Source: Streptomyces sp. NBC_00457
GTDB taxonomy: Bacteria; Actinomycetota; Actinomycetes; Streptomycetales; Streptomycetaceae
Reading direction: 5' to 3'
NCBI RefSeq assembly: GCF_036014015.1
Contig: NZ_CP107905.1
Coordinates: 8,742,001 to 8,806,000 of the forward strand
DNA length: 64,000 bases
Shown: positions 1-64,000 of the stretch, in pieces
Layout: every line of letters starts with the position of its first letter
Numbering within the stretch: the stretch's first letter is position 1
Notes under the pieces: model-generated
The model's database searches: none
Told to the model about the DNA's origin: nothing
The model's input: only the letters and a program-made list of their open reading frames with translations
Translations under genes and position numbers: made by a program

Positions 1-66
1 GCGGCCGCCGAGGCGAAGGCTGACGACGAGCCGAAGAAGACCGACGGCGACTCCGACGCGAAGTAG
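1..66 (+). CDS. yajC: YajC preprotein translocase subunit, C-terminal end only
   Basis: The window opens inside a reading frame that ends at a TAG codon at 64-66. Its 21 visible residues are a charged Ala/Asp/Glu/Lys tail. Nothing in this tail is diagnostic. The call rests on position: in Streptomyces and most bacteria yajC lies directly before secD and encodes a small accessory protein of the SecDF translocase complex. The start and membrane segment lie outside the window. Confidence 0.6.
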   Translation, partial: AAAEAKADDEPKKTDGDSDAK

Positions 67-198
67 TCATGCACCCGGGTGCGCGGGCCGCTCCCGCGCG
101 CCCCGGAACATGCGAAGCTCGACGGGGATCCCGACACCATGTCATGGCCGCCCGCCCGCCGCACGGGCGCGAGGCGGCCCGAGAGGGAGTACGAGAAG

Positions 199-1962
199 GT
201 GGCAGCACCTAAGAAGGGCCGGAGCGCGAGCGCCCAGAGCAAGCCAGGGCGCTCGCTGGTCCTGATCCTGATCGCCATCGTGGCGCTCACCGGGGGAATG
301 TTCGCCTCCGGACACACCACTCCGCGTCTCGGCATCGACCTGGCCGGCGGTACGAGCATCACGCTCCGCGCGGAGCCCGAGGACGGCGACCAGTCCGCGA
401 TCAACAAGAAGAACATGGACACCGCGGTCGACATCATGAACCGCCGTGTCAACGGTCTCGGTGTCTCCGAGGCAGAGGTCCAGACCCAGGGCGATCGCAA
501 CATCATCGTCAACATCCCCAAGGGCACGAACTCCGAGGAGGCCCGGAAGCAGGTCGGCACCACCGCCAAGCTCTACTTCCGTCCCGTCCTCACCACCGAG
601 GTCGCCGGCGCCGGAGCCGGGGCCACTCCGTCGCCCAGCGCCTCCAGCAGCGCCTCGGGCGACGCCGACAAGGACAAGGCGACCTCGTCCTCGTCCCCGT
701 CCGGCACTCCCTCGGCGACCGCCACCACGCAGGGACGCGCGGTCACCGACGCGCTCAAGGCCGACGCCACCCCGAGCGGTTCCGCCTCGCCCTCCGCCAG
801 CGCCTCCCCCTCTCCGAGCGGCAGCGCCCCGGACGACGCCACCAGCAAGCTCCAGGCGCAGTACGCCGCGCTCGACTGCACCAAGAAGGCGGTCCGCGCC
901 ACGGCCGGCGAGGGCTCGAAGCCCACCGCGCCGACGGTCGCCTGCGGCCAGAACGCGCAGGGCCAGTGGCAGAAGTACATCCTCGGCCCCGCCGAGGTCG
1001 ACGGCACCGACGTCGACAAGGCCCAGGCCGTCTTCAACACCCAGACCGGCGCGGGCTGGACCGTCACGATGGACTTCACGTCCGCCGGCACCAAGAAGTT
1101 CGCCGCGATCACCGGCAAGCTGGCCCAGAACCAGTCCCCGCAGAACCAGTTCGCCATCGTCCTGGACGGCGAGGTCGTCTCCGACCCGTACGTCCGCCAG
1201 GCGCTGACCGGCGGCAACGCCGAGATCTCCGGCAACTTCAACCAGGAGTCGGCCCAGAGCCTCTCCAACATGCTGTCGTACGGCGCCCTGCCGCTGACCT
1301 TCAAGGAGGACAGCGTCACCACGGTGACCGCGGCCCTCGGCGGCGAGCAGCTGCAGGCCGGCCTGATCGCGGGCGCGATCGGTCTCGCCCTGGTCATCAT
1401 CTACCTGCTGGCCTTCTACCGCGGCCTGTCGATCATCGCCATCCCCTCGCTGCTGGTCTCCGCGATCCTCACCTACGTGATCATGTCGCTGCTCGGCCCG
1501 ACCATCGGCTTCGCGCTGAACCTGCCGGCCGTGTGCGGTGCCATCGTCGCGATCGGCATCACAGCGGACTCGTTCATCGTGTTCTTCGAACGGATCCGGG
1601 ACGAGATCCGCGAGGGCCGCACGCTGCGCCCCGCCGTGGAGCGGGGCTGGCCGCGCGCCCGGCGCACCATCCTGGTCTCCGACTTCGTGTCGTTCCTCGC
1701 CGCCGCGGTCCTGTTCATCGTCACCGTCGGCAAGGTCCAGGGCTTCGCGTTCACCCTCGGTCTGACGACCGTGCTCGACGTGGTCGTCGTCTTCTTCTTC
1801 ACCAAGCCGCTGATGACGATCCTCGCCCGCAAGAAGTTCTTCGCGAACGGCCACAAGTGGTCCGGCCTCGACCCGAAGGGCCTGGGCGCCAAACCTCCGC
1901 TGCGCCGTACCCGCCGTCCCGTCCGCCCCACCGCCGGCCCTGTCGACCCGAAGGAGGCGTGA
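199..1962 (+). CDS. secD: Protein translocase subunit SecD
   Basis: SecD works with SecF in the cytoplasmic membrane, using proton motive force to help SecYEG/SecA complete protein export. I chose the GTG at 199 (587 aa), preceded by GAGGGAG, because the protein then begins with the basic leader VAAPKKGRSASAQ followed by the first membrane segment (about residues 19-40). The D1 signature LGIDLAGGTSITL follows at about 45-57, and five more membrane segments occupy the C-terminal third, including FERIRDEIREG. Residues about 136-217 are a Ser/Pro/Ala/Asp-rich low-complexity insertion in the extracytoplasmic domain. secF starts one base after the stop, so the two are cotranscribed. Confidence 0.95.
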   Translation: MAAPKKGRSASAQSKPGRSLVLILIAIVALTGGMFASGHTTPRLGIDLAGGTSITLRAEPEDGDQSAINKKNMDTAVDIMNRRVNGLGVSEAEVQTQGDRNIIVNIPKGTNSEEARKQVGTTAKLYFRPVLTTEVAGAGAGATPSPSASSSASGDADKDKATSSSSPSGTPSATATTQGRAVTDALKADATPSGSASPSASASPSPSGSAPDDATSKLQAQYAALDCTKKAVRATAGEGSKPTAPTVACGQNAQGQWQKYILGPAEVDGTDVDKAQAVFNTQTGAGWTVTMDFTSAGTKKFAAITGKLAQNQSPQNQFAIVLDGEVVSDPYVRQALTGGNAEISGNFNQESAQSLSNMLSYGALPLTFKEDSVTTVTAALGGEQLQAGLIAGAIGLALVIIYLLAFYRGLSIIAIPSLLVSAILTYVIMSLLGPTIGFALNLPAVCGAIVAIGITADSFIVFFERIRDEIREGRTLRPAVERGWPRARRTILVSDFVSFLAAAVLFIVTVGKVQGFAFTLGLTTVLDVVVVFFFTKPLMTILARKKFFANGHKWSGLDPKGLGAKPPLRRTRRPVRPTAGPVDPKEA

Positions 1963-1963
1963 G

Positions 1964-3094
1964 ATGTCGAAGCTCGGCAACCTCGGCGCCCGACTGCACC
2001 GTGGCGAGGTCGGCTACGACTTCGTCCGCAACCGCAAGATCTGGTACGGCGTCTCGATCCTGATCACCATCGTGGCCATCGCCGGCCTGGCGGTGCGCGG
2101 CCTGAACATGGGCATCGAGTTCCAGGGCGGCGCGGTCTTCACCACCCCGAAGTCCAGCGTCTCGGTCTCCCAGGCCGAGGAGTACGCGGAAACCGCGTCC
2201 GGCCACGACGCGATCGTCCAGGAGCTCGGCAGCGGCGGCCTGCGCATCCAGATCGCCGGTATCGACACCGCCAAGGCCGACCAGATCAAGGCCGATCTCT
2301 CCAAGGACCTGAGCGTCGACTCGGAGAAGATCAACGCCGAGCTCGTCGGCCCCAGTTGGGGTGAACAGATCGCCAACAAGGCCTGGCAGGGTCTGGCGAT
2401 CTTCATGGTGCTCGTCGTGATCTACCTGGCGATCGCGTTCGAATGGCGCATGGCCGCGGCCGCATTGGTCGCTCTGATCCACGACATCACCATCACGGTC
2501 GGCATCTACGCCCTCGTCGGCTTCGAAGTGACACCGGGCACGGTGATCGGTCTGCTGACCATCCTCGGTTACTCGCTCTATGACACGGTCGTCGTCTTCG
2601 ACAGCCTCAAGGAGCAGGCGAAGGACATCACCAAGCAGACCCGTCTGACGTACAGCGACGTCGCCAACAACTCGATCAACAGCACCCTGATGCGTTCCAT
2701 CAACACCACGGTGGTCGCGCTGCTCCCGGTCGCCGGACTGCTGTTCATCGGCGGCGGTTTCCTCGGCGCGGGCATGCTCAACGACATCTCGCTGTCGCTG
2801 TTCGTCGGCCTCGCGGCCGGTGCGTACTCCTCGATCTTCATCGCCACCCCGCTCGTCGCCGACCTCAAGGAGCGCGAGCCGCAGATGAAGGCGCTCAGGA
2901 AGCGCGTCCTCGCCAAGCGGGCGCAGGCAGGCGCACAGGGCGAGGCCGCGGAGGACCAGGCCGTCGGGGAGCCGTTCGGAGCCGAGCCCGCGGATGCCGC
3001 TCCCGCGGTCGTCGGCCCGCAGGGCCAGGCGGTCCGCAGCCAGCCCGCCTCCCGCGGCCGCGGCCGGGGCCGACCGTCGGGGAAGCGCCGATGA
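1964..3094 (+). CDS. secF: Protein translocase subunit SecF
   Basis: 376-residue partner of SecD in the proton-driven SecDF export motor. The first membrane segment (about residues 27-46) is followed by the conserved GIEFQGGAVF signature, and the C-terminal half carries the remaining five predicted membrane segments, with LTILGYSLYDTVVVFD in the fourth. The last 60 residues are a soluble Ala/Gly/Arg-rich tail that is probably cytoplasmic. The ATG at 1964 sits one base after the secD stop with GGAGG in the secD end. The stop codon overlaps the apt start (ATGA), implying translational coupling. Confidence 0.96.
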   Translation: MSKLGNLGARLHRGEVGYDFVRNRKIWYGVSILITIVAIAGLAVRGLNMGIEFQGGAVFTTPKSSVSVSQAEEYAETASGHDAIVQELGSGGLRIQIAGIDTAKADQIKADLSKDLSVDSEKINAELVGPSWGEQIANKAWQGLAIFMVLVVIYLAIAFEWRMAAAALVALIHDITITVGIYALVGFEVTPGTVIGLLTILGYSLYDTVVVFDSLKEQAKDITKQTRLTYSDVANNSINSTLMRSINTTVVALLPVAGLLFIGGGFLGAGMLNDISLSLFVGLAAGAYSSIFIATPLVADLKEREPQMKALRKRVLAKRAQAGAQGEAAEDQAVGEPFGAEPADAAPAVVGPQGQAVRSQPASRGRGRGRPSGKRR

Positions 3095-3639
3095 CCGAGC
3101 TCACCGACATCAGCGCGCTGCTGCTCAGCCGCATCCGCGATGTGGCCGACTACCCGGAGCCGGGCGTGATGTTCAAGGACATCACCCCGCTCCTGGCGGA
3201 CCCGGCGGCGTTCACCGCCCTCACCGACGCCCTCGCCAGGGTCGCCGAGCGGACGAACGCGACGAAGGTCGTCGGCCTGGAGGCCCGCGGCTTCATCCTC
3301 GGCGCCCCGGTCGCCGTCCGCGCCGGCCTCGGCTTCATCCCCGTACGCAAGGCAGGCAAGCTCCCCGGAGCCACCCTCAGCCAGGCGTACGACCTGGAGT
3401 ACGGCTCCGCCGAGATCGAGGTCCACGCCGAGGACCTGGCCGCCGACGACCGCGTGCTGATCGTCGACGACGTCCTCGCCACCGGCGGCACCGCCGAGGC
3501 CTCCCTGAAGCTGATCCGCAGCGCGGGCGCCGAGGTCGCGGGCGTCGCGGTCCTCATGGAACTCGGCTTCCTGGGCGGCCGCGCCCGCCTGGAACCGACA
3601 CTGGACGGGGCACCGCTCGAGGCGCTGCTAAAGGTCTGA
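3091..3639 (+). CDS. apt: Adenine phosphoribosyltransferase
   Basis: Purine salvage enzyme converting adenine and PRPP to AMP and pyrophosphate in the cytosol. At 182 aa it has normal family length and the PRPP-binding signature VLIVDDVLATGGTAEA at about residues 126-141, preceded by the type I PRTase core (GLEARGFILGAPVA). It overlaps secF by four bases and lies upstream of relA, the same secDF-apt-relA order described in S. coelicolor. A strong hairpin follows the stop. Confidence 0.96.
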   Translation: MTELTDISALLLSRIRDVADYPEPGVMFKDITPLLADPAAFTALTDALARVAERTNATKVVGLEARGFILGAPVAVRAGLGFIPVRKAGKLPGATLSQAYDLEYGSAEIEVHAEDLAADDRVLIVDDVLATGGTAEASLKLIRSAGAEVAGVAVLMELGFLGGRARLEPTLDGAPLEALLKV

Positions 3640-3657
3640 GGCGCAGGCACTACACAC

Positions 3658-3693
3658 AAACGGCCGGCCCGGTTACATCCGGGCCGGCCGTTT
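3658..3693 (+). terminator. Terminator hairpin after apt
   Basis: A perfect inverted repeat with AAACGGCCGGCCCG in the left arm, loop GTTACATC-like, and CGGGCCGGCCGTTT in the right arm, starting 19 bases after the apt stop. It likely ends the yajC-secD-secF-apt transcript ahead of relA. Confidence 0.85.
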
Positions 3694-3695
3694 CG

Positions 3696-3731
3696 CGCCC
3701 CGACAGGGGCGCGGGGAACTGCGCGATCAAC
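3696..3731 (+). repeat. Dispersed Streptomyces intergenic repeat, copy 1
   Basis: Contains the 20-base core GGGGCGCGGGGAACTGCGCG (3706-3725), preceded by the small hairpin CGCCCC-GACA-GGGGCG. The same core occurs at 29,183 and, inverted, at 48,999 and 49,841. It is a recurring intergenic element of unknown function. It always lies next to a gene end here. Confidence 0.75.
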
Positions 3732-3851
3732 CACAACGGACCGGCAGTCGGCAATCCACCCTGCCACCCCCGCACAGGCCCCGAAAACACTCACTGGCCA
3801 CCCCCGAATCACCCTCACGTCACCTCCCGGAATGCCGGCGGCAGCCCCCGG

Positions 3852-3957
3852 TTGACGGCCGTCACATCGTCCGGACGGCGATCCCGCCGCTGAGGCTCGC
3901 TACCATGGGATCTCCGGAGCCTGACCGGGGGACCCGGATCGCGCACGAGGAGCCCTC
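3852..3957 (+). promoter_or_regulatory. Probable relA promoter and leader region
   Basis: The gap between apt and relA holds the terminator and repeat above, then about 225 bases without a gene. A TTGACG hexamer lies at 3852-3857 and a TACCAT (-10-like) at 3901-3906, but they are too far apart to belong to one promoter. relA therefore probably has its own promoter(s) here; exact elements cannot be fixed by eye. A clear GAGGAG ribosome-binding site lies at 3947-3952. Confidence 0.3.
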
Positions 3958-6498
<2,541 letters not shown>

Positions 6499-6515
6499 CC
6501 GCCGTACGAGCACGA

Positions 6516-6543
6516 AAAGGGGCTCCCCTCGGGGAGCCCCTTT
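6516..6543. terminator. Bidirectional terminator between relA and the DUF349 gene
   Basis: Inverted repeat AAAGGGGCTCCCC / GGGGAGCCCCTTT, flanked by A and T runs on both sides. It lies in the short gap between two convergent genes and can serve both. Confidence 0.85.
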
Positions 6544-6561
6544 CCATGTACCTGAGGTGTG

Positions 6562-7791
6562 TCAGCCGCCGAACTCCTGCAGCCCCTTCAGCGCCTGGTC
6601 CAGCAGGGCCTGGCGGCCCTCCAGCTCCCGCTCCAGCTTGTCGGCCTTGGCGTTGTTGCCCTGGGCGCGCGCCTGCTCGATCTGCTTCTGGAGCTTCTCC
6701 ACGGCGGCCTGGAGCTGGCCGGTCAGACCCTCGGCACGCGCGCGTGCCTCCGGGTTGGACCGGCGCCACTCGGCCTCCTCGGCCTCCTGGATGGCCCGCT
6801 CCACCGCGTGCATCCGACCCTCGACCTTCGGACGCGCGTCGCGCGGCACATGGCCGATGGCCTCCCAGCGTTCGTTGATCGAGCGGAACGCGGCACGGGC
6901 GGCCTTGAGGTCCGTGACCGGGAGGATCTTCTCGGCCTCCTCGGCCAGCTCCTCCTTGAGCTTCAGGTTCTCCGACTGCTCCGCGTCCCGCTCGGCGAAG
7001 ACCGAGCTGCGGGCGGCGAAGAACACGTCCTGCGCGCCGCGGAAGCGGTTCCACAAGTCGTCCTCGTGCTCGCGCTGGGCGCGGCCCGCGGCCTTCCACT
7101 CCGACATCAGCTCGCGGTAGCGCGCGGCCGTCGGACCCCAGTCCGTCGAGCCCGACAGCGCCTCGGCCTCGGCGACCAGCCGCTCCTTGGTCTTGCGGGC
7201 CTCCTCGCGCTGCGCGTCCAGCGAAGCGAAGTGTGCCTTGCGGCGCTTGGAGAACGCCGACCGGGCGTGCGAGAAGCGGTGCCACAGCTCGTCGTCCGAC
7301 TTGCGGTCCAGCCGCGGCAGGCCCTTCCAGGTGTCCACCAGCGCCCGCAGCCGCTCACCGGCCGCCCGCCACTGGTCGGACTGGGCCAGCTGCTCCGCCT
7401 CGGTGACCAGCGCCTCCTTGGCCTTGCGGGCCTCGTCGGACTGCCGCGCGCGCTGCTGCTTGCGCTCCTCGCGGCGTGCCTCGACGGTTTCCACGAGCTT
7501 GTCCAGCCGCTTGCGCAGCGCGTCCAGATCACCGACGGCGTGGTGTGCGTCGACCTGCTCACGGATGTGGTCGATGGCGACCTGGGCGTCCTTCGCGGAG
7601 AGGTCGGTGGTCTTCACTCGCTTCTCGAGGAGGCCGATCTCGACAACCAGGCCCTCGTACTTGCGCTCGAAGTAGGCCAACGCTTCCTCGGGGGAGCCGG
7701 CCTGCCAGGAACCGACAACCTGCTCGCCGTCGGCCGTACGCACGTACACGGTCCCCGTCTCGTCGACGCGGCCCCACGGGTCGCTGCTCAC
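6562..7791 (-). CDS. DUF349 domain-containing coiled-coil protein
   Basis: 409-residue, highly charged, mainly helical protein. The GTG start at 7791 has GGAGGAG just upstream. The N-terminal 50 residues (DPWGRVDETGTVYVRT) form a small beta-rich segment. The rest holds three DUF349-type helical repeats, each built on a W...L...W pattern (QWRAAGERLRALVDTWKGL; DWGPTAARYRELMSEWKAA; ARAAFRSINERWEAIG), and a coiled-coil end. The molecular role of DUF349 proteins in actinobacteria is unknown to me. The gene converges with relA and is followed upstream by the cyclophilin gene on the same strand. Confidence 0.85.
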   Translation of the reverse strand: MSSDPWGRVDETGTVYVRTADGEQVVGSWQAGSPEEALAYFERKYEGLVVEIGLLEKRVKTTDLSAKDAQVAIDHIREQVDAHHAVGDLDALRKRLDKLVETVEARREERKQQRARQSDEARKAKEALVTEAEQLAQSDQWRAAGERLRALVDTWKGLPRLDRKSDDELWHRFSHARSAFSKRRKAHFASLDAQREEARKTKERLVAEAEALSGSTDWGPTAARYRELMSEWKAAGRAQREHEDDLWNRFRGAQDVFFAARSSVFAERDAEQSENLKLKEELAEEAEKILPVTDLKAARAAFRSINERWEAIGHVPRDARPKVEGRMHAVERAIQEAEEAEWRRSNPEARARAEGLTGQLQAAVEKLQKQIEQARAQGNNAKADKLERELEGRQALLDQALKGLQEFGG

Positions 7792-7926
7792 AGCGCCTCC
7801 TCCACATGATGCCTGCGTAGGGCTTCCGCACCCCCGGGCATCGTCCACAGTTTCGTCACGGCCAACATAGGCGACCGGCGGGTTGCCTGTCCGCATCCCG
7901 CGCGACCGAAATTTCGCAGTTGACAG

Positions 7927-8772
7927 TCAGGATTTCGTGACAGTTGCCTTGTTGATGACGACCGTCGCGTTGGGTGCCGTGTTCCCCGTCGCGGGGTCCG
8001 CGGCCTGCGCTCCAGCGTCCGCGATCTTCTTCAGGACCTTCATGCCCGCTTCGGACACCGTTCCGAACGGTGTGTAGTCGGGCGGCAGCGGACTGTCCTG
8101 GTAGACGAGGAAGAACTGGCTTCCTCCGGAGTTGCGTCCTTGCTTCGTCTGGGCGTTGTACTGGTTGGCCATCGCGACCGTGCCCGCCGGGTAGACCCCG
8201 CCCTTGAGGCTCTTGTCCTTGAGGTTCTCGTCCGGGATCGTGTAGCCGGGCCCGCCCATGCCGGTGCCCTTCGGGTCGCCGCACTGCAGCACGTAGATGC
8301 TGCTGGGGACGAGCCGGTGGCACTTGGTGTGGTCGAAGAAGCCCTTGCCCGCGAGGAAGTTGAAGGAGTTCACGGTGTGCGGCGCGGCCGACGCCTTCAG
8401 GTCGATGTCTATGTCACCGCAGGTCGTGGCGAGCTTCATCGTGTACTTCGCCGACTCGTCGATGGTCATCGCCGGCTCCTTCTTCCAAGTCGCCGTCTTG
8501 GCCTTGCCCGCGGCCGGCTTCTCGCACGGGTCCTCGGCCTTGCTGGGCGCCGACGCGCTCGGCGTGACGTCCGCGCTCGCGTTGGTCTTGTCGTCGTCCT
8601 TGAGGGCCCCGGTCATGTACAGCGCCAGGCCGGCGATCACGACGACGGCGAGTGCGGACGCGATCGCGGCGTTGCGCGTACGCGCCTTGCGCCGTGCCTC
8701 GGTGCGCCGCTGCTGCTGCCGCAAGAACTTCTCCCGCGCGAGCTGACGCTTCCGCTGTTCTTGGCTGACCAC
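7927..8772 (-). CDS. Membrane-anchored peptidyl-prolyl cis-trans isomerase (cyclophilin type)
   Basis: 281-residue protein starting at a GTG placed seven bases after GAGGAGA. It has a very basic cytoplasmic N-terminus (residues 1-34), one membrane segment (about 35-54), a Thr/Ser/Ala linker, then a cyclophilin domain (about 100-278) predicted to face outside. The domain keeps the HR of the catalytic loop and GTGMGGPGY, but the usual FHRVIPGFMIQGGD reads CHRLVPSSIYVLQCGD, as in other Streptomyces copies I know. Probable role: folding of exported proteins. It is divergent from the MBL hydrolase gene. Confidence 0.9.
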   Translation of the reverse strand: MVSQEQRKRQLAREKFLRQQQRRTEARRKARTRNAAIASALAVVVIAGLALYMTGALKDDDKTNASADVTPSASAPSKAEDPCEKPAAGKAKTATWKKEPAMTIDESAKYTMKLATTCGDIDIDLKASAAPHTVNSFNFLAGKGFFDHTKCHRLVPSSIYVLQCGDPKGTGMGGPGYTIPDENLKDKSLKGGVYPAGTVAMANQYNAQTKQGRNSGGSQFFLVYQDSPLPPDYTPFGTVSEAGMKVLKKIADAGAQAADPATGNTAPNATVVINKATVTKS

Positions 8773-8861
8773 CGGGTTTCTCCTCATACGTCTCGAACGT
8801 CGACCGGTACGCGTGCGTCGTTCGAATCGACCACCCGCGTGTGCCCCGTACCGTATATGGG

Positions 8862-8892
8862 TTCGCTGAGGAATCGGCAGCGCCGGTAGGCT
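8862..8892 (+). promoter_or_regulatory. Candidate promoter of the MBL hydrolase-hisS operon
   Basis: A TAGGCT hexamer at 8887-8892 fits the Streptomyces -10 pattern (TAnnnT). A weak TTCGCT lies 19 bases upstream at 8862-8867. The pair sits in the 178-base divergent gap, about 58 bases before the GTG start. Confidence 0.3.
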
Positions 8893-8950
8893 CTGACCTC
8901 AGGCGCAGCCCATGCGCAAGCCACCCGAATCGACACAACGAAGGACGATC

Positions 8951-9664
8951 GTGCTCATTGCCGGGTTCCCCGCCGGGGCCTGGGGGACGAACTGTTATCT
9001 CGTCGCCCCCGCCGCCGGTGAGGAGTGCGTGATCATCGACCCGGGCCACGAAGCGGCCCCAGGAGTCGAGGAAGCACTGAAGAAGCATCGGCTCAAGCCC
9101 GTGGCGGTCGTCCTCACCCACGGCCACCTCGACCACGTGGCCTCGGTCGTCCCGGTGTGCGGCGCGCACGACGTGCCGGCCTGGATCCACCCCGAGGACC
9201 GGTACATGATGAACGACCCCGAGAAGGCGCTCGGACGCTCCATCGGGATGCCGCTGCTCGGCGAGCTGACCATCGGGGAGCCGGACGACGTCAAGGAGTT
9301 GACCGATGGCGCGCGACTGGAGCTGGCGGGTCTGGAGCTCTCCGTCGCCCACGCACCGGGCCATACCAAGGGGTCGGTGACCTTCCGGATGCCCGAGACC
9401 GCCGACATCCCGTCGGTGTTCTTCTCCGGGGATCTGCTGTTCGCCGGCTCCATCGGACGCACCGACCTGCCCGGCGGTGACATGGCCGAGATGCTCGACT
9501 CGCTGGCCCGTGTGTGCCTGCCGCTCGACGACTCGACCGTGGTGCTGTCCGGCCACGGCCCCCAGACGACCATCGGCCAGGAGCGCGCCACCAACCCGTA
9601 TCTGCGGCAGGTGGCCGCCGGCCAGGGAACGGATCCGAACGCCGCTCCCCGACGAGGAATGTGA
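8951..9664 (+). CDS. Metallo-beta-lactamase-fold hydrolase (glyoxalase II-like)
   Basis: 237-residue cytosolic hydrolase starting at GTG 8951 (GAAGGA upstream). The metal-binding motif THGHLDH gives H57, H59, D61 and H62; further ligands are in APGHTKGS and FSGDLLF, and LSGHGPQT near the C-terminus. The fold and size match hydroxyacylglutathione hydrolase-like enzymes; Streptomyces lack glutathione, so a mycothiol-type or other thioester substrate is possible (inference). hisS starts 12 bases after the stop, so the two are probably one operon. Confidence 0.9.
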   Translation: MLIAGFPAGAWGTNCYLVAPAAGEECVIIDPGHEAAPGVEEALKKHRLKPVAVVLTHGHLDHVASVVPVCGAHDVPAWIHPEDRYMMNDPEKALGRSIGMPLLGELTIGEPDDVKELTDGARLELAGLELSVAHAPGHTKGSVTFRMPETADIPSVFFSGDLLFAGSIGRTDLPGGDMAEMLDSLARVCLPLDDSTVVLSGHGPQTTIGQERATNPYLRQVAAGQGTDPNAAPRRGM

Positions 9665-9676
9665 CGAGAGAGTTCC

Positions 9677-10939
9677 GTGAGCACCTTCAAGGCCCCCAAG
9701 GGCACGTACGACCTGATCCCGCCGGACAGCGCCATCTACCTGGCCGTCCGTGAGGCGATCGCGGCTCCGCTGCGCAACTCCGGCTACGGATACATCGAGA
9801 CGCCCGGCTTCGAGAACGTCGAGCTGTTCGCGCGCGGTGTCGGTGAGTCCACCGACATCGTGACCAAGGAGATGTACGCCTTCGAGACCAAGGGCGGCGA
9901 CCGGCTCGCCCTGCGCCCCGAGGGCACGGCCTCCGTCCTGCGCGCCGCCCTCGAGGCCAACCTGCACAAGGCGGGCAACCTCCCGGTCAAGCTCTGGTAT
10001 TCGGGCTCGTACTACCGCTACGAGCGCCCGCAGAAGGGCCGTTACCGCCACTTCTCCCAGGTCGGCGCCGAGGCGATCGGCGCGGAGGACCCGGCGCTGG
10101 ACGCCGAGTTGATCATCCTGGCGGACCAGGCGTACCGCTCGCTGGGCCTGAGTAACTTCCGCATCCTGCTGAACAGCCTGGGCGACAAGGAGTGCCGTCC
10201 GGTCTACCGCGCGGCCCTCCAGGACTTCCTGCGCGGCCTTGACCTCGACGAGGACACCCTGCGCCGGTCGGAGATCAACCCGCTGCGCGTCCTCGACGAC
10301 AAGCGCGAGTCGGTCCAGAAGCAGTTGACGGGTGCGCCGTTGCTGCGTGACTACCTCTGCGACGCCTGCAAGGCGTACCACGAGGAGGTCCGTGAGCTGA
10401 TCACGGCGGCGGGCGTCGCCTTCGAGGACGACCCGAAGCTGGTGCGCGGCCTGGACTACTACACGCGCACCACCTTCGAGTTCGTCCACGACGGTCTGGG
10501 CTCGCAGTCCGCGGTGGGCGGCGGCGGCCGCTACGACGGACTCTCCGAGATGATCGGCGGTCCCGCGCTGCCGTCGGTGGGCTGGGCGCTGGGCGTCGAC
10601 CGCACGGTCCTGGCCCTGGAGGCGGAGGGCGTCGAGCTCGAACTCCCGGCGGCCACCAGCGTGTTCGCGGTTCCGCTGGGCGACGAGGCCCGCCGCGTCC
10701 TGTTCGCCAAGGTCACCGACCTGCGCAAGGCGGGCATCGCCGCCGACTTCTCCTACGGCGCCAAGGGTCTCAAGGGCGCCATGAAGAACGCCAACCGGAG
10801 CGGCGCCCGCTACACCGTGGTCGCCGGCGAACGCGACCTCGCCGAGGGCGTCGTCCAGCTCAAGGACATGGAGTCCGGCGAGCAGACTCCCATCGGCGTG
10901 AACGAGATCGTGGCCGAGCTGGAGGCGAGGCTGGGCTGA
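9677..10939 (+). CDS. hisS: Histidyl-tRNA synthetase
   Basis: Class II aminoacyl-tRNA synthetase charging tRNA-His, 420 aa with GTG start. Recognisable features are motif 1 ([13 protein letters not shown]), motif 2 ([20 protein letters not shown]), the histidine-specific [11 protein letters not shown] and GGGGRYDGL motifs, and a C-terminal anticodon-binding domain (from about residue 325). It lies 12 bases after the MBL hydrolase. It is convergent with the response regulator gene; the 364-base gap between them is full of inverted repeats. Confidence 0.97.
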
Positions 10940-10966
10940 GGCAGGTGGGGGTGCGGCGCCGAGGAT

Positions 10967-11297
10967 TTCGCCCCCGCCGCCCCTACCCGTCCCATCCCTG
11001 GGGGCTGCGCCCCCAGACCCCCGCTTCGGCCTGAACGGCCTCGTCCTCAAACGCCGGACGGGCTGCAATGCGCGGCCCGGCGCTGAGAAGAGCGGCGTCC
11101 CCAGCGGGTGGGTGGGGGTTGGGGATGGCCGTTTTCGTCCTGAAACGCCGGAGGGGCTGAAAATCCAGCCCCTCCGGCGTTTGAGGAGCGGGGTCCAGGG
11201 GCGGAGCCCCGCGGGGGTTCAGGGGGCGGAGCCCCCTGGCGGGGTCGAAGGGGCGGAGCCCCTTCAGGATGGGACGGGTAGGGGCGGCGGGGGCGAA
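10967..11297. repeat. 31-base inverted repeat enclosing a nest of GC-rich hairpins
   Basis: The arms at 10,967-10,997 and 11,267-11,297 are exact inverted copies over 31 bases. Between them lie an inverted pair of 22-base units with one mismatch (11,044-11,065 and 11,166-11,187, both containing AAACGCCGG), a CTGGGGG/CCCCCAG hairpin at 10,998-11,016, and three short hairpins built on GGGGCGGAGCCCC (11,198-11,210; 11,222-11,236; 11,248-11,264). The whole gap between convergent hisS and the response regulator gene is made of this material and has no gene. Similar units recur between genes in Streptomyces; function is unknown beyond likely transcription termination. Confidence 0.8.
11143..11182. 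terminator. Bidirectional terminator hairpin between hisS and response regulator
   Basis: A 17-bp perfect stem, AAACGCCGGAGGGGCTG with its complement, around the six-base loop AAAATC. It ends in TTT on one side and begins with AAA on the other, so it can act for both converging transcripts. Confidence 0.75.
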
Positions 11298-11303
11298 GAA
11301 CCC

Positions 11304-11927
11304 TCAGTCCAGCAAGCCGTGCCGCATCGCGCTCGTCACCGCCGCCGTCCGGTCGTCCACGCCCAACTTGCCGAAGACGCGCAGCAGATGGGTCTTCACG
11401 GTCGACTCGCCGATGAACAACCGGCGCCCGATCTCGGCGTTGGTACAGCCCTCGGCCACAAGCCTCAGCACGGCCGTCTCCCGCGCCGACAACCGCGGCC
11501 GTTCCGGCTTCGTCCGCAACTGGTCCACGAGTCGCGCCGCCACCGACGGCGCCAGCACCGTCTCGCCGCGCGCCGCAGACCGTACGGCTTCCGCGAGTTC
11601 ACCTCGCGGGAGATCCTTGAGCAGATAACCCGCCGCCCCCGCCTCCACCGCCCTCAGGATGTCCCGGTCCGTCTCGTACGTCGTGAGGACGATGACCCGG
11701 CAACCCAGCCCCGCCTCCGCCATCCGCACGATCGAGTCGACACCCCCGCCGTCCGGCATCCGCAGATCCATCAGCACGATGTCGGGCCGCAACTCGGCCG
11801 CCAGCGCCTCCGCCTGCGGTCCGCTGGACGCGTCGGCGACCACCTCGAGGTCCGGTTCCGCGCTGAGCATCGCCCGCAGCCCCTCCCGTACGACGGGATG
11901 GTCGTCGGCCAGGATGATCCGGATCAC
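11304..11927 (-). CDS. NarL/LuxR-family response regulator
   Basis: 207-residue DNA-binding response regulator. The receiver domain (residues 1-120) begins IRIILADDHPVVREGL with the acidic pair DD and phospho-acceptor Asp in IVLMDLRMPDG (about residue 53). The conserved Thr (VLTTYE) and Lys (LLKDL) are present. A LuxR-type HTH follows (about 143-205: LSARETAVLRLVAEGCTNAEIGRRL, then ESTVKTHLLRVFGKLGV). The GTG start overlaps the kinase stop (GTGA), so it is translated with its cognate kinase. Target genes probably include the cotranscribed ABC exporter. Confidence 0.93.
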   Translation of the reverse strand: MIRIILADDHPVVREGLRAMLSAEPDLEVVADASSGPQAEALAAELRPDIVLMDLRMPDGGGVDSIVRMAEAGLGCRVIVLTTYETDRDILRAVEAGAAGYLLKDLPRGELAEAVRSAARGETVLAPSVAARLVDQLRTKPERPRLSARETAVLRLVAEGCTNAEIGRRLFIGESTVKTHLLRVFGKLGVDDRTAAVTSAMRHGLLD

Positions 11928-13126
11928 GGCACCTCACTCCTCACGTCGGGTAGGGGCAGCCGGACGGTCACCGTGGTGCCCTCGCCCGGCACGCTGCCGA
12001 CCTGTGCGGTTCCCCCCACCTCGGCGGCCCGGGCGCGCAGCCCCGCCAGACCGTACCCGTCATGGACGGCACCGGGATCGAAGCCGCAACCGTCGTCCCG
12101 TACGGACATGGTGAGCGTCTCGTCGGCGTACGCCAGCGTGATGCCCACGGCCACAGAACTCCCGGCGTGCTTGCGGGCGTTGGCCAGTGCCTCCTGGCAG
12201 GAGCGCAGGGCGACCACCTCGGGACCGGCGGGCAGCGCGCGCACCGGACCCGTCACCTCCAGTTTCGCGGCGTGGCGGGCCGCGAGTCTGCCGACCGCAT
12301 CCGGGAGCGAGGCGCCGTCGAGGTCGGCGGGGGTGCCCCCGGCGACCAGGGCGCGGGCCTCGGCGAGGTTCTGCCGGGCCGTCTCGTCCATCAGGGCCAG
12401 GTGACGGCGGGCCTGTGCCGGGTCCTCGTCGAACTCGGCCTCGACGGCCTGGATCAGCATCAGCAGGCTGGTGAAGCCCTGGGCGAGGGTGTCGTGGATC
12501 TCCCGGGCCATCCGCTCCCGCTCCGCGAGCGCGCCGTGCGCCGACGAGAGCCGGGAGACCTCATGCCGGCTGGCGTCCAGTTCCGCGATCAGCTCGGCCC
12601 GCTCCTGGCTCTGCTCGATGATCCGGATGATCCAACTGCCCAGCGCCACCGAGAAGACGAAGGTGACCACGGCGAACACCGCGTTGAAGAAGACCTCCTG
12701 GGCGCCGGGCCGCCACAGCAGCGCCCAGCCCGCCACGGGCACGAGGTTGATGACCGCCACGGCCGTCAGCGCCCACCGCATCCGCAACGCCATGAAGCAC
12801 GGAGGGACGAGCGCGAAGGTCAGCACCCGCGTCTCCCCGACGAGCACCGCCGACGGCAGGAACAGCGCCAGCGCCACCGCCAGGAAACGCACCGCCTGCC
12901 GCTCGTCGGGCGGGTCACCGCACAGGATGGGGCGCCCCACCCACACGTACAGGGGAGCCAGCGGTATCAGCAGCGCGGCCGCGACGGCGCGGACCGGCCA
13001 CCCCGGGAACCCCGCGCCGAGCACGTAGACCAGGGTGGCCAGCCAGATCAGCGCGAAGTACGTGTCCCAGAGCCGGAACGAGCGGGCCCAGGTGTACGCG
13101 CCCCCGGGTCCCGCCGGGCCGTTCAT
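11924..13126 (-). CDS. Sensor histidine kinase (HisKA_3 type)
   Basis: 400-residue membrane sensor kinase. The N-terminal half (about residues 18-165) contains six or so hydrophobic segments with little extracytoplasmic loop, typical of intramembrane-sensing kinases. A coiled-coil linker precedes the dimerisation/phosphoacceptor helix EREIHD-type (REIHDTLAQGFTSLLM), and a GHKL ATPase domain closes the protein (DDGCGFDPG, GYGLAGLRARA). The ATG overlaps the permease stop by four bases and its own stop overlaps the regulator start. The signal is unknown; the ABC linkage suggests envelope or drug stress. Confidence 0.92.
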   Translation of the reverse strand: MNGPAGPGGAYTWARSFRLWDTYFALIWLATLVYVLGAGFPGWPVRAVAAALLIPLAPLYVWVGRPILCGDPPDERQAVRFLAVALALFLPSAVLVGETRVLTFALVPPCFMALRMRWALTAVAVINLVPVAGWALLWRPGAQEVFFNAVFAVVTFVFSVALGSWIIRIIEQSQERAELIAELDASRHEVSRLSSAHGALAERERMAREIHDTLAQGFTSLLMLIQAVEAEFDEDPAQARRHLALMDETARQNLAEARALVAGGTPADLDGASLPDAVGRLAARHAAKLEVTGPVRALPAGPEVVALRSCQEALANARKHAGSSVAVGITLAYADETLTMSVRDDGCGFDPGAVHDGYGLAGLRARAAEVGGTAQVGSVPGEGTTVTVRLPLPDVRSEVP

Positions 13127-13968
13127 CCGTCGCGCCGGTTCTTCCACCGGAAGGTCAGCAGGCACAGCACCAATCCTCCGACGCACCACGCCCCGAGCAC
13201 CAGCGCGACCCTGCCCAGCTCCCAGCTCCCGGCCTGCTCCAGCACCTGCGCCGACTCCGGCAGAAACACCCCGCGCAGCCCCTGGCACATCCACTTCAGC
13301 GGGAACAGCGCCCCGATGTTCAGCATCCAGTCCGGGATGGTGTCGATGGCGATGTACACCCCGGAGATGAACTGCAGCACCAGGAAGGGGAGGACGACCA
13401 CGGAGGTCGCGCTCTTGCCGGACTTGGGGACCGAGCTGATCGCGATGCCGAGCAGCGCGCACGCCGTGATACCCAGCACGAAGATCCACGCGAAGTCGAA
13501 CCAGGTGCGCACGTCCGACGGCAGGTCGACGTCGTACAGGGTCGTCCCGACGAGCAGCAGAATCGCCGTCTCCATGAGACCGGTGACGAGAACCAGCCAG
13601 ATCTTGCCGAGGAAGTACGCGGCCGGCGGCATCGGCGTGCCGCGTAGCCGGCGCAGTACCTTCTCGTCCCGCTCGATGGCGATCGAGATGCCGAGCGACT
13701 GGAAACTCGTCGACATGATGCCGGCGGCCATCATCGCCGGGACGTACAGCTGAGAGGCGGTGACGCCCGCGCCGTCGACGTCGTCCTTGAAGATCGACGC
13801 GAACAGGAAGAGGAATACCACCGGGAAGGCGAAGGTGAACACCACCTGGTCGCGCTGCCGGAAGAACTGCTTGATCTCCAGCCCGCCCCGCTGCAGACCG
13901 AGCCCCCAGGCGCCGGGCAGCCGCTGCGGAAGCGTCCCGGCCCCGGCTCGTACGGCGGTCGTGGTCAT
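13123..13968 (-). CDS. ABC-2 type transporter permease
   Basis: 281-residue membrane protein with six predicted segments: first after ...KQFFRQRDQVVFTFAFPVVF, then around residues 70-90, 118-145, 150-170, 185-205 and 240-260. It has the ABC-2 exporter layout (N-terminal amphipathic basic stretch, short loops). It pairs with the ATPase encoded just upstream (4-base overlap) to form an exporter. Substrate is unknown; such pairs commonly export drugs, lipids or peptides. Confidence 0.9.
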   Translation of the reverse strand: MTTTAVRAGAGTLPQRLPGAWGLGLQRGGLEIKQFFRQRDQVVFTFAFPVVFLFLFASIFKDDVDGAGVTASQLYVPAMMAAGIMSTSFQSLGISIAIERDEKVLRRLRGTPMPPAAYFLGKIWLVLVTGLMETAILLLVGTTLYDVDLPSDVRTWFDFAWIFVLGITACALLGIAISSVPKSGKSATSVVVLPFLVLQFISGVYIAIDTIPDWMLNIGALFPLKWMCQGLRGVFLPESAQVLEQAGSWELGRVALVLGAWCVGGLVLCLLTFRWKNRRDG

Positions 13969-14831
13969 CGCGCGTCCTCCTGTCCGGTCAGCCGGAGATA
14001 GACGTCCTCCAGCGTGGGGCGGCTCACCCGCAGCCCCGGGATCTCACCGTCGAAGCGGTGCATGAGCTCGGCGACGGTCTTGGTGGGCGTGACCGTCCGC
14101 GCGGTGCGCGGGGTCCCGTCGGCATCCGTCCACGCGACAGTGGCCTCGGTGCCGTGGCGCTCCCGCAGCGCGCCGGGCTCGCCCTCGGCGACCACCCGGC
14201 CCTGCGAGATGATCGCCAGCCGGTGCGCGAGCGCCTCCGCCTCCTCCAGATAGTGCGTGGTCAGCAGGATCGTCGTGCCCTCGTCCGCCAGCTTGCGGAT
14301 CAGCTCCCAGAACTGCCGCCGGGCCGCCGGGTCGAACCCGGTCGTCGGCTCGTCCAGAAGCAGCAGCTCGGGCCCGCCGATCACGCCGAGCGCCACGTCA
14401 AGGCGGCGCCGCTGCCCGCCCGACAGCGCCTTGATCCGGCTGCCCGCCTTGGCCTCCAGACCCACCAGGCCGATGACCTCCTCGGGGTCCCGGGGCCTCG
14501 GGTAGTAGCGCGCGAAATGCCGTACGGTCTCGCGGACCGTCAACTCGGCGGGCGCAGATTCGTCCTGCCAGACGATTCCGACACGCGAGCGCCACGCGCG
14601 CGTGCCCGTCGCCGGATCCGCCCCGAGCACCTGGACCTCGCCCGCGTCCCGGGTGCGATTGCCCTGAAGAATCTCCACCGTCGTGCTCTTGCCGGCCCCA
14701 TTGGGCCCCAGCAGGCCGAACACCTCGCCCTGGCGAATGCCCAGGTCGATGCCGTCTACCGCGGTCACGTCCCCGTACTGCTTGCGCAGCCCCCGTACGT
14801 CCACCGCGAGTCCGTTCGCGTGTGTGGTCAT
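13965..14831 (-). CDS. ABC transporter ATP-binding protein
   Basis: 288-residue nucleotide-binding subunit of the exporter. Walker A GPNGAGKST, signature LSGGQRRRLD, Walker B LLLLDEPTTGFDP and the H-loop TTHYLEEAE are all present; the C-terminal 70 residues are the extension seen in DrrA-like drug-export ATPases. I prefer the ATG at 14,831 because the conserved core (LAVDVRGLRKQYGD) follows directly. It is first of a four-gene operon ATPase-permease-kinase-regulator in which every junction is an ATGA or GTGA overlap. Confidence 0.93.
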   Translation of the reverse strand: MTTHANGLAVDVRGLRKQYGDVTAVDGIDLGIRQGEVFGLLGPNGAGKSTTVEILQGNRTRDAGEVQVLGADPATGTRAWRSRVGIVWQDESAPAELTVRETVRHFARYYPRPRDPEEVIGLVGLEAKAGSRIKALSGGQRRRLDVALGVIGGPELLLLDEPTTGFDPAARRQFWELIRKLADEGTTILLTTHYLEEAEALAHRLAIISQGRVVAEGEPGALRERHGTEATVAWTDADGTPRTARTVTPTKTVAELMHRFDGEIPGLRVSRPTLEDVYLRLTGQEDAR

Positions 14832-14841
14832 GGGAACGAGC

Positions 14842-14871
14842 GTCGTCCGGAACCGAACGGTCCGGGACGAC
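14842..14871. promoter_or_regulatory. Candidate operator before the ABC/two-component operon
   Basis: Inverted repeat GTCGTCC-N16-GGACGAC with an inner CGGAACCGAACGGTCCG near-palindrome, only 11 bases upstream of the ATPase start codon in a 144-base divergent gap. It is a plausible binding site for the operon's own response regulator; no footprint or known consensus supports it. Confidence 0.35.
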
Positions 14872-14975
14872 CATGCGTACCGCCTTATGTCCATCGAACG
14901 GTGGATACACGCACGCGTGCGGCACAATGGCCCTGCCGGAAGAAGGTCCAGTTCTCAAGCGACGGAATCGGCGGA

Positions 14976-15632
14976 ATGAGCAAGACGACAGTCAAGGACG
15001 TCTCCACCGACCACGAGCCGGAGCGCGCCACGCCCTCGCCGCGCGCGGAGGGCGGCAGTCGTGCACTCGCCCTGCTGCTGGTGATCACCGGTGCGGCCGG
15101 ACTGCTCGCCGCGTGGGTCATCACGATCGACAAGTTCAAGCTGCTCGAGGCCAAGGTCGAGGGCAAGACCTTCACCCCTGGCTGCAGCCTGAACCCCGTC
15201 GTCTCCTGCGGCAGCGTCATGGAGAGCGACCAGGCCTCGGCGTTCGGGTTCCCCAACCCGATGCTCGGCCTCGTGACCTACGGCATCGTCATCTGCGTCG
15301 GTATGAGCCTGCTCGCCGGCGCCCGCTTCCCGCGCTGGTACTGGCTGACCTTCAACGCCGGCACGCTCTTCGGTGTCGGGTTCTGCGCCTGGCTGACGTT
15401 CCAGTCCCTGTACCGGATCAACGCGCTGTGCCTGTGGTGCTGCCTGGCCTGGGTCGCGACGATCATCATGTTCTGGTACGTGACCTCGTTCAACGTCCGC
15501 AAGGGCTTCCTGCCCGCGCCGAACTGGCTCAAGGGCTTCTTCGGCGAGTTCACCTGGGTCCTGCCCGTCCTGCACATCGGCATCATCGGCATGCTGATCC
15601 TGACCCGCTGGTGGGACTTCTGGACCAGCTGA
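14976..15632 (+). CDS. VKOR-like (vitamin K epoxide reductase family) disulfide-bond protein
   Basis: 218-residue membrane protein with five predicted segments (about residues 30-50, 93-115, 123-145, 150-170, 193-210). It carries the two cysteine pairs of the family: C70 and C78 in the first extracytoplasmic loop (PGCSLNPVVSCGS) and the redox CxxC C152-L-W-C155 in the fourth segment. Bacterial VKOR homologues reoxidise DsbA-like thiol oxidases using quinones, so it probably supports disulfide formation in exported proteins. No DsbA gene is adjacent. A perfect palindrome follows the stop. Confidence 0.9.
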   Translation: MSKTTVKDVSTDHEPERATPSPRAEGGSRALALLLVITGAAGLLAAWVITIDKFKLLEAKVEGKTFTPGCSLNPVVSCGSVMESDQASAFGFPNPMLGLVTYGIVICVGMSLLAGARFPRWYWLTFNAGTLFGVGFCAWLTFQSLYRINALCLWCCLAWVATIIMFWYVTSFNVRKGFLPAPNWLKGFFGEFTWVLPVLHIGIIGMLILTRWWDFWTS

Positions 15633-15646
15633 CCCACTGGCCCGAG

Positions 15647-15688
15647 CAATGCCGGACGGCCCCGGAATTCCGGGGCCGTCCGGCATTG
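15647..15688. terminator. 42-base perfect palindrome after the VKOR gene
   Basis: The 42 bases read identically on both strands, from CAATGCCGGACGG to CCGTCCGGCATTG, centred on GAATTC. As RNA it would form a stem of up to about 19 bp. It ends 27 bases before rarA and probably terminates VKOR transcription. Confidence 0.85.
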
Positions 15689-15715
15689 TCAGTGCGGTGA
15701 ACTAGGGTTTTCAGC

Positions 15716-17071
15716 GTGGAGCCCGACCTGTTCACCGCCGCAGCAGAAGAACGCCAGGAGAAGGACCCGTCCAGCAGCCCCCTGGCCGTTCGGATGCGTC
15801 CGCGCACCCTCGACGAGGTCGTGGGCCAGCAGCACCTGCTGAAGCCGGGCTCACCCCTGCGCAGACTGGTCGGCGAGGGCGCCTCCGGCCCCGCCGGGCC
15901 CTCCTCGGTGATCCTCTGGGGCCCGCCGGGCACCGGCAAGACGACCCTGGCGTACGTCGTGTCGAAGGCCACCAACGCACGCTTCGTGGAGTTGTCGGCG
16001 ATCACCGCGGGCGTCAAGGAGGTCCGCGCGGTCATCGACGGCGCCCGCCGTGCCACCGGCGGCTTCGGCAAGGAGACCGTCCTCTTCCTCGACGAGATCC
16101 ACCGCTTCAGCAAGGCCCAGCAGGACTCCCTGCTCCCGGCCGTCGAGAACCGCTGGGTGACCCTGATCGCGGCGACGACGGAGAACCCGTACTTCTCGAT
16201 CATCTCCCCGCTGCTGTCCCGCTCCCTCCTGCTCACCCTCGAACCCCTCACGGACGACGACATCAGGAGCCTCATCAAGCGGGCCCTGTCCGACGAGCGG
16301 GGCCTCAAGGACGCGCTCACCCTCCCCGAGGACACCGAGAACCACCTGCTGCGCATCGCCGGCGGCGACGCGCGCCGCGCCCTGACCGCCCTGGAGGCCG
16401 CCGCCGGGGCCGCGCTCGACAAGGGCGAGACGGAGCTCGGCCTCCAGACCCTGGAGGAGACCGTCGACCGTGCCGCGGTGAAGTACGACCGCGACGGCGA
16501 CCAGCACTACGACGTGGCCAGCGCCCTCATCAAGTCCATCCGCGGCTCCGACGTCGACGCGGCCCTGCACTACCTGGCCCGCATGATCGAGGCCGGTGAG
16601 GACCCCCGCTTCATCGCCCGCCGCCTGATGATCTCCGCCAGCGAGGACATCGGCCTCGCCGACCCGAACGCGCTGCCGATAGCCGTGGCCGCCGCGCAGG
16701 CCGTCGCCATGATCGGCTTCCCCGAGGCCGCCCTCACCCTCAGCCACGCCACCATCGCCCTGGCCCTCGCCCCCAAGTCCAACTCCGCGACGACCGCCAT
16801 CGGCGCCGCCATGGAGGACGTACGCAAGGGCCTGGCGGGCTCGGTCCCCCCGCACCTGCGCGACGGGCACTACAAGGGCGCGGCCAAGCTCGGTCACGCG
16901 CAGGGGTATGTGTATCCGCACGACCTGGCCGAGGGCATCGCCGAGCAGCAGTACGCCCCGGACGCCCTCAAGGACCGGGAGTACTACACGCCGACGCGGC
17001 ACGGCGCCGAGGCGCGGTACGCGGACGCGGTGGAGTGGACCCGCAAGCACCTCGGTCGCAAGCGGTCCTGA
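15716..17071 (+). CDS. rarA: Replication-associated AAA+ ATPase RarA/MgsA
   Basis: 451-residue clamp-loader-like ATPase acting at stalled replication forks. Walker [10 protein letters not shown] (about residues 70-78), Walker [11 protein letters not shown], sensor 1 ATTENPYF, and the sensor 2/helical region are present, followed by the tetramerisation C-terminal domain ([15 protein letters not shown] end). GTG start in the short gap after the palindrome. The preceding gene is VKOR and the next is rpsD after a 306-base leader. Confidence 0.95.
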
Positions 17072-17079
17072 GCACCCTG

Positions 17080-17085
17080 TAGAAT
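17080..17085 (+). promoter_or_regulatory. -10 element of the rpsD promoter
   Basis: TAGAAT matches the Streptomyces housekeeping -10 consensus TAGRRT exactly and lies 9 bases after the rarA stop. No good -35 hexamer is visible 17-18 bases upstream. Transcription from here would give a leader of roughly 285 bases. Confidence 0.5.
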
Positions 17086-17377
17086 CGCTCGAAGTGCTGT
17101 GTCCTGTGCAGTCAGAACAGGACGGTCAGCCGGAGACCCGGTCCTCACGGACCGGCTCCAGGAGCGTCGCGCACCGTTCGAATGGTGTCGCGGGCAGCCC
17201 ACCACCACTCGTCGTACGACGGGACCGGTCGGTGGGCCACTCGCGTGCTGCACGTATGTGCCCAGACCAGGGAGCGGCTGCCCAGCAGGTCCGACCGACC
17301 GGACCCGCAGGGTTTCCCCGGCTGCGGATGCGACCTCCCTCAACCCTGACAAGCCGATAACCAGGAAAGAAGAAGCA
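17086..17377 (+). promoter_or_regulatory. Long structured 5' leader of rpsD
   Basis: About 290 non-coding bases precede rpsD. They hold several potential stems, for example CCGGTCC-TCAC-GGACCGG at 17,138-17,155 and a GGTCCG/CGGACC pair near 17,297-17,313. Ribosomal protein S4 autoregulates through mRNA leaders in other bacteria. The length and structure here suggest a similar r-protein leader, but I cannot match it to a described family. Confidence 0.4.
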
Positions 17378-17992
17378 GTGGCGAACCAGCCCCGCCCCAA
17401 GGTCAAGAAGTCGCGTGCCCTCGGCATCGCGCTGACCCCGAAGGCCGTCAAGTACTTCGAGGCCCGTCCCTACCCGCCGGGTGAGCACGGCCGTGGCCGC
17501 AAGCAGAACTCGGACTACAAGGTCCGTCTGCTGGAGAAGCAGCGTCTGCGTGCGCAGTACGACGTGTCCGAGCGTCAGCTCGTCCGCGCCTACGAGCGTG
17601 CCTCCAAGGTTCAGGGCAAGACCGGTGAGGCCCTGATCATCGAGCTGGAGCGTCGTCTCGACGCGCTGGTCCTGCGTTCGGGCATCGCCCGCACGATCTA
17701 CCAGGCCCGCCAGATGGTCGTCCACGGCCACATCGAGGTCAACGGCCAGAAGGTCGACAAGCCGTCCTTCCGCGTCAAGCCCGACGACGTCGTGATGGTC
17801 CGTGAGCGCAGCCGTGAGAAGACCCTCTTCTCCATCGCCCGTGAGGGCGGCTTCGCCCCCGACGGCGAGACCCCGCGCTACCTCCAGGTGAACCTCCGCG
17901 CCCTGGCCTTCCGCCTGGACCGCGAGCCGAACCGCAAGGAGATCCCGGTGATCTGCGACGAGCAGCTCGTCGTCGAGTACTACGCCCGCTGA
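17378..17992 (+). CDS. rpsD: 30S ribosomal protein S4 (zinc-free form)
   Basis: 204-residue primary 16S rRNA-binding protein of the small subunit. It starts GTG after AGGAAAGAAG. The N-terminal region is [20 protein letters not shown] and lacks the four zinc-binding cysteines of the classical form, so this is the cysteine-free variant. The S4 RNA-binding fold ([30 protein letters not shown]) occupies about residues 93-155. It is single and separate from the alpha operon, as usual in Streptomyces. Confidence 0.97.
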
Positions 17993-18015
17993 TCGCAGGC
18001 AGGCCGTAGCACCTC

Positions 18016-18059
18016 AGCCCGCCGTCTCCCACCCTTCCGGGTGGCCGAGGCGGCGGGCT
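18016..18059 (+). terminator. Terminator hairpin after rpsD
   Basis: Outer stem AGCCCGCCG/CGGCGGGCT with an inner CCACCC-TTCC-GGGTGG stem, 23 bases after the rpsD stop. Confidence 0.8.
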
Positions 18060-18203
18060 CGCGCATGTCCGAGCCGCCCCACCCGCGCGGCAACTCATGT
18101 GTGCGCGGGCCGTAATCCGGTACGGAGCGGCATGCCCGGCGCGATAGGCTCGACCCACGACTTTTTCGATGTAGAGGCACGTTTCAGGGAGCGGGTGCAC
18201 ACA

Positions 18204-18638
18204 GTGTCCGGTGGAGAGGTGGCCGGGATCCTGGTGGCCGTCTTCTGGGCGATCCTGGTCTCCTTCCTCGCCGTCGCACTGGTGAGGCTGGCCCAGACGC
18301 TCAAGGCGACCACCAAGCTCGTCGCGGACGTGACCGACCAGGCCGTCCCGCTCCTGGCAGACGCCTCCGCGGCGGTGCGTTCCGCGCAGACCCAGATCGA
18401 CCGGGTCGACTCGATCGCGTCGGACGTCCAGGAGGTCACGTCGAACGCGTCCGCGCTCTCGACCACCGTCGCCTCCACCTTCGGCGGGCCCCTGGTCAAG
18501 GTCGCGGCCTTCGGTTACGGCGTGCGCCGCGCCATCGGCGGCCGCAAGGACGACGCGCCCGCGAAGCCGTCCCGACGTACCGTGATCGTGGGCCGCACCG
18601 TCCCGGCCGCACGGCGGACGAAGCGGAAGAAGGACTGA
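18204..18638 (+). CDS. DUF948 family membrane-anchored protein
   Basis: 144 residues from the GTG at 18,204 (AGGGAG upstream). One N-terminal membrane segment (about residues 4-26), then a helical region rich in Ala/Asp/Val (VADVTDQAVPLLADASAAV) that could form a coiled coil, and a basic tail ending KRKKD. DUF948 proteins resemble methyl-accepting coiled coils but have no assigned role. It precedes another small protein gene and alaS with 8-base and 1-base spacing, so probably one operon. Confidence 0.8.
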   Translation: MSGGEVAGILVAVFWAILVSFLAVALVRLAQTLKATTKLVADVTDQAVPLLADASAAVRSAQTQIDRVDSIASDVQEVTSNASALSTTVASTFGGPLVKVAAFGYGVRRAIGGRKDDAPAKPSRRTVIVGRTVPAARRTKRKKD

Positions 18639-18646
18639 GCGAACCG

Positions 18647-18997
18647 ATGTTCCGCCGTACGTTCTGGTTCACCACGGGCGTCGCCGCCGGCGTGTGGGCC
18701 ACCACCAAGGTCAACCGCAAGCTGAAGCAGCTGACGCCCGAGAACCTCGCCGCGACCGCGGCCAACAAGGCGCTCGAGGCCGGTCACCGGCTCAAGGACC
18801 GTGCGGTGGGCTTCGCGCTCGACGTCCGCGACGGCATGGCCCAACGGGAGGCCGAGCTGGGGGAGGCACTGGGGATCAACGAGAACCCCGAACTCCCCGC
18901 CTCCCGACGCTTCGCCGCCATCGAGAACCGCAACATCCCGAAGTCCGTCGACAGCGACAGGACGACGTATTCGTACAACCGGAATGAGGACCACTGA
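18647..18997 (+). CDS. Conserved hypothetical protein (DUF6167-like) upstream of alaS
   Basis: 116-residue protein with a short hydrophobic N-terminus ([15 protein letters not shown]) and a helical charged body ([18 protein letters not shown]). It occurs between the DUF948 gene and alaS in Streptomyces. Its TGA overlaps the first base of the alaS ATG, so it is cotranslated with alaS. No function can be read from the sequence. Confidence 0.75.
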
Positions 18998-21669
18998 TGG
19001 AGTCGGCTGAGATCCGCCGCCGCTGGCTGAGCTTCTTCGAGGAGCGCGGGCACACCGTCGTCCCTTCGGCGTCGCTCATCGCGGACGACCCGACTCTGCT
19101 CCTCGTCCCGGCCGGCATGGTGCCCTTCAAGCCCTACTTCCTGGGCGAGGTGAAGCCGCCGTACGCCCGCGCCACCAGCGTGCAGAAGTGCGTGCGCACG
19201 CCGGACATCGAAGAGGTCGGCAAGACCACCCGGCACGGCACGTTCTTCCAGATGTGCGGCAACTTCTCCTTCGGCGACTACTTCAAGGAAGGCGCCATCA
19301 AGTACGCCTGGGAGCTGCTCACCAGCCCCCAGGACAAGGGTGGTTACGGCCTGGACCCCGAGCGCCTGTGGATCACCGTCTACAAGGACGACGACGAGGC
19401 CGAGCGGATCTGGCACGAGATCGTCGGCGTGCCCAAGGAGCGCATCCAGCGCCTGGGCATGAAGGACAACTACTGGTCCATGGGCGTCCCCGGCCCGTGC
19501 GGCCCCTGTTCCGAGATCAACTACGACCGCGGCCCCGAGTTCGGCGTCGAGGGCGGGCCCGCCGTCAACGACGAGCGGTACGTGGAGATCTGGAACCTCG
19601 TCTTCATGCAGTACGAGCGCGGCGAGGGCATCGGCAAGGACAACTTCGAGATCCTGGGCGACCTGCCGAGCAAGAACATCGACACGGGCCTCGGCATGGA
19701 GCGCCTCGCCATGATTCTGCAGGGCGTGCAGAACATGTACGAGATCGACACCTCCATGGCCGTCATCAAGAAGGCCACCGAGCTGACCGGCGTGCACTAC
19801 GGCGCCGCCCACGAGTCGGACGTGTCCCTCCGCGTCGTCACGGACCACATGCGGACGTCCGTGATGCTCATCGGCGACGGCGTCACCCCCGGCAACGAGG
19901 GCCGTGGCTACGTCCTGCGCCGCATCATGCGCCGCGCCATCCGCAACATGCGCCTGCTCGGCGCCACCGGCCCGGTCGTCAAGGAACTGATCGACACGGT
20001 CATCGAGATGATGGGCCAGCAGTACCCCGAGCTCATCACCGACCGGGAGCGCATCGAGAAGGTCGCCCTCGCCGAGGAGAACGCCTTCCTCAAGACGCTG
20101 AAGGCCGGCACCAACATCCTCGACACGGCCGTCAGCGAGACCAAGCAGGCCGGTGGCACCGTCCTCGCCGGCGACAAGGCCTTCCTGCTCCACGACACCT
20201 GGGGCTTCCCGATCGACCTCACCCTGGAGATGGCCGCCGAACAGGGCCTCTCCGTGGACGAGGACGGCTTCCGCCGCCTGATGAAGGAGCAGCGGGAGCG
20301 CGCCAAGGCCGACGCCCAGTCCAAGAAGACCGGCCACGCCGGTACCGGCGCCTACCGTGAGATCGCCGACAGCGCCGGTGAGACCGAGTTCATCGGCTAC
20401 ACCGACACCGAGGGCGAGTCCACGATCGTCGGCATCCTCGTCGACGGCGTCTCCTCGCCGGCCGCCACCGAGGGCGACGAGGTCGAGATCGTCCTCGACC
20501 GCACCCCGTTCTACGCCGAGGGCGGCGGCCAGATCGGCGACACCGGCCGTATCAAGGTCGACACCGGCGCCGTGATCGAGATCCGCGACTGCCAGAAGCC
20601 GGTCCCGGGTGTGTACGTCCACAAGGGCGTCGTCCAGGTCGGCGAGGTCACCGTCGGCGCCAAGGCCCAGGCCGCCATCGACGACCGGCGCCGCAAGGCC
20701 ATCGCCCGCGCCCACTCGGCGACGCACCTCACCCACCAGGCCCTGCGCGACGCCCTCGGCCCGACGGCCGCCCAGGCCGGTTCCGAGAACCAGCCCGGCC
20801 GCTTCCGATTCGACTTCGGTTCCCCGTCCGCCGTTCCCACGGCCGTGATGACCGACGTCGAGCAGAAGATCAACGAGGTGCTCGCCCGCGACCTGGACGT
20901 CCGCGCCGACGTCATGGGCATCGATGAGGCCAAGAAGCAGGGCGCCATCGCCGAGTTCGGCGAGAAGTACGGCGACCGGGTCCGCGTCGTCACCATCGGC
21001 GACTTCTCCAAGGAGCTGTGCGGCGGCACGCACGTGCACAACACCGCCCAGCTGGGCCTGGTGAAGCTGCTGGGCGAGTCGTCCATCGGCTCGGGTGTCC
21101 GTCGTATCGAGGCTCTGGTCGGCGTGGACGCCTACAACTTCCTCGCCCGCGAGCACACGGTCGTCGCCCAGCTCCAGGAGCTGATCAAGGGCCGTCCGGA
21201 GGAGCTCCCGGAGAAGGTCTCCGCCATGCTCGGCAAGCTGAAGGACGCCGAGAAGGAGATCGAGAAGTTCCGCGCCGAGAAGGTTCTCCAGGCCGCCGCC
21301 GGTCTCGTCGAGTCCGCCAAGGACGTCCGCGGCGTCGCTCTCGTCACCGGCCAGGTCCCGGACGGCACCACCGCCGACGACCTGCGCAAGCTGGTCCTCG
21401 ACGTACGCGGCCGTATCCAGGGAGGACGGGCCGCCGTGGTCGCCCTGTTCACCGTGGCGGGCGGCAAGCCGCTGACGGTCATCGCCACCAACGACGCCGC
21501 CCGCGAGCGCGGCCTGAAGGCCGGCGACCTGGTCCGTGCCGCCGCCAAGACCCTCGGCGGCGGCGGTGGCGGCAAGCCGGACCTCGCCCAGGGCGGCGGC
21601 CAGAACCCGGCCGCCGTCGGCGAGGCCGTCGACGCCGTCGAGCGCCTCGTGGCGGAAACGGCCAAGTGA
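18997..21669 (+). CDS. alaS: Alanyl-tRNA synthetase
   Basis: 890-residue class II synthetase charging and proofreading tRNA-Ala. The aminoacylation domain (1-about 240) shows [18 protein letters not shown]. The editing domain has the zinc-binding HSATH ([12 protein letters not shown]) and CGGTH motifs (about residues 570-680). A C-Ala domain with the glycine-rich [15 protein letters not shown] closes the protein. Start overlaps the preceding stop by one base; its stop overlaps the GTG of ruvX. Confidence 0.98.
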
Positions 21670-22151
21670 GCGGCGCCGAACACGTTATGCGCCGCGGCCG
21701 TCGCCTCGCGATCGACGTCGGGGACGCCCGCATCGGGGTCGCCTCGTGCGACCCCGACGGGATCCTCGCCACACCGGTGGAGACGGTCCCAGGACGTGAC
21801 ATCCCGGCCGCCCACCGCCGGCTCAGGCAACTCGTCGAGGAGTACGAGCCGATCGAAGTCGTCGTCGGCCTTCCTCGCTCCCTCAAGGGGGGCGAGGGCC
21901 CGGCCGCGGTCAAGGTTCGCGCCTTCGCCCAGGAGCTGGCCAAAGGCATCGCGCCGGTGTCTGTCAGACTCGTGGACGAACGCATGACCACGGTGACGGC
22001 CAGTCAGGGACTGCGCGCCTCGGGCGTGTCGTCGAAGAAGGGCCGGTCCGTCATCGACCAGGTAGCCGCTGTGATCATCTTGCAGCAGGCGCTCGAATCC
22101 GAACGGGTGTCAGGTAAAGCCCCGGGCGAGGGCGTCGAAGTGGTCATCTGA
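21666..22151 (+). CDS. ruvX: RuvX/YqgF Holliday junction resolvase family protein
   Basis: RNase H-fold nuclease of 161 aa (pre-16S rRNA processing/Holliday junction resolvase family). Conserved blocks are [34 protein letters not shown] and [12 protein letters not shown], holding the acidic active-site residues. The GTG at 21,666 overlaps the alaS stop (GTGA); an ATG at 21,687 giving 154 aa is the alternative start. mltG follows after 121 bases. Confidence 0.93.
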
Positions 22152-22272
22152 TCGCGATACGGTAACGTTCCGCGCGATGCGGCGGTGTTCGAACAGCCAC
22201 CGCACAAAGAGAGGCGGGACGGAAGCCGAGCCGAAAGCCGCGCGACCGCCGCCTCGCGGCTCTAGGGGATCG

Positions 22273-23931
22273 ATGACTGAGTATGGCCGGGGCCAAGGCT
22301 CCGAACCGTGGCATCCGGAGGACCCGTTGTTCGGGGACGGCGGATGGGAAGGGCAGCAGCAGGGCCACGCGGCTCAGCAGCCTGCCTACGGCGGCCAGCC
22401 GCAGCACTATCCGCAGCAGCCGCAGCAGCCCCAGTACGGCGACTGGGGCACCGGCGAGCAGTCCGGATACGACCAGTCGCAGCAGCAGTACCAGCAGCAG
22501 TACGACCCGCAGCAGTACGGCGGCCAGGGGCACCAGCAGTACGACGAGAACGGCTGGCCGACCGGCACGCACGCGCAGACCCCGTACCCCGACCCGGCGG
22601 ACCCTTACGGCCAGCAGGCCGTGGGCTACGACGGGCAGCAGCCCGACTACTACGGCACACCCGATGCCTACCCGCCGCCGGAGCCACCGAGCCGACGGCG
22701 CGAGGAGCCGGAACAGCGGCCCGACTGGGACCCCGGCCCCGACCAGGGCGAGCACGCATTCTTCGCGGGCGGGGACGATGACGACGACTCCGACGAGCCC
22801 GGGGACGGCGGCGGGCGCGGCGACCGGCGGAGCAAGGGCGGCAAGCCCAAGAAGCGCCGCAGCGGATGCGCCTGCCTGGTGGTCGTCCTGGTCTTCGGCG
22901 GCGGCCTGGCCGGTGTCGGGTACTTCGGCTACCAGTTCTACCAGGATCGATTCGGCGCGGCGCCGGACTACGCGGGTGACGGCAGCAGCGAGTCGGTGAG
23001 CGTCACCATCCCCAAGGGCGCCGGCGGCTACGCCATCGGTCAGGAGCTGAAGAAGCTGGGCGTCGTCAAGAGCGTCGACGCGTTCGTGTCCGCCCAGTCG
23101 CAGAATCCCGACGGCAACAAGATCCAGGCCGGCGTCTATCTCATGAAGAAGGAGATGTCCGCCGCCAGCGCCGTCGAGCTGATGCTCGACCCCAAGAGCC
23201 AGAACAATCTGATCGTCCGCGAGGGCGAGCGGAACACGTCGGTCTACAAGGCGATCGACAAGCGCCTCGAACTGTCGGCGGGCACCACGGCGAAGGCCGC
23301 GAAGGCGAAGTACAAGGACCTCGGGCTGCCCGACTGGGCGTTGGACCAGCCGAACGTGAAGGACCCGCTGGAAGGATTCCTCTATCCCTCCAGCTACGGG
23401 GTAAGCAAGGGGCAGAAGCCGGAGACCATCTTGAAGGAGATGGTCACCCGGGCCAGCGACACGTACGAAGAGCTCGGCCTGGAGAAGAAGGCCGAGAGCC
23501 TGGGTCTCGACGGCCCCTGGCAGCTGCTCACCGTGGCGAGCCTGGCGCAGGCCGAGGGCACGAGCCATGACGACTTCCGCAAGATGGCCGAGGTCGTCTA
23601 CAACCGCCTCAAGCCCGGGAACCCCGAGACCTACGGCTCTCTGGAGTTCGACTCCACGTACAACTACATCAAGAATCAGAGCAAGATCGACCTGTCGATC
23701 GCCGAGCTGAGGCAGTACAACAACCCGTACAACACGTACTACGTCAAGGGGCTGCCCCCCGGCCCCATCGACAACCCCGGCGCGGAAGCGCTCAAGGGTG
23801 CGCTCAATCCGACGGACGAGGGCTGGTACTACTTCATCTCGCTGGACGGCAAGACCAGCAAGTTCACCAAGACGCTCGCGGAGCACGAGAAGCTGGTCGA
23901 CCAGTTCAACGCGTCGAGGAGCGGAGACTGA
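22273..23931 (+). CDS. mltG: Endolytic murein transglycosylase MltG (YceG-like)
   Basis: 552-residue cell-wall enzyme that cleaves nascent glycan strands. The ATG at 22,273 follows GGGGA. The first 195 residues are cytoplasmic and unusual: Gln/Tyr/Gly/Pro-rich (repeated QQ, QQY), then a Glu/Asp-rich stretch and a basic patch. One membrane segment lies at about 199-222. The extracytoplasmic YceG domain follows, with the catalytic Glu in ASLAQAEGTSHDD and LEFDSTYNY. aroE begins five bases after the stop. Confidence 0.93.
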   Translation: MTEYGRGQGSEPWHPEDPLFGDGGWEGQQQGHAAQQPAYGGQPQHYPQQPQQPQYGDWGTGEQSGYDQSQQQYQQQYDPQQYGGQGHQQYDENGWPTGTHAQTPYPDPADPYGQQAVGYDGQQPDYYGTPDAYPPPEPPSRRREEPEQRPDWDPGPDQGEHAFFAGGDDDDDSDEPGDGGGRGDRRSKGGKPKKRRSGCACLVVVLVFGGGLAGVGYFGYQFYQDRFGAAPDYAGDGSSESVSVTIPKGAGGYAIGQELKKLGVVKSVDAFVSAQSQNPDGNKIQAGVYLMKKEMSAASAVELMLDPKSQNNLIVREGERNTSVYKAIDKRLELSAGTTAKAAKAKYKDLGLPDWALDQPNVKDPLEGFLYPSSYGVSKGQKPETILKEMVTRASDTYEELGLEKKAESLGLDGPWQLLTVASLAQAEGTSHDDFRKMAEVVYNRLKPGNPETYGSLEFDSTYNYIKNQSKIDLSIAELRQYNNPYNTYYVKGLPPGPIDNPGAEALKGALNPTDEGWYYFISLDGKTSKFTKTLAEHEKLVDQFNASRSGD

Positions 23932-23936
23932 ACTCC

Positions 23937-24776
23937 ATGACAGCTCGGGCAACTGACGCCCGCCGTGCCGCCGTGCTCGGTTCGCCCATCGCCCACTCGC
24001 TGTCCCCGGTGCTGCACCGCGCCGCCTATGAGGCACTGGGGCTGACCGGCTGGTCGTACGACCGGTTCGAGGTCGACGAGTCGACGCTGCCCGGGTTCTT
24101 CAAGGGGCTCGGGCCGGAGTGGGCGGGACTGTCGCTGACCATGCCGCTGAAGCGCGCCGTGATCCCGCTGCTCGACGAGATCAGCGAGACGGCTGCCTCG
24201 GTCGAGGCGGTCAATACGGTCGTGTTCACCGAGGACGGCCGCCGTGTCGGCGACAACACCGACATCCCGGGCATGATCGGCGCCCTGCGCGAGCGCGGGA
24301 TCGAGCAGGTCGACTCCGCCGCGATCCTCGGCGCCGGTGCGACCGCCTCGTCCGCGCTGGCGGCGCTGGCCCGGATCTGCACCGGCGAGGTCGTCGCCTA
24401 CGTCCGCAGCGAGGAACGTGCCGCCGAGATGCGGCAGTGGGGCCAGCGGCTCGACATCGAGGTGCGTACGGCCAACTGGGCGGACGCAGCCGAGGCGCTG
24501 CGCCGCCCGCTGGTCATCGCCACCACCCCGGCCGGTACGACCGACGCCCTCGCCTCCGCCGTGCCGGAACGGCCCGCCACCCTGTTCGACGTCCTCTACG
24601 ACCCGTGGCCGACCGCACTGGCGGCGCGCTGGTCGGCGTACGGCGGGGCCGTCGTCAGCGGGCTCGACCTGTTGCTGCACCAGGCGGTGCTCCAGGTGGA
24701 GCAGATGACTGGGCTGGCCCCGGCGCCGCTGGATGCCATGCGAAAAGCGGGCGAACACATGCTCGACGCCCGCTAA
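23937..24776 (+). CDS. aroE: Shikimate dehydrogenase
   Basis: NADPH-dependent reduction of 3-dehydroshikimate to shikimate, aromatic amino acid pathway. 279 aa; substrate-binding GSPIAHSLSPVLHRAAY at the N-terminus, NTDIPG with the conserved Asp, and the nucleotide-binding GAGATASSALAALA. It is five bases behind mltG and ahead of the aro cluster aroC-aroK-aroB, from which it is separated by a small membrane protein gene. Confidence 0.94.
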   Translation: MTARATDARRAAVLGSPIAHSLSPVLHRAAYEALGLTGWSYDRFEVDESTLPGFFKGLGPEWAGLSLTMPLKRAVIPLLDEISETAASVEAVNTVVFTEDGRRVGDNTDIPGMIGALRERGIEQVDSAAILGAGATASSALAALARICTGEVVAYVRSEERAAEMRQWGQRLDIEVRTANWADAAEALRRPLVIATTPAGTTDALASAVPERPATLFDVLYDPWPTALAARWSAYGGAVVSGLDLLLHQAVLQVEQMTGLAPAPLDAMRKAGEHMLDAR

Positions 24777-24827
24777 GATCCCTTCCGGTTCCGCAGGGGG
24801 CGGACCACCGGAGGGGGAGAGACATCC

Positions 24828-25172
24828 ATGGCCACAGGTATGCCGCTGGCGTCCGTGAAGGGCGAGATTTTCGAGGCCGTGCTGCACTTCTTGCCGGACT
24901 GGGTGCAGATCACCGTGCTCGCACTCGTCGTGCTGGCCGTCGTCGCGTCCTGGGTCGTCAAGCTGAAGCGCAAGCTCGCTCACCGGCGTGCGGTGCGGCA
25001 GGGGGTGCCCGTGCACGCGGCGGCGCAGTACGGACAGGGACGCGGGGCGGACTACCTGGGGGCCTACGCGCCACAGCAGGCGCCGGCCGGCGGTTCCGGT
25101 CAGCAGGAGAGCGGTGCCGATTTCCTGGGTGCCTACGCCCCGCAGCAGCGTCAGGGGAACGGCTCCGCGTGA
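24828..25172 (+). CDS. Small single-pass membrane protein with a repeated GADxLGAYAPQQ motif
   Basis: 114 residues; ATG preceded by GGAGGGGGAGAG. An amphipathic N-terminus, one membrane segment (about residues 27-47, QITVLALVVLAVVASWVV), a basic stretch, then a tail holding GADYLGAYAPQQ (about 64-75) and GADFLGAYAPQQ (about 94-105). I do not recognise a function. Position between aroE and aroC is conserved in Streptomyces as I remember it. Low similarity to characterised families. Confidence 0.7.
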   Translation: MATGMPLASVKGEIFEAVLHFLPDWVQITVLALVVLAVVASWVVKLKRKLAHRRAVRQGVPVHAAAQYGQGRGADYLGAYAPQQAPAGGSGQQESGADFLGAYAPQQRQGNGSA

Positions 25173-25344
25173 CCCGCTGCCGGCCACTTCCCGTCCGCCT
25201 GATGGACCGGCGGCCTGATCAGCGCCCCGGACGTGGGAGGATCGGAGGTGGCGGGCCAGGGCCGCGCACTTGGTCACGCCGTTGCCGTATGCGAGGACGC
25301 GCGTACGCAGGGCAGGACGAGGGCGCGAGCATCGAGGAGCACCG

Positions 25345-26525
25345 TTGAGCAGGTTGCGCTGGCTGACCGCGGGGGAGTCGCACGGCCCCGCACTCGTCGC
25401 GACGCTGGAGGGCCTTCCCGCCGGCGTGCCGATCACCACGGAGATGGTGGCGGACCACCTGGCCAGGCGGCGGCTCGGCTATGGACGCGGTGCCCGGATG
25501 AAGTTCGAGCAGGACCAGGTCACGTTCCTCGGCGGTGTCCGGCACGGTCTGACCCTCGGTTCCCCGGTCGCGATCATGGTGGGCAACACCGAGTGGCCGA
25601 AGTGGGAGCAGGTCATGGCGGCCGACCCCATCGACCCCGAGATCCTGGCGGGGCTCGCGCGCAACGCCCCGCTGACCCGCCCGCGCCCCGGCCACGCCGA
25701 CCTCGCCGGCATGCAGAAGTACGGCTTCGACGAGGCCCGTCCGATCCTGGAGCGCGCCTCCGCCCGGGAGACCGCGGCCCGGGTGGCGCTGGGCGCGGTG
25801 GCCCGGTCGTACCTGAAGGAGACGGCCGGGATCGAGATCGTCAGCCACGTCGTCGAGCTGTGCTCGGTGAAGGCGCCGCAGGGTGTGTACCCCACGCCGG
25901 CCGACGTGGAGAAGCTGGACGCCGACCCGCTGCGCTGCCTGGACGCGGACACCTCCAAGGCGATGGTCGCCGAGGTCGACCAGGCCCACAAGGACGGCGA
26001 CACCCTCGGTGGCGTGGTGGAGATCCTGGCGTACGGGGTGCCCGTCGGCCTGGGCTCGCATGTGCACTGGGACCGCAAGCTGGACGCCCGCCTGGCGGGT
26101 GCGCTGATGGGCATCCAAGCGATCAAGGGTGTTGAGCTCGGTGACGGTTTCGAGCTGGCCCGGGTGCCGGGCTCGAAGGCGCACGACGAAATCGTGAACA
26201 CCCCGGAGGGCATCCGGCGGGTCTCCGGCCGCTCCGGCGGCACCGAAGGCGGCCTGACCACGGGTGAGCTGCTGCGGGTGCGGGCGGCGATGAAGCCGAT
26301 CGCGACCGTGCCGCGCGCCCTGCAGACGGTGGACGTGACCACCGGTGAGGCCACCCAGGCGCACCACCAGCGCTCCGACGTCTCCGCGGTTCCGGCCGCC
26401 GGTATCGTCGCGGAGGCGATGGTCGCCCTGGTCCTGGCGGATGCGGTGGCGGAGAAGTTCGGTGGCGACAACGTGGTCGAAACCCGCCGCAACGTGCGGT
26501 CCTACCTCGACAACCTGGCGATCCG

Positions 26526-26529
<4 letters not shown>
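25345..26529 (+). CDS. aroC: Chorismate synthase
   Basis: Last step of the shikimate pathway: EPSP to chorismate using reduced FMN. 394 aa from a TTG start that has GAGGAG five bases upstream; the protein then begins [18 protein letters not shown], the family N-terminus. FMN/substrate motifs include [11 protein letters not shown] and [12 protein letters not shown]. The TGA overlaps the aroK GTG (GTGA). Together with aroK and aroB it forms a tight operon. Confidence 0.96.
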
Positions 26530-28132
<1,603 letters not shown>

Positions 28133-28296
28133 GTCCTCCCGGGCGTCGTACGCCCTATATGCCTGTGGGCATGGGCACTTCGGACCGCCACCGGCCGTTC
28201 ACCAAACGGCGGCCGGGGACGGTACCGTTCGGTAGGGAGTGGGGTTCGGGCCCCGCTGCCAGCGCCCATTGCCTGTACGAGATGGAGTGGCACCGG

Positions 28297-29181
28297 ATGC
28301 AGCACGCAGTGGGTTCTCCGCTGCCGCCGCCCCACCAGCCGGGGCACGGACCGGCCGACGGCTGGTCGCCGGCCGCGCAGCAGCCGGGCCCGCACCAGGG
28401 GCCCGCCCCGGTGCCCCCGCCGCCTCCGGCTCCAGGTCCCGCCCCCGCGTCCCCGCCGCCTCCGGCGCCGGGCTTCACCGCCCCGCCCCCGCCGCACCAC
28501 ACCGTCCCGCAGCACACGTCGGCTCCACCCACGCCGGAGACCACGGGCCATGTGCCCCTGCCCCCCGGCGGCCCGGTCGCCGTGCCGACCACACCGCCCG
28601 CCACCGCGGCCCCCGACCCCACGAACACCACCCTCGCGGTGCTCCTCATCGGCCCGGCGGGGGCCGGCAAGACCAGCGTCGCCAAGTACTGGGCGGACCA
28701 CCGACGGGTCCCCACCGCCCACATCAGCCTCGACGACGTACGTGAATGGGTCCGCTCCGGCTTCGCCGATCCGCAGTCCGGGTGGAACGACCACTCGGAG
28801 GCCCAGTACCGCCTGGCCCGCCGCACCTGCGGCTTCGCCGCCCGCAACTTCCTCGCCAACGGCATCTCCTGCATCCTCGACGACGCCGTCTTCCCCGACC
28901 GCCCCGTAGTCGGCCTGGGCGGCTGGAAGCGCCACGTCGGCCCCGGCCTCCTCCCCGTCGTCCTCCTCCCGGGCCTCGACATCGTCCTCGAACGCAACGC
29001 CCACCGCACAGGCAACCGCCGCCTCACCGACGAAGAGGTAGCCCGCATCCACGGCCGCATGGCCGGCTGGTACGGCTCCGGCCTCCCCATCATCGACAAC
29101 TCCCAGATGGACGTCCCCCAGACAGCCCGGGTCCTGGACGACGTACTGGCACGTTCCATTGCCAGCCCACCCCAGTGGTAG
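28297..29181 (+). CDS. P-loop ATP-binding protein with a proline-rich N-terminus
   Basis: 294 residues from ATG 28,297 (GGAG upstream). Residues 1-108 are almost wholly Pro/Ala/Gly/His and probably disordered. A kinase-like P-loop domain follows: Walker A GPAGAGKTS at 119-127, LDDVREWVRSG, and CILDDAVFPDR as a Walker B-like strand, RNAHRTGNRRL as a possible lid. The domain resembles zeta-toxin/AAA_33 and small-molecule kinases; the substrate is unknown. It follows aroB at a distance and is itself followed by a dispersed repeat. Confidence 0.75.
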   Translation: MQHAVGSPLPPPHQPGHGPADGWSPAAQQPGPHQGPAPVPPPPPAPGPAPASPPPPAPGFTAPPPPHHTVPQHTSAPPTPETTGHVPLPPGGPVAVPTTPPATAAPDPTNTTLAVLLIGPAGAGKTSVAKYWADHRRVPTAHISLDDVREWVRSGFADPQSGWNDHSEAQYRLARRTCGFAARNFLANGISCILDDAVFPDRPVVGLGGWKRHVGPGLLPVVLLPGLDIVLERNAHRTGNRRLTDEEVARIHGRMAGWYGSGLPIIDNSQMDVPQTARVLDDVLARSIASPPQW

Positions 29182-29182
29182 T

Positions 29183-29222
29183 CGCCCCGAAGGGGCGCGG
29201 GGAACTGCGCGACCAACCCCCA
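29183..29222 (+). repeat. Dispersed Streptomyces intergenic repeat, copy 2
   Basis: Starts one base after the ATP-binding protein's stop: hairpin CGCCCC-GAA-GGGGCG followed by the shared core GGGGCGCGGGGAACTGCGCG and CCAACCCCCACCC. Same orientation as copy 1 at 3,696. Confidence 0.75.
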
Positions 29223-29320
29223 CCCACCCGCACCCGGCATACGACCCCGCGCGGCACCCCCTCCTCCGAACGGCTCCCTCCCAACCGGCACAAACCAGAC
29301 GACCCTCCTACGCTCGTGTC

Positions 29321-30427
29321 ATGTCAGAGGTGTACGCAGCCCGCCGAACCCGGCTCAGGGACCACTGCCAAGCCGGCGGCAGCCAATCCGCGCTGATCTC
29401 GCGCCCCGCCAACGTCCGCTACCTAGCGGGCACCGACCCCCACGGCGCCGTGCTGCTCCTCGGCAAGACCGAAGACGTGCTCGTGTGCGCCGACCCGCCC
29501 GACCGCCGTCCCACCGAGGGCCGCCTCGACGAGGCGCTGCGGATCCACCCCCTCCCCGGCGCCGGAGGCGACGCCGCCGTCGCCGCGGCCGGCCTCGCAC
29601 AAGCGCAGGGCGGGGACTCCCTCGCCGTGGAGGAACATCACCTCACCGTGGCCCGTCACCGAGCCATCCGCTCGGTCGCCCCGCGCCTGCGCCTGACCGA
29701 CCTCGGTGGAGCCGTGGAGCAGCTCAGGGTCGTGAAGGACGAGGAGGAGATCTCCTGCATCCGCATCGGCGCCGAGATCGCCGACCAGGCCCTCGGTGAG
29801 CTCCTGGAGTCCATCCTCGTCGGCCGCACCGAACGTCACCTCGCCCTCGAACTGGAGCGACGGCTCATCGACCACGGCGCCGACGGCCCGGCCTTCGCCA
29901 CGTCCGTCGCCACCGGCCCGAACTCCGGCCGCCGGGCCCACCGGCCGACGGACCGGCGAGTGGAAGAGGGCGATTTCCTCTCCGTTTGCCTGGGAGCGAC
30001 GTACCGCGGATATCGCTGCGAGATCGGCCGCACCTTCGTGATCGGCACGTCTCCCGCGGACTGGCAGATCGAGCTGTACGACCTCGTCTTCGCCGCTCAG
30101 CGCGCCGGCAGGGAGGCCCTCGTACCCGGCGCCGCCTACCGGGACGTGGACCGTGCCGCACGCCAGGTGCTGGACTCCGCGGGCTGTACGGAGGGGCTCG
30201 CCCCGCTCACCGGTCACGGCGTCGGGCTCGAAATCGACGAGGACCCGCAGCTGGCCCCCGCGGCCATGGGTAAACTGGACGCTTGCGTGCCGGTCACCGT
30301 CGAACCGGGGGTCCACTTCCCGGGCCGGGGCGGTGTCCGGATCAATGACACGCTCGTCGTACGCCCCGAGGCGGACGGCGGACCCGAGCTACTCACCATC
30401 ACGACCAAGGAGCTGCTCGCGCTCTAG
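29321..30427 (+). CDS. M24 (Xaa-Pro peptidase) family protein with altered metal site
   Basis: 368-residue pita-bread-fold protein: creatinase N-like domain (1-about 140) and M24 domain (about 145-368). Aligned by eye with Xaa-Pro peptidases, only two of five metal ligands survive: the His of TGHGVG and the Glu of VTVEPG. The first Asp is Cys (SVCLG), the second is Glu (RCEIGRTF), and the last Glu is Asn (GVRINDT). It may be a weak peptidase, use another metal or be a binding protein. The ATG at 29,321 is the first with the full N-terminal domain. It lies upstream of efp, a conserved pairing. Confidence 0.85.
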
Positions 30428-30486
30428 CGATTGAGCTGTGCGCCTGCGCCGGGGTCGTCCACGTCAGTCCAGGAGATTCCGCAACC

Positions 30487-31053
30487 GTGGCTTCCACGAA
30501 CGACCTCAAGAACGGCATGGTGCTCAAGCTCGATGGCGGCCAGCTCTGGTCCGTAGTCGAGTTCCAGCACGTCAAGCCCGGCAAGGGCCCGGCCTTCGTG
30601 CGCACCAAGCTCAAGAACGTGCTCTCCGGGAAGGTCGTCGACAAGACCTTCAACGCCGGCGTGAAGGTCGAGACGGCCACCGTCGACAAGCGGGACATGC
30701 AGTTCTCCTACATGGACGGCGACTACTTCGTCTTCATGGACATGGAGACCTACGACCAGCTGATGGTCGACCGCAAGGCCGTCGGCGACGCCGCCAACTT
30801 CCTGGTCGAGGGCTTCATGGCCACCGTCGCCCAGCACGAGGGCGAGGTGCTCTTCGTCGAGCTGCCGGCCGCCGTCGAGCTGACCATCCAGGAGACCGAG
30901 CCGGGCGTCCAGGGCGACCGCTCCACCGGTGGCACCAAGCCCGCCACCCTGGAGACCGGTCACCAGATCCAGGTCCCGCTCTTCATCACCACCGGTGAGA
31001 AGATCAAGGTCGACACCCGCACGAGCGACTACCTCGGCCGGGTGAACAGCTAA
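30487..31053 (+). CDS. efp: Elongation factor P
   Basis: 188-residue tRNA-mimic that rescues ribosomes stalled on polyproline. GTG start. Three beta-barrel domains; the tip loop at residues 31-35 is PGKGP, the palindromic loop with unmodified lysine (K33) reported as typical for actinobacterial EF-P. No EpmA/EpmB modification genes are seen nearby. nusB starts two bases after the stop (TTG), so efp-nusB is an operon. Confidence 0.96.
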
Positions 31054-31054
31054 A

Positions 31055-31492
31055 TTGGCTGCCCGCAACACGGCCCGCAAGCGCGCCTTCCAGATCCTCT
31101 TCGAGGGCGACCAGCGCGGCGCCGACGTCCTCACGGTCCTCGCCGACTGGATCCGGCTCTCCCGGGACGACACCCGGCAGCCGCCGGTGAGCGAGTACAC
31201 GATGCAGCTGGTCGAGGGCTATGCGCAGCGCGCGAAGCGAATCGACGAGCTGATCGCGCAGTACTCGGTCGGCTGGACCCTCGACCGGATGCCGGTCGTG
31301 GACCGCAACATCCTGCGCCTCGGTGCGTACGAGCTGATCTGGGTCGACGAGACCCCGGACGCCGTCGTGCTCGACGAGATGGTGCAGCTGGCGAAGGAGT
31401 TCTCCACGGACGAGTCGCCCTCGTTCGTCAACGGCCTGCTCGGCCGTCTGAAGGACCTCAAGCCGTCGCTGCGCCGGGACGACGAGGCATGA
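31055..31492 (+). CDS. nusB: Transcription antitermination factor NusB
   Basis: 145-residue all-helical protein that binds boxA RNA with NusE (S10) during rRNA transcription. Begins TTG one base after efp; opening ARNTARKRAFQILFE and central LDRMPVVDRNILRLGAYEL are family hallmarks. Followed by two strong hairpins and converges with bldD. Confidence 0.96.
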   Translation: MAARNTARKRAFQILFEGDQRGADVLTVLADWIRLSRDDTRQPPVSEYTMQLVEGYAQRAKRIDELIAQYSVGWTLDRMPVVDRNILRLGAYELIWVDETPDAVVLDEMVQLAKEFSTDESPSFVNGLLGRLKDLKPSLRRDDEA

Positions 31493-31521
31493 AGCGATAA
31501 GGCGACAAGAGGTACGGATGC

Positions 31522-31561
31522 GCCGGAGGGCCCGCAGCGAGACCGCTGCGGGCCCTCCGGC
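31522..31561 (+). terminator. Terminator hairpin after nusB
   Basis: An 18-bp perfect stem (31,522-31,539 with 31,544-31,561) around the loop AGAC, 29 bases after the nusB stop. Confidence 0.85.
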
Positions 31562-31600
31562 ATCCCCGGGCCCACCGGAGCGCCGGCAGGGGCGCAGAAA

Positions 31601-31646
31601 GCCGCCGGGGTGGCCGGAACGATGTAGTTCCGGCCACCCCGGCGGC
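31601..31646 (-). terminator. Terminator hairpin after bldD
   Basis: A 20-bp perfect stem (31,601-31,620 with 31,627-31,646) around GATGTA, flanked by AGAAA and TTTCT. It lies 26 bases beyond the bldD stop and is separate from the nusB hairpin, so each converging transcript has its own terminator. Confidence 0.85.
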
Positions 31647-31672
31647 ACGTTTCTGCTGAAGCGGCCGCGCGC

Positions 31673-32176
31673 TCAGCTCTCCTCGGCGTGGGAGACCGCG
31701 CGGCGCGCGTCCGCGTCCAGAACGCCCCAGCTGATCAGCTGCTCGGTCAGGACCGAGGGCGACTGGTCGTAGATGACGGCGAGTGTGCGCAGGTCGTCCT
31801 GGCGGATCGAGAGCACCTTGCCGTTGTAGTCACCGCGCTGCGACTGGATCGTGGCCGCATACCGCTGCAGGGGACCCGCCTTCTCGGCCGGCACATGGGC
31901 CAGCCGCTCCAGGTCCAGGACCAGCTTCGGCGGCGGCTCGGCGGCACCGCCCGGCGTGGTGCCCGGCAGCAGCTCCTGCACCGGAACGCCGTAGAAATCC
32001 GCCAGCTCGGCAAGGCGCTGTACGGTCACGGCACGGTCGCCGCGCTCGTACGATCCGACCACCACCGCCTTCCAGCGTCCCTGGGACTTCTCCTCGACAC
32101 CGTGGAGGGAAAGGCCCTGCTGGGTGCGGATGGCCCGGAGCTTGGCCCCGAGCTGTTTGGCGTATTCGCTGGACAT
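31673..32176 (-). CDS. bldD: Developmental master regulator BldD
   Basis: 167-residue repressor of sporulation and antibiotic genes during vegetative growth; it dimerises on DNA when bound to tetrameric c-di-GMP. The N-terminal HTH (about residues 1-72, LGAKLRAIRTQQGLSLHGVE) and the C-terminal c-di-GMP motif are intact: R114-G-D116, eight residues, then R125-Q-D-D128. The start at 32,176 gives the exact length I know for S. coelicolor BldD; sequence is nearly identical to it. It diverges from pyrR and has a likely self-binding box upstream. Confidence 0.97.
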   Translation of the reverse strand: MSSEYAKQLGAKLRAIRTQQGLSLHGVEEKSQGRWKAVVVGSYERGDRAVTVQRLAELADFYGVPVQELLPGTTPGGAAEPPPKLVLDLERLAHVPAEKAGPLQRYAATIQSQRGDYNGKVLSIRQDDLRTLAVIYDQSPSVLTEQLISWGVLDADARRAVSHAEES

Positions 32177-32231
32177 ATAGCTCCCCGGCACTGTGTCGAC
32201 GCAGCTGGTGTGGTTCCAGGCCGCGCGGCTG

Positions 32232-32251
32232 GTAACTCACTGTGAGGTTAC
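32232..32251. promoter_or_regulatory. Probable BldD operator (autoregulation)
   Basis: GTAACTCACTGTGAGGTTAC, a near-perfect palindrome of the AGTnA/TnACT kind bound by BldD, 56-75 bases upstream of the bldD start. BldD is known to repress its own gene in S. coelicolor. Confidence 0.6.
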
Positions 32252-32390
32252 GCAGCGTGACTCTTCTGCGTCAAGCCGAATGGTCCACACCGACTCTTCC
32301 GTGGTATCAGCATCCGATTACGCCAAGGGGGTGATCAGGGCGGTCGTCCCGGCCTGCTACCGTGGATGGCGCAATTCCGGCGTCCTTTAA

Positions 32391-32418
32391 GGTCCGTCCC
32401 GTGAGGCGGAGAAGGAGC
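32391..32418 (+). promoter_or_regulatory. PyrR-binding RNA loop overlapping the pyrR ribosome-binding site
   Basis: The leader segment GTCC-GTCCCGTGAGGCGGAGAAGGAG matches the conserved PyrR recognition hairpin (UCC, GUGAGGC, GAGAAGG), and the AGAAGGAG part is also the Shine-Dalgarno sequence 11 bases before the ATG. PyrR with UMP bound here would block translation, as reported for mycobacterial pyr mRNA. No separate attenuator is evident. Confidence 0.6.
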
Positions 32419-32428
32419 ACCGTTTCAT

Positions 32429-33010
32429 ATGGACAAGCAGCAGAACATCCAGCAGGACCCAGAGCGGTCCGAGGCCCGGCCCGTTCTCGAAGGCCCTGAC
32501 ATCGCGCGGGTGTTGACCCGCATCGCCCACGAGATCGTCGAGCGCGCCAAGGGCGCCGACGACGTGGTGCTCCTCGGTATCCCCACCCGAGGCGTCTTTC
32601 TCGCCCAGCGGCTCGGCCGCAAGCTCGAGGAGATCACCGATCGCAAGATCCCGGTCGGTTCGCTCGACATCACCATGTACCGCGACGACCTGCGCATGCA
32701 TCCGCCGCGTGCGCTGGCCCGTACGGACATCCCCGGTGACGGCGTCGACGGCCGCCTCGTCGTCCTCGTCGACGACGTGCTCTTCTCCGGCCGCACCATC
32801 CGCGCCGCGCTCGACGCGCTGAACGACATCGGCCGTCCGCGCGCCGTGCAGCTCGCGGTCCTCGTCGACCGCGGCCACCGTGAACTGCCCATCCGCGCCG
32901 ACTACGTCGGCAAGAACCTCCCCACGTCGTTGCGGGAGACGGTCAAGGTCCAGCTCGCCGAGGAGGACGGTCGCGACACCGTGCTGCTCGGTGTGAAGCC
33001 GACCCAGTAG
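32429..33010 (+). CDS. pyrR: Bifunctional pyr operon regulator/uracil phosphoribosyltransferase PyrR
   Basis: 193-residue RNA-binding regulator with PRTase fold that senses UMP/UTP. PRPP loop [18 protein letters not shown] at about residues 110-127, ITMYRDDL and [17 protein letters not shown] are family signatures. First gene of the pyrimidine operon, 90 bases before pyrB; its leader carries a PyrR-binding loop. Confidence 0.96.
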
Positions 33011-33100
33011 CAAGCACCCGGCGTGCGCCCCGGTATGCCCCGGCGCAAGCCTGCTTGCCCAGAATCTCCCAAAACTGAACTGCCTTACGGAGCCTGAAAG

Positions 33101-34078
33101 ATGCAGCGTCATCTCATCTCGGCCGCCGACCTCACCCGCGACGACGCCGTCCAGATCCTCGACACCGCCGAGGAGATGGCCCGGGTCGCCGACCGGCCGA
33201 TCAAGAAACTGCCGACGTTGCGCGGCCGTACCGTCGTCAACCTCTTCTTCGAGGACTCGACGCGGACCCGGATCTCCTTCGAAGCGGCGGAGAAGCGACT
33301 GTCCGCCGATGTCATCAACTTCTCGGCCAAGGGGTCCTCGGTGTCGAAGGGTGAGTCCCTGAAGGACACCGCCCAGACCCTCGAGGCCATGGGGGTCGAC
33401 GCCGTCGTCATCCGGCACGGTGCCTCCGGAGCGCCGTACACCCTGGCCAACTCCGGCTGGATCGACGCCGCCGTCATCAACGCCGGCGACGGCACCCACC
33501 AGCACCCCACGCAGGCCCTGTTGGACGCCTTCACCATGCGGCGGCGCCTGGTCGGACGGGACGCCGGGATAGGGCAGGACCTCGAGGGCAAGCGCATCAC
33601 GATCGTCGGCGACATCCTGCACAGCCGCGTCGCCCGCTCCAACGTCGACCTGCTGCACACCCTCGGCGCGGACGTCACGCTCGTCGCCCCGCCCACCCTG
33701 GTGCCGGTCGGCATCGAGACCTGGCCGTGCGAGGTGGCGTACGACCTGGACAGCACGTTGCCCAAGTCCGACGCCGTGATGATGCTGCGCGTCCAGCGCG
33801 AGCGGATGAACGCCGCCTTCTTCCCGACCGAGCGCGAGTACTCGCGGCGCTACGGCCTCGACGGCGACCGGATGGCGAAGATGCCCGAGCACTCCATCGT
33901 GATGCACCCCGGGCCGATGGTCCGCGGCATGGAGATCACCGCCGAGGTCGCCGACTCCGAGCGCTGCACCGCCATCGAGCAGGTCGCAAACGGAGTCTCC
34001 ATCCGGATGGCCGTCCTGTACCTGCTGCTGGGCGGCAGCGAGCCGGCCGTCAGCCACCCCCGTACCGAGGAGAAGTAA
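33101..34078 (+). CDS. pyrB: Aspartate carbamoyltransferase catalytic subunit
   Basis: Forms N-carbamoyl-aspartate from carbamoyl phosphate and aspartate. 325 aa; carbamoyl-phosphate loop [12 protein letters not shown] (about residues 50-61), [14 protein letters not shown], and MMLRVQRER for aspartate. No pyrI regulatory subunit is present. pyrC starts five bases after the stop with its GAGGAGAAG inside the pyrB end. Confidence 0.97.
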
Positions 34079-34083
34079 GACAG

Positions 34084-35370
34084 ATGAGCAAGATCCTGAT
34101 CCGTGGTGCGAAGGTGCTCGGCGGGGAGCCGCAGGACGTCCTGATCGAGGACGCGCAGATCGCGGCCGTGGGCACCGGTCTGCCGGACGAGGGCGCCCAG
34201 GTCGTGGAGGCGGGCGGCAAGGTGCTGCTGCCGGGCCTCGTCGATCTGCACACCCATCTGCGGGAGCCGGGGCGCGAGGACTCCGAGACCGTGCTGACCG
34301 GTACCCGCGCGGCGGCGAGCGGCGGCTACACGGCCGTGTTCGCCATGGCCAACACCTTCCCGGTCGCCGACACCGCCGGTGTCGTCGAGCAGGTGTACCG
34401 GCTCGGCCAGGAGCACGGCTACTGCGATGTGCAGCCCATCGGCGCCGTCACCGTCGGCCTGGACGGCAAGAAGCTGGCCGAGCTGGGCGCCATGCACGAG
34501 TCGGCGGCCGGGGTCACCGTCTTCTCCGACGACGGCAAGTGCGTCGACGACGCCGTGATCATGCGCCGTGCGCTGGAGTACGTGAAGGCCTTCGGCGGCG
34601 TCGTCGCCCAGCACGCGCAGGAGCCGCGGCTGACCGAGGGCGCCCAGATGAACGAGGGCGTGGTCTCCGCCGAGCTGGGTCTGGGCGGCTGGCCGGCGGT
34701 GGCCGAAGAATCGATCATCGCCCGGGATGTCCTGCTCGCCGAGCACGTCGGCTCCCGCGTCCACATCTGCCATCTGTCGACCGCCGGCTCCGTCGAGATC
34801 ATCCGCTGGGCCAAGTCCCGCGGCATCGACGTCACCGCCGAGGTCACCCCGCACCACCTCCTCCTCACCGACGAGCTGGTCCGGACGTACAACCCGGTCT
34901 ACAAGGTCAACCCGCCGCTGCGCACCGAGCGCGATGTGCTCGCCCTGCGCGAGGCGCTCGCCGACGGCACGATCGACATCGTCGCCACCGACCACGCCCC
35001 GCACCCGCACGAGGACAAGGACTGCGAGTGGGCCGCGGCCGCCATGGGCATGGTCGGCCTGGAGACCGCGTTGTCAGTGGTCCAGGAGACGATGGTGGAC
35101 ACCGGGCTCCTCACCTGGGCCGGGGTCGCCGACCGCATGTCCTTCAAGCCCGCCCGGATCGGGCAGGCGGGCGGGCACGGCCGCCCCGTCTCGGCTGGTG
35201 AGCCCGCCAACCTCACGCTCGTCGACACGGAATACCGTGGGTCCGTGGACCCCAAGGGCTTCGCCTCGCGCAGCCGCAACACTCCGTACCAGGGGCGTGA
35301 GCTGCCGGGCCGTGTGACGCACACGTGGCTCCGGGGCAAGGCCACGCTCGTCGACGGGAAGCTCACGTGA
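34084..35370 (+). CDS. pyrC: Dihydroorotase
   Basis: 428-residue amidohydrolase closing carbamoyl-aspartate to dihydroorotate. Metal site DLHTHLREPGREDSE (about residues 56-70), His residues in AQHAQEPRL and HICHLSTAGS, and the catalytic Asp in VATDHAPHPHEDK. Its TGA overlaps the GTG of the following membrane protein gene. Confidence 0.97.
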   Translation: MSKILIRGAKVLGGEPQDVLIEDAQIAAVGTGLPDEGAQVVEAGGKVLLPGLVDLHTHLREPGREDSETVLTGTRAAASGGYTAVFAMANTFPVADTAGVVEQVYRLGQEHGYCDVQPIGAVTVGLDGKKLAELGAMHESAAGVTVFSDDGKCVDDAVIMRRALEYVKAFGGVVAQHAQEPRLTEGAQMNEGVVSAELGLGGWPAVAEESIIARDVLLAEHVGSRVHICHLSTAGSVEIIRWAKSRGIDVTAEVTPHHLLLTDELVRTYNPVYKVNPPLRTERDVLALREALADGTIDIVATDHAPHPHEDKDCEWAAAAMGMVGLETALSVVQETMVDTGLLTWAGVADRMSFKPARIGQAGGHGRPVSAGEPANLTLVDTEYRGSVDPKGFASRSRNTPYQGRELPGRVTHTWLRGKATLVDGKLT

Positions 35371-35942
35371 CACCTCTGCATCTGACGCACCTGGCCGCCG
35401 ATCAGAAGTCGGCGGAGGTGACCGACTGGGCCGCCCGCATCGGCTGGCTCGTCGGCCTCGCCCTCTTCGTCGCGCTCATCTACTGGCTGATGCGCGAGGG
35501 CTGGAAGTGGCGCGGCACGCTCCAGGGCGACCTGCCCGAGCTGCCCAGCGCGCCGGACGAGCCCGGTGCGGCGAGACTGACGATGAGCGGCCGCTACCAC
35601 GGCTCCACCACGGCCGGGCAGTGGCTCGACCGCATCGTGGCGCACGGCCTGGGCACCCGCAGCCGGGTCGAGCTCACGCTGACGGACGAAGGACTGGACG
35701 TCGTACGTCCCGGCGCGACCGATTTCTTCGTCCCCCGGGCCGCCCTGCGCGAGGCGCGGCTCGACAAGGGCATCGCCGGCAAGGTGCTCACCGAGGGCGG
35801 ACTGCTCGTGGTGACCTGGGCGCACGGCGAGCGGCTGATCGACTCCGGGTTCCGCTCCGACACTGCCGCCGAGCACAACGAGTGGGTCGACGTCATTAAC
35901 TCCATGATCAACACCAACAGCACGGAAGGCGCCGAACGATGA
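35367..35942 (+). CDS. Membrane-anchored PH-like protein inside the pyr operon
   Basis: 191 residues from a GTG overlapping the pyrC stop. One membrane segment (about residues 21-42), then a soluble beta-rich domain (about 75-190; [29 protein letters not shown]) of bacterial PH-like type. Its stop overlaps carA (ATGA). Coupling on both sides shows it is made with the pyrimidine enzymes; a homologue sits in the same place in S. coelicolor as I remember. Function unknown. Confidence 0.8.
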
Positions 35943-37103
35943 CGACCTCCATCCAGGGAACCGCCTCGAAGAGGCACAAGGCGGTTCCGGCCGTCCTCGT
36001 CCTGGAGGACGGCCGGACCTTCCGAGGCCGTGCCTACGGGGCCGTGGGGGTCACCTTCGGCGAGGCCGTGTTCTCCACCGGCATGACCGGCTACCAGGAG
36101 ACCCTCACCGACCCGTCGTACCACCGCCAGGTCGTGGTGATGACCGCCCCGCACGTCGGCAACACCGGCGTCAACGACGAGGACCCCGAGAGCAAGCAGA
36201 TCTGGGTCGCGGGCTATGTCGTGCGCGACCCCGCGCGCGTGCCCTCCAACTGGCGCTCCCGGCGCTCGCTGGACGACGAGCTGCGCGATCAGGGCGTCGT
36301 CGGCATCTCCGGCATCGACACGCGCGCGTTGACGCGTCATCTGCGGGAGCGCGGCGCCATGCGCGTCGGCATCTTCTCCGGCAACGCACTGCCCGACGAG
36401 GGCACCATGCTCGCCGAGGTGCGCCAGGCCCCCGAGATGAAGGGGGCGAACCTCTCGGCCGAGGTCGCCACCAAGGAGGCGTACGTCGTCCCCGCGATCG
36501 GTGAGAAGAAGTTCACCGTCGCCGCCGTGGACCTCGGCATCAAGGGCATGACCCCGCACCGGATGGCCGAGCGCGGCATCGAGGTGCATGTGCTGCCCGC
36601 GACGGCGACGGCCGAGGACGTGTTCGCCGTCGAGCCGGACGGCGTGTTCTTCTCCAACGGCCCTGGCGACCCGGCCACCGCCGACCACCCGGTCTCCGTG
36701 ATGCGGGCGGTCCTGGAGCGCGGCATCCCGCTGTTCGGCATCTGCTTCGGCAACCAGATCCTGGGGCGCGCGCTCGGCTTCGGCACGTACAAGCTGAAGT
36801 ACGGCCACCGTGGCATCAACCAGCCGGTGCAGGACCGTACGACCGGCAAGGTCGAGGTCACCGCGCACAACCACGGCTTCGCTGTCGACGCGCCGCTCGA
36901 CAAGGTGTCCGACACCCCCTACGGCCGCGCCGAGGTCTCCCACGTGTGCCTCAACGACAACGTGGTGGAGGGGCTGCAGCTCCTCGACCGGCCGGCCTTC
37001 AGCGTCCAGTACCACCCCGAAGCGGCAGCGGGCCCGCACGACGCCGCCTACCTGTTCGACCGCTTCACGTCGTTGATGAACACAGTCCTGATGGAGGGCC
37101 AGC

Positions 37104-37111
<8 letters not shown>
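35939..37111 (+). CDS. carA: Carbamoyl phosphate synthase small (glutaminase) subunit
   Basis: 390 aa; hydrolyses glutamine and channels ammonia to CarB for arginine and pyrimidine synthesis. N-terminal CPSase domain ([17 protein letters not shown]) and class I GATase domain with catalytic Cys in [14 protein letters not shown] and His/Glu in [10 protein letters not shown]. Start overlaps the preceding gene by four bases and its end overlaps carB by eight. Confidence 0.97.
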
Positions 37112-40412
<3,301 letters not shown>

Positions 40413-40420
40413 CAGCCCTG

Positions 40421-40448
40421 AGGGGGACATCGGAAACGGTGTCCCCCT
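40421..40448 (+). terminator. GNRA-capped hairpin between carB and pyrD
   Basis: Stem AGGGGGACATCG / CGGTGTCCCCCT closed by a GAAA tetraloop, nine bases after the carB stop and followed by CTTCG. It could be a partial terminator or an RNA processing/stability element that lowers or separates pyrD-pyrF expression. Confidence 0.6.
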
Positions 40449-40466
40449 CTTCGTGAGGACACAGTG

Positions 40467-41573
40467 ATGTACAAGCTTTTCTTCCGTCTGGTGTTCCAGC
40501 GGATGGACCCGGAGCAGGCCCACCATCTGGCGTTCCGGTGGATCCGGCTTGCCGTCCGCATCCCGGTGCTGCGCACGTTCGTCGCGGCCGTGCTCGCGCC
40601 CCGCTACCAGGAGCTGCGCACCGAGGCGTTCGGGCTGCGTATGCACGGCCCCTTCGGGCTCGCCGCCGGCTTCGACAAGAACGCGATCGCCATCGACGGC
40701 ATGTCGATGCTGGGCTTCGACCATGTCGAGATCGGCACGGTCACCGGGGAGGCGCAGCCGGGCAATCCCAAGAAGCGGCTGTTCCGGCTGGTGCCGGACC
40801 GGGCGCTGATCAACCGCATGGGTTTCAACAACGAGGGCTCACTGGTCGTCGCCGCCCGGCTGGCCTCCCGTACGCCGGTCTTCAAGACCGTGGTCGGCGT
40901 CAACATCGGCAAGACCAAGGTCGTCCCGGAGGCCGAGGCGGCCGGGGACTATGTGAAGTCGACGGAGCGTGTCGCGCCGTACGCCGACTACCTGGTCGTG
41001 AACGTCTCCTCGCCGAACACGCCCGGCCTGCGCAATCTGCAGGCCGTGGATCACCTGCGTCCCCTCCTGAGCGCCGTCCGTGAGGCCGCCGACCGTACGG
41101 TCACCGACCGCCGCGTCCCGCTGCTGGTGAAGATCGCGCCGGACCTCGCCGACGAGGACGTCGACGCGGTCGCCGACCTGGCCGTCGAGCTCGGTCTGGA
41201 CGGGATCATCGCCACGAACACCACCATCGCGCGCGGGGGCCTCGGTTTGACTTCCGAACCCTCGCTGATCGAGGAGACCGGCGGACTCTCCGGCGCTCCG
41301 CTCAAGGCGCGCTCCCTGGAGGTGCTGCGCCGCCTCTACGCGCGCGTGGGCGACCGGATCACCCTGGTGGGCGTCGGCGGCATCGAGGACGCCGAGGACG
41401 CCTGGCAGCGCGTCCTCGCCGGCGCCACCCTCGTCCAGGGGTACAGCGCCTTCATTTACGAGGGCCCCTTCTACGCCCGCGCCATCCACAAGGGCCTCGC
41501 CGCCCGCCTGAGGACCAGCCCGTATGCCACCCTCGCCGACGCGGTCGGCGCCGACGTAAGGAAGGCCGCATGA
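40467..41573 (+). CDS. pyrD: Dihydroorotate dehydrogenase (quinone), class 2
   Basis: Membrane-associated flavoenzyme oxidising dihydroorotate to orotate. 368 aa from ATG 40,467 (GAGGA seven bases upstream; a GTG three bases earlier is possible). The N-terminal helical extension ([21 protein letters not shown]) is the membrane-binding region; FMN/orotate motifs are [15 protein letters not shown] and [10 protein letters not shown] with the catalytic Ser. Stop overlaps pyrF (ATGA). Confidence 0.97.
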
Positions 41574-42412
41574 GCCAGGAACCCTTCGGCGCACGCCTGC
41601 GCCGCGCCATGGACGAGCGCGGCCCGCTGTGCGTCGGCATCGACCCGCACGCCTCCCTGCTCAGCGAGTGGGGCCTGAACGACGACATTGCGGGCCTGGA
41701 GCGGTTCAGCCGCACGGTCGTCGAGGCGCTGGCCGACCGGATCGCCGTCCTCAAGCCGCAGAGCGCGTTCTTCGAGCGCTTCGGATCGCGCGGTGTCGCC
41801 GTCCTGGAGAAGACGGTCGTACAGGCCCGCGCCGCCGGTGCGCTGGTCGTGATGGACGCCAAGCGCGGCGACATCGGCTCGACCATGGCCGCGTACGCCG
41901 AGTCCTTCCTCCGGAAGGACTCCCCGCTCTTCTCGGACGCGCTGACCGTCTCGCCGTATCTGGGCTACGGCTCGCTGAGCCCGGCCGTCGCGCTGGCCCG
42001 GGAGAGCGGCACGGGCCTGTTCGTGCTGGCGCTCACCTCGAACCCCGAGGGCCGCGAGGTCCAGCACGCCGTCCGCGCCGACGGGCGGACCGTCGGAGCG
42101 ACGATGCTGGCGCACCTGGCCGCCGAGAACGCGGGGGAGGAGCCGCTGGGCTCCTTCGGGGCGGTCGTCGGCGCCACGCTCGGCGATCTGTCGTCGTACG
42201 ACCTCGACATCAACGGTCCGCTCCTTGCACCCGGGATCGGCGCCCAGGGCGCCACTCCGGCCGACCTTCCCGGGGTCTTCGGCGCCGCGGTGCGCAATGT
42301 CGTGCCGAACGTCAGCCGGGGCGTGCTGCGGCACGGGCTCGACGCCGGCGCGCTGCGGGGAGCCGCCGAGCGGTTCGCGGAGGAGATCCGGGCGGCCGTG
42401 ACCACCGCCTGA
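41570..42412 (+). CDS. pyrF: Orotidine 5'-phosphate decarboxylase (type 2)
   Basis: 280 aa; converts OMP to UMP. Signature VVMDAKRGDIGSTMAAYAES contains the Asp-Lys-Asp catalytic group; the length and motif class are the long type 2 form typical of actinobacteria. Last gene of the pyr operon, overlapping pyrD by four bases; 278 bases of non-coding DNA follow before mihF. Confidence 0.96.
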   Translation: MSQEPFGARLRRAMDERGPLCVGIDPHASLLSEWGLNDDIAGLERFSRTVVEALADRIAVLKPQSAFFERFGSRGVAVLEKTVVQARAAGALVVMDAKRGDIGSTMAAYAESFLRKDSPLFSDALTVSPYLGYGSLSPAVALARESGTGLFVLALTSNPEGREVQHAVRADGRTVGATMLAHLAAENAGEEPLGSFGAVVGATLGDLSSYDLDINGPLLAPGIGAQGATPADLPGVFGAAVRNVVPNVSRGVLRHGLDAGALRGAAERFAEEIRAAVTTA

Positions 42413-42690
42413 GGCGTTCGAAACGGGTCGCACCAGTCCTCCGATGAGTGGCTCGGGACCGACTTGAGCCTGAATACATCCTCAAATCCGGGGCAGTATG
42501 TCGTAAATGTCCGTCTCCAGGGAGGCTGACCAGGACTTTTCCGCTGTTCTCGCTGACTCTGGCGGACTTGGCCGCTAGTCTCCGAGCAGAGTGAACGGGC
42601 AAGCGTGTTGCTCGTAGCTCCCCAGGTGTGGGGCGACTAGGTTCCTCACCGGTCCGTATCCGACAGTTCAACATCCGAGGTGACGTAGGC

Positions 42691-43014
42691 GTGGCTCTTC
42701 CGCCCCTTACCCCTGAACAGCGCGCAGCCGCGCTCGAAAAGGCCGCCGCGGCTCGCCGGGAGCGGGCCGAGGTCAAGAATCGACTCAAGCACTCCGGCGC
42801 CTCCCTTCACGAGGTCATCAAGCAGGGCCAGGAGAACGACGTCATCGGCAAGATGAAGGTCTCCGCCCTCCTCGAGTCCCTGCCGGGCGTGGGCAAGGTC
42901 CGCGCCAAGCAGATCATGGAGCGACTCGGCATCTCCGAGAGCCGTCGTGTGCGCGGCCTCGGCTCGAACCAGATCGCTTCCCTGGAGCGTGAGTTCGGCA
43001 GCACCGGCTCCTGA
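42691..43014 (+). CDS. mihF: Actinobacterial integration host factor (nucleoid protein)
   Basis: 107-residue DNA-binding protein, the sIHF/mIHF family that shapes the nucleoid and supports phage L5-type integration. The GTG at 42,691 (GAGGTGA upstream) gives the known N-terminus ALPPLTPEQRAAALE. A long basic N-terminal helix is followed by a helix-two-turn-helix (LESLPGVGKVRAKQIMERLG). Sequence is essentially that of S. coelicolor. The 278-base upstream gap probably contains its promoter, with no clear -35/-10 pair by eye. gmk follows. Confidence 0.96.
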   Translation: MALPPLTPEQRAAALEKAAAARRERAEVKNRLKHSGASLHEVIKQGQENDVIGKMKVSALLESLPGVGKVRAKQIMERLGISESRRVRGLGSNQIASLEREFGSTGS

Positions 43015-43071
43015 GCCCGTCATGCGGGCAGGGAGTCCCGGGCATGCCGGGATAGCTGGAATAATCGCTGC

Positions 43072-43629
43072 ATGAGTGAACGTCCGCGGCTGACCGTGCT
43101 CTCCGGCCCCTCCGGGGTCGGCAAGAGCACGGTCGTCGCCCATATGCGCAAGGAACACCCCGAGGTCTGGCTCTCGGTGTCGGCGACGACCCGTAAGCCC
43201 CGCCCCGGCGAGCGGCATGGGGTCCACTACTTCTTCGTCACCGACGAGGAGATGGACAAGCTGATCGCCAATGGCGAGCTGCTGGAGTGGGCGGAATTCG
43301 CCGGCAACCGCTACGGCACACCCCGCAGGGCCGTGCTGGAGCGCCTGGAGGCGGGTGAGCCCGTCCTTCTGGAGATCGACCTCCAGGGTGCCCGGCAGGT
43401 CCGCGAGTCCATGCCGGAGGCCCAGCTGGTGTTCCTGGCTCCTCCCTCCTGGGAGGAGCTGGTGCGCAGACTCACCGGACGCGGCACCGAGCCGCCCGAG
43501 GTGATCGAGCGGCGTCTGGACGCCGCGAAGGTCGAGCTGGAGGCCGAGCCGGAGTTCGATGTGACCTTGGTCAACACCTCCGTCGAGGACGTGGCGCGCG
43601 AGCTGCTAGCCTTGGTGGACGTTGTGTGA
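43072..43629 (+). CDS. gmk: Guanylate kinase
   Basis: 185 aa; phosphorylates GMP to GDP. P-loop [10 protein letters not shown] at about residues 11-20, GMP-binding [11 protein letters not shown] and [10 protein letters not shown], and lid region [10 protein letters not shown]. Lies 57 bases after mihF and 38 bases before rpoZ, the usual gmk-rpoZ pairing. Confidence 0.97.
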
Positions 43630-43667
43630 TCGTTTTCGATCTCATCCCATCTGTCGGAAGGTAGAGC

Positions 43668-43940
43668 GTGTCCTCTTCCATCACCGCGCCCGAGGGCATC
43701 ATCAACCCGCCGATCGACGAGTTGCTTGAGGCCACTGACTCGAAGTACAGCCTGGTGATCTACGCGGCCAAGCGTGCCCGCCAGATCAACGCGTACTACT
43801 CGCAGCTCGGCGAGGGTCTCCTTGAGTACGTCGGTCCGCTCGTCGACACCCACGTCCACGAGAAGCCGCTCTCGATCGCCCTGCGTGAGATCAACGCGGG
43901 TCTGCTGACGTCCGAGGCCGTTGAGGGTCCGGCGCAGTAG
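43668..43940 (+). CDS. rpoZ: RNA polymerase omega subunit
   Basis: 90-residue assembly subunit of RNA polymerase that clamps beta-prime. GTG start after GGAAGG. Core motif [20 protein letters not shown] and C-terminal [14 protein letters not shown] are conserved. Followed by a terminator, so gmk-rpoZ probably ends here. Confidence 0.96.
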
Positions 43941-43965
43941 TATTTACAGCTTGCAGCTGACTTTT

Positions 43966-44000
43966 CCACAGGCCCGGCAGCGCGACTGCCGGGCCTGTGG
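43966..44000 (+). terminator. Terminator hairpin after rpoZ
   Basis: A 15-bp perfect stem, CCACAGGCCCGGCAG with its complement, around CGCGA, preceded by CTTTT and 26 bases after the rpoZ stop. Confidence 0.85.
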
Positions 44001-44042
44001 TGTGTAGTGGAGTCGTACGTTTGCCGAGTCCGGGGAGAGACG

Positions 44043-45245
44043 GTGGACAAGCCCAAGGTCGTTCTGGGGGTCAGCGGTGGCATCGCCGCCTACAAGGCGT
44101 GCGAGCTGCTGCGCAGACTGACCGAGTCCGGGCACGACGTCCGTGTGGTGCCGACCGCCTCCGCCCTGCACTTCGTCGGTGCCGCCACCTGGTCCGCGCT
44201 CTCCGGCCACCCGGTCGCGACGGAGGTCTGGGACGACGTCCACGAGGTCCCGCACGTCCGTATCGGCCAGCACGCCGATCTGGTGGTCGTCGCCCCGGCG
44301 ACCGCCGACATGCTCGCGAAGGCGGCCCACGGCCTCGCCGACGACCTGCTCACCAACACTCTCCTCACCGCCCGCTGCCCGGTCGTCTTCGCCCCCGCCA
44401 TGCACACGGAGATGTGGGAGCACCCGGCCACCCAGGAGAACGTGGCGACGCTGCGCCGCCGCGGTGCGGTCGTCATCGAACCGGCCGTGGGCCGCCTCAC
44501 CGGCGTCGACACCGGCAAGGGCCGACTGCCCGATCCGGCCGAGATCTTCGAGGTCTGCCGTCGCGTCCTGGCCCGGGGAGTGACGGAACCCGACCTGGCC
44601 GGCCGGCACGTCGTCGTCAGCGCGGGGGGCACCCGCGAGCCCCTCGACCCGGTCCGCTTCCTCGGCAACCGCTCCTCCGGCAAGCAGGGCTACGCCCTCG
44701 CCCGCACCGCCGCGGCGCGCGGCGCCCGTGTGACGCTGATCTCCGCGAACGCGGACCTGCCCGACCCGGCGGGTGTGGATGTCGTGCCGGTCGGGACGGC
44801 CGTACAGCTGCGTGAGGCGGTGCTGAAGGCGGCCGCGGACGCCGACGCGGTCGTCATGGCCGCCGCGGTAGCGGACTTCCGCCCGGCGACCTACGCGGCC
44901 GGAAAGATCAAAAAGAGAGACGGCCAGGACCCGGACCCCATCGTGCTGGTGCGGAATCCCGACATCCTCGCGGAGATCTCGGCCGACCGCGCCCGCCCCG
45001 GACAGGTGATCGTCGGCTTCGCCGCCGAGACGGACGACGTCCTGGCCAACGGACGCAAGAAGCTGGCACGCAAGGGCTGCGACCTGCTGGTGGTGAACGA
45101 GGTGGGGGAACGCAAGACGTTCGGTGCCGAGGAGAACGAGGCGGTGGTGCTGGGCGCCGACGGCACCGAGACCCCCGTCCCGCACGGCCCGAAGGAAGCC
45201 CTGGCCGAAACAGTGTGGGACCTGGTGGCCCAGCGGCTGCTGTGA
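44043..45245 (+). CDS. coaBC: Bifunctional phosphopantothenoylcysteine decarboxylase/synthetase
   Basis: Two steps of coenzyme A synthesis. 400 aa from GTG 44,043 (GGGGAGAGA upstream). CoaC flavoprotein domain (1-about 190: GVSGGIAAYKACELLRRL, APAMHTEMWEHPA) and CoaB synthetase domain (about 195-400: VSAGGTREPLDPVRFLGN, SSGKQGYALA, AAAVADFRP). A hairpin follows and metK lies 239 bases downstream. Confidence 0.96.
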   Translation: MDKPKVVLGVSGGIAAYKACELLRRLTESGHDVRVVPTASALHFVGAATWSALSGHPVATEVWDDVHEVPHVRIGQHADLVVVAPATADMLAKAAHGLADDLLTNTLLTARCPVVFAPAMHTEMWEHPATQENVATLRRRGAVVIEPAVGRLTGVDTGKGRLPDPAEIFEVCRRVLARGVTEPDLAGRHVVVSAGGTREPLDPVRFLGNRSSGKQGYALARTAAARGARVTLISANADLPDPAGVDVVPVGTAVQLREAVLKAAADADAVVMAAAVADFRPATYAAGKIKKRDGQDPDPIVLVRNPDILAEISADRARPGQVIVGFAAETDDVLANGRKKLARKGCDLLVVNEVGERKTFGAEENEAVVLGADGTETPVPHGPKEALAETVWDLVAQRLL

Positions 45246-45270
45246 ACGTTTCATTCGCTTCACGGCTCTC

Positions 45271-45295
45271 CCACGCCTCGGACACAGAGGCGTGG
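45271..45295 (+). terminator. Terminator hairpin after coaBC
   Basis: Stem CCACGCCTC / GAGGCGTGG with loop GGACACA, 25 bases after the coaBC stop. The remaining 190 bases before metK show no gene and no riboswitch that I recognise. Confidence 0.7.
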
Positions 45296-45484
45296 CACCC
45301 CTGGCCAAGGTCACCGTGGATTAGGCAGAATGCCCGTGCCGCAGGTCACCGTGCTCCCGAGTGGCGAGACAGGACGACCGACGGCCGAGCCGACCGATAA
45401 ACTGTTCTCGGACGGAGCCGGGCGCAGCCCCCGAGCCCGTCCGACCATGATCAGCCAGCAGCCGCTGCAACCCCAGGGAGCGTT

Positions 45485-46693
<1,209 letters not shown>

Positions 46694-46716
46694 CTCCCAC
46701 GTCGAGAGGCTTTCTG

Positions 46717-46750
46717 CGAGGCCCGGCGCCCATGGGGGCGCCGGGCCTCG
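46717..46750 (+). terminator. Terminator hairpin after metK
   Basis: A 15-bp perfect stem (46,717-46,731 with 46,736-46,750) around the four-base loop ATGG. Confidence 0.85.
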
Positions 46751-46816
46751 GTACGTTTCCGGCCCTCGGGGACTCGGACGCCCCTGATTGTCAGTGGCGT
46801 TTGGAACAATGCATGT

Positions 46817-48967
46817 GTGACCAGCGAGAACGGGCAGGGGGAAGGCGGCGGGGAGGGCGCGCCGCCTGAGCAGCTCGCGCTCATTCGGGAGAGTGTGCGT
46901 CAGGCGAAGGCGCCGCGGGCCAAGCCGCGGACGTGGCGGGGGGCCGCGCTCGCGAAGGAGCTGCCTGTTGCGCGGGTGCTGGTGGACAAGGGGGTGCTGC
47001 ATCTTGATCGGTACTTCGACTATGCGGTGCCCGAGGAGCTCGACGCCGAGGCGCAGCCGGGCGTGCGGGTGCGGGTGCGGTTCGGGGCCGGACGGCATCG
47101 GGTGCGGGACGGGCGGCGTGAGGGCGGCGGGCTGATCGACGGGTTCCTCGTCGAGCGGCGGGCCGAGTCCGACTACGCGGGGCCGTTGGCCGCGCTGGCC
47201 CAAGTGGTGTCGCCCGAGCCCGTGTTGAGCGAGGAACTGCTCGGATTGGCTCGTGCTGTCGCCGATCGGTACGCCGGGAGTCTCGCCGATGTGTTGCAGC
47301 TCGCGGTGCCGCCGCGCAGTGCGCGGGCCGAGCAGCGGCCGTCGCCCGAGCCGTTGTCCGCGCCCGGGGTGCCGGATGCGGGGTCATGGGCGCGGTACGA
47401 GCGAGGGGGCGCGTTTCTTGAAGCGTTGGCCTCCGGGGGTGCGCCGCGTGCTGTGTGGAATGCGCTGCCCGGTGCCGATGCCTGGAGCGATGAGCTGGCC
47501 CGGGCCGTTGCGGCGACGCTCGCCTCCGGACGCGGGGCGCTGGTCGTGTTGCCGGACGGGCGGGCCGTTGCGCGGGTCGACGCCGCGTTGACCTCGCTGC
47601 TGGGGGAGGGGCGGCATGCGGTCCTCACCGCCGATGCCGGGCCCGAGAAGCGGTATCGGGAGTGGCTGGCGGTGCGGCGAGGGGCCGTGCGAGCCGTCGT
47701 GGGGACGCGGGCCGCGATGTTCGCACCGGTGCGGGATCTCGGGCTCGTCGCCATCTGGGACGACGGCGACGACAGCCACAGCGAGCTGCACGCGCCGCAG
47801 CCGCATGCGCGTGAGGTGCTGCTGCTCCGGGCGGCCCAGGACAAGTGCGCCTTTCTGCTGGGCAGTTGGAGCTGCACGGTGGAGGCCGCGCAGCTCGTGG
47901 AGAGCGGGTGGGCGAGGCCACTGGTGGCGGCGCGCGAGCAGGTGCGGGGCGCCGCGCCGCTCGTACGGACCGTGGGGGACGGGGATCTCGCGCGGGACGA
48001 GGCCGCGCGGGCGGCACGGCTGCCGAGCCTTGCCTGGCAGGTCGCCAGGGACGCGCTGCGCACCGGGCCGGTGCTCGTGCAGGTGCCGCGGCGGGGGTAC
48101 GTGCCACGGATGGCCTGCGCGCAGTGCCGGGCGGCGGCGCGGTGCCGGCATTGCGTCGGGCCGATGGAGGGGCAGGATGCCGGGGCGTTGCGGTGCGGCT
48201 GGTGCGGGCGCGAGGAGGCTGCCTGGCACTGTCCGGAGTGCGGGTCGTTCCGGCTGCGGGCGCAGGTCGTGGGGGCGCGGCGGACCGCGGAGGAACTGGG
48301 GCGTGCCTTCCCGGCCGTTCCGGTGCGGACGTCGGGGCGTGAGCATGTGCTGGACACCGTGCCGGGGGCTCCGGCGCTGGTCGTGAGTACGCCCGGGGCC
48401 GAGCCGGTTGCCGAGGGCGGATACGCGGCCGCCCTGCTGCTGGACGGCTGGGCCATGCTCGGTCGGGCCGATCTGCGCGCCGGAGAGGACGCGTTGCGGC
48501 GGTGGATCGCCGCGTCCGCGCTCGTGCGGCCGCAGGGGGACGGCGGCACCGTGGTGGTCGTCGCCGAACCCACGTTGCGGCCCGTGCAGGCGCTGGTGCG
48601 GTGGGATCCCGTCGGCCATGCGGTACGGGAACTCGGTGAGCGCGCCGAGCTGGGGTTTCCGCCGGTGTCGCGGATGGCTGCCGTGACCGGGCCGGGGGAG
48701 GCGGTCGCGGAGTTCCTGCAGGCGGTGGAACTGCCGCGGGAAGCCCAGGTGTTGGGGCCCGTGCCGGTGCCGGTCACCGCCGCGGGGGGACCGCGGCGCG
48801 TGGGGGCGCCGCCGCCCGGGGAGCACTGGGACCGGGCCTTGATCCGGGTGCCGCCGGGGCGGGGGGCTGCGCTGGCCGCCGCGTTGAAGGCCGCGCAGGC
48901 TGCGCGGATGGCCAAGGGGGGCGGGGAGGCGGTTCGGGTTCGGATTGATCCGCCGGACATTGGGTGA
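46817..48967 (+). CDS. priA: PriA-like primosomal protein N' lacking helicase motifs
   Basis: 716-residue homologue of the replication restart protein. The N-terminal DNA-binding domain (VLVDKGVLHLDRYFDYAVPEEL) and the Cys-rich zinc region are kept (CAQCRAAARC, CRHC, CGWCG, CPECG at about residues 435-480). The ATPase core is degenerate: no GxGKT Walker A, and the DEEH position reads IWDDGDDSH. This is the usual actinobacterial form, annotated as probably not a helicase. Codon use is richer in GTG/GCG than its neighbours. GTG start. Confidence 0.93.
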   Translation: MTSENGQGEGGGEGAPPEQLALIRESVRQAKAPRAKPRTWRGAALAKELPVARVLVDKGVLHLDRYFDYAVPEELDAEAQPGVRVRVRFGAGRHRVRDGRREGGGLIDGFLVERRAESDYAGPLAALAQVVSPEPVLSEELLGLARAVADRYAGSLADVLQLAVPPRSARAEQRPSPEPLSAPGVPDAGSWARYERGGAFLEALASGGAPRAVWNALPGADAWSDELARAVAATLASGRGALVVLPDGRAVARVDAALTSLLGEGRHAVLTADAGPEKRYREWLAVRRGAVRAVVGTRAAMFAPVRDLGLVAIWDDGDDSHSELHAPQPHAREVLLLRAAQDKCAFLLGSWSCTVEAAQLVESGWARPLVAAREQVRGAAPLVRTVGDGDLARDEAARAARLPSLAWQVARDALRTGPVLVQVPRRGYVPRMACAQCRAAARCRHCVGPMEGQDAGALRCGWCGREEAAWHCPECGSFRLRAQVVGARRTAEELGRAFPAVPVRTSGREHVLDTVPGAPALVVSTPGAEPVAEGGYAAALLLDGWAMLGRADLRAGEDALRRWIAASALVRPQGDGGTVVVVAEPTLRPVQALVRWDPVGHAVRELGERAELGFPPVSRMAAVTGPGEAVAEFLQAVELPREAQVLGPVPVPVTAAGGPRRVGAPPPGEHWDRALIRVPPGRGAALAAALKAAQAARMAKGGGEAVRVRIDPPDIG

Positions 48968-48998
48968 GGGGCGGGGCAGCGATCCGCAGCAAGGGGGA

Positions 48999-49056
48999 TG
49001 CATTCTGCGGGTCGGTGGGGGCTGGTCGCGCAGTTCCCCGCGCCCCTTCGGGGCGC
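48999..49056 (-). repeat. 58-base direct repeat, left copy (dispersed repeat copy 3)
   Basis: Identical over 58 bases to 49,841-49,898, in the same orientation. On the minus strand it contains the core GGGGCGCGGGGAACTGCGCG shared with the copies at 3,696 and 29,183. It lies 31 bases after priA. Confidence 0.85.
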
Positions 49057-49075
49057 TGCCGGGCCCGGCATGCTT

Positions 49076-49106
49076 CTGCCCTCCCGGTTCCGTTCCGGGA
49101 GGGCAG
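49076..49106 (-). terminator. Terminator hairpin after the HTH gene
   Basis: Stem CTGCCCTCCCGG / CCGGGAGGGCAG with loop TTCCGTT, 11 bases beyond the stop of the minus-strand HTH gene; it also lies between priA and that gene. Confidence 0.75.
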
Positions 49107-49117
49107 TGCGGGTGTCG

Positions 49118-50931
<1,814 letters not shown>

Positions 50932-51007
50932 CGCGGCGGTCCCCGGCAGCGACGTACGCTGGGGCACATCTCTCCCCCTTTCATCTTTCATCCGGAGCAC
51001 CTTTTAC

Positions 51008-52417
51008 GTGAGTGAGCAGTCCCGCCGGCCCCGCAAGCCCTACCGTCGGCCCAAGAAGGACCCCGTCCGCTTCCTCGCCTTCGAGGCGCTCAGGGCGGTG
51101 GACGAGCGAGACGCGTACGCCAACCTCGTCCTGCCGCCGCTGCTCAGGAAGGCGCGGGAGAAGGGCGACTTCGACGGGCGGGACGCCGCGCTCGCGACCG
51201 AGCTGGTATACGGGACGCTGCGGCGGCAGGGGACGTACGACGCCGTCATCGCCGCTTGTGTGGACCGGCCCCTGCGTGAGGTCGACCCGCCCGTGCTCGA
51301 TGTGCTGAGCCTCGGCGTGCATCAACTGCTGGGGACGCGGATCCCCACGCACGCCGCCGTCTCGGCCTCCGTCGAGCTGGCCCGGGTCGTGCTCGGCGAC
51401 GGGCGGGCCAAGTTCGTCAACGCCGTCCTCAGGAAGGTCGCGCAGGACGACCTCGACGGGTGGCTCGCCAAGGTCGCTCCGCCCTACGACGACGATCCCG
51501 AGGAGCATCTCGCCGTCGTCCACTCCCACCCCCGCTGGGTCGTCTCCGCGCTGTGGGACTCTCTCGGCGGCGGTCGCGCCGGGATCGAGGAGCTGCTGGA
51601 GGCCGACAACGAGCGGCCCGAGGTCACCCTGGTCGCCCGGCCCGGGCGGGCCACCGCCGAGGAGCTGCTCGGCGAGGAGGCCGCGGTGGCGGGGCGCTGG
51701 TCGCCGTACGCCGTACGGCTCACCGAGGGCGGCGAGCCCGGTGCGATCGAGGCCGTGCGGGAGGGGCGGGCCGGTGTGCAGGACGAGGGCAGTCAGCTCG
51801 TCGCGCTCGCTCTGGCCAACGCGCCGATCGACGGCTCCGACGAGAAGTGGCTCGACGGGTGTGCCGGGCCCGGCGGCAAGGCCGCGCTGCTTGCCGCCCT
51901 CGCCGCCGAGCGGGGCGCGATGCTCGTCGCCTCCGAGAAGCAGCCGCACCGGGCGGCGCTGGTCGCGAAGGCGCTCCAGGGGAACCCCGGTCCGTATCAG
52001 GTCATCGCCGGCGACGGGACTCGGCCGCCCTGGCTGCCCGGCTCCTTCGACCGGGTGCTGATGGACGTGCCGTGCACCGGGCTGGGGGCGCTGCGGCGGC
52101 GGCCCGAGGCGCGCTGGCGGCGGCGGCCCGACGACCTCGACGGGTTCGCTCCGCTGCAGCGCGCCCTGCTGCGCACCGCGCTCGAGTCGGTGCGGGTCGG
52201 CGGAGTCGTCGGCTACGCCACCTGCTCGCCGCACCTCGCCGAGACCCGGGCCGTCATCGACGACACACTCAAGCACGATCCGCACGCCGAACTCCTCGAC
52301 GCCCGCCCGATGCTGCCGGGCGTACCGGACCTCGGCGACGGTCCCGACGTACAGCTGTGGCCGCACCGGCACGGGACCGACGCCATGTATCTGGCCCTCA
52401 TCCGCCGGACTGGGTGA
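51008..52417 (+). CDS. rsmB: 16S rRNA (cytosine-967-C5) methyltransferase RsmB
   Basis: 469 aa from GTG 51,008. N-terminal NusB-like RNA-binding domain (about 20-160: ALRAVDERDAYANLVLPPLL, ELVYGTLRRQGTYDAVI) and a SAM-dependent methyltransferase domain with DGCAGPGGKA, the motif IV cysteine in DVPCTGLGALRRRPE and the motif VI cysteine in YATCSPHLAE. It is the last gene in familiar Streptomyces order; the DNA after it is accessory. Confidence 0.95.
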   Translation: MSEQSRRPRKPYRRPKKDPVRFLAFEALRAVDERDAYANLVLPPLLRKAREKGDFDGRDAALATELVYGTLRRQGTYDAVIAACVDRPLREVDPPVLDVLSLGVHQLLGTRIPTHAAVSASVELARVVLGDGRAKFVNAVLRKVAQDDLDGWLAKVAPPYDDDPEEHLAVVHSHPRWVVSALWDSLGGGRAGIEELLEADNERPEVTLVARPGRATAEELLGEEAAVAGRWSPYAVRLTEGGEPGAIEAVREGRAGVQDEGSQLVALALANAPIDGSDEKWLDGCAGPGGKAALLAALAAERGAMLVASEKQPHRAALVAKALQGNPGPYQVIAGDGTRPPWLPGSFDRVLMDVPCTGLGALRRRPEARWRRRPDDLDGFAPLQRALLRTALESVRVGGVVGYATCSPHLAETRAVIDDTLKHDPHAELLDARPMLPGVPDLGDGPDVQLWPHRHGTDAMYLALIRRTG

Positions 52418-52517
52418 CGCTCTTCGCGGGTGTAGGCGCTCAAAATGAGTGACCAGTTCTCATTTCGGTTGGCCAGTGTCCGACCAACCGGTCACTGAAG
52501 TGAGACGGATAGACGTT

Positions 52518-52655
52518 CACCTTCTTCCCGCCGTCGTAGCCGCGTGAGGAGGCCGGGACTGTCGCGGCGGCCCGCACCGACTGCGCGTCGGTGATCCCCG
52601 CCGTGGGCTCGGCCGCACGGCCCTCGCGTTCACGGACCGTCCCGCGCAGCCGGTC
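52518..52655 (-). pseudogene. IS5-type DDE transposase remnant
   Basis: Only about 46 residues match: DRLRGTVREREG, then ITDAQSVRAAAT with the first catalytic Asp, and SRGYDGGKKV. The expected NGRKRH after GKKV is missing and replaced by unrelated residues, so the gene is cut at both ends. It lies in a 445-base gap (52,418-52,862) with no intact gene, exactly where core gene order stops. No terminal repeats are recognisable. Confidence 0.6.
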
Positions 52656-52862
52656 AGCGGATCGCGTCCAGCATCTGGGGGTGGCAATAGCTCTCGGCGC
52701 GTACAACAACGACAACAGGGCCTCCGCGAACCGCTCGGAATGGGATCCCACCCCCGAGCTGCCAGGAGGCCCTGCTTTCATGCGCGTACCGGCGGAAGAT
52801 CACCCGACCAGGAACTCCGTTCGACTTGCAGGTTCCAAGATCGGTTGAGATACGGCTCCCCC

Positions 52863-53339
52863 TCAGGCCTGGGGCCGGCGCGCCTGCTCAGCGGCTTGAG
52901 CGAGGCTCGCCAGCTGTGGATTTTCCTGGTGGGTCACGGTGAGTTTGAATCGGCTGATGCGCCATCCCTTCGGCGTACGGACCGCCTCGGTATCGTAGAA
53001 ACCCACCACCAGCCAGCGGTCGGGTCCGTCACCGACGAGTTCCACCGGAAGCCAGTGCTCGGCGCGCACGTGCGCATGAATCGTCGCGCTGTCGCCGTCG
53101 ATGGTGACGACGTGGCCGGTGATCGCGTGGTGGGTCGCAGCGAAGGGCGCCAAGGTTGTGCGGAGGAGCTCGACGCAGTCATGCAGCGAAGCAGTTACCG
53201 CCGGCATGCCGGTAACTGCTTCGAAATCCACCGTCAGCGGATCGGTGCAAATGCGGCTGGGCAGGTGGGTGAACTCCTTCATGTCCGCAATATCGGCATA
53301 TCGGCTCAGCAGCTCGGCGAGATCAATACGGTCGTCCAT
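52863..53339 (-). CDS. SnoaL-like (NTF2-fold) protein
   Basis: 158 residues from ATG 53,339 (AAGGAAAGGGA upstream). Small alpha+beta fold of the SnoaL_4 type: DLAELLSRYADIADMKEF at the N-terminus, TLAPFAATHHAITGHVV, and DSATIHAHVRAEHWLPVE. Members include cyclases, dehydratases and ring-cleaving enzymes, so the substrate cannot be named. A 198-base gap separates it from the ATPase regulator upstream on the same strand. Confidence 0.8.
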   Translation of the reverse strand: MDDRIDLAELLSRYADIADMKEFTHLPSRICTDPLTVDFEAVTGMPAVTASLHDCVELLRTTLAPFAATHHAITGHVVTIDGDSATIHAHVRAEHWLPVELVGDGPDRWLVVGFYDTEAVRTPKGWRISRFKLTVTHQENPQLASLAQAAEQARRPQA

Positions 53340-53537
53340 AACGTCCCTTTCCTTGACGGACTTTGTTGCCTGACCAGACCCGCACGTGCCCCGGTCGGCA
53401 GAGTGAGCATCAGCGCCGAGTCGCCGGCTGCAAGCGTTGAGCCGTATGTCCAGCCGGTGTGCACCGCGCTCCGCGCACCTGGCCCGGCCGCTGTGTACGA
53501 GGCGTGTAGCCGCCGCTCGAAGTGCAGAGTGCACAGT

Positions 53538-55646
53538 TCACTGGACAGACCCCACACGGGCTGGTGTGGCGGAGCTTTCGCGAGTGTGGCGGGGTCGGGG
53601 TGATTGTCGTGGTTGGTTTCGCAGCAGTTGTTCGATGAGGCGTTCCTTGGCCAGGGCGAGGTGGCGACGGTAGGTGCCGTAGGGAACCCCGAGTCGCCGG
53701 GCGGCGGCCTTGTGGGTGCGGGAGGCCGTGATGTAGGTGGCGGTGAGAGCCTCGTGCGCTTTGACGCCCGCGGGATCGATCTGCAGCGCGTCGAGGGCGG
53801 TGAGGATGGCGCCGCGCAGGTCCGCGGCCGGGTCGGGTGAGCCCGGCGGCACGAGATGGGTGTACAGCAGGACGCTGGTGGCGAATTCGCGGGGGGTGTG
53901 CCAGGTGCGCAGTGCATCGAGCACGCCTTCCGCGAACGCGGCGCGCGCCGGCTGGTCGCCCAGGTCACTCGCGGCGGCAGTCGCAGGCCATGTTGCTACG
54001 GGCGTGACCGCGGTGCGAGCCCGGTGTTGCACCCACTGTTCCACTGTTTGCCGTCGCCAGTCCCGGCCGAAGACGTGCTGTCGCAGGCCGCCGACGTCCA
54101 CGGCCGCGACCTCCGGCATCCCGGCCTCGGCGAGGTAGTGCCCCCACAGGTCCGCGTCTTCGAAGACGGTGAAGGTCACCGCGCGTTTGTGGGTCCGCAT
54201 CTCCTCGCCGATGGTGCGCCGGCTGGTGAGCTCCATCAGGGGCGAGGGCCGCTGGTGCCCGCCGGGTTGTACCGCGAAGCGCCGGATACCCAAGTGCTCG
54301 CCCGGCCCCAGGGGAGCGGCCGCCTCCACAAGGTCCCAGACTGCCGCGATCACCGGGTCCTCAGCGCGGTCCTCGGGCAGTGGTGCGTCCAGCCGCAGAA
54401 TGGCCATGAATGACACGGGTGCGGAGGAGCCCGCATAGCGATGGACGCGGAAGGCCTCCGGTTGGCGGCGCACCCAGTGCGCGACCGCTGCCGCTGATGC
54501 CGGGCCCTCCGCTTCCTCGGCCATGCGCAGCACGCCGGGCACGTCTTCGGACCGGAGCGGAGTGTCCTCGATATGCGGGTGCGTTCGGTAGTTGTACAGA
54601 TCATCCGGGCCGCCCTGGTTGCGGAAGAGGAACATCCACTCCGCGACCCGCAGCAGCACGTCCTCCTCGGCGGCGCCGCGCACGGCCTGCAGGCCCGCGA
54701 GCGAGATGCGGGCGCGGACGTCGTCGTAGCGCTCAGGGTCCCGCCAGCGCAGGTCGGCCTCGAGGGTCGCCCGCACCGCGTCGTGCGGGTGCAGCCCTTC
54801 CGGCGTGGCCTCGATGTAGGGCAGCTGGCGCAGCCAGGAGAACACCGTGTTGGTGTCCTGGTCACCCAGCACGGCGCGCAGCAGGGGCTCGCGGGTGACG
54901 TAGGCCTGCGCGACCACCTCGAGGGCGCGCCGGTGGACGGCGCTGGGCAGGTCGCCCACCAGCCGCTCGACGAGGGTCCTCAGGACGTCGCCGGTCGGCT
55001 CCCACGGTGCGCCGGGTGCGGCCGGGACGGAGGCGGCCAACGAGAGGGCGAGCGGGCTGCCTCCGGCGAAGGCGACGAAGGCGCCGCGCTGCTCTGCGGG
55101 GACACCCCGGGCAGCGAGCAGGGCGTGGGACTGGGCGGCGTCGAGCGGCCGCACGGCCAGTGCGGTGAACAACTGCGCCCATCCAGGGTCCAGCGACCAT
55201 TCGGCGTCGGGGGCGACCCTGCTGGCCACCACCACGATCGCGTGGTCGGCGAGCCGCAGCAGAAAGGTCTCGCGCAGCCATGCCTCGAGTGGCTGACACT
55301 GCTCGAAGGTGTCGATGAGCAGCACCGCACCGGGTTCGGCACACGCCGGGGCCGCAGTCTCCTCGAGCCGGCGCGGATCGGCGTCGAGGAACCGTCCGTC
55401 CACGTGCACCACGCGGCGGCCGGTGAGCTCGGCCTGCCGGGCGGCGTAGCGCACCAGCGAGGACTTGCCGATGCCGCCGGCACCGTGCATGTACGCCACG
55501 AGCGGAGCGTCCGCCGCGCCCGACAGCATCCGGTCGAGCACTGCCCGCTCCGGCTCCCTGCCCACCAGCGCACCGGCTCGAGCCTGCGCCAGCCGGCCCG
55601 CCAGGCCCACTGCTCCCAATCCAAGCCCCTCTCTGGATTCCGTCAT
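53538..55646 (-). CDS. Large ATPase regulator with possible acyltransferase-like middle domain
   Basis: 702 residues. N-terminal NTPase: Walker A GAGGIGKSS at 55-63, Walker B VLLIDT at 108-113, and a helical STAND-like arm (AVRPLDAAQSHALLAARGV). The middle (about residues 375-565; HWVRRQPEAFRVHRY, VTFTVFEDADLWGHYLAEAG, FGRDWRRQTVEQW) looks like a GNAT-type fold, judged by eye only. Residues 644-675 form a basic helical end (AAARRLGVPYGTYRRHLALA) resembling an HTH. Likely a transcription regulator or signalling ATPase; no LuxR signature is present. Confidence 0.7.
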   Translation of the reverse strand: MTESREGLGLGAVGLAGRLAQARAGALVGREPERAVLDRMLSGAADAPLVAYMHGAGGIGKSSLVRYAARQAELTGRRVVHVDGRFLDADPRRLEETAAPACAEPGAVLLIDTFEQCQPLEAWLRETFLLRLADHAIVVVASRVAPDAEWSLDPGWAQLFTALAVRPLDAAQSHALLAARGVPAEQRGAFVAFAGGSPLALSLAASVPAAPGAPWEPTGDVLRTLVERLVGDLPSAVHRRALEVVAQAYVTREPLLRAVLGDQDTNTVFSWLRQLPYIEATPEGLHPHDAVRATLEADLRWRDPERYDDVRARISLAGLQAVRGAAEEDVLLRVAEWMFLFRNQGGPDDLYNYRTHPHIEDTPLRSEDVPGVLRMAEEAEGPASAAAVAHWVRRQPEAFRVHRYAGSSAPVSFMAILRLDAPLPEDRAEDPVIAAVWDLVEAAAPLGPGEHLGIRRFAVQPGGHQRPSPLMELTSRRTIGEEMRTHKRAVTFTVFEDADLWGHYLAEAGMPEVAAVDVGGLRQHVFGRDWRRQTVEQWVQHRARTAVTPVATWPATAAASDLGDQPARAAFAEGVLDALRTWHTPREFATSVLLYTHLVPPGSPDPAADLRGAILTALDALQIDPAGVKAHEALTATYITASRTHKAAARRLGVPYGTYRRHLALAKERLIEQLLRNQPRQSPRPRHTRESSATPARVGSVQ

Positions 55647-55806
55647 GCCTCCACGGTCGGACAGGAGACGGATTGGTCAAGGGCCGGTTACATCCGTGAC
55701 CGGAGCGGGACCGGACCTGGCCGAGTCCTGGATGACGTCGAGCTGTCGAAGGCCGCCGAGGCTCGGTGAGCTTCGGTCGACGGCCGGGCTTGTCGGCCCC
55801 AGCGGG

Positions 55807-56307
55807 CTACAGGAACTCGCTTCGGTAGGTCAAGGCCAGCTCGGCCGCGCGACGGCGGCGTTCCGCGAGCTCGTCCTCCGACAGCTGCGGCGGCGGTGCG
55901 TCCTTGCCCGCGACGACATCGCCGATGCGCAGGAAGTACTCGTCCTGGCCGGCGGGGGTGCACATGCACAGCATGCGGGCTGGCGCACCCGAGGCGTTGC
56001 GGAAGTTGTGCGGCGCGTTGGCCGGGATGTTGATCGTGGACCCGGCCCCTACGGTGTGCTTCTCGCCGCGGAAGGTGAACTCGATCTCGCCTTCGAGAAT
56101 CGTGAACATCTCCTCGAAGTCGTGTCGGTGCGGCGGTGGGCCGCCGCCGTCGGGGATGCGCATGTCGATCAGGCAGTATTGGCCGTTGGTCTGCTCGCCG
56201 GTGACCAGCATGGCGTACGTGTTGCCCACCAGCGAGATGTACGTCGTGCCGGGGTCGTCGGGGTTCGCGACGGTCAGCGAGCGGGACGGATCGTCGTCGG
56301 GGATCAT
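55807..56307 (-). CDS. Cupin domain protein
   Basis: 166-residue single-domain cupin. Motif 1 gives metal ligands H60, H62 and E66 (PPPHRHDFEEMFTILEGEIE) and motif 2 gives H100 (NIPANAPHNFRN), so the metal site is complete. The substrate is unknown; such proteins are dioxygenases, isomerases or sensors. Its ATG overlaps the stop of an oxidoreductase remnant (ATGA), indicating it was the downstream partner of a lost gene. Confidence 0.85.
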   Translation of the reverse strand: MIPDDDPSRSLTVANPDDPGTTYISLVGNTYAMLVTGEQTNGQYCLIDMRIPDGGGPPPHRHDFEEMFTILEGEIEFTFRGEKHTVGAGSTINIPANAPHNFRNASGAPARMLCMCTPAGQDEYFLRIGDVVAGKDAPPPQLSEDELAERRRRAAELALTYRSEFL

Positions 56308-56429
56308 CGCGGTCGTCTCCTCAGATGTCGGTCAAGGGGGAGTCGGTCGCCTGGCGCGACGACGACCTTGCCGCTGGGCAGAGCGCCCGCGGTGTCGGCG
56401 TGCAAGGCCCATGGTTCGGTTGGGTGCAC
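56304..56429 (-). pseudogene. C-terminal remnant of a medium-chain oxidoreductase
   Basis: A 41-codon stretch reads VHPTEPWALHADTAGALPSG then KVVVAPGDRL, resembling the end of NADPH:quinone/alcohol dehydrogenase family proteins (ADxxxALPSGKVVV). It ends in TGA overlapping the cupin ATG. The upstream four-fifths of such a gene are absent. It lies in a 712-base stretch (56,308-57,019) that has no intact gene. The match is short, so moderate doubt remains. Confidence 0.4.
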
Positions 56430-56720
56430 CCGCGGGCGGTTGGTTGTTGACGGTTGAAGTGCAGCCCAGAGTAGGAACGGCTATGCGCAGTAAGCGTGTA
56501 CGTCTGCGACACCGCATGGGATTGCGGCGACATCTTCGTCGGCGCGGAGGACACATGAGCAGCAGGGCGCGTTTCCTCGGCCCGGGCGACAGGACGGGCA
56601 CGTTCACCGTCGACGTCGACACCGACACCGACTCCACCGGCACCGGCCGGGGGACGGGGGAGCCGTTCATCGACACATGGAACACCGCTTGGGGGACCTG
56701 TACCCCCTGCCGGAATTCAG

Positions 56721-56911
56721 CGCTTCCACGATCGACGGCTTCCAGGGAACGACGCGCTGGGTGACCCCGCAGCACACCGCTGCCAACGAGCTCTGGGCTC
56801 TTCGCCCTTGACTGTCTCCGAAGCCGCCGCGCGCTGGCACTTCACCGACAGCAGCCTCTTCATCCGCGCATTCAAGAAACACCCGCCCAGTTCGCCCGCC
56901 GACCAACCTGA
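56721..56911 (+). pseudogene. AraC-family regulator C-terminal remnant, frameshifted
   Basis: In one frame, LTVSEAAARWHFTDSSLFIR then AFKKH (about 56,808-56,882) is the second HTH of an AraC regulator; upstream residues HRCQRALGSSP fit the preceding helix. The reading then continues in the next frame as TPAQFARRPT and stop (to 56,911), the usual AraC end. So the last HTH is present but shifted by a small deletion after KKH. The rest of the gene is not visible. Confidence 0.5.
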
Positions 56912-57019
56912 CGCCTCGGCTTCCCCCGTCCCGGTTGACCGGCGACTGCCGCGGCCGGCCCGGCGTCTCGCCGCGTCCTGTTCCGCTGCGGCCTGCGGGC
57001 TCCGACGCCTGTCGGGTCC

Positions 57020-57523
57020 TTATGCTCCGCCTTTGCGGCGGCGAGACGTGGCCGAGCGGGGCGGTGTCGAGCGCATATGGTCGCGTACCGGCGCCAGCAG
57101 GCTCGCGAGAGCCTTGACGTCGTCGCGCGAAAGCGGCTCGAACAACAGGCCGCCGACCACCTCGACATGCCCGGGCAGCACCTTCGCAAGCAGCTCACGC
57201 CCGGCATCGGTGATGGTGACGGTGATGCTCCGCTCGTCGTCCGGCGAGGGAGCGCGGACGACCAGGCCCTCCTTTTCGAGTAGACCTACCTGGTACGTCA
57301 GACCGCTGCGGCTGTAGACGACGCCGTCGGCGAGGTCGGTCATGCGGTGGCTGCCCGTCGGCGAGTCTCCGAGGCGGGCCAGCAGCTGGAACTGCACATA
57401 GCTGAGATCACCGGTCTCGCGCAGCTGCTGCTCGACCGCATGCCGGAGCAGGCTGGTCACCTCGACGAGGTCGAAGTAGGCGCCGAGTTGCACACGGTCG
57501 AGCGACGGCGGTGAATCAGGCAT
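57020..57523 (-). CDS. MarR-family transcriptional regulator
   Basis: 167-residue winged-helix repressor: helices VTSLLRHAVEQQLRETG, recognition region MTDLADGVVYSRSGLTYQVG, wing VVRAPSPDDERSITVTITDAG, and C-terminal dimer helices. The ATG at 57,523 has no Shine-Dalgarno sequence, but TAGACT (-10-like) lies 7-12 bases upstream on the minus strand, suggesting a leaderless mRNA. A palindrome CTTCGAATTCGAAG sits directly upstream of that -10, so it very likely represses itself. The same palindrome recurs in the downstream cluster. Confidence 0.9.
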   Translation of the reverse strand: MPDSPPSLDRVQLGAYFDLVEVTSLLRHAVEQQLRETGDLSYVQFQLLARLGDSPTGSHRMTDLADGVVYSRSGLTYQVGLLEKEGLVVRAPSPDDERSITVTITDAGRELLAKVLPGHVEVVGGLLFEPLSRDDVKALASLLAPVRDHMRSTPPRSATSRRRKGGA

Positions 57524-57538
57524 GTCAGGAGTCTACTG

Positions 57539-57552
57539 CTTCGAATTCGAAG
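57539..57552. promoter_or_regulatory. MarR operator O1
   Basis: Perfect 14-base palindrome CTTCGAATTCGAAG between the marR -10-like element (57,530-57,535) and the -35 position, 16 bases before the marR start. Confidence 0.65.
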
Positions 57553-57722
57553 AGTGTGGAGTGCCGCCGTTCCAGCCACCTCGGCGGTGGCCTCGTGAGC
57601 GCACGGTATGGGCAGTGTTGGGCCCGAGTGAGCACCGCAGAACATGGAGATCGGGCAGTGGTGCGGCACAGGGTTACGAGCACGAGGACGGCGCCGTCGC
57701 CCACGGATCCCGAGGACCGGCC

Positions 57723-58050
57723 ATGAGTATCTCCAGTCCCGCGCAACGTGAGGACCAGCAGCAGCTCGAGTGGATCGGCCGGAGTGTCTTCAGCGTCCTG
57801 CTCGACGCCGAGGAGGAGCACGGGTTACGGGAGGGCGGCATCCTGGCCCGGCGCATTCCGCACGGCTACCGCATCACTTCAGAGAAGGCGGACCTGCTGT
57901 TCATCTCGACCCCCAGAGGGCTGGAGAAGGTGTTCCGCCACGCGGGCCGTCACCTTCGTGAGCCGCCCGGAGGGCTTCGAGATCCCCGCTCAGCTGCTTG
58001 CCGAAGCCGCGGAACTGTCCGGCACCGTCGTCCTCGGCCCTCCCCGGTGA
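57723..58050 (+). pseudogene. Cupin pseudogene with core deletion and frameshift
   Basis: It begins MSISSPAQREDQQQLEWIG then SVFSVLLDAE and ends RPEGFEIPAQLLAEAAELSG then TVVLGPPR, the two ends of a well-known Streptomyces cupin of about 150 aa. About 50 residues that carry the metal-binding HxH barrel core are deleted after LLDAE. The segment EHGLREGGI with IPHGYRITSEKADLLFISTP follows, and a frameshift near RHAGR moves the end to another frame. A rare TTA codon (Leu of HGLREGG) lies at the deletion joint. Not functional as a cupin. Confidence 0.7.
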
Positions 58051-58099
58051 CGGCACCACAGCCCGGCCGCGGGGAAGAAGCCGAGAACACGATGCCGAG

Positions 58100-58672
58100 A
58101 TGAGCACCGCCGCGTGGAGTCTGTCCTTGGCTGTAGTGAGCGCCGGTGCCGGCTGTCCGCGTCCGACTCGCCGGCTCGCGGACTGGGTGGCGGAGGCTGT
58201 GTGCCGGTCACTGGCGGCCGGAGGTGCGCGCGCCGAGGTGGAGGTGCTGGAGCTGCACCGGCTGGCGCCCGACCTCGCTCAGCACTTTGCCCAGCGCCGC
58301 GCCAGCCTCGACCTGCGAGAGGCGATCGCGGCGGTCGTGGCGGCCGACGGGCTGGTGGTGGCGACCCCGGTGCTCGCCGCATCCCCGAGCGAGGTATTCG
58401 ACTCGTTCTTCGCCGTCCTCGGGGACGGAATCCTCTCCGGCATGCCGGTGCTGCTGGCGCTCAACAGCGGCTCCCGCTGGCAGCCGCCCGACCTCACGCA
58501 GGTGATGCGCAGACGCCTGACCGACGTGCACGCCGAACCCGTGCCCACGATCGTCGTCGCCGACCCCACCGACTGGCAGGCCACGGCGCGCAGCGACGCG
58601 GCGCGGCTGCGCGCGTGCATCGACCAGGCCGCCGCCGAACTCGCCGTGGCGATGAGCTCGCACCGGCAGTGA
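58100..58672 (+). CDS. NADPH-dependent FMN reductase family protein
   Basis: 190-residue flavodoxin-like protein, predicted to reduce FMN or quinone-like substrates with NAD(P)H. N-terminal strand LSLAVVSAGAGCPRPTRRLA, VAADGLVVATPVLAASPSEV (flavin-binding), SFFAVLGDGILSGMPVLLAL. ATG 58,100 follows the pseudogene by 50 bases; GATGCCGAG precedes it weakly. It lies before two MarR operator copies. Confidence 0.8.
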   Translation: MSTAAWSLSLAVVSAGAGCPRPTRRLADWVAEAVCRSLAAGGARAEVEVLELHRLAPDLAQHFAQRRASLDLREAIAAVVAADGLVVATPVLAASPSEVFDSFFAVLGDGILSGMPVLLALNSGSRWQPPDLTQVMRRRLTDVHAEPVPTIVVADPTDWQATARSDAARLRACIDQAAAELAVAMSSHRQ

Positions 58673-58686
58673 CCGACAAACACTTG

Positions 58687-58700
58687 CTTCGAATTCGAAG
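58687..58700. promoter_or_regulatory. MarR operator O2
   Basis: Second copy of the palindrome CTTCGAATTCGAAG, 71-84 bases before the MDR oxidoreductase start, followed at once by TAGATG, a possible -10. Confidence 0.6.
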
Positions 58701-58721
58701 TAGATGTACCGTCGTCAACAG

Positions 58722-58741
58722 TTGCTTCGAATTCGAAGCAA
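58722..58741. promoter_or_regulatory. MarR operator O3
   Basis: TTGCTTCGAATTCGAAGCAA, a perfect 20-base palindrome and the best copy of the site. Its centre is 38 bases from that of O2 and it ends 30 bases before the MDR gene start. Confidence 0.65.
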
Positions 58742-58770
58742 TATCGATCGCAGTGAAGGCGAGAACCGAA

Positions 58771-59715
58771 ATGAAGGCAGTGCGTTTCCACGAGTACGGC
58801 GACCCGAGCGTCCTGCGCTACGAGGACGTGGAGCAGCCCGTCCCCGGGGCCGGTGAGGTCCGGATCCGGGTCGCCGCGACGTCGTTCAACGGCGTCGACG
58901 GCAACATCCGCGGCGGCTTCATGCAAGGCCCCATCCCGGTGACGCTGCCGCACACTCCCGGCATCGACGTCTCCGGCACGGTCGAAGCGCTGGGCGAGGG
59001 CGTCGACGGCATCGCGGTCGGCGACCAGGTTGTCGGCTTCCTGCCGATGGACAAGCCCGGCGCCGCAGCGCAGTACGTCATCGCCCCGGCCGAGATCCTC
59101 GCGGCGGCGCCGAAGAGCGTCCCGCTGGCCGATGCCGCCGCGCTGCCGCTGGTGGGTCTCACCGCGTGGCAGGCGCTGTTCGATCACGCCAAGCTGACGG
59201 CGGGTCAGCGCGTGTTGGTCAACGGCGCGGGCGGAGCGGTCGGCGGCTACGCCGTGCAGCTGGCCAAGAACGCCGGCGCGTACGTGATAGCCACCGCCGG
59301 CCCGCGCAGCAGCCAGCAGATCAAGACGGCGGGCGCCGACGAGATCATCGATCACACCACCACCAAGGTGACCGACGCCGTGACCGAGCCGGTCGACGTC
59401 GTGCTCAACCTCGCGCCGATCGACCCGGCGCAGCTGGCCGCGCTGCCCGCCCTGATCGCTCCCGGTGGGGTGCTGGTGAACACCACGGTGTGGATGCCCG
59501 CCCCCCACGACGAACAGCGCGGCGTACGCGGCATCGACCTGTTCGTCCGCAGCGACGCCGACCAGCTGTCGCGGCTGGTGGCACTGATCGACTCCGGCGA
59601 GCTGCGCGTCGACGTCGCGCAGCGAGTGCCGCTGGCGGAGCTGCCGACAATCCACGCCCAGGCCGCCACGGGCGAGCTGCACGGCAAGGCCGTCATCGTC
59701 GCGACCGCCGCCTGA
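58771..59715 (+). CDS. NADP-dependent MDR oxidoreductase (quinone reductase-like)
   Basis: 314-residue zinc-independent medium-chain reductase. GroES-like domain (1-about 120; KAVRFHEYGDPSVLRYEDVE, PHTPGIDVSGTVEALGEGV), then a Rossmann domain with NGAGGAVGGYAVQLAKNAGA. The structural-zinc cysteines and the GHE catalytic motif are absent. Likely reduces quinones or alpha,beta-unsaturated carbonyls with NADPH. Two MarR operators precede it; it probably heads an operon with the two esterase genes. Confidence 0.88.
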   Translation: MKAVRFHEYGDPSVLRYEDVEQPVPGAGEVRIRVAATSFNGVDGNIRGGFMQGPIPVTLPHTPGIDVSGTVEALGEGVDGIAVGDQVVGFLPMDKPGAAAQYVIAPAEILAAAPKSVPLADAAALPLVGLTAWQALFDHAKLTAGQRVLVNGAGGAVGGYAVQLAKNAGAYVIATAGPRSSQQIKTAGADEIIDHTTTKVTDAVTEPVDVVLNLAPIDPAQLAALPALIAPGGVLVNTTVWMPAPHDEQRGVRGIDLFVRSDADQLSRLVALIDSGELRVDVAQRVPLAELPTIHAQAATGELHGKAVIVATAA

Positions 59716-59747
59716 CACCGACCGACCAGCCTCGAAAGGAAACGACC

Positions 59748-60698
59748 ATGACACTGTCCCTGGATCCCGAGATCGCCGAGGCGCTGGCCCCGATGGCCGG
59801 CGCGATGGCCGAGGCCAAGCCGCCGGCCGTGGGTGACATCGCGGGCCGCCGCGCCATGTGGGAACCGATCATCGGCGCCGCGGGAACCGCGCAGCCGATC
59901 CCGGCCGACGTGACGACCCACGAGCACCATGCGACCGCAGACGACGGCGCACACATCAAAATGCGCTGGTACGTCAAGGACGGCGCCGAGCCCGGCCCCG
60001 CCGTGCTGTTCTTCCACGGCGGCGGATACGTCCTCGGCCACATCGACCTGTTCGACGGCCCGGTCTCCCGCTACGTGTCCTCCAGCGGCGTGCCGATGCT
60101 GTCGGTCGAGTACCGCCGCGCCCCCGAGCACCCCTTCCCGACACCGCTCGAAGACGCCTACGCCGCACTGCGCTGGCTGCACGAACACGCCGCCGAGCTG
60201 GACGTCGACGCCCACCGCATCGGCGTGATGGGCGACAGCGCCGGAGGCGGCATGGCGGCCGCCCTGACCATCCTCGCCCGCGAGCGCGGCGGCCCGCGGA
60301 TCGCCCGGCAGATCCTGCTCATGCCGATGCTCGACGACCGCACCACCACGCCCGACCTCCACATCGAGCCCTACGCTCTGTGGTCCTACGACGACAGCCG
60401 CACCGCATGGCCGGCACTGCTCGGCGGGGCCGCCGGCGGCCCCGATGTCCCGCCCACGGCAGCACCCGCCCGTCTCGAGGATGCGACCGGCCTGCCGCCG
60501 GCCTACATCGAGGTCGGCCAACTCGACGTGTTCCGCGACGAGGACACCGCCTACGCGACCAAACTCAGCCGCGCCGGCGTGCCGGTGGAGTTCCACCTGC
60601 ACCCCGGCGCCCCGCACGAATTCGACTCCATCGCCTTCGACACCGACGTCGCGCGACGCGCCATCGCCGACCGGGTCCGAGTCCTCAAGTCGATCTGA
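59748..60698 (+). CDS. HSL-family alpha/beta hydrolase (esterase), copy 1
   Basis: 316-residue esterase of the hormone-sensitive-lipase family: oxyanion motif H90-GGG (FFHGGGYVLG), nucleophile S164 in GDSAGG, acid in ...GQLDVFRDED and His in HPGAPHEFD. ATG 59,748 after GAAAGGA, 32 bases after the MDR gene. A close paralogue follows 162 bases later. Confidence 0.9.
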   Translation: MTLSLDPEIAEALAPMAGAMAEAKPPAVGDIAGRRAMWEPIIGAAGTAQPIPADVTTHEHHATADDGAHIKMRWYVKDGAEPGPAVLFFHGGGYVLGHIDLFDGPVSRYVSSSGVPMLSVEYRRAPEHPFPTPLEDAYAALRWLHEHAAELDVDAHRIGVMGDSAGGGMAAALTILARERGGPRIARQILLMPMLDDRTTTPDLHIEPYALWSYDDSRTAWPALLGGAAGGPDVPPTAAPARLEDATGLPPAYIEVGQLDVFRDEDTAYATKLSRAGVPVEFHLHPGAPHEFDSIAFDTDVARRAIADRVRVLKSI

Positions 60699-60860
60699 AC
60701 CTACGCCGAGCGTGTTCACCCACGCCGCGGCACTGCCGCCGGCTCAGGCCAGGTCACGGTCGTCGTCTTCCTGGACGTCGGCTGAACTCAGCCGCCCTCC
60801 TGCTCGACCTGGCTATCAACCCGTTCCACCACTCACACCACGCAGCGAAAGACCGAGATC

Positions 60861-61802
60861 ATGACACTCAATTTGGACCCCGAAGTAGCCGAGGTTCTGG
60901 CTCAGATGGGCGGGACCGAAGCATTCCAGCCTTCGCGCGACGACGTCGAAGGTCGTCGAGCCTTCTGGGAGCCGATCCTCGCAGCCTCCGGCGCCGCCCA
61001 GCCCTTCCCTGAAGAAGTCCAGACGCGCGACAGCTACGTCACCGCGGACGACGGCACACAGATCCAGATGCGCTGGTACACCAAGAAGGGCATCACACCG
61101 GGTCCCGCAGTGGTGTACTTCCATGGCGGTGGCTATTTTTTCGGCCACATCGACCACTTCGACGGTCCCGTCGCCCGCTACGTCTCCGCCAGCGGCGTAC
61201 CCATGCTCTCCGTCGAATACCGCCGCGCCCCCGAATACCCCTTTCCCACCCCGGTCGAAGACGGCTATGCAGCGCTGAACTGGCTGCACGACCACGCCGT
61301 AGAACTCGGCGTCGACCCCGGCCGGATCGGAGTCATGGGCGACAGCGCCGGCGGCGGCATGGCCGCAGCCGTGTCGATCCTCGCGCGAGAGCGAGGTGGG
61401 CCGCAGATCGCCCGCCAGATCCTCATCATGCCGATGCTCGACGACCGCACCAGCGCCCCTGACCCCCACCTCGCGCCCTTCGTCAACAACTCCGGTGACC
61501 TTGTCGCGGGGTGGCAAACGTATCTCGGCGACGCCGTCGGAGGGTCCAACGTCCCCGCCGCGGCTGCGCCCGCACGGCTCGAGGATGCAACTGACCTTCC
61601 CGCGGCCTACATCGAGGTCGGCCAACTCGACCTGTTCCGCGACGAGGACACCGCCTACGCGACCAAGCTCAGCCGCGCCGGCGTGCCGGTGGAGTTCCAC
61701 CTTCACCCCGGCGTCCCGCACGAGTTCGACTCCATCGCCTTCGGCGCCGACGTCGCGCGGCGTGCCATCGCCGACCGGGTCCGGGTGCTCAAGTCGATCT
61801 GA
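60861..61802 (+). CDS. HSL-family alpha/beta hydrolase (esterase), copy 2
   Basis: 313 residues, paralogue of the preceding gene along its whole length, with H88-GGG, S162 in GDSAGG and HPGVPHEFD. The last 200 bases are nearly identical to copy 1 (about 11 differences), while the central DNA differs at many third positions, suggesting a duplicated gene with later gene conversion at its 3' end. Codon use is less GC-biased than in copy 1. The 162 bases before it hold no other gene. Confidence 0.9.
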   Translation: MTLNLDPEVAEVLAQMGGTEAFQPSRDDVEGRRAFWEPILAASGAAQPFPEEVQTRDSYVTADDGTQIQMRWYTKKGITPGPAVVYFHGGGYFFGHIDHFDGPVARYVSASGVPMLSVEYRRAPEYPFPTPVEDGYAALNWLHDHAVELGVDPGRIGVMGDSAGGGMAAAVSILARERGGPQIARQILIMPMLDDRTSAPDPHLAPFVNNSGDLVAGWQTYLGDAVGGSNVPAAAAPARLEDATDLPAAYIEVGQLDLFRDEDTAYATKLSRAGVPVEFHLHPGVPHEFDSIAFGADVARRAIADRVRVLKSI

Positions 61803-61872
61803 GCCGTGACCAGCGGCCTGCTGTCACATACCAACCCACATCTCCAGCCGCATATCGCTGCACCCCGCCGGC

Positions 61873-61892
61873 TTGCTTCCCATTCGAAGCAT
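61873..61892. promoter_or_regulatory. MarR operator O4, degenerate
   Basis: TTGCTTCCCATTCGAAGCAT matches the 20-base palindrome except near the centre and last base. It lies 57-76 bases before the SRPBCC gene start. Confidence 0.45.
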
Positions 61893-61948
61893 TTCATGTT
61901 CGTTAATGCGTCACGGTGGATTCACATCACCAAGACAGGAGAACATCG

Positions 61949-62473
61949 ATGTCCGACAAGAAACCGATACCCCTCCTTATCGGCTCAGCCGACAACACCG
62001 TTCCGATCACAGTCCAGCGGCGAACTTCGGTGGCGCCCGCCAACGCGTTCCGATTGATCGTCCCCATCGACCTGTCGAGCGTTTTCCACCGGGTGGCACC
62101 CTTTCCCGGTGTCAAAGGTGTGGCAAACCAGACCGAAGCATGGGATCACGTCGGTCCCACCAGGAACCCGCAGTTCGACGACGGGTCACAAGCCGACGAA
62201 CAGTTGACCGAGTACACGGAAGGCTCGAGTTTCGCGTATCAGCTGACGGGATTCACGAACATCCTCTCTCGACTCGCGGCAGGCGTTCGAGGTGAATGGA
62301 ACTTCAATCCCGACGGCGATGGCACCCTCATTCGGTGGACCTACGAATTCAAGCCTCTTCCGGGTCGTCGCTGGATTCTCGGCGGTCCATTCACTCTCCT
62401 CTGGCGCCGATACATGGTGGCCGCCCTCGCGAGGTGCCTGCAAGTGATCGAATCGGAAGAAAACCGCTCGTAG
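61949..62473 (+). CDS. SRPBCC-family (START-like) protein
   Basis: 174 residues; ATG after ACAGGAGAAC. Pattern of a polyketide cyclase/dehydrase-like hydrophobic-pocket fold: early strand VPITVQRRTSV, EYTEGSSFAYQLTGF, and a C-terminal long helix ending LARCLQVIESEENRS. No catalytic residues can be assigned; the fold binds small hydrophobic or aromatic molecules. GC content and codon use are visibly lower than in neighbouring genes, suggesting separate acquisition. Confidence 0.75.
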   Translation: MSDKKPIPLLIGSADNTVPITVQRRTSVAPANAFRLIVPIDLSSVFHRVAPFPGVKGVANQTEAWDHVGPTRNPQFDDGSQADEQLTEYTEGSSFAYQLTGFTNILSRLAAGVRGEWNFNPDGDGTLIRWTYEFKPLPGRRWILGGPFTLLWRRYMVAALARCLQVIESEENRS

Positions 62474-62671
62474 GCGTAGTTATCGAGCCCTTCGCAATCC
62501 AGGGTGCAGCGTCCCCATCTCATCCAGGTCGAAGAAGTACTGGACGTCGTCCCACAGCAGATCAGACGCACCGCCATGCTGCCTGGGCTCACGTCTCTGT
62601 TGCAGCCCGATTTCCTTGACGAACGAACCACACAGGGGCACCCCCCCACGTGCACGACGAAAGGCAACAGC

Positions 62672-63547
62672 ATGAGCACACCCTCCCTCTCTCTTCCCGG
62701 CGGCACCTGGACTCTGGGTGACCTGACCGTCACCCGGTTCGGCTACGGCGCCATGCAACTGGCCGGCCCGTGGGTCATGGGGCCGCCCGCCGATCGCGAG
62801 GGCGCCCTGGCCGTTCTGCGCGAAGCGGCGGTCCACCTCGGTATCACCCACATCGACACCAGCGACGCCTACGGGCCGCGCGTCACCAACGAGTTGATCC
62901 GCGAGGCGCTGCACCCCTACCCCGAGTCGCTGCACATCGTGACCAAGGTGGGCGCGACCCGCGACGAACAAGGTGGCTGGCCCACGGCCCGGCGACCCGA
63001 AGATCTGCGCCGCCAGGTCCACGACAACCTCAAGTCCCTCCGGCTCGACGTACTAGACCTGGTCAACCTCCGACTCGGCAACGCCGAAGGTCCCCAGCCC
63101 GGCTCGCTCGCCGAGGCGTTCGAGACGCTCGTGGAACTCCAGCAGCAGGGCTTGATCCGCCACCTCGGGGTCAGCAACGCCACCGAGGAGCAGGTCACCG
63201 AGGCACAGAGCATCGCGCCGATCGTGTGCGTGCAGAACATGTACAACCTCGCCCACCGCCACGACGACAAGCTCATCGACCGGCTCGCCACCGAAGGCGT
63301 CGCGTACGTGCCCTTCTTCCCCCTCGGGGGCTTTACCCCGCTCCAGTCCTCAGCGCTCTCGGCGGTCGCCGCTCGATTGAAGACGACACCGATGTCCGTC
63401 GCACTGGCCTGGCTGCTGCAGCGATCACCGAACGTCCTGCTCATCCCCGGCACGTCATCGACAGCGCACCTGCGCGAGAACATCGCCGGCGCGGGACTCT
63501 CCCTCTCGCATGAGGACTTGACCGAGCTGGACGACATCGGCCGCTGA
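62672..63547 (+). CDS. Aldo/keto reductase with altered catalytic His
   Basis: 291 residues, (beta/alpha)8 barrel. From the AKR tetrad, D62 and Y67 (HIDTSDAYGP) and K92 (HIVTKVG) are present, but the His of the LxxLH motif is replaced, reading DLVNLRLGN (R134). The phosphate-binding end PGTSSTAHLRENI suggests NADPH. Probably reduces small carbonyls. ATG 62,672 after GACGAAAGG; the 198 bases before it show no gene. Confidence 0.85.
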   Translation: MSTPSLSLPGGTWTLGDLTVTRFGYGAMQLAGPWVMGPPADREGALAVLREAAVHLGITHIDTSDAYGPRVTNELIREALHPYPESLHIVTKVGATRDEQGGWPTARRPEDLRRQVHDNLKSLRLDVLDLVNLRLGNAEGPQPGSLAEAFETLVELQQQGLIRHLGVSNATEEQVTEAQSIAPIVCVQNMYNLAHRHDDKLIDRLATEGVAYVPFFPLGGFTPLQSSALSAVAARLKTTPMSVALAWLLQRSPNVLLIPGTSSTAHLRENIAGAGLSLSHEDLTELDDIGR

Positions 63548-63562
63548 ATGCGCCGTAGCTGA

Positions 63563-63640
63563 ACGGCCGAAATGCCGTATCACCAGGCCGTACGTCACCC
63601 CCGCCCGGCGTGCGACCGCTCGCGGTGTTGCTCCCTGTCG
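63563..63640 (-). pseudogene. TetR-family N-terminal remnant
   Basis: On the minus strand, RQGATPRAVARRAGVTYGLV then IRHFGR resembles helices 2-3 of a TetR DNA-binding domain. It lies just beyond the end of the aldo/keto reductase gene on the other strand, in a 214-base gap (63,548-63,761). The remainder of a TetR gene is not found, so this is a short and uncertain remnant. Confidence 0.35.
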
Positions 63641-63761
63641 GCGATGGTCCCTCCCATACCGAAAGTGCACATCCGGCTACTAGTTGATGCCCAAGTGGGG
63701 AGTGACGGGTGCGCGATCAACGCGTCGCTGTCCCCCTCTTTGATCAGAAAGAAGTCATGTC

Positions 63762-64000
63762 ATGACTCCTGAGCCCCTCACCCCCGCCAACACCACCGTC
63801 GTTCTCGTCGACTACGCAGTCGGTTTCGCAAACCTTCTGCGCTCCCACAACCTCGCTGAACACATCAACAACGTCGTGGGCCTGGCGAAGACGGCGAAGT
63901 GGTACGAAAGCGGTCTGGTCGTGACCAACGGCCAGTCGAGCAAGCCGTCCGGCCCGCTGTACCCGGAGCTGTTGGAGGCCGTCGGTGACCAGCCGGTCAT
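63762..64000 (+). CDS. Isochorismatase-family cysteine hydrolase, N-terminal part
   Basis: Runs off the window edge; 79 residues visible. TTVVLVDYAVGFANLL near the start holds the family's catalytic Asp (position of VDxQ), and SGLVVTNGQSSKPSGPLYPE follows; the catalytic Lys and Cys lie beyond the edge. Such enzymes hydrolyse amide or vinyl-ether bonds of small molecules (YcaC-like). ATG after AGAAAGAAGTC. Probably part of the accessory redox/hydrolase cluster. Confidence 0.75.
   Translation, partial: MTPEPLTPANTTVVLVDYAVGFANLLRSHNLAEHINNVVGLAKTAKWYESGLVVTNGQSSKPSGPLYPELLEAVGDQPV

Follow-up and report, generated by a model that had tools for sequence, protein, structure and literature searches.

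A conserved palindrome links a cysteine-free MarR-family gene to an MDR oxidoreductase gene in Streptomyces sp. NBC_00457

Genes and palindromes of the locus

The window, a 64-kb stretch of chromosomal DNA, carries a gene for a MarR-family regulator on one strand and, on the other, genes for an MDR-superfamily oxidoreductase, two esterases and an SRPBCC protein, with copies of one palindrome in the intervening DNA. The features are listed below; promoter elements and operators are predictions, and operators are given without strand.

57020..57523, minus strand: marR, putative MarR-family repressor without cysteine, 167 aa (Pfam MarR_2, 1.7e-11, above cutoff)
57530..57535, minus strand: marR -10 element TAGACT, 6 nt 5' of the ATG, geometry kept in orthologs
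57539..57552: operator O-marR, exact copy of CTTCGAATTCGAAG, in the marR promoter spacer
58684..58689, plus strand: MDR -35 hexamer TTGCTT, inside the left arm of box 1
58687..58700: operator O-MDR1 (box 1), exact palindrome, of the box pair conserved before MDR
58707..58712, plus strand: MDR -10 element TACCGT, 17-nt spacer, TANNNT conserved
58722..58741: operator O-MDR2 (box 2), exact, 20-base perfect palindrome, 3' of the -10 and near or just after the transcription start
58771..59715, plus strand: MDR-superfamily NADPH:quinone-oxidoreductase-like enzyme, 314 aa (Pfam ADH_N and ADH_zinc_N_2)
59748..60698, plus strand: esterase 1, an alpha/beta hydrolase (Pfam Abhydrolase_3), 32 nt after MDR
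60861..61802, plus strand: esterase 2, tandem paralog of esterase 1 (Pfam Abhydrolase_3)
61876..61889: degenerate operator CTTCCCATTCGAAG before SRPBCC, two mismatches
61949..62473, plus strand: SRPBCC (Polyketide_cyc2) protein (Pfam PF10604, 8.2e-11)

The marR product matches the MarR winged-helix models PF12802 and PF01047 at 44.5 bits (cutoff 27) and 34.6 bits (cutoff 24.6), respectively. Its nearest solved structure is 3zpl, the SCO3205-DNA complex, and the best 50 Foldseek matches listed are, judged by title, MarR-type regulators. The MDR protein scores 56.0 and 68.3 bits against ADH_N and ADH_zinc_N_2, over the cutoffs, an architecture that it shares with the MDR-superfamily quinone oxidoreductases 3tqh and 5a3j; the former is its nearest solved chain. 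It falls below every NCBIfam cutoff, with the PIG3-family model the best at 148 bits against a required 297.

We observed three exact copies of the 14-mer CTTCGAATTCGAAG in the window (57539-57552, 58687-58700 and 58725-58738), the last within the 20-base perfect palindrome TTGCTTCGAATTCGAAGCAA at 58722-58741, and a fourth copy with two mismatches at 61876-61889. The initial annotation had described one palindrome repeated four times; three copies are exact and the fourth is degenerate, and the two copies before MDR and the degenerate one before SRPBCC are as it described them, its position 61,873 for the latter being the start of the 20-base frame. It had also seen no copy elsewhere in the window, where a scan at up to three mismatches gives a sole additional match at 2515.

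That such repeats arose by chance, or belong to a dispersed family with no regulatory role, is scarcely credible, even though the window count is just mildly above that of shuffled DNA: the loose scan gave five matches against 1.26 ± 1.42 in shuffles, and because 3 of 100 shuffles also reached five, this count is unimpressive by itself. Base composition predicts about 0.005 exact copies in 10.8 Mb, against the three observed, and a scan of the entire 10.8-Mb chromosome for stray exact copies, of which a large number had been named beforehand as the finding that would overturn the idea, returned none beyond those three. At up to two mismatches the same genome holds 34 remote 14-mer matches, against 3 for a reversed-pattern control that was not composition-matched, so additional targets bound through a looser site are possible. 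All eight of the remote matches inspected lie within long open frames, and with two spaced-pattern matches the ten near matches inspected all fall in long frames of high GC3. We therefore rejected chance and dispersed repetition; the constant placement of the boxes within promoters from genus to genus and in two classes, described below, argues in the same direction.

Conservation of the boxes and promoter geometry

A box (up to three mismatches, no more than 60 bp from where marR begins) is present in 78 of 82 marR-ortholog loci, the exceptions being L118, L132, L133 and L138, and the orthologs range from Streptomyces to Solirubrobacter, a member of another class. An MDR gene is visible in 72 of these loci, and 70 of the 72 have the box pair before it; the remaining two lose the 5' end or promoter of MDR at a contig end, and for one of them (L135) an overlapping contig end, L150, shows the pair. 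Across 1,226,684 bp, 207 of the 209 matches at up to two mismatches lie upstream of marR or MDR, and block shuffles gave 1, 0 and 0 matches. The 82 loci are relatives of one another and cannot count as independent: L141 and L142 apparently come from one species, and two of the genomes are each represented by two loci.

The boxes also follow the regulator and its target when the two are separated. The uncut loci lacking MDR number five (L086, L101, L106, L114 and L121), and every one has a box pair elsewhere in its genome, in front of an MDR homolog of 58-85% identity. Two further candidates for an unlinked MDR, L135 and L133, were dropped because MDR adjoins marR in both and is cut by a contig end; L135 and its supposedly remote L150 have 757 identical bases in common and are one place, and L133 and its supposedly remote L146 may likewise be one. 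Among 199 genomes of the same genus, the 16-mer GCTTCGAATTCGAAGC occurs in four, all of them among the seven whose marR ortholog is at least 89% identical (hypergeometric 5.5e-7), and all six places are within about 1.5 kb of marR.

These distributions bear on whether some other transcription factor reads the palindrome, with marR just one of its targets. Palindromes of 14-20 bp are common among regulators, and binding by MarR is a prediction; the confinement of the exact 16-mer, in those 199 genomes, to holders of marR, the persistence of the boxes with marR across genera and before unlinked MDR genes, and the related boxes that related MarR subfamilies bear before their own genes make this reading very improbable. 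Dozens of related soil bacteria carry this palindrome at both of these promoters, a recurrence that makes a real and conventional regulatory circuit very probable. On this phylogenetic footprint the palindrome is very probably an operator, and the initial proposal of a private MarR operator set gains strong backing, including from the unlinked MDR genes.

The boxes occupy consistent places relative to predicted promoter elements. On the marR strand the order is 14-mer, 3 nt, TAGACT, 6 nt and ATG. In orthologs, TANNNT lies no more than 6 nt from 74 of the 78 marR boxes (2 nt away in 68, 3 nt in the other 6), and the distance from the -10 to the start codon is 6 nt in 64 and 7 nt in 7, from which the marR mRNA looks leaderless. 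By sequence, the box appears to overlap marR's own promoter elements in 78 of 82 loci; its placement exactly in the promoter spacer, as first annotated, holds on the -10 side, but no conserved -35 hexamer was found across the marR orthologs.

At MDR, TTGCTT is found in 67 of 70 orthologous promoters, and in two of the three exceptions (L104 and L112) the marR box had been scored in place of the MDR box; the spacer from there to TANNNT is 17 nt long in 67 of the 70 and 18 nt in one more. The two boxes are 38 bp apart, start to start, in 53 of 70 promoters, 37 in 11, 36 in 4, and 35 and 39 once each (spacings for L104, L112 and L131 come from direct reading of the MDR pair, marR box excluded). 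Two boxes at an almost fixed spacing could also suit a MarR protein that activates MDR or regulates it dually, and certain MarR proteins do activate, as AcsR is reported to do at ncgl2258 (PMC13118786). We consider activation or dual control improbable at this promoter, because box 1 lies over the -35 and box 2 past the -10 in nearly all orthologs, an arrangement expected to block RNA polymerase.

Extent of the regulon and the proposed circuit

The targets first listed for the regulon were a flavin reductase, the MDR enzyme, both esterases, SRPBCC and possibly an aldo/keto reductase and an isochorismatase, which appears too wide. MDR stands as a member, and esterase 1, whose homolog is found in 23 of 82 loci, is plausibly co-transcribed with it given its operon position. 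Esterase 2 starts 162 nt past esterase 1 and has no box of its own; its membership is uncertain. SRPBCC is a possible third member, weakly supported: the 16-mer GCTTCCCATTCGAAGC lies between esterase and SRPBCC in the window and in S. phaeochromogenes (L100) and is absent from L056, so that two of the three loci with a close SRPBCC gene, window counted, have the site.

The remaining genes could still be reached by read-through or weak sites, and several observations lean that way: the genes are co-directional from 58100 to past 63547, flavin reductase homologs occur in 22 of 82 loci, and the marR box sits upstream of a divergent cupin remnant and the flavin reductase. Against such a wider regulon, which we regard as unlikely, no box at up to three mismatches precedes the flavin reductase, aldo/keto reductase or isochorismatase in 20 kb of L017, and the MDR boxes come only after the flavin reductase gene. 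Of the 82 loci (flanks of up to 8 kb, contig ends shortening some), just the window's own has the aldo/keto reductase and isochorismatase near marR, and both were rejected as members on these two counts. The regulon supported here would consist of marR and MDR, together with esterase 1 because of its place in the operon and, with weak support, SRPBCC.

We propose that homodimeric MarR (57020-57523) represses through the operator TTGCTTCGAA-TTCGAAGCAA. One box just 5' of the -10 would silence marR's own leaderless promoter, and two boxes 38 bp apart would silence the MDR-esterase promoter, with the -35 hexamer and spacer under box 1 and the start region under box 2. The dimer would be freed from DNA by a small molecule, most likely an electrophile of phenolic or quinone type, that occupies the pocket customary in MarR dimers, so that the MDR enzyme, a presumed NADPH:quinone or enone reductase, and the co-transcribed esterase are produced; the level of MarR would climb too, resetting the switch. 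A third target, bound weakly, may be SRPBCC. The identity, positions and conservation of the operator, its inheritance together with marR, its overlap with the promoters and the lack of cysteine come from computation; binding, repression as opposed to activation, the class of ligand and the enzyme substrates are inferred. Taken whole, from self-repression through MDR-esterase shut-off to release by an electrophile, we consider this circuit highly likely.

Sensing, known relatives and a helix-operator pattern

Thiol-based MarR sensors, such as OhrR/EstR and QsrR/YodB, carry a reactive N-terminal cysteine. Read aligned from start to stop, none of the 82 MarR orthologs contains a cysteine, which makes thiol oxidant sensing unlikely; we rejected this class for MarR, and the oxidant response first suggested loses ground in that sense. 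A phenol- or quinone-type ligand is plausible. In Agrobacterium, EstR governs the esterase gene estC and itself through two separate palindromes, a likeness to the arrangement here, but EstR is an OhrR-type thiol sensor requiring Cys16, with operator GTTATCGCGATAAC (PMC5201249), and MarR has no cysteine.

By sequence and fold, the closest solved relatives of MarR are SCO3205 and AbsC of S. coelicolor (PDB 3zpl and 3zmd). The pseudopalindromes bound by SCO3205 lie at its own promoter and at that of an adjacent, divergent neighbour (PMC3737563), and its base-contacting Arg72 and Ser73 and pocket His119 are kept in MarR; the aligned His119 is invariant in 34 aligned orthologs. Identity is about 30%, Arg74, His77 and pocket Trp16 are replaced by Gly74, Tyr77 and Tyr16, the operator consensus is TTnAAnnnTCAA (PMC3737563) vs TTCGAATTCGAA for MarR, and the neighbour of SCO3205 is an extradiol dioxygenase-like gene rather than an MDR target. 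With His77 changed to Tyr and a different operator, assignment to the SCO3205 subfamily (Arg72, Ser73 and His77 contacts, TTnAAnnnTCAA) was rejected.

MhqR of S. aureus (PDB 9qdr and 9smz) likewise lacks a conserved cysteine (PMC12893000, PMC6798810). It is a quinone-responsive regulator with a small private regulon that controls a carboxylesterase-type enzyme, with a recognition-helix Tyr predicted to touch DNA, and an operator, TATCTCGAA-aTCGAaATA, whose inner CGA core on each side is common to the MarR box; set against the MhqR-type TATCTCGAA-ATCGAAATA, the inner CGA of the half-sites is equal and the outer bases are unlike. The MhqR pocket comprises Phe11, Phe39, Glu43 and His111; His119 of MarR was matched to the pocket His of SCO3205/AbsC. 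The same sources give the regulon as mhqRED, a dioxygenase and an esterase with one operator at the start site, unlike the MarR locus. MhqR is 23% identical to MarR in the fold alignment, and since 9qdr takes 40th place in the fold ranking and 7th in the profile ranking, after SCO3205 and AbsC, we rejected it as an ortholog or closest relative.

A broader joint reading is offered tentatively, with appreciably less than an even chance of being right as a whole. The marR-MDR pair may be the founding pair of a patchy actinobacterial electrophile switch, with a cysteine-less, MhqR-like quinone sensor, that would be passed on as one unit while MDR, even when unlinked, retains the pair of operators. 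Under the same reading, recognition-helix residues 72, 74 and 77 would predict the operator within a MarR clade: SRSG-LTY would specify GCTTCGAA, SKSG-LTY mostly (G/T)GTTCRAA, TRSR-LTY TTCAA and TRSR-LSH, as in SCO3205, TTGA. The -3 base is A in 9 of 16 Solirubrobacter sites with a natural G74A change, compared with 28 of 414 among G74 proteins, and this change may relax that base from G to A. In the SKSG clade, only 4 of 29 loci scanned gave a palindrome that was perfect or nearly so, wrong helices having been chosen for some. A TTSR-type core scan presets TT and C/G, and its half-site tables are thus biased toward that core, which it found in 27 of 29 SKSG loci (absent in 2, with 1 further locus lacking an open frame) and in 22 of 28 RSR loci (absent in 6, with 2 further loci lacking a frame).

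Literature searches for the 12-mer TTCGAATTCGAA, and for GCTTCGAA with GAAGC and MarR, returned papers unrelated by title among the matches listed, and no description of the marR-MDR operator pair was found among them. The marR-MDR switch is apparently undescribed, although the type of circuit is well known. A regulator of obscure function in many actinomycetes thereby gains an operator, a core target and a class of ligands to test, and the locus supplies promoter DNA that is compact, probably inducible and equipped with three defined operators. Should the helix-operator pattern prove true, many streptomycete MarR proteins that are as yet uncharacterised could have their operators predicted from sequence.

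Conservation of the candidate operators

The locus comprises the following features:
57020–57523, minus strand: marR, above the Pfam MarR cutoffs
58100–58672: FMN reductase (flavin reductase)
58771–59715: MDR-superfamily reductase (MDR)
59748–60698 and 60861–61802: two Abhydrolase_3 esterases
61949–62473: Polyketide_cyc2/SRPBCC protein
62672–63547: aldo/keto reductase

The palindrome positions in the initial annotation hold, with exact copies starting at 57539, 58687 and 58725; on the SRPBCC side, a copy with two mismatches starts at 61876. No further exact copy exists in the genome, a single contig of 10,802,565 bp for which base composition predicts about 0.005 exact copies. One-mismatch matches occur at two places and two-mismatch matches at 33, the SRPBCC-side copy included, for a total of 38 matches versus 3 for a reversed-pattern control that is unmatched in dinucleotides. 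The ten remote near matches that we inspected (8 of 34, plus 2 from a spaced-pattern scan) all lie inside open frames of 123–1000 aa with a GC3 of 0.77–0.91.

Homologs of marR at E ≤1e-30 are present in 11 of 199 same-genus genomes, seven with 89–100% identity (the organism's own among them), one with 65% and three with 40–43%. Four genomes of the 199 carry the exact 16-mer GCTTCGAATTCGAAGC. Each of them belongs to these seven, and every one of the six places lies at a marR locus; the chance of this overlap is 5.5e-7 if genomes are taken as independent, which they are not fully. A wider collection of the best 80 of 275 loci, at 75–98% identity, spans Streptomyces, Amycolatopsis, Lentzea, Saccharothrix, Nocardia, Actinomadura, Pseudonocardia, Modestobacter and others, as far as Solirubrobacter (class Thermoleophilia). 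The window's locus and that of one same-genus genome (L056) bring the total to 82. A box with ≤3 mismatches lies ≤60 bp from the marR start in 78 of the 82, the loci without one being L118, L132, L133 and L138. MDR is present in 72 loci, and a box pair precedes it in 70, spaced by 38 bp in 53, 37 bp in 11, 36 bp in 4, and 35 and 39 bp in one each. In the remaining two, L133 and L135, the MDR 5′ end falls beyond the contig; the end of a contig that overlaps L135 over 757 identical bases (L150) bears MDR with its box pair. A search of 1,226,684 bp gave 209 matches with ≤2 mismatches, and 207 of them fall no more than 160 bp upstream of marR or MDR; the SRPBCC-side site accounts for the remaining two, once in the window and once in S. 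phaeochromogenes (L100). Three 50-bp block shuffles yielded 1, 0 and 0 matches. S. scabichelini (L066/L081) and S. diastatochromogenes (L071/L075) each carry two marR copies on different contigs, with their own boxes.

MDR was not seen at ten of the 82 loci, five of which have marR no more than about 1 kb from where the contig ends. For the other five (L086, L101, L106, L114 and L121), a genome-wide search with the 16-mer at ≤2 mismatches revealed, among the matches listed, a remote box pair in each genome, always before an MDR homolog. The box pair thus stays with MDR without an adjoining intact marR.

Remote MDR homologs in the five genomes
L159: 85% identity, boxes 38 bp apart
L154: 66% identity, boxes 34 bp apart, second box with 3 mismatches
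L153: 73% identity, boxes 38 bp apart, on the same contig as marR at a distance of about 190 kb
L152: 58% identity, boxes 34 bp apart
L149: 78% identity, boxes 38 bp apart

In Actinophytocola xanthii, a marR remnant matching residues 1–25 and 135–163 only (L149:1339–1485) adjoins the box-bearing MDR, and the intact marR is on a different contig.

Promoter anatomy and regulon limits

At the MDR promoter, TTGCTT (58684–58689) overlaps box 1 and is followed after a 17-nt spacer by the −10 element TACCGT (58707–58712). TTGCTT recurs in 67 of 70 MDR promoters, two of the exceptions (L104 and L112) being cases in which the marR box was taken instead, and TANNNT recurs at the 17-nt spacing in 67 of 70 and at 18 nt in one more. 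Box 2 starts some 10–17 nt past the −10. At marR, TANNNT follows the 16-bp box by 2 nt in 68 of 78 cases and 3 nt in 6. The interval between TANNNT and the start codon is 6 nt in 64 cases and 7 nt in another 7; so short a distance predicts a leaderless marR mRNA. No conserved marR −35 was seen in the upstream sequences listed from orthologous loci. Both layouts fit, we infer, RNA polymerase occlusion.

The broad target list of the initial annotation contracts under comparison. The flavin reductase has no box before it, and the aldo/keto reductase and putative isochorismatase (the latter name being that annotation's label) were found near marR at just one of the 82 loci, that of the window. The flavin reductase occurs in at least 22 of the 82 loci and esterase 1, which starts 32 nt past MDR, has a homolog in at least 23; a cupin gene at 55807–56307 recurs on either side of marR in at least 20 (≥50% identity, most >90%). 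These neighbor counts are lower bounds, with flanks of ≤8 kb and many cut. At the SRPBCC-side site, the core GCTTCCCATTCGAAGC and nearby TCATGTTCG are kept in L100 amid a diverged spacer, and 0.017 chance sites are expected in the 5.5-kb stretch at the genome-wide near-match rate. The box is absent from L056 despite its 83% SRPBCC; upstream of that gene (L056:5400–5700, relative G128), a contracted palindrome, GCTTCGAAGC, lies closer to the start codon.

Among eight proteins scanned against NCBIfam, the aldo/keto reductase alone passed a cutoff (PRK10376 oxidoreductase subfamily), and no NCBIfam MarR model reached cutoff for the MarR. The esterases are tandem paralogs (59748–61802) after MDR; where relatives have an esterase in this place, it is mostly a single one. 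Between marR and the flavin reductase lies a cupin gene remnant (57723–58050), matched over ≥100 columns by longer cupins in 17 relatives; it lacks about 46 central residues, a histidine-bearing stretch among them, and further on seems to shift frame.

Possible operator recognition and the putative sensor protein

The nearest solved relatives of the MarR are SCO3205 on DNA (3zpl) and AbsC (3zmd), both by sequence and by fold (AlphaFold model, mean pLDDT 76.8, 34 close sequences). SCO3205 contacts bases through Arg72, Ser73 and His77 (PMC3737563). The recognition helix here reads SRSGLTY, and that of the nearest own-genome paralog (33% identity) TRSRLTY. A TTSR-type core is found in the promoter region at 27 of 29 loci of the SKSGLTY clade (0.016 expected per region), whose half-sites are mostly (G/T)GTTCRAA, and at 22 of 28 of the TRSRLTY clade (0.095 expected). 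The −3 base is A in 9 of 16 half-sites of four G74A orthologs (all Solirubrobacter, two probably one species) versus 28 of 414 with G74. A tie between helix residues and operator sequence is suggestive only: the effect of the residue is confounded with that of the clade, and the scan for the core had some of its letters set beforehand.

The TRSRLTY paralog (G000:C1:5799178–5799772; L016:5179–5773) sits between a GTP cyclohydrolase II gene, preceded by GCTTCAGATTTGAAGC and GCTTCAATTTTGAAGC, and a RibD_C gene, and is itself preceded by TTCAAGTTTGAA. Two GCTTC-N6-GAAGC boxes lie 44 bp apart before the cyclohydrolase gene, and control of riboflavin synthesis genes by this paralog is possible.

None of the 82 MarR orthologs contains a cysteine. 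Tyr16 and His119, invariant in 34 aligned orthologs, align with Trp16 and His119 of SCO3205, the pair that matches the salicylate-binding residues of AbsC, whose 3zmd structure holds salicylate (PMC3737563). S. aureus MhqR is likewise a MarR protein without a conserved Cys; it holds methylbenzoquinone next to a His of its pocket, and its operator is TATCTCGAA-aTCGAaATA. Orthology to MhqR was not supported by fold comparison. A quinone or phenol would be our best guess for the ligand, with about an even chance of being correct, given that the targets are an esterase and an enzyme resembling quinone reductases.

A conserved regulator in a patchy cassette

The private MarR operator set proposed initially is very probably genuine and of a conventional type. 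The marR–MDR pair is undescribed among the matches listed in the literature searched, a scope outside which most subscription journals fall. The cassette is patchy, with marR at ≥89% identity in 7 of 199 genus genomes. The regulator is closer to the window's copy than the enzyme in 69 of 72 loci, with a median identity of 89% versus 79%. The regulator is highly conserved across genera though the cassette is patchy, and the cassette has likely spread horizontally.
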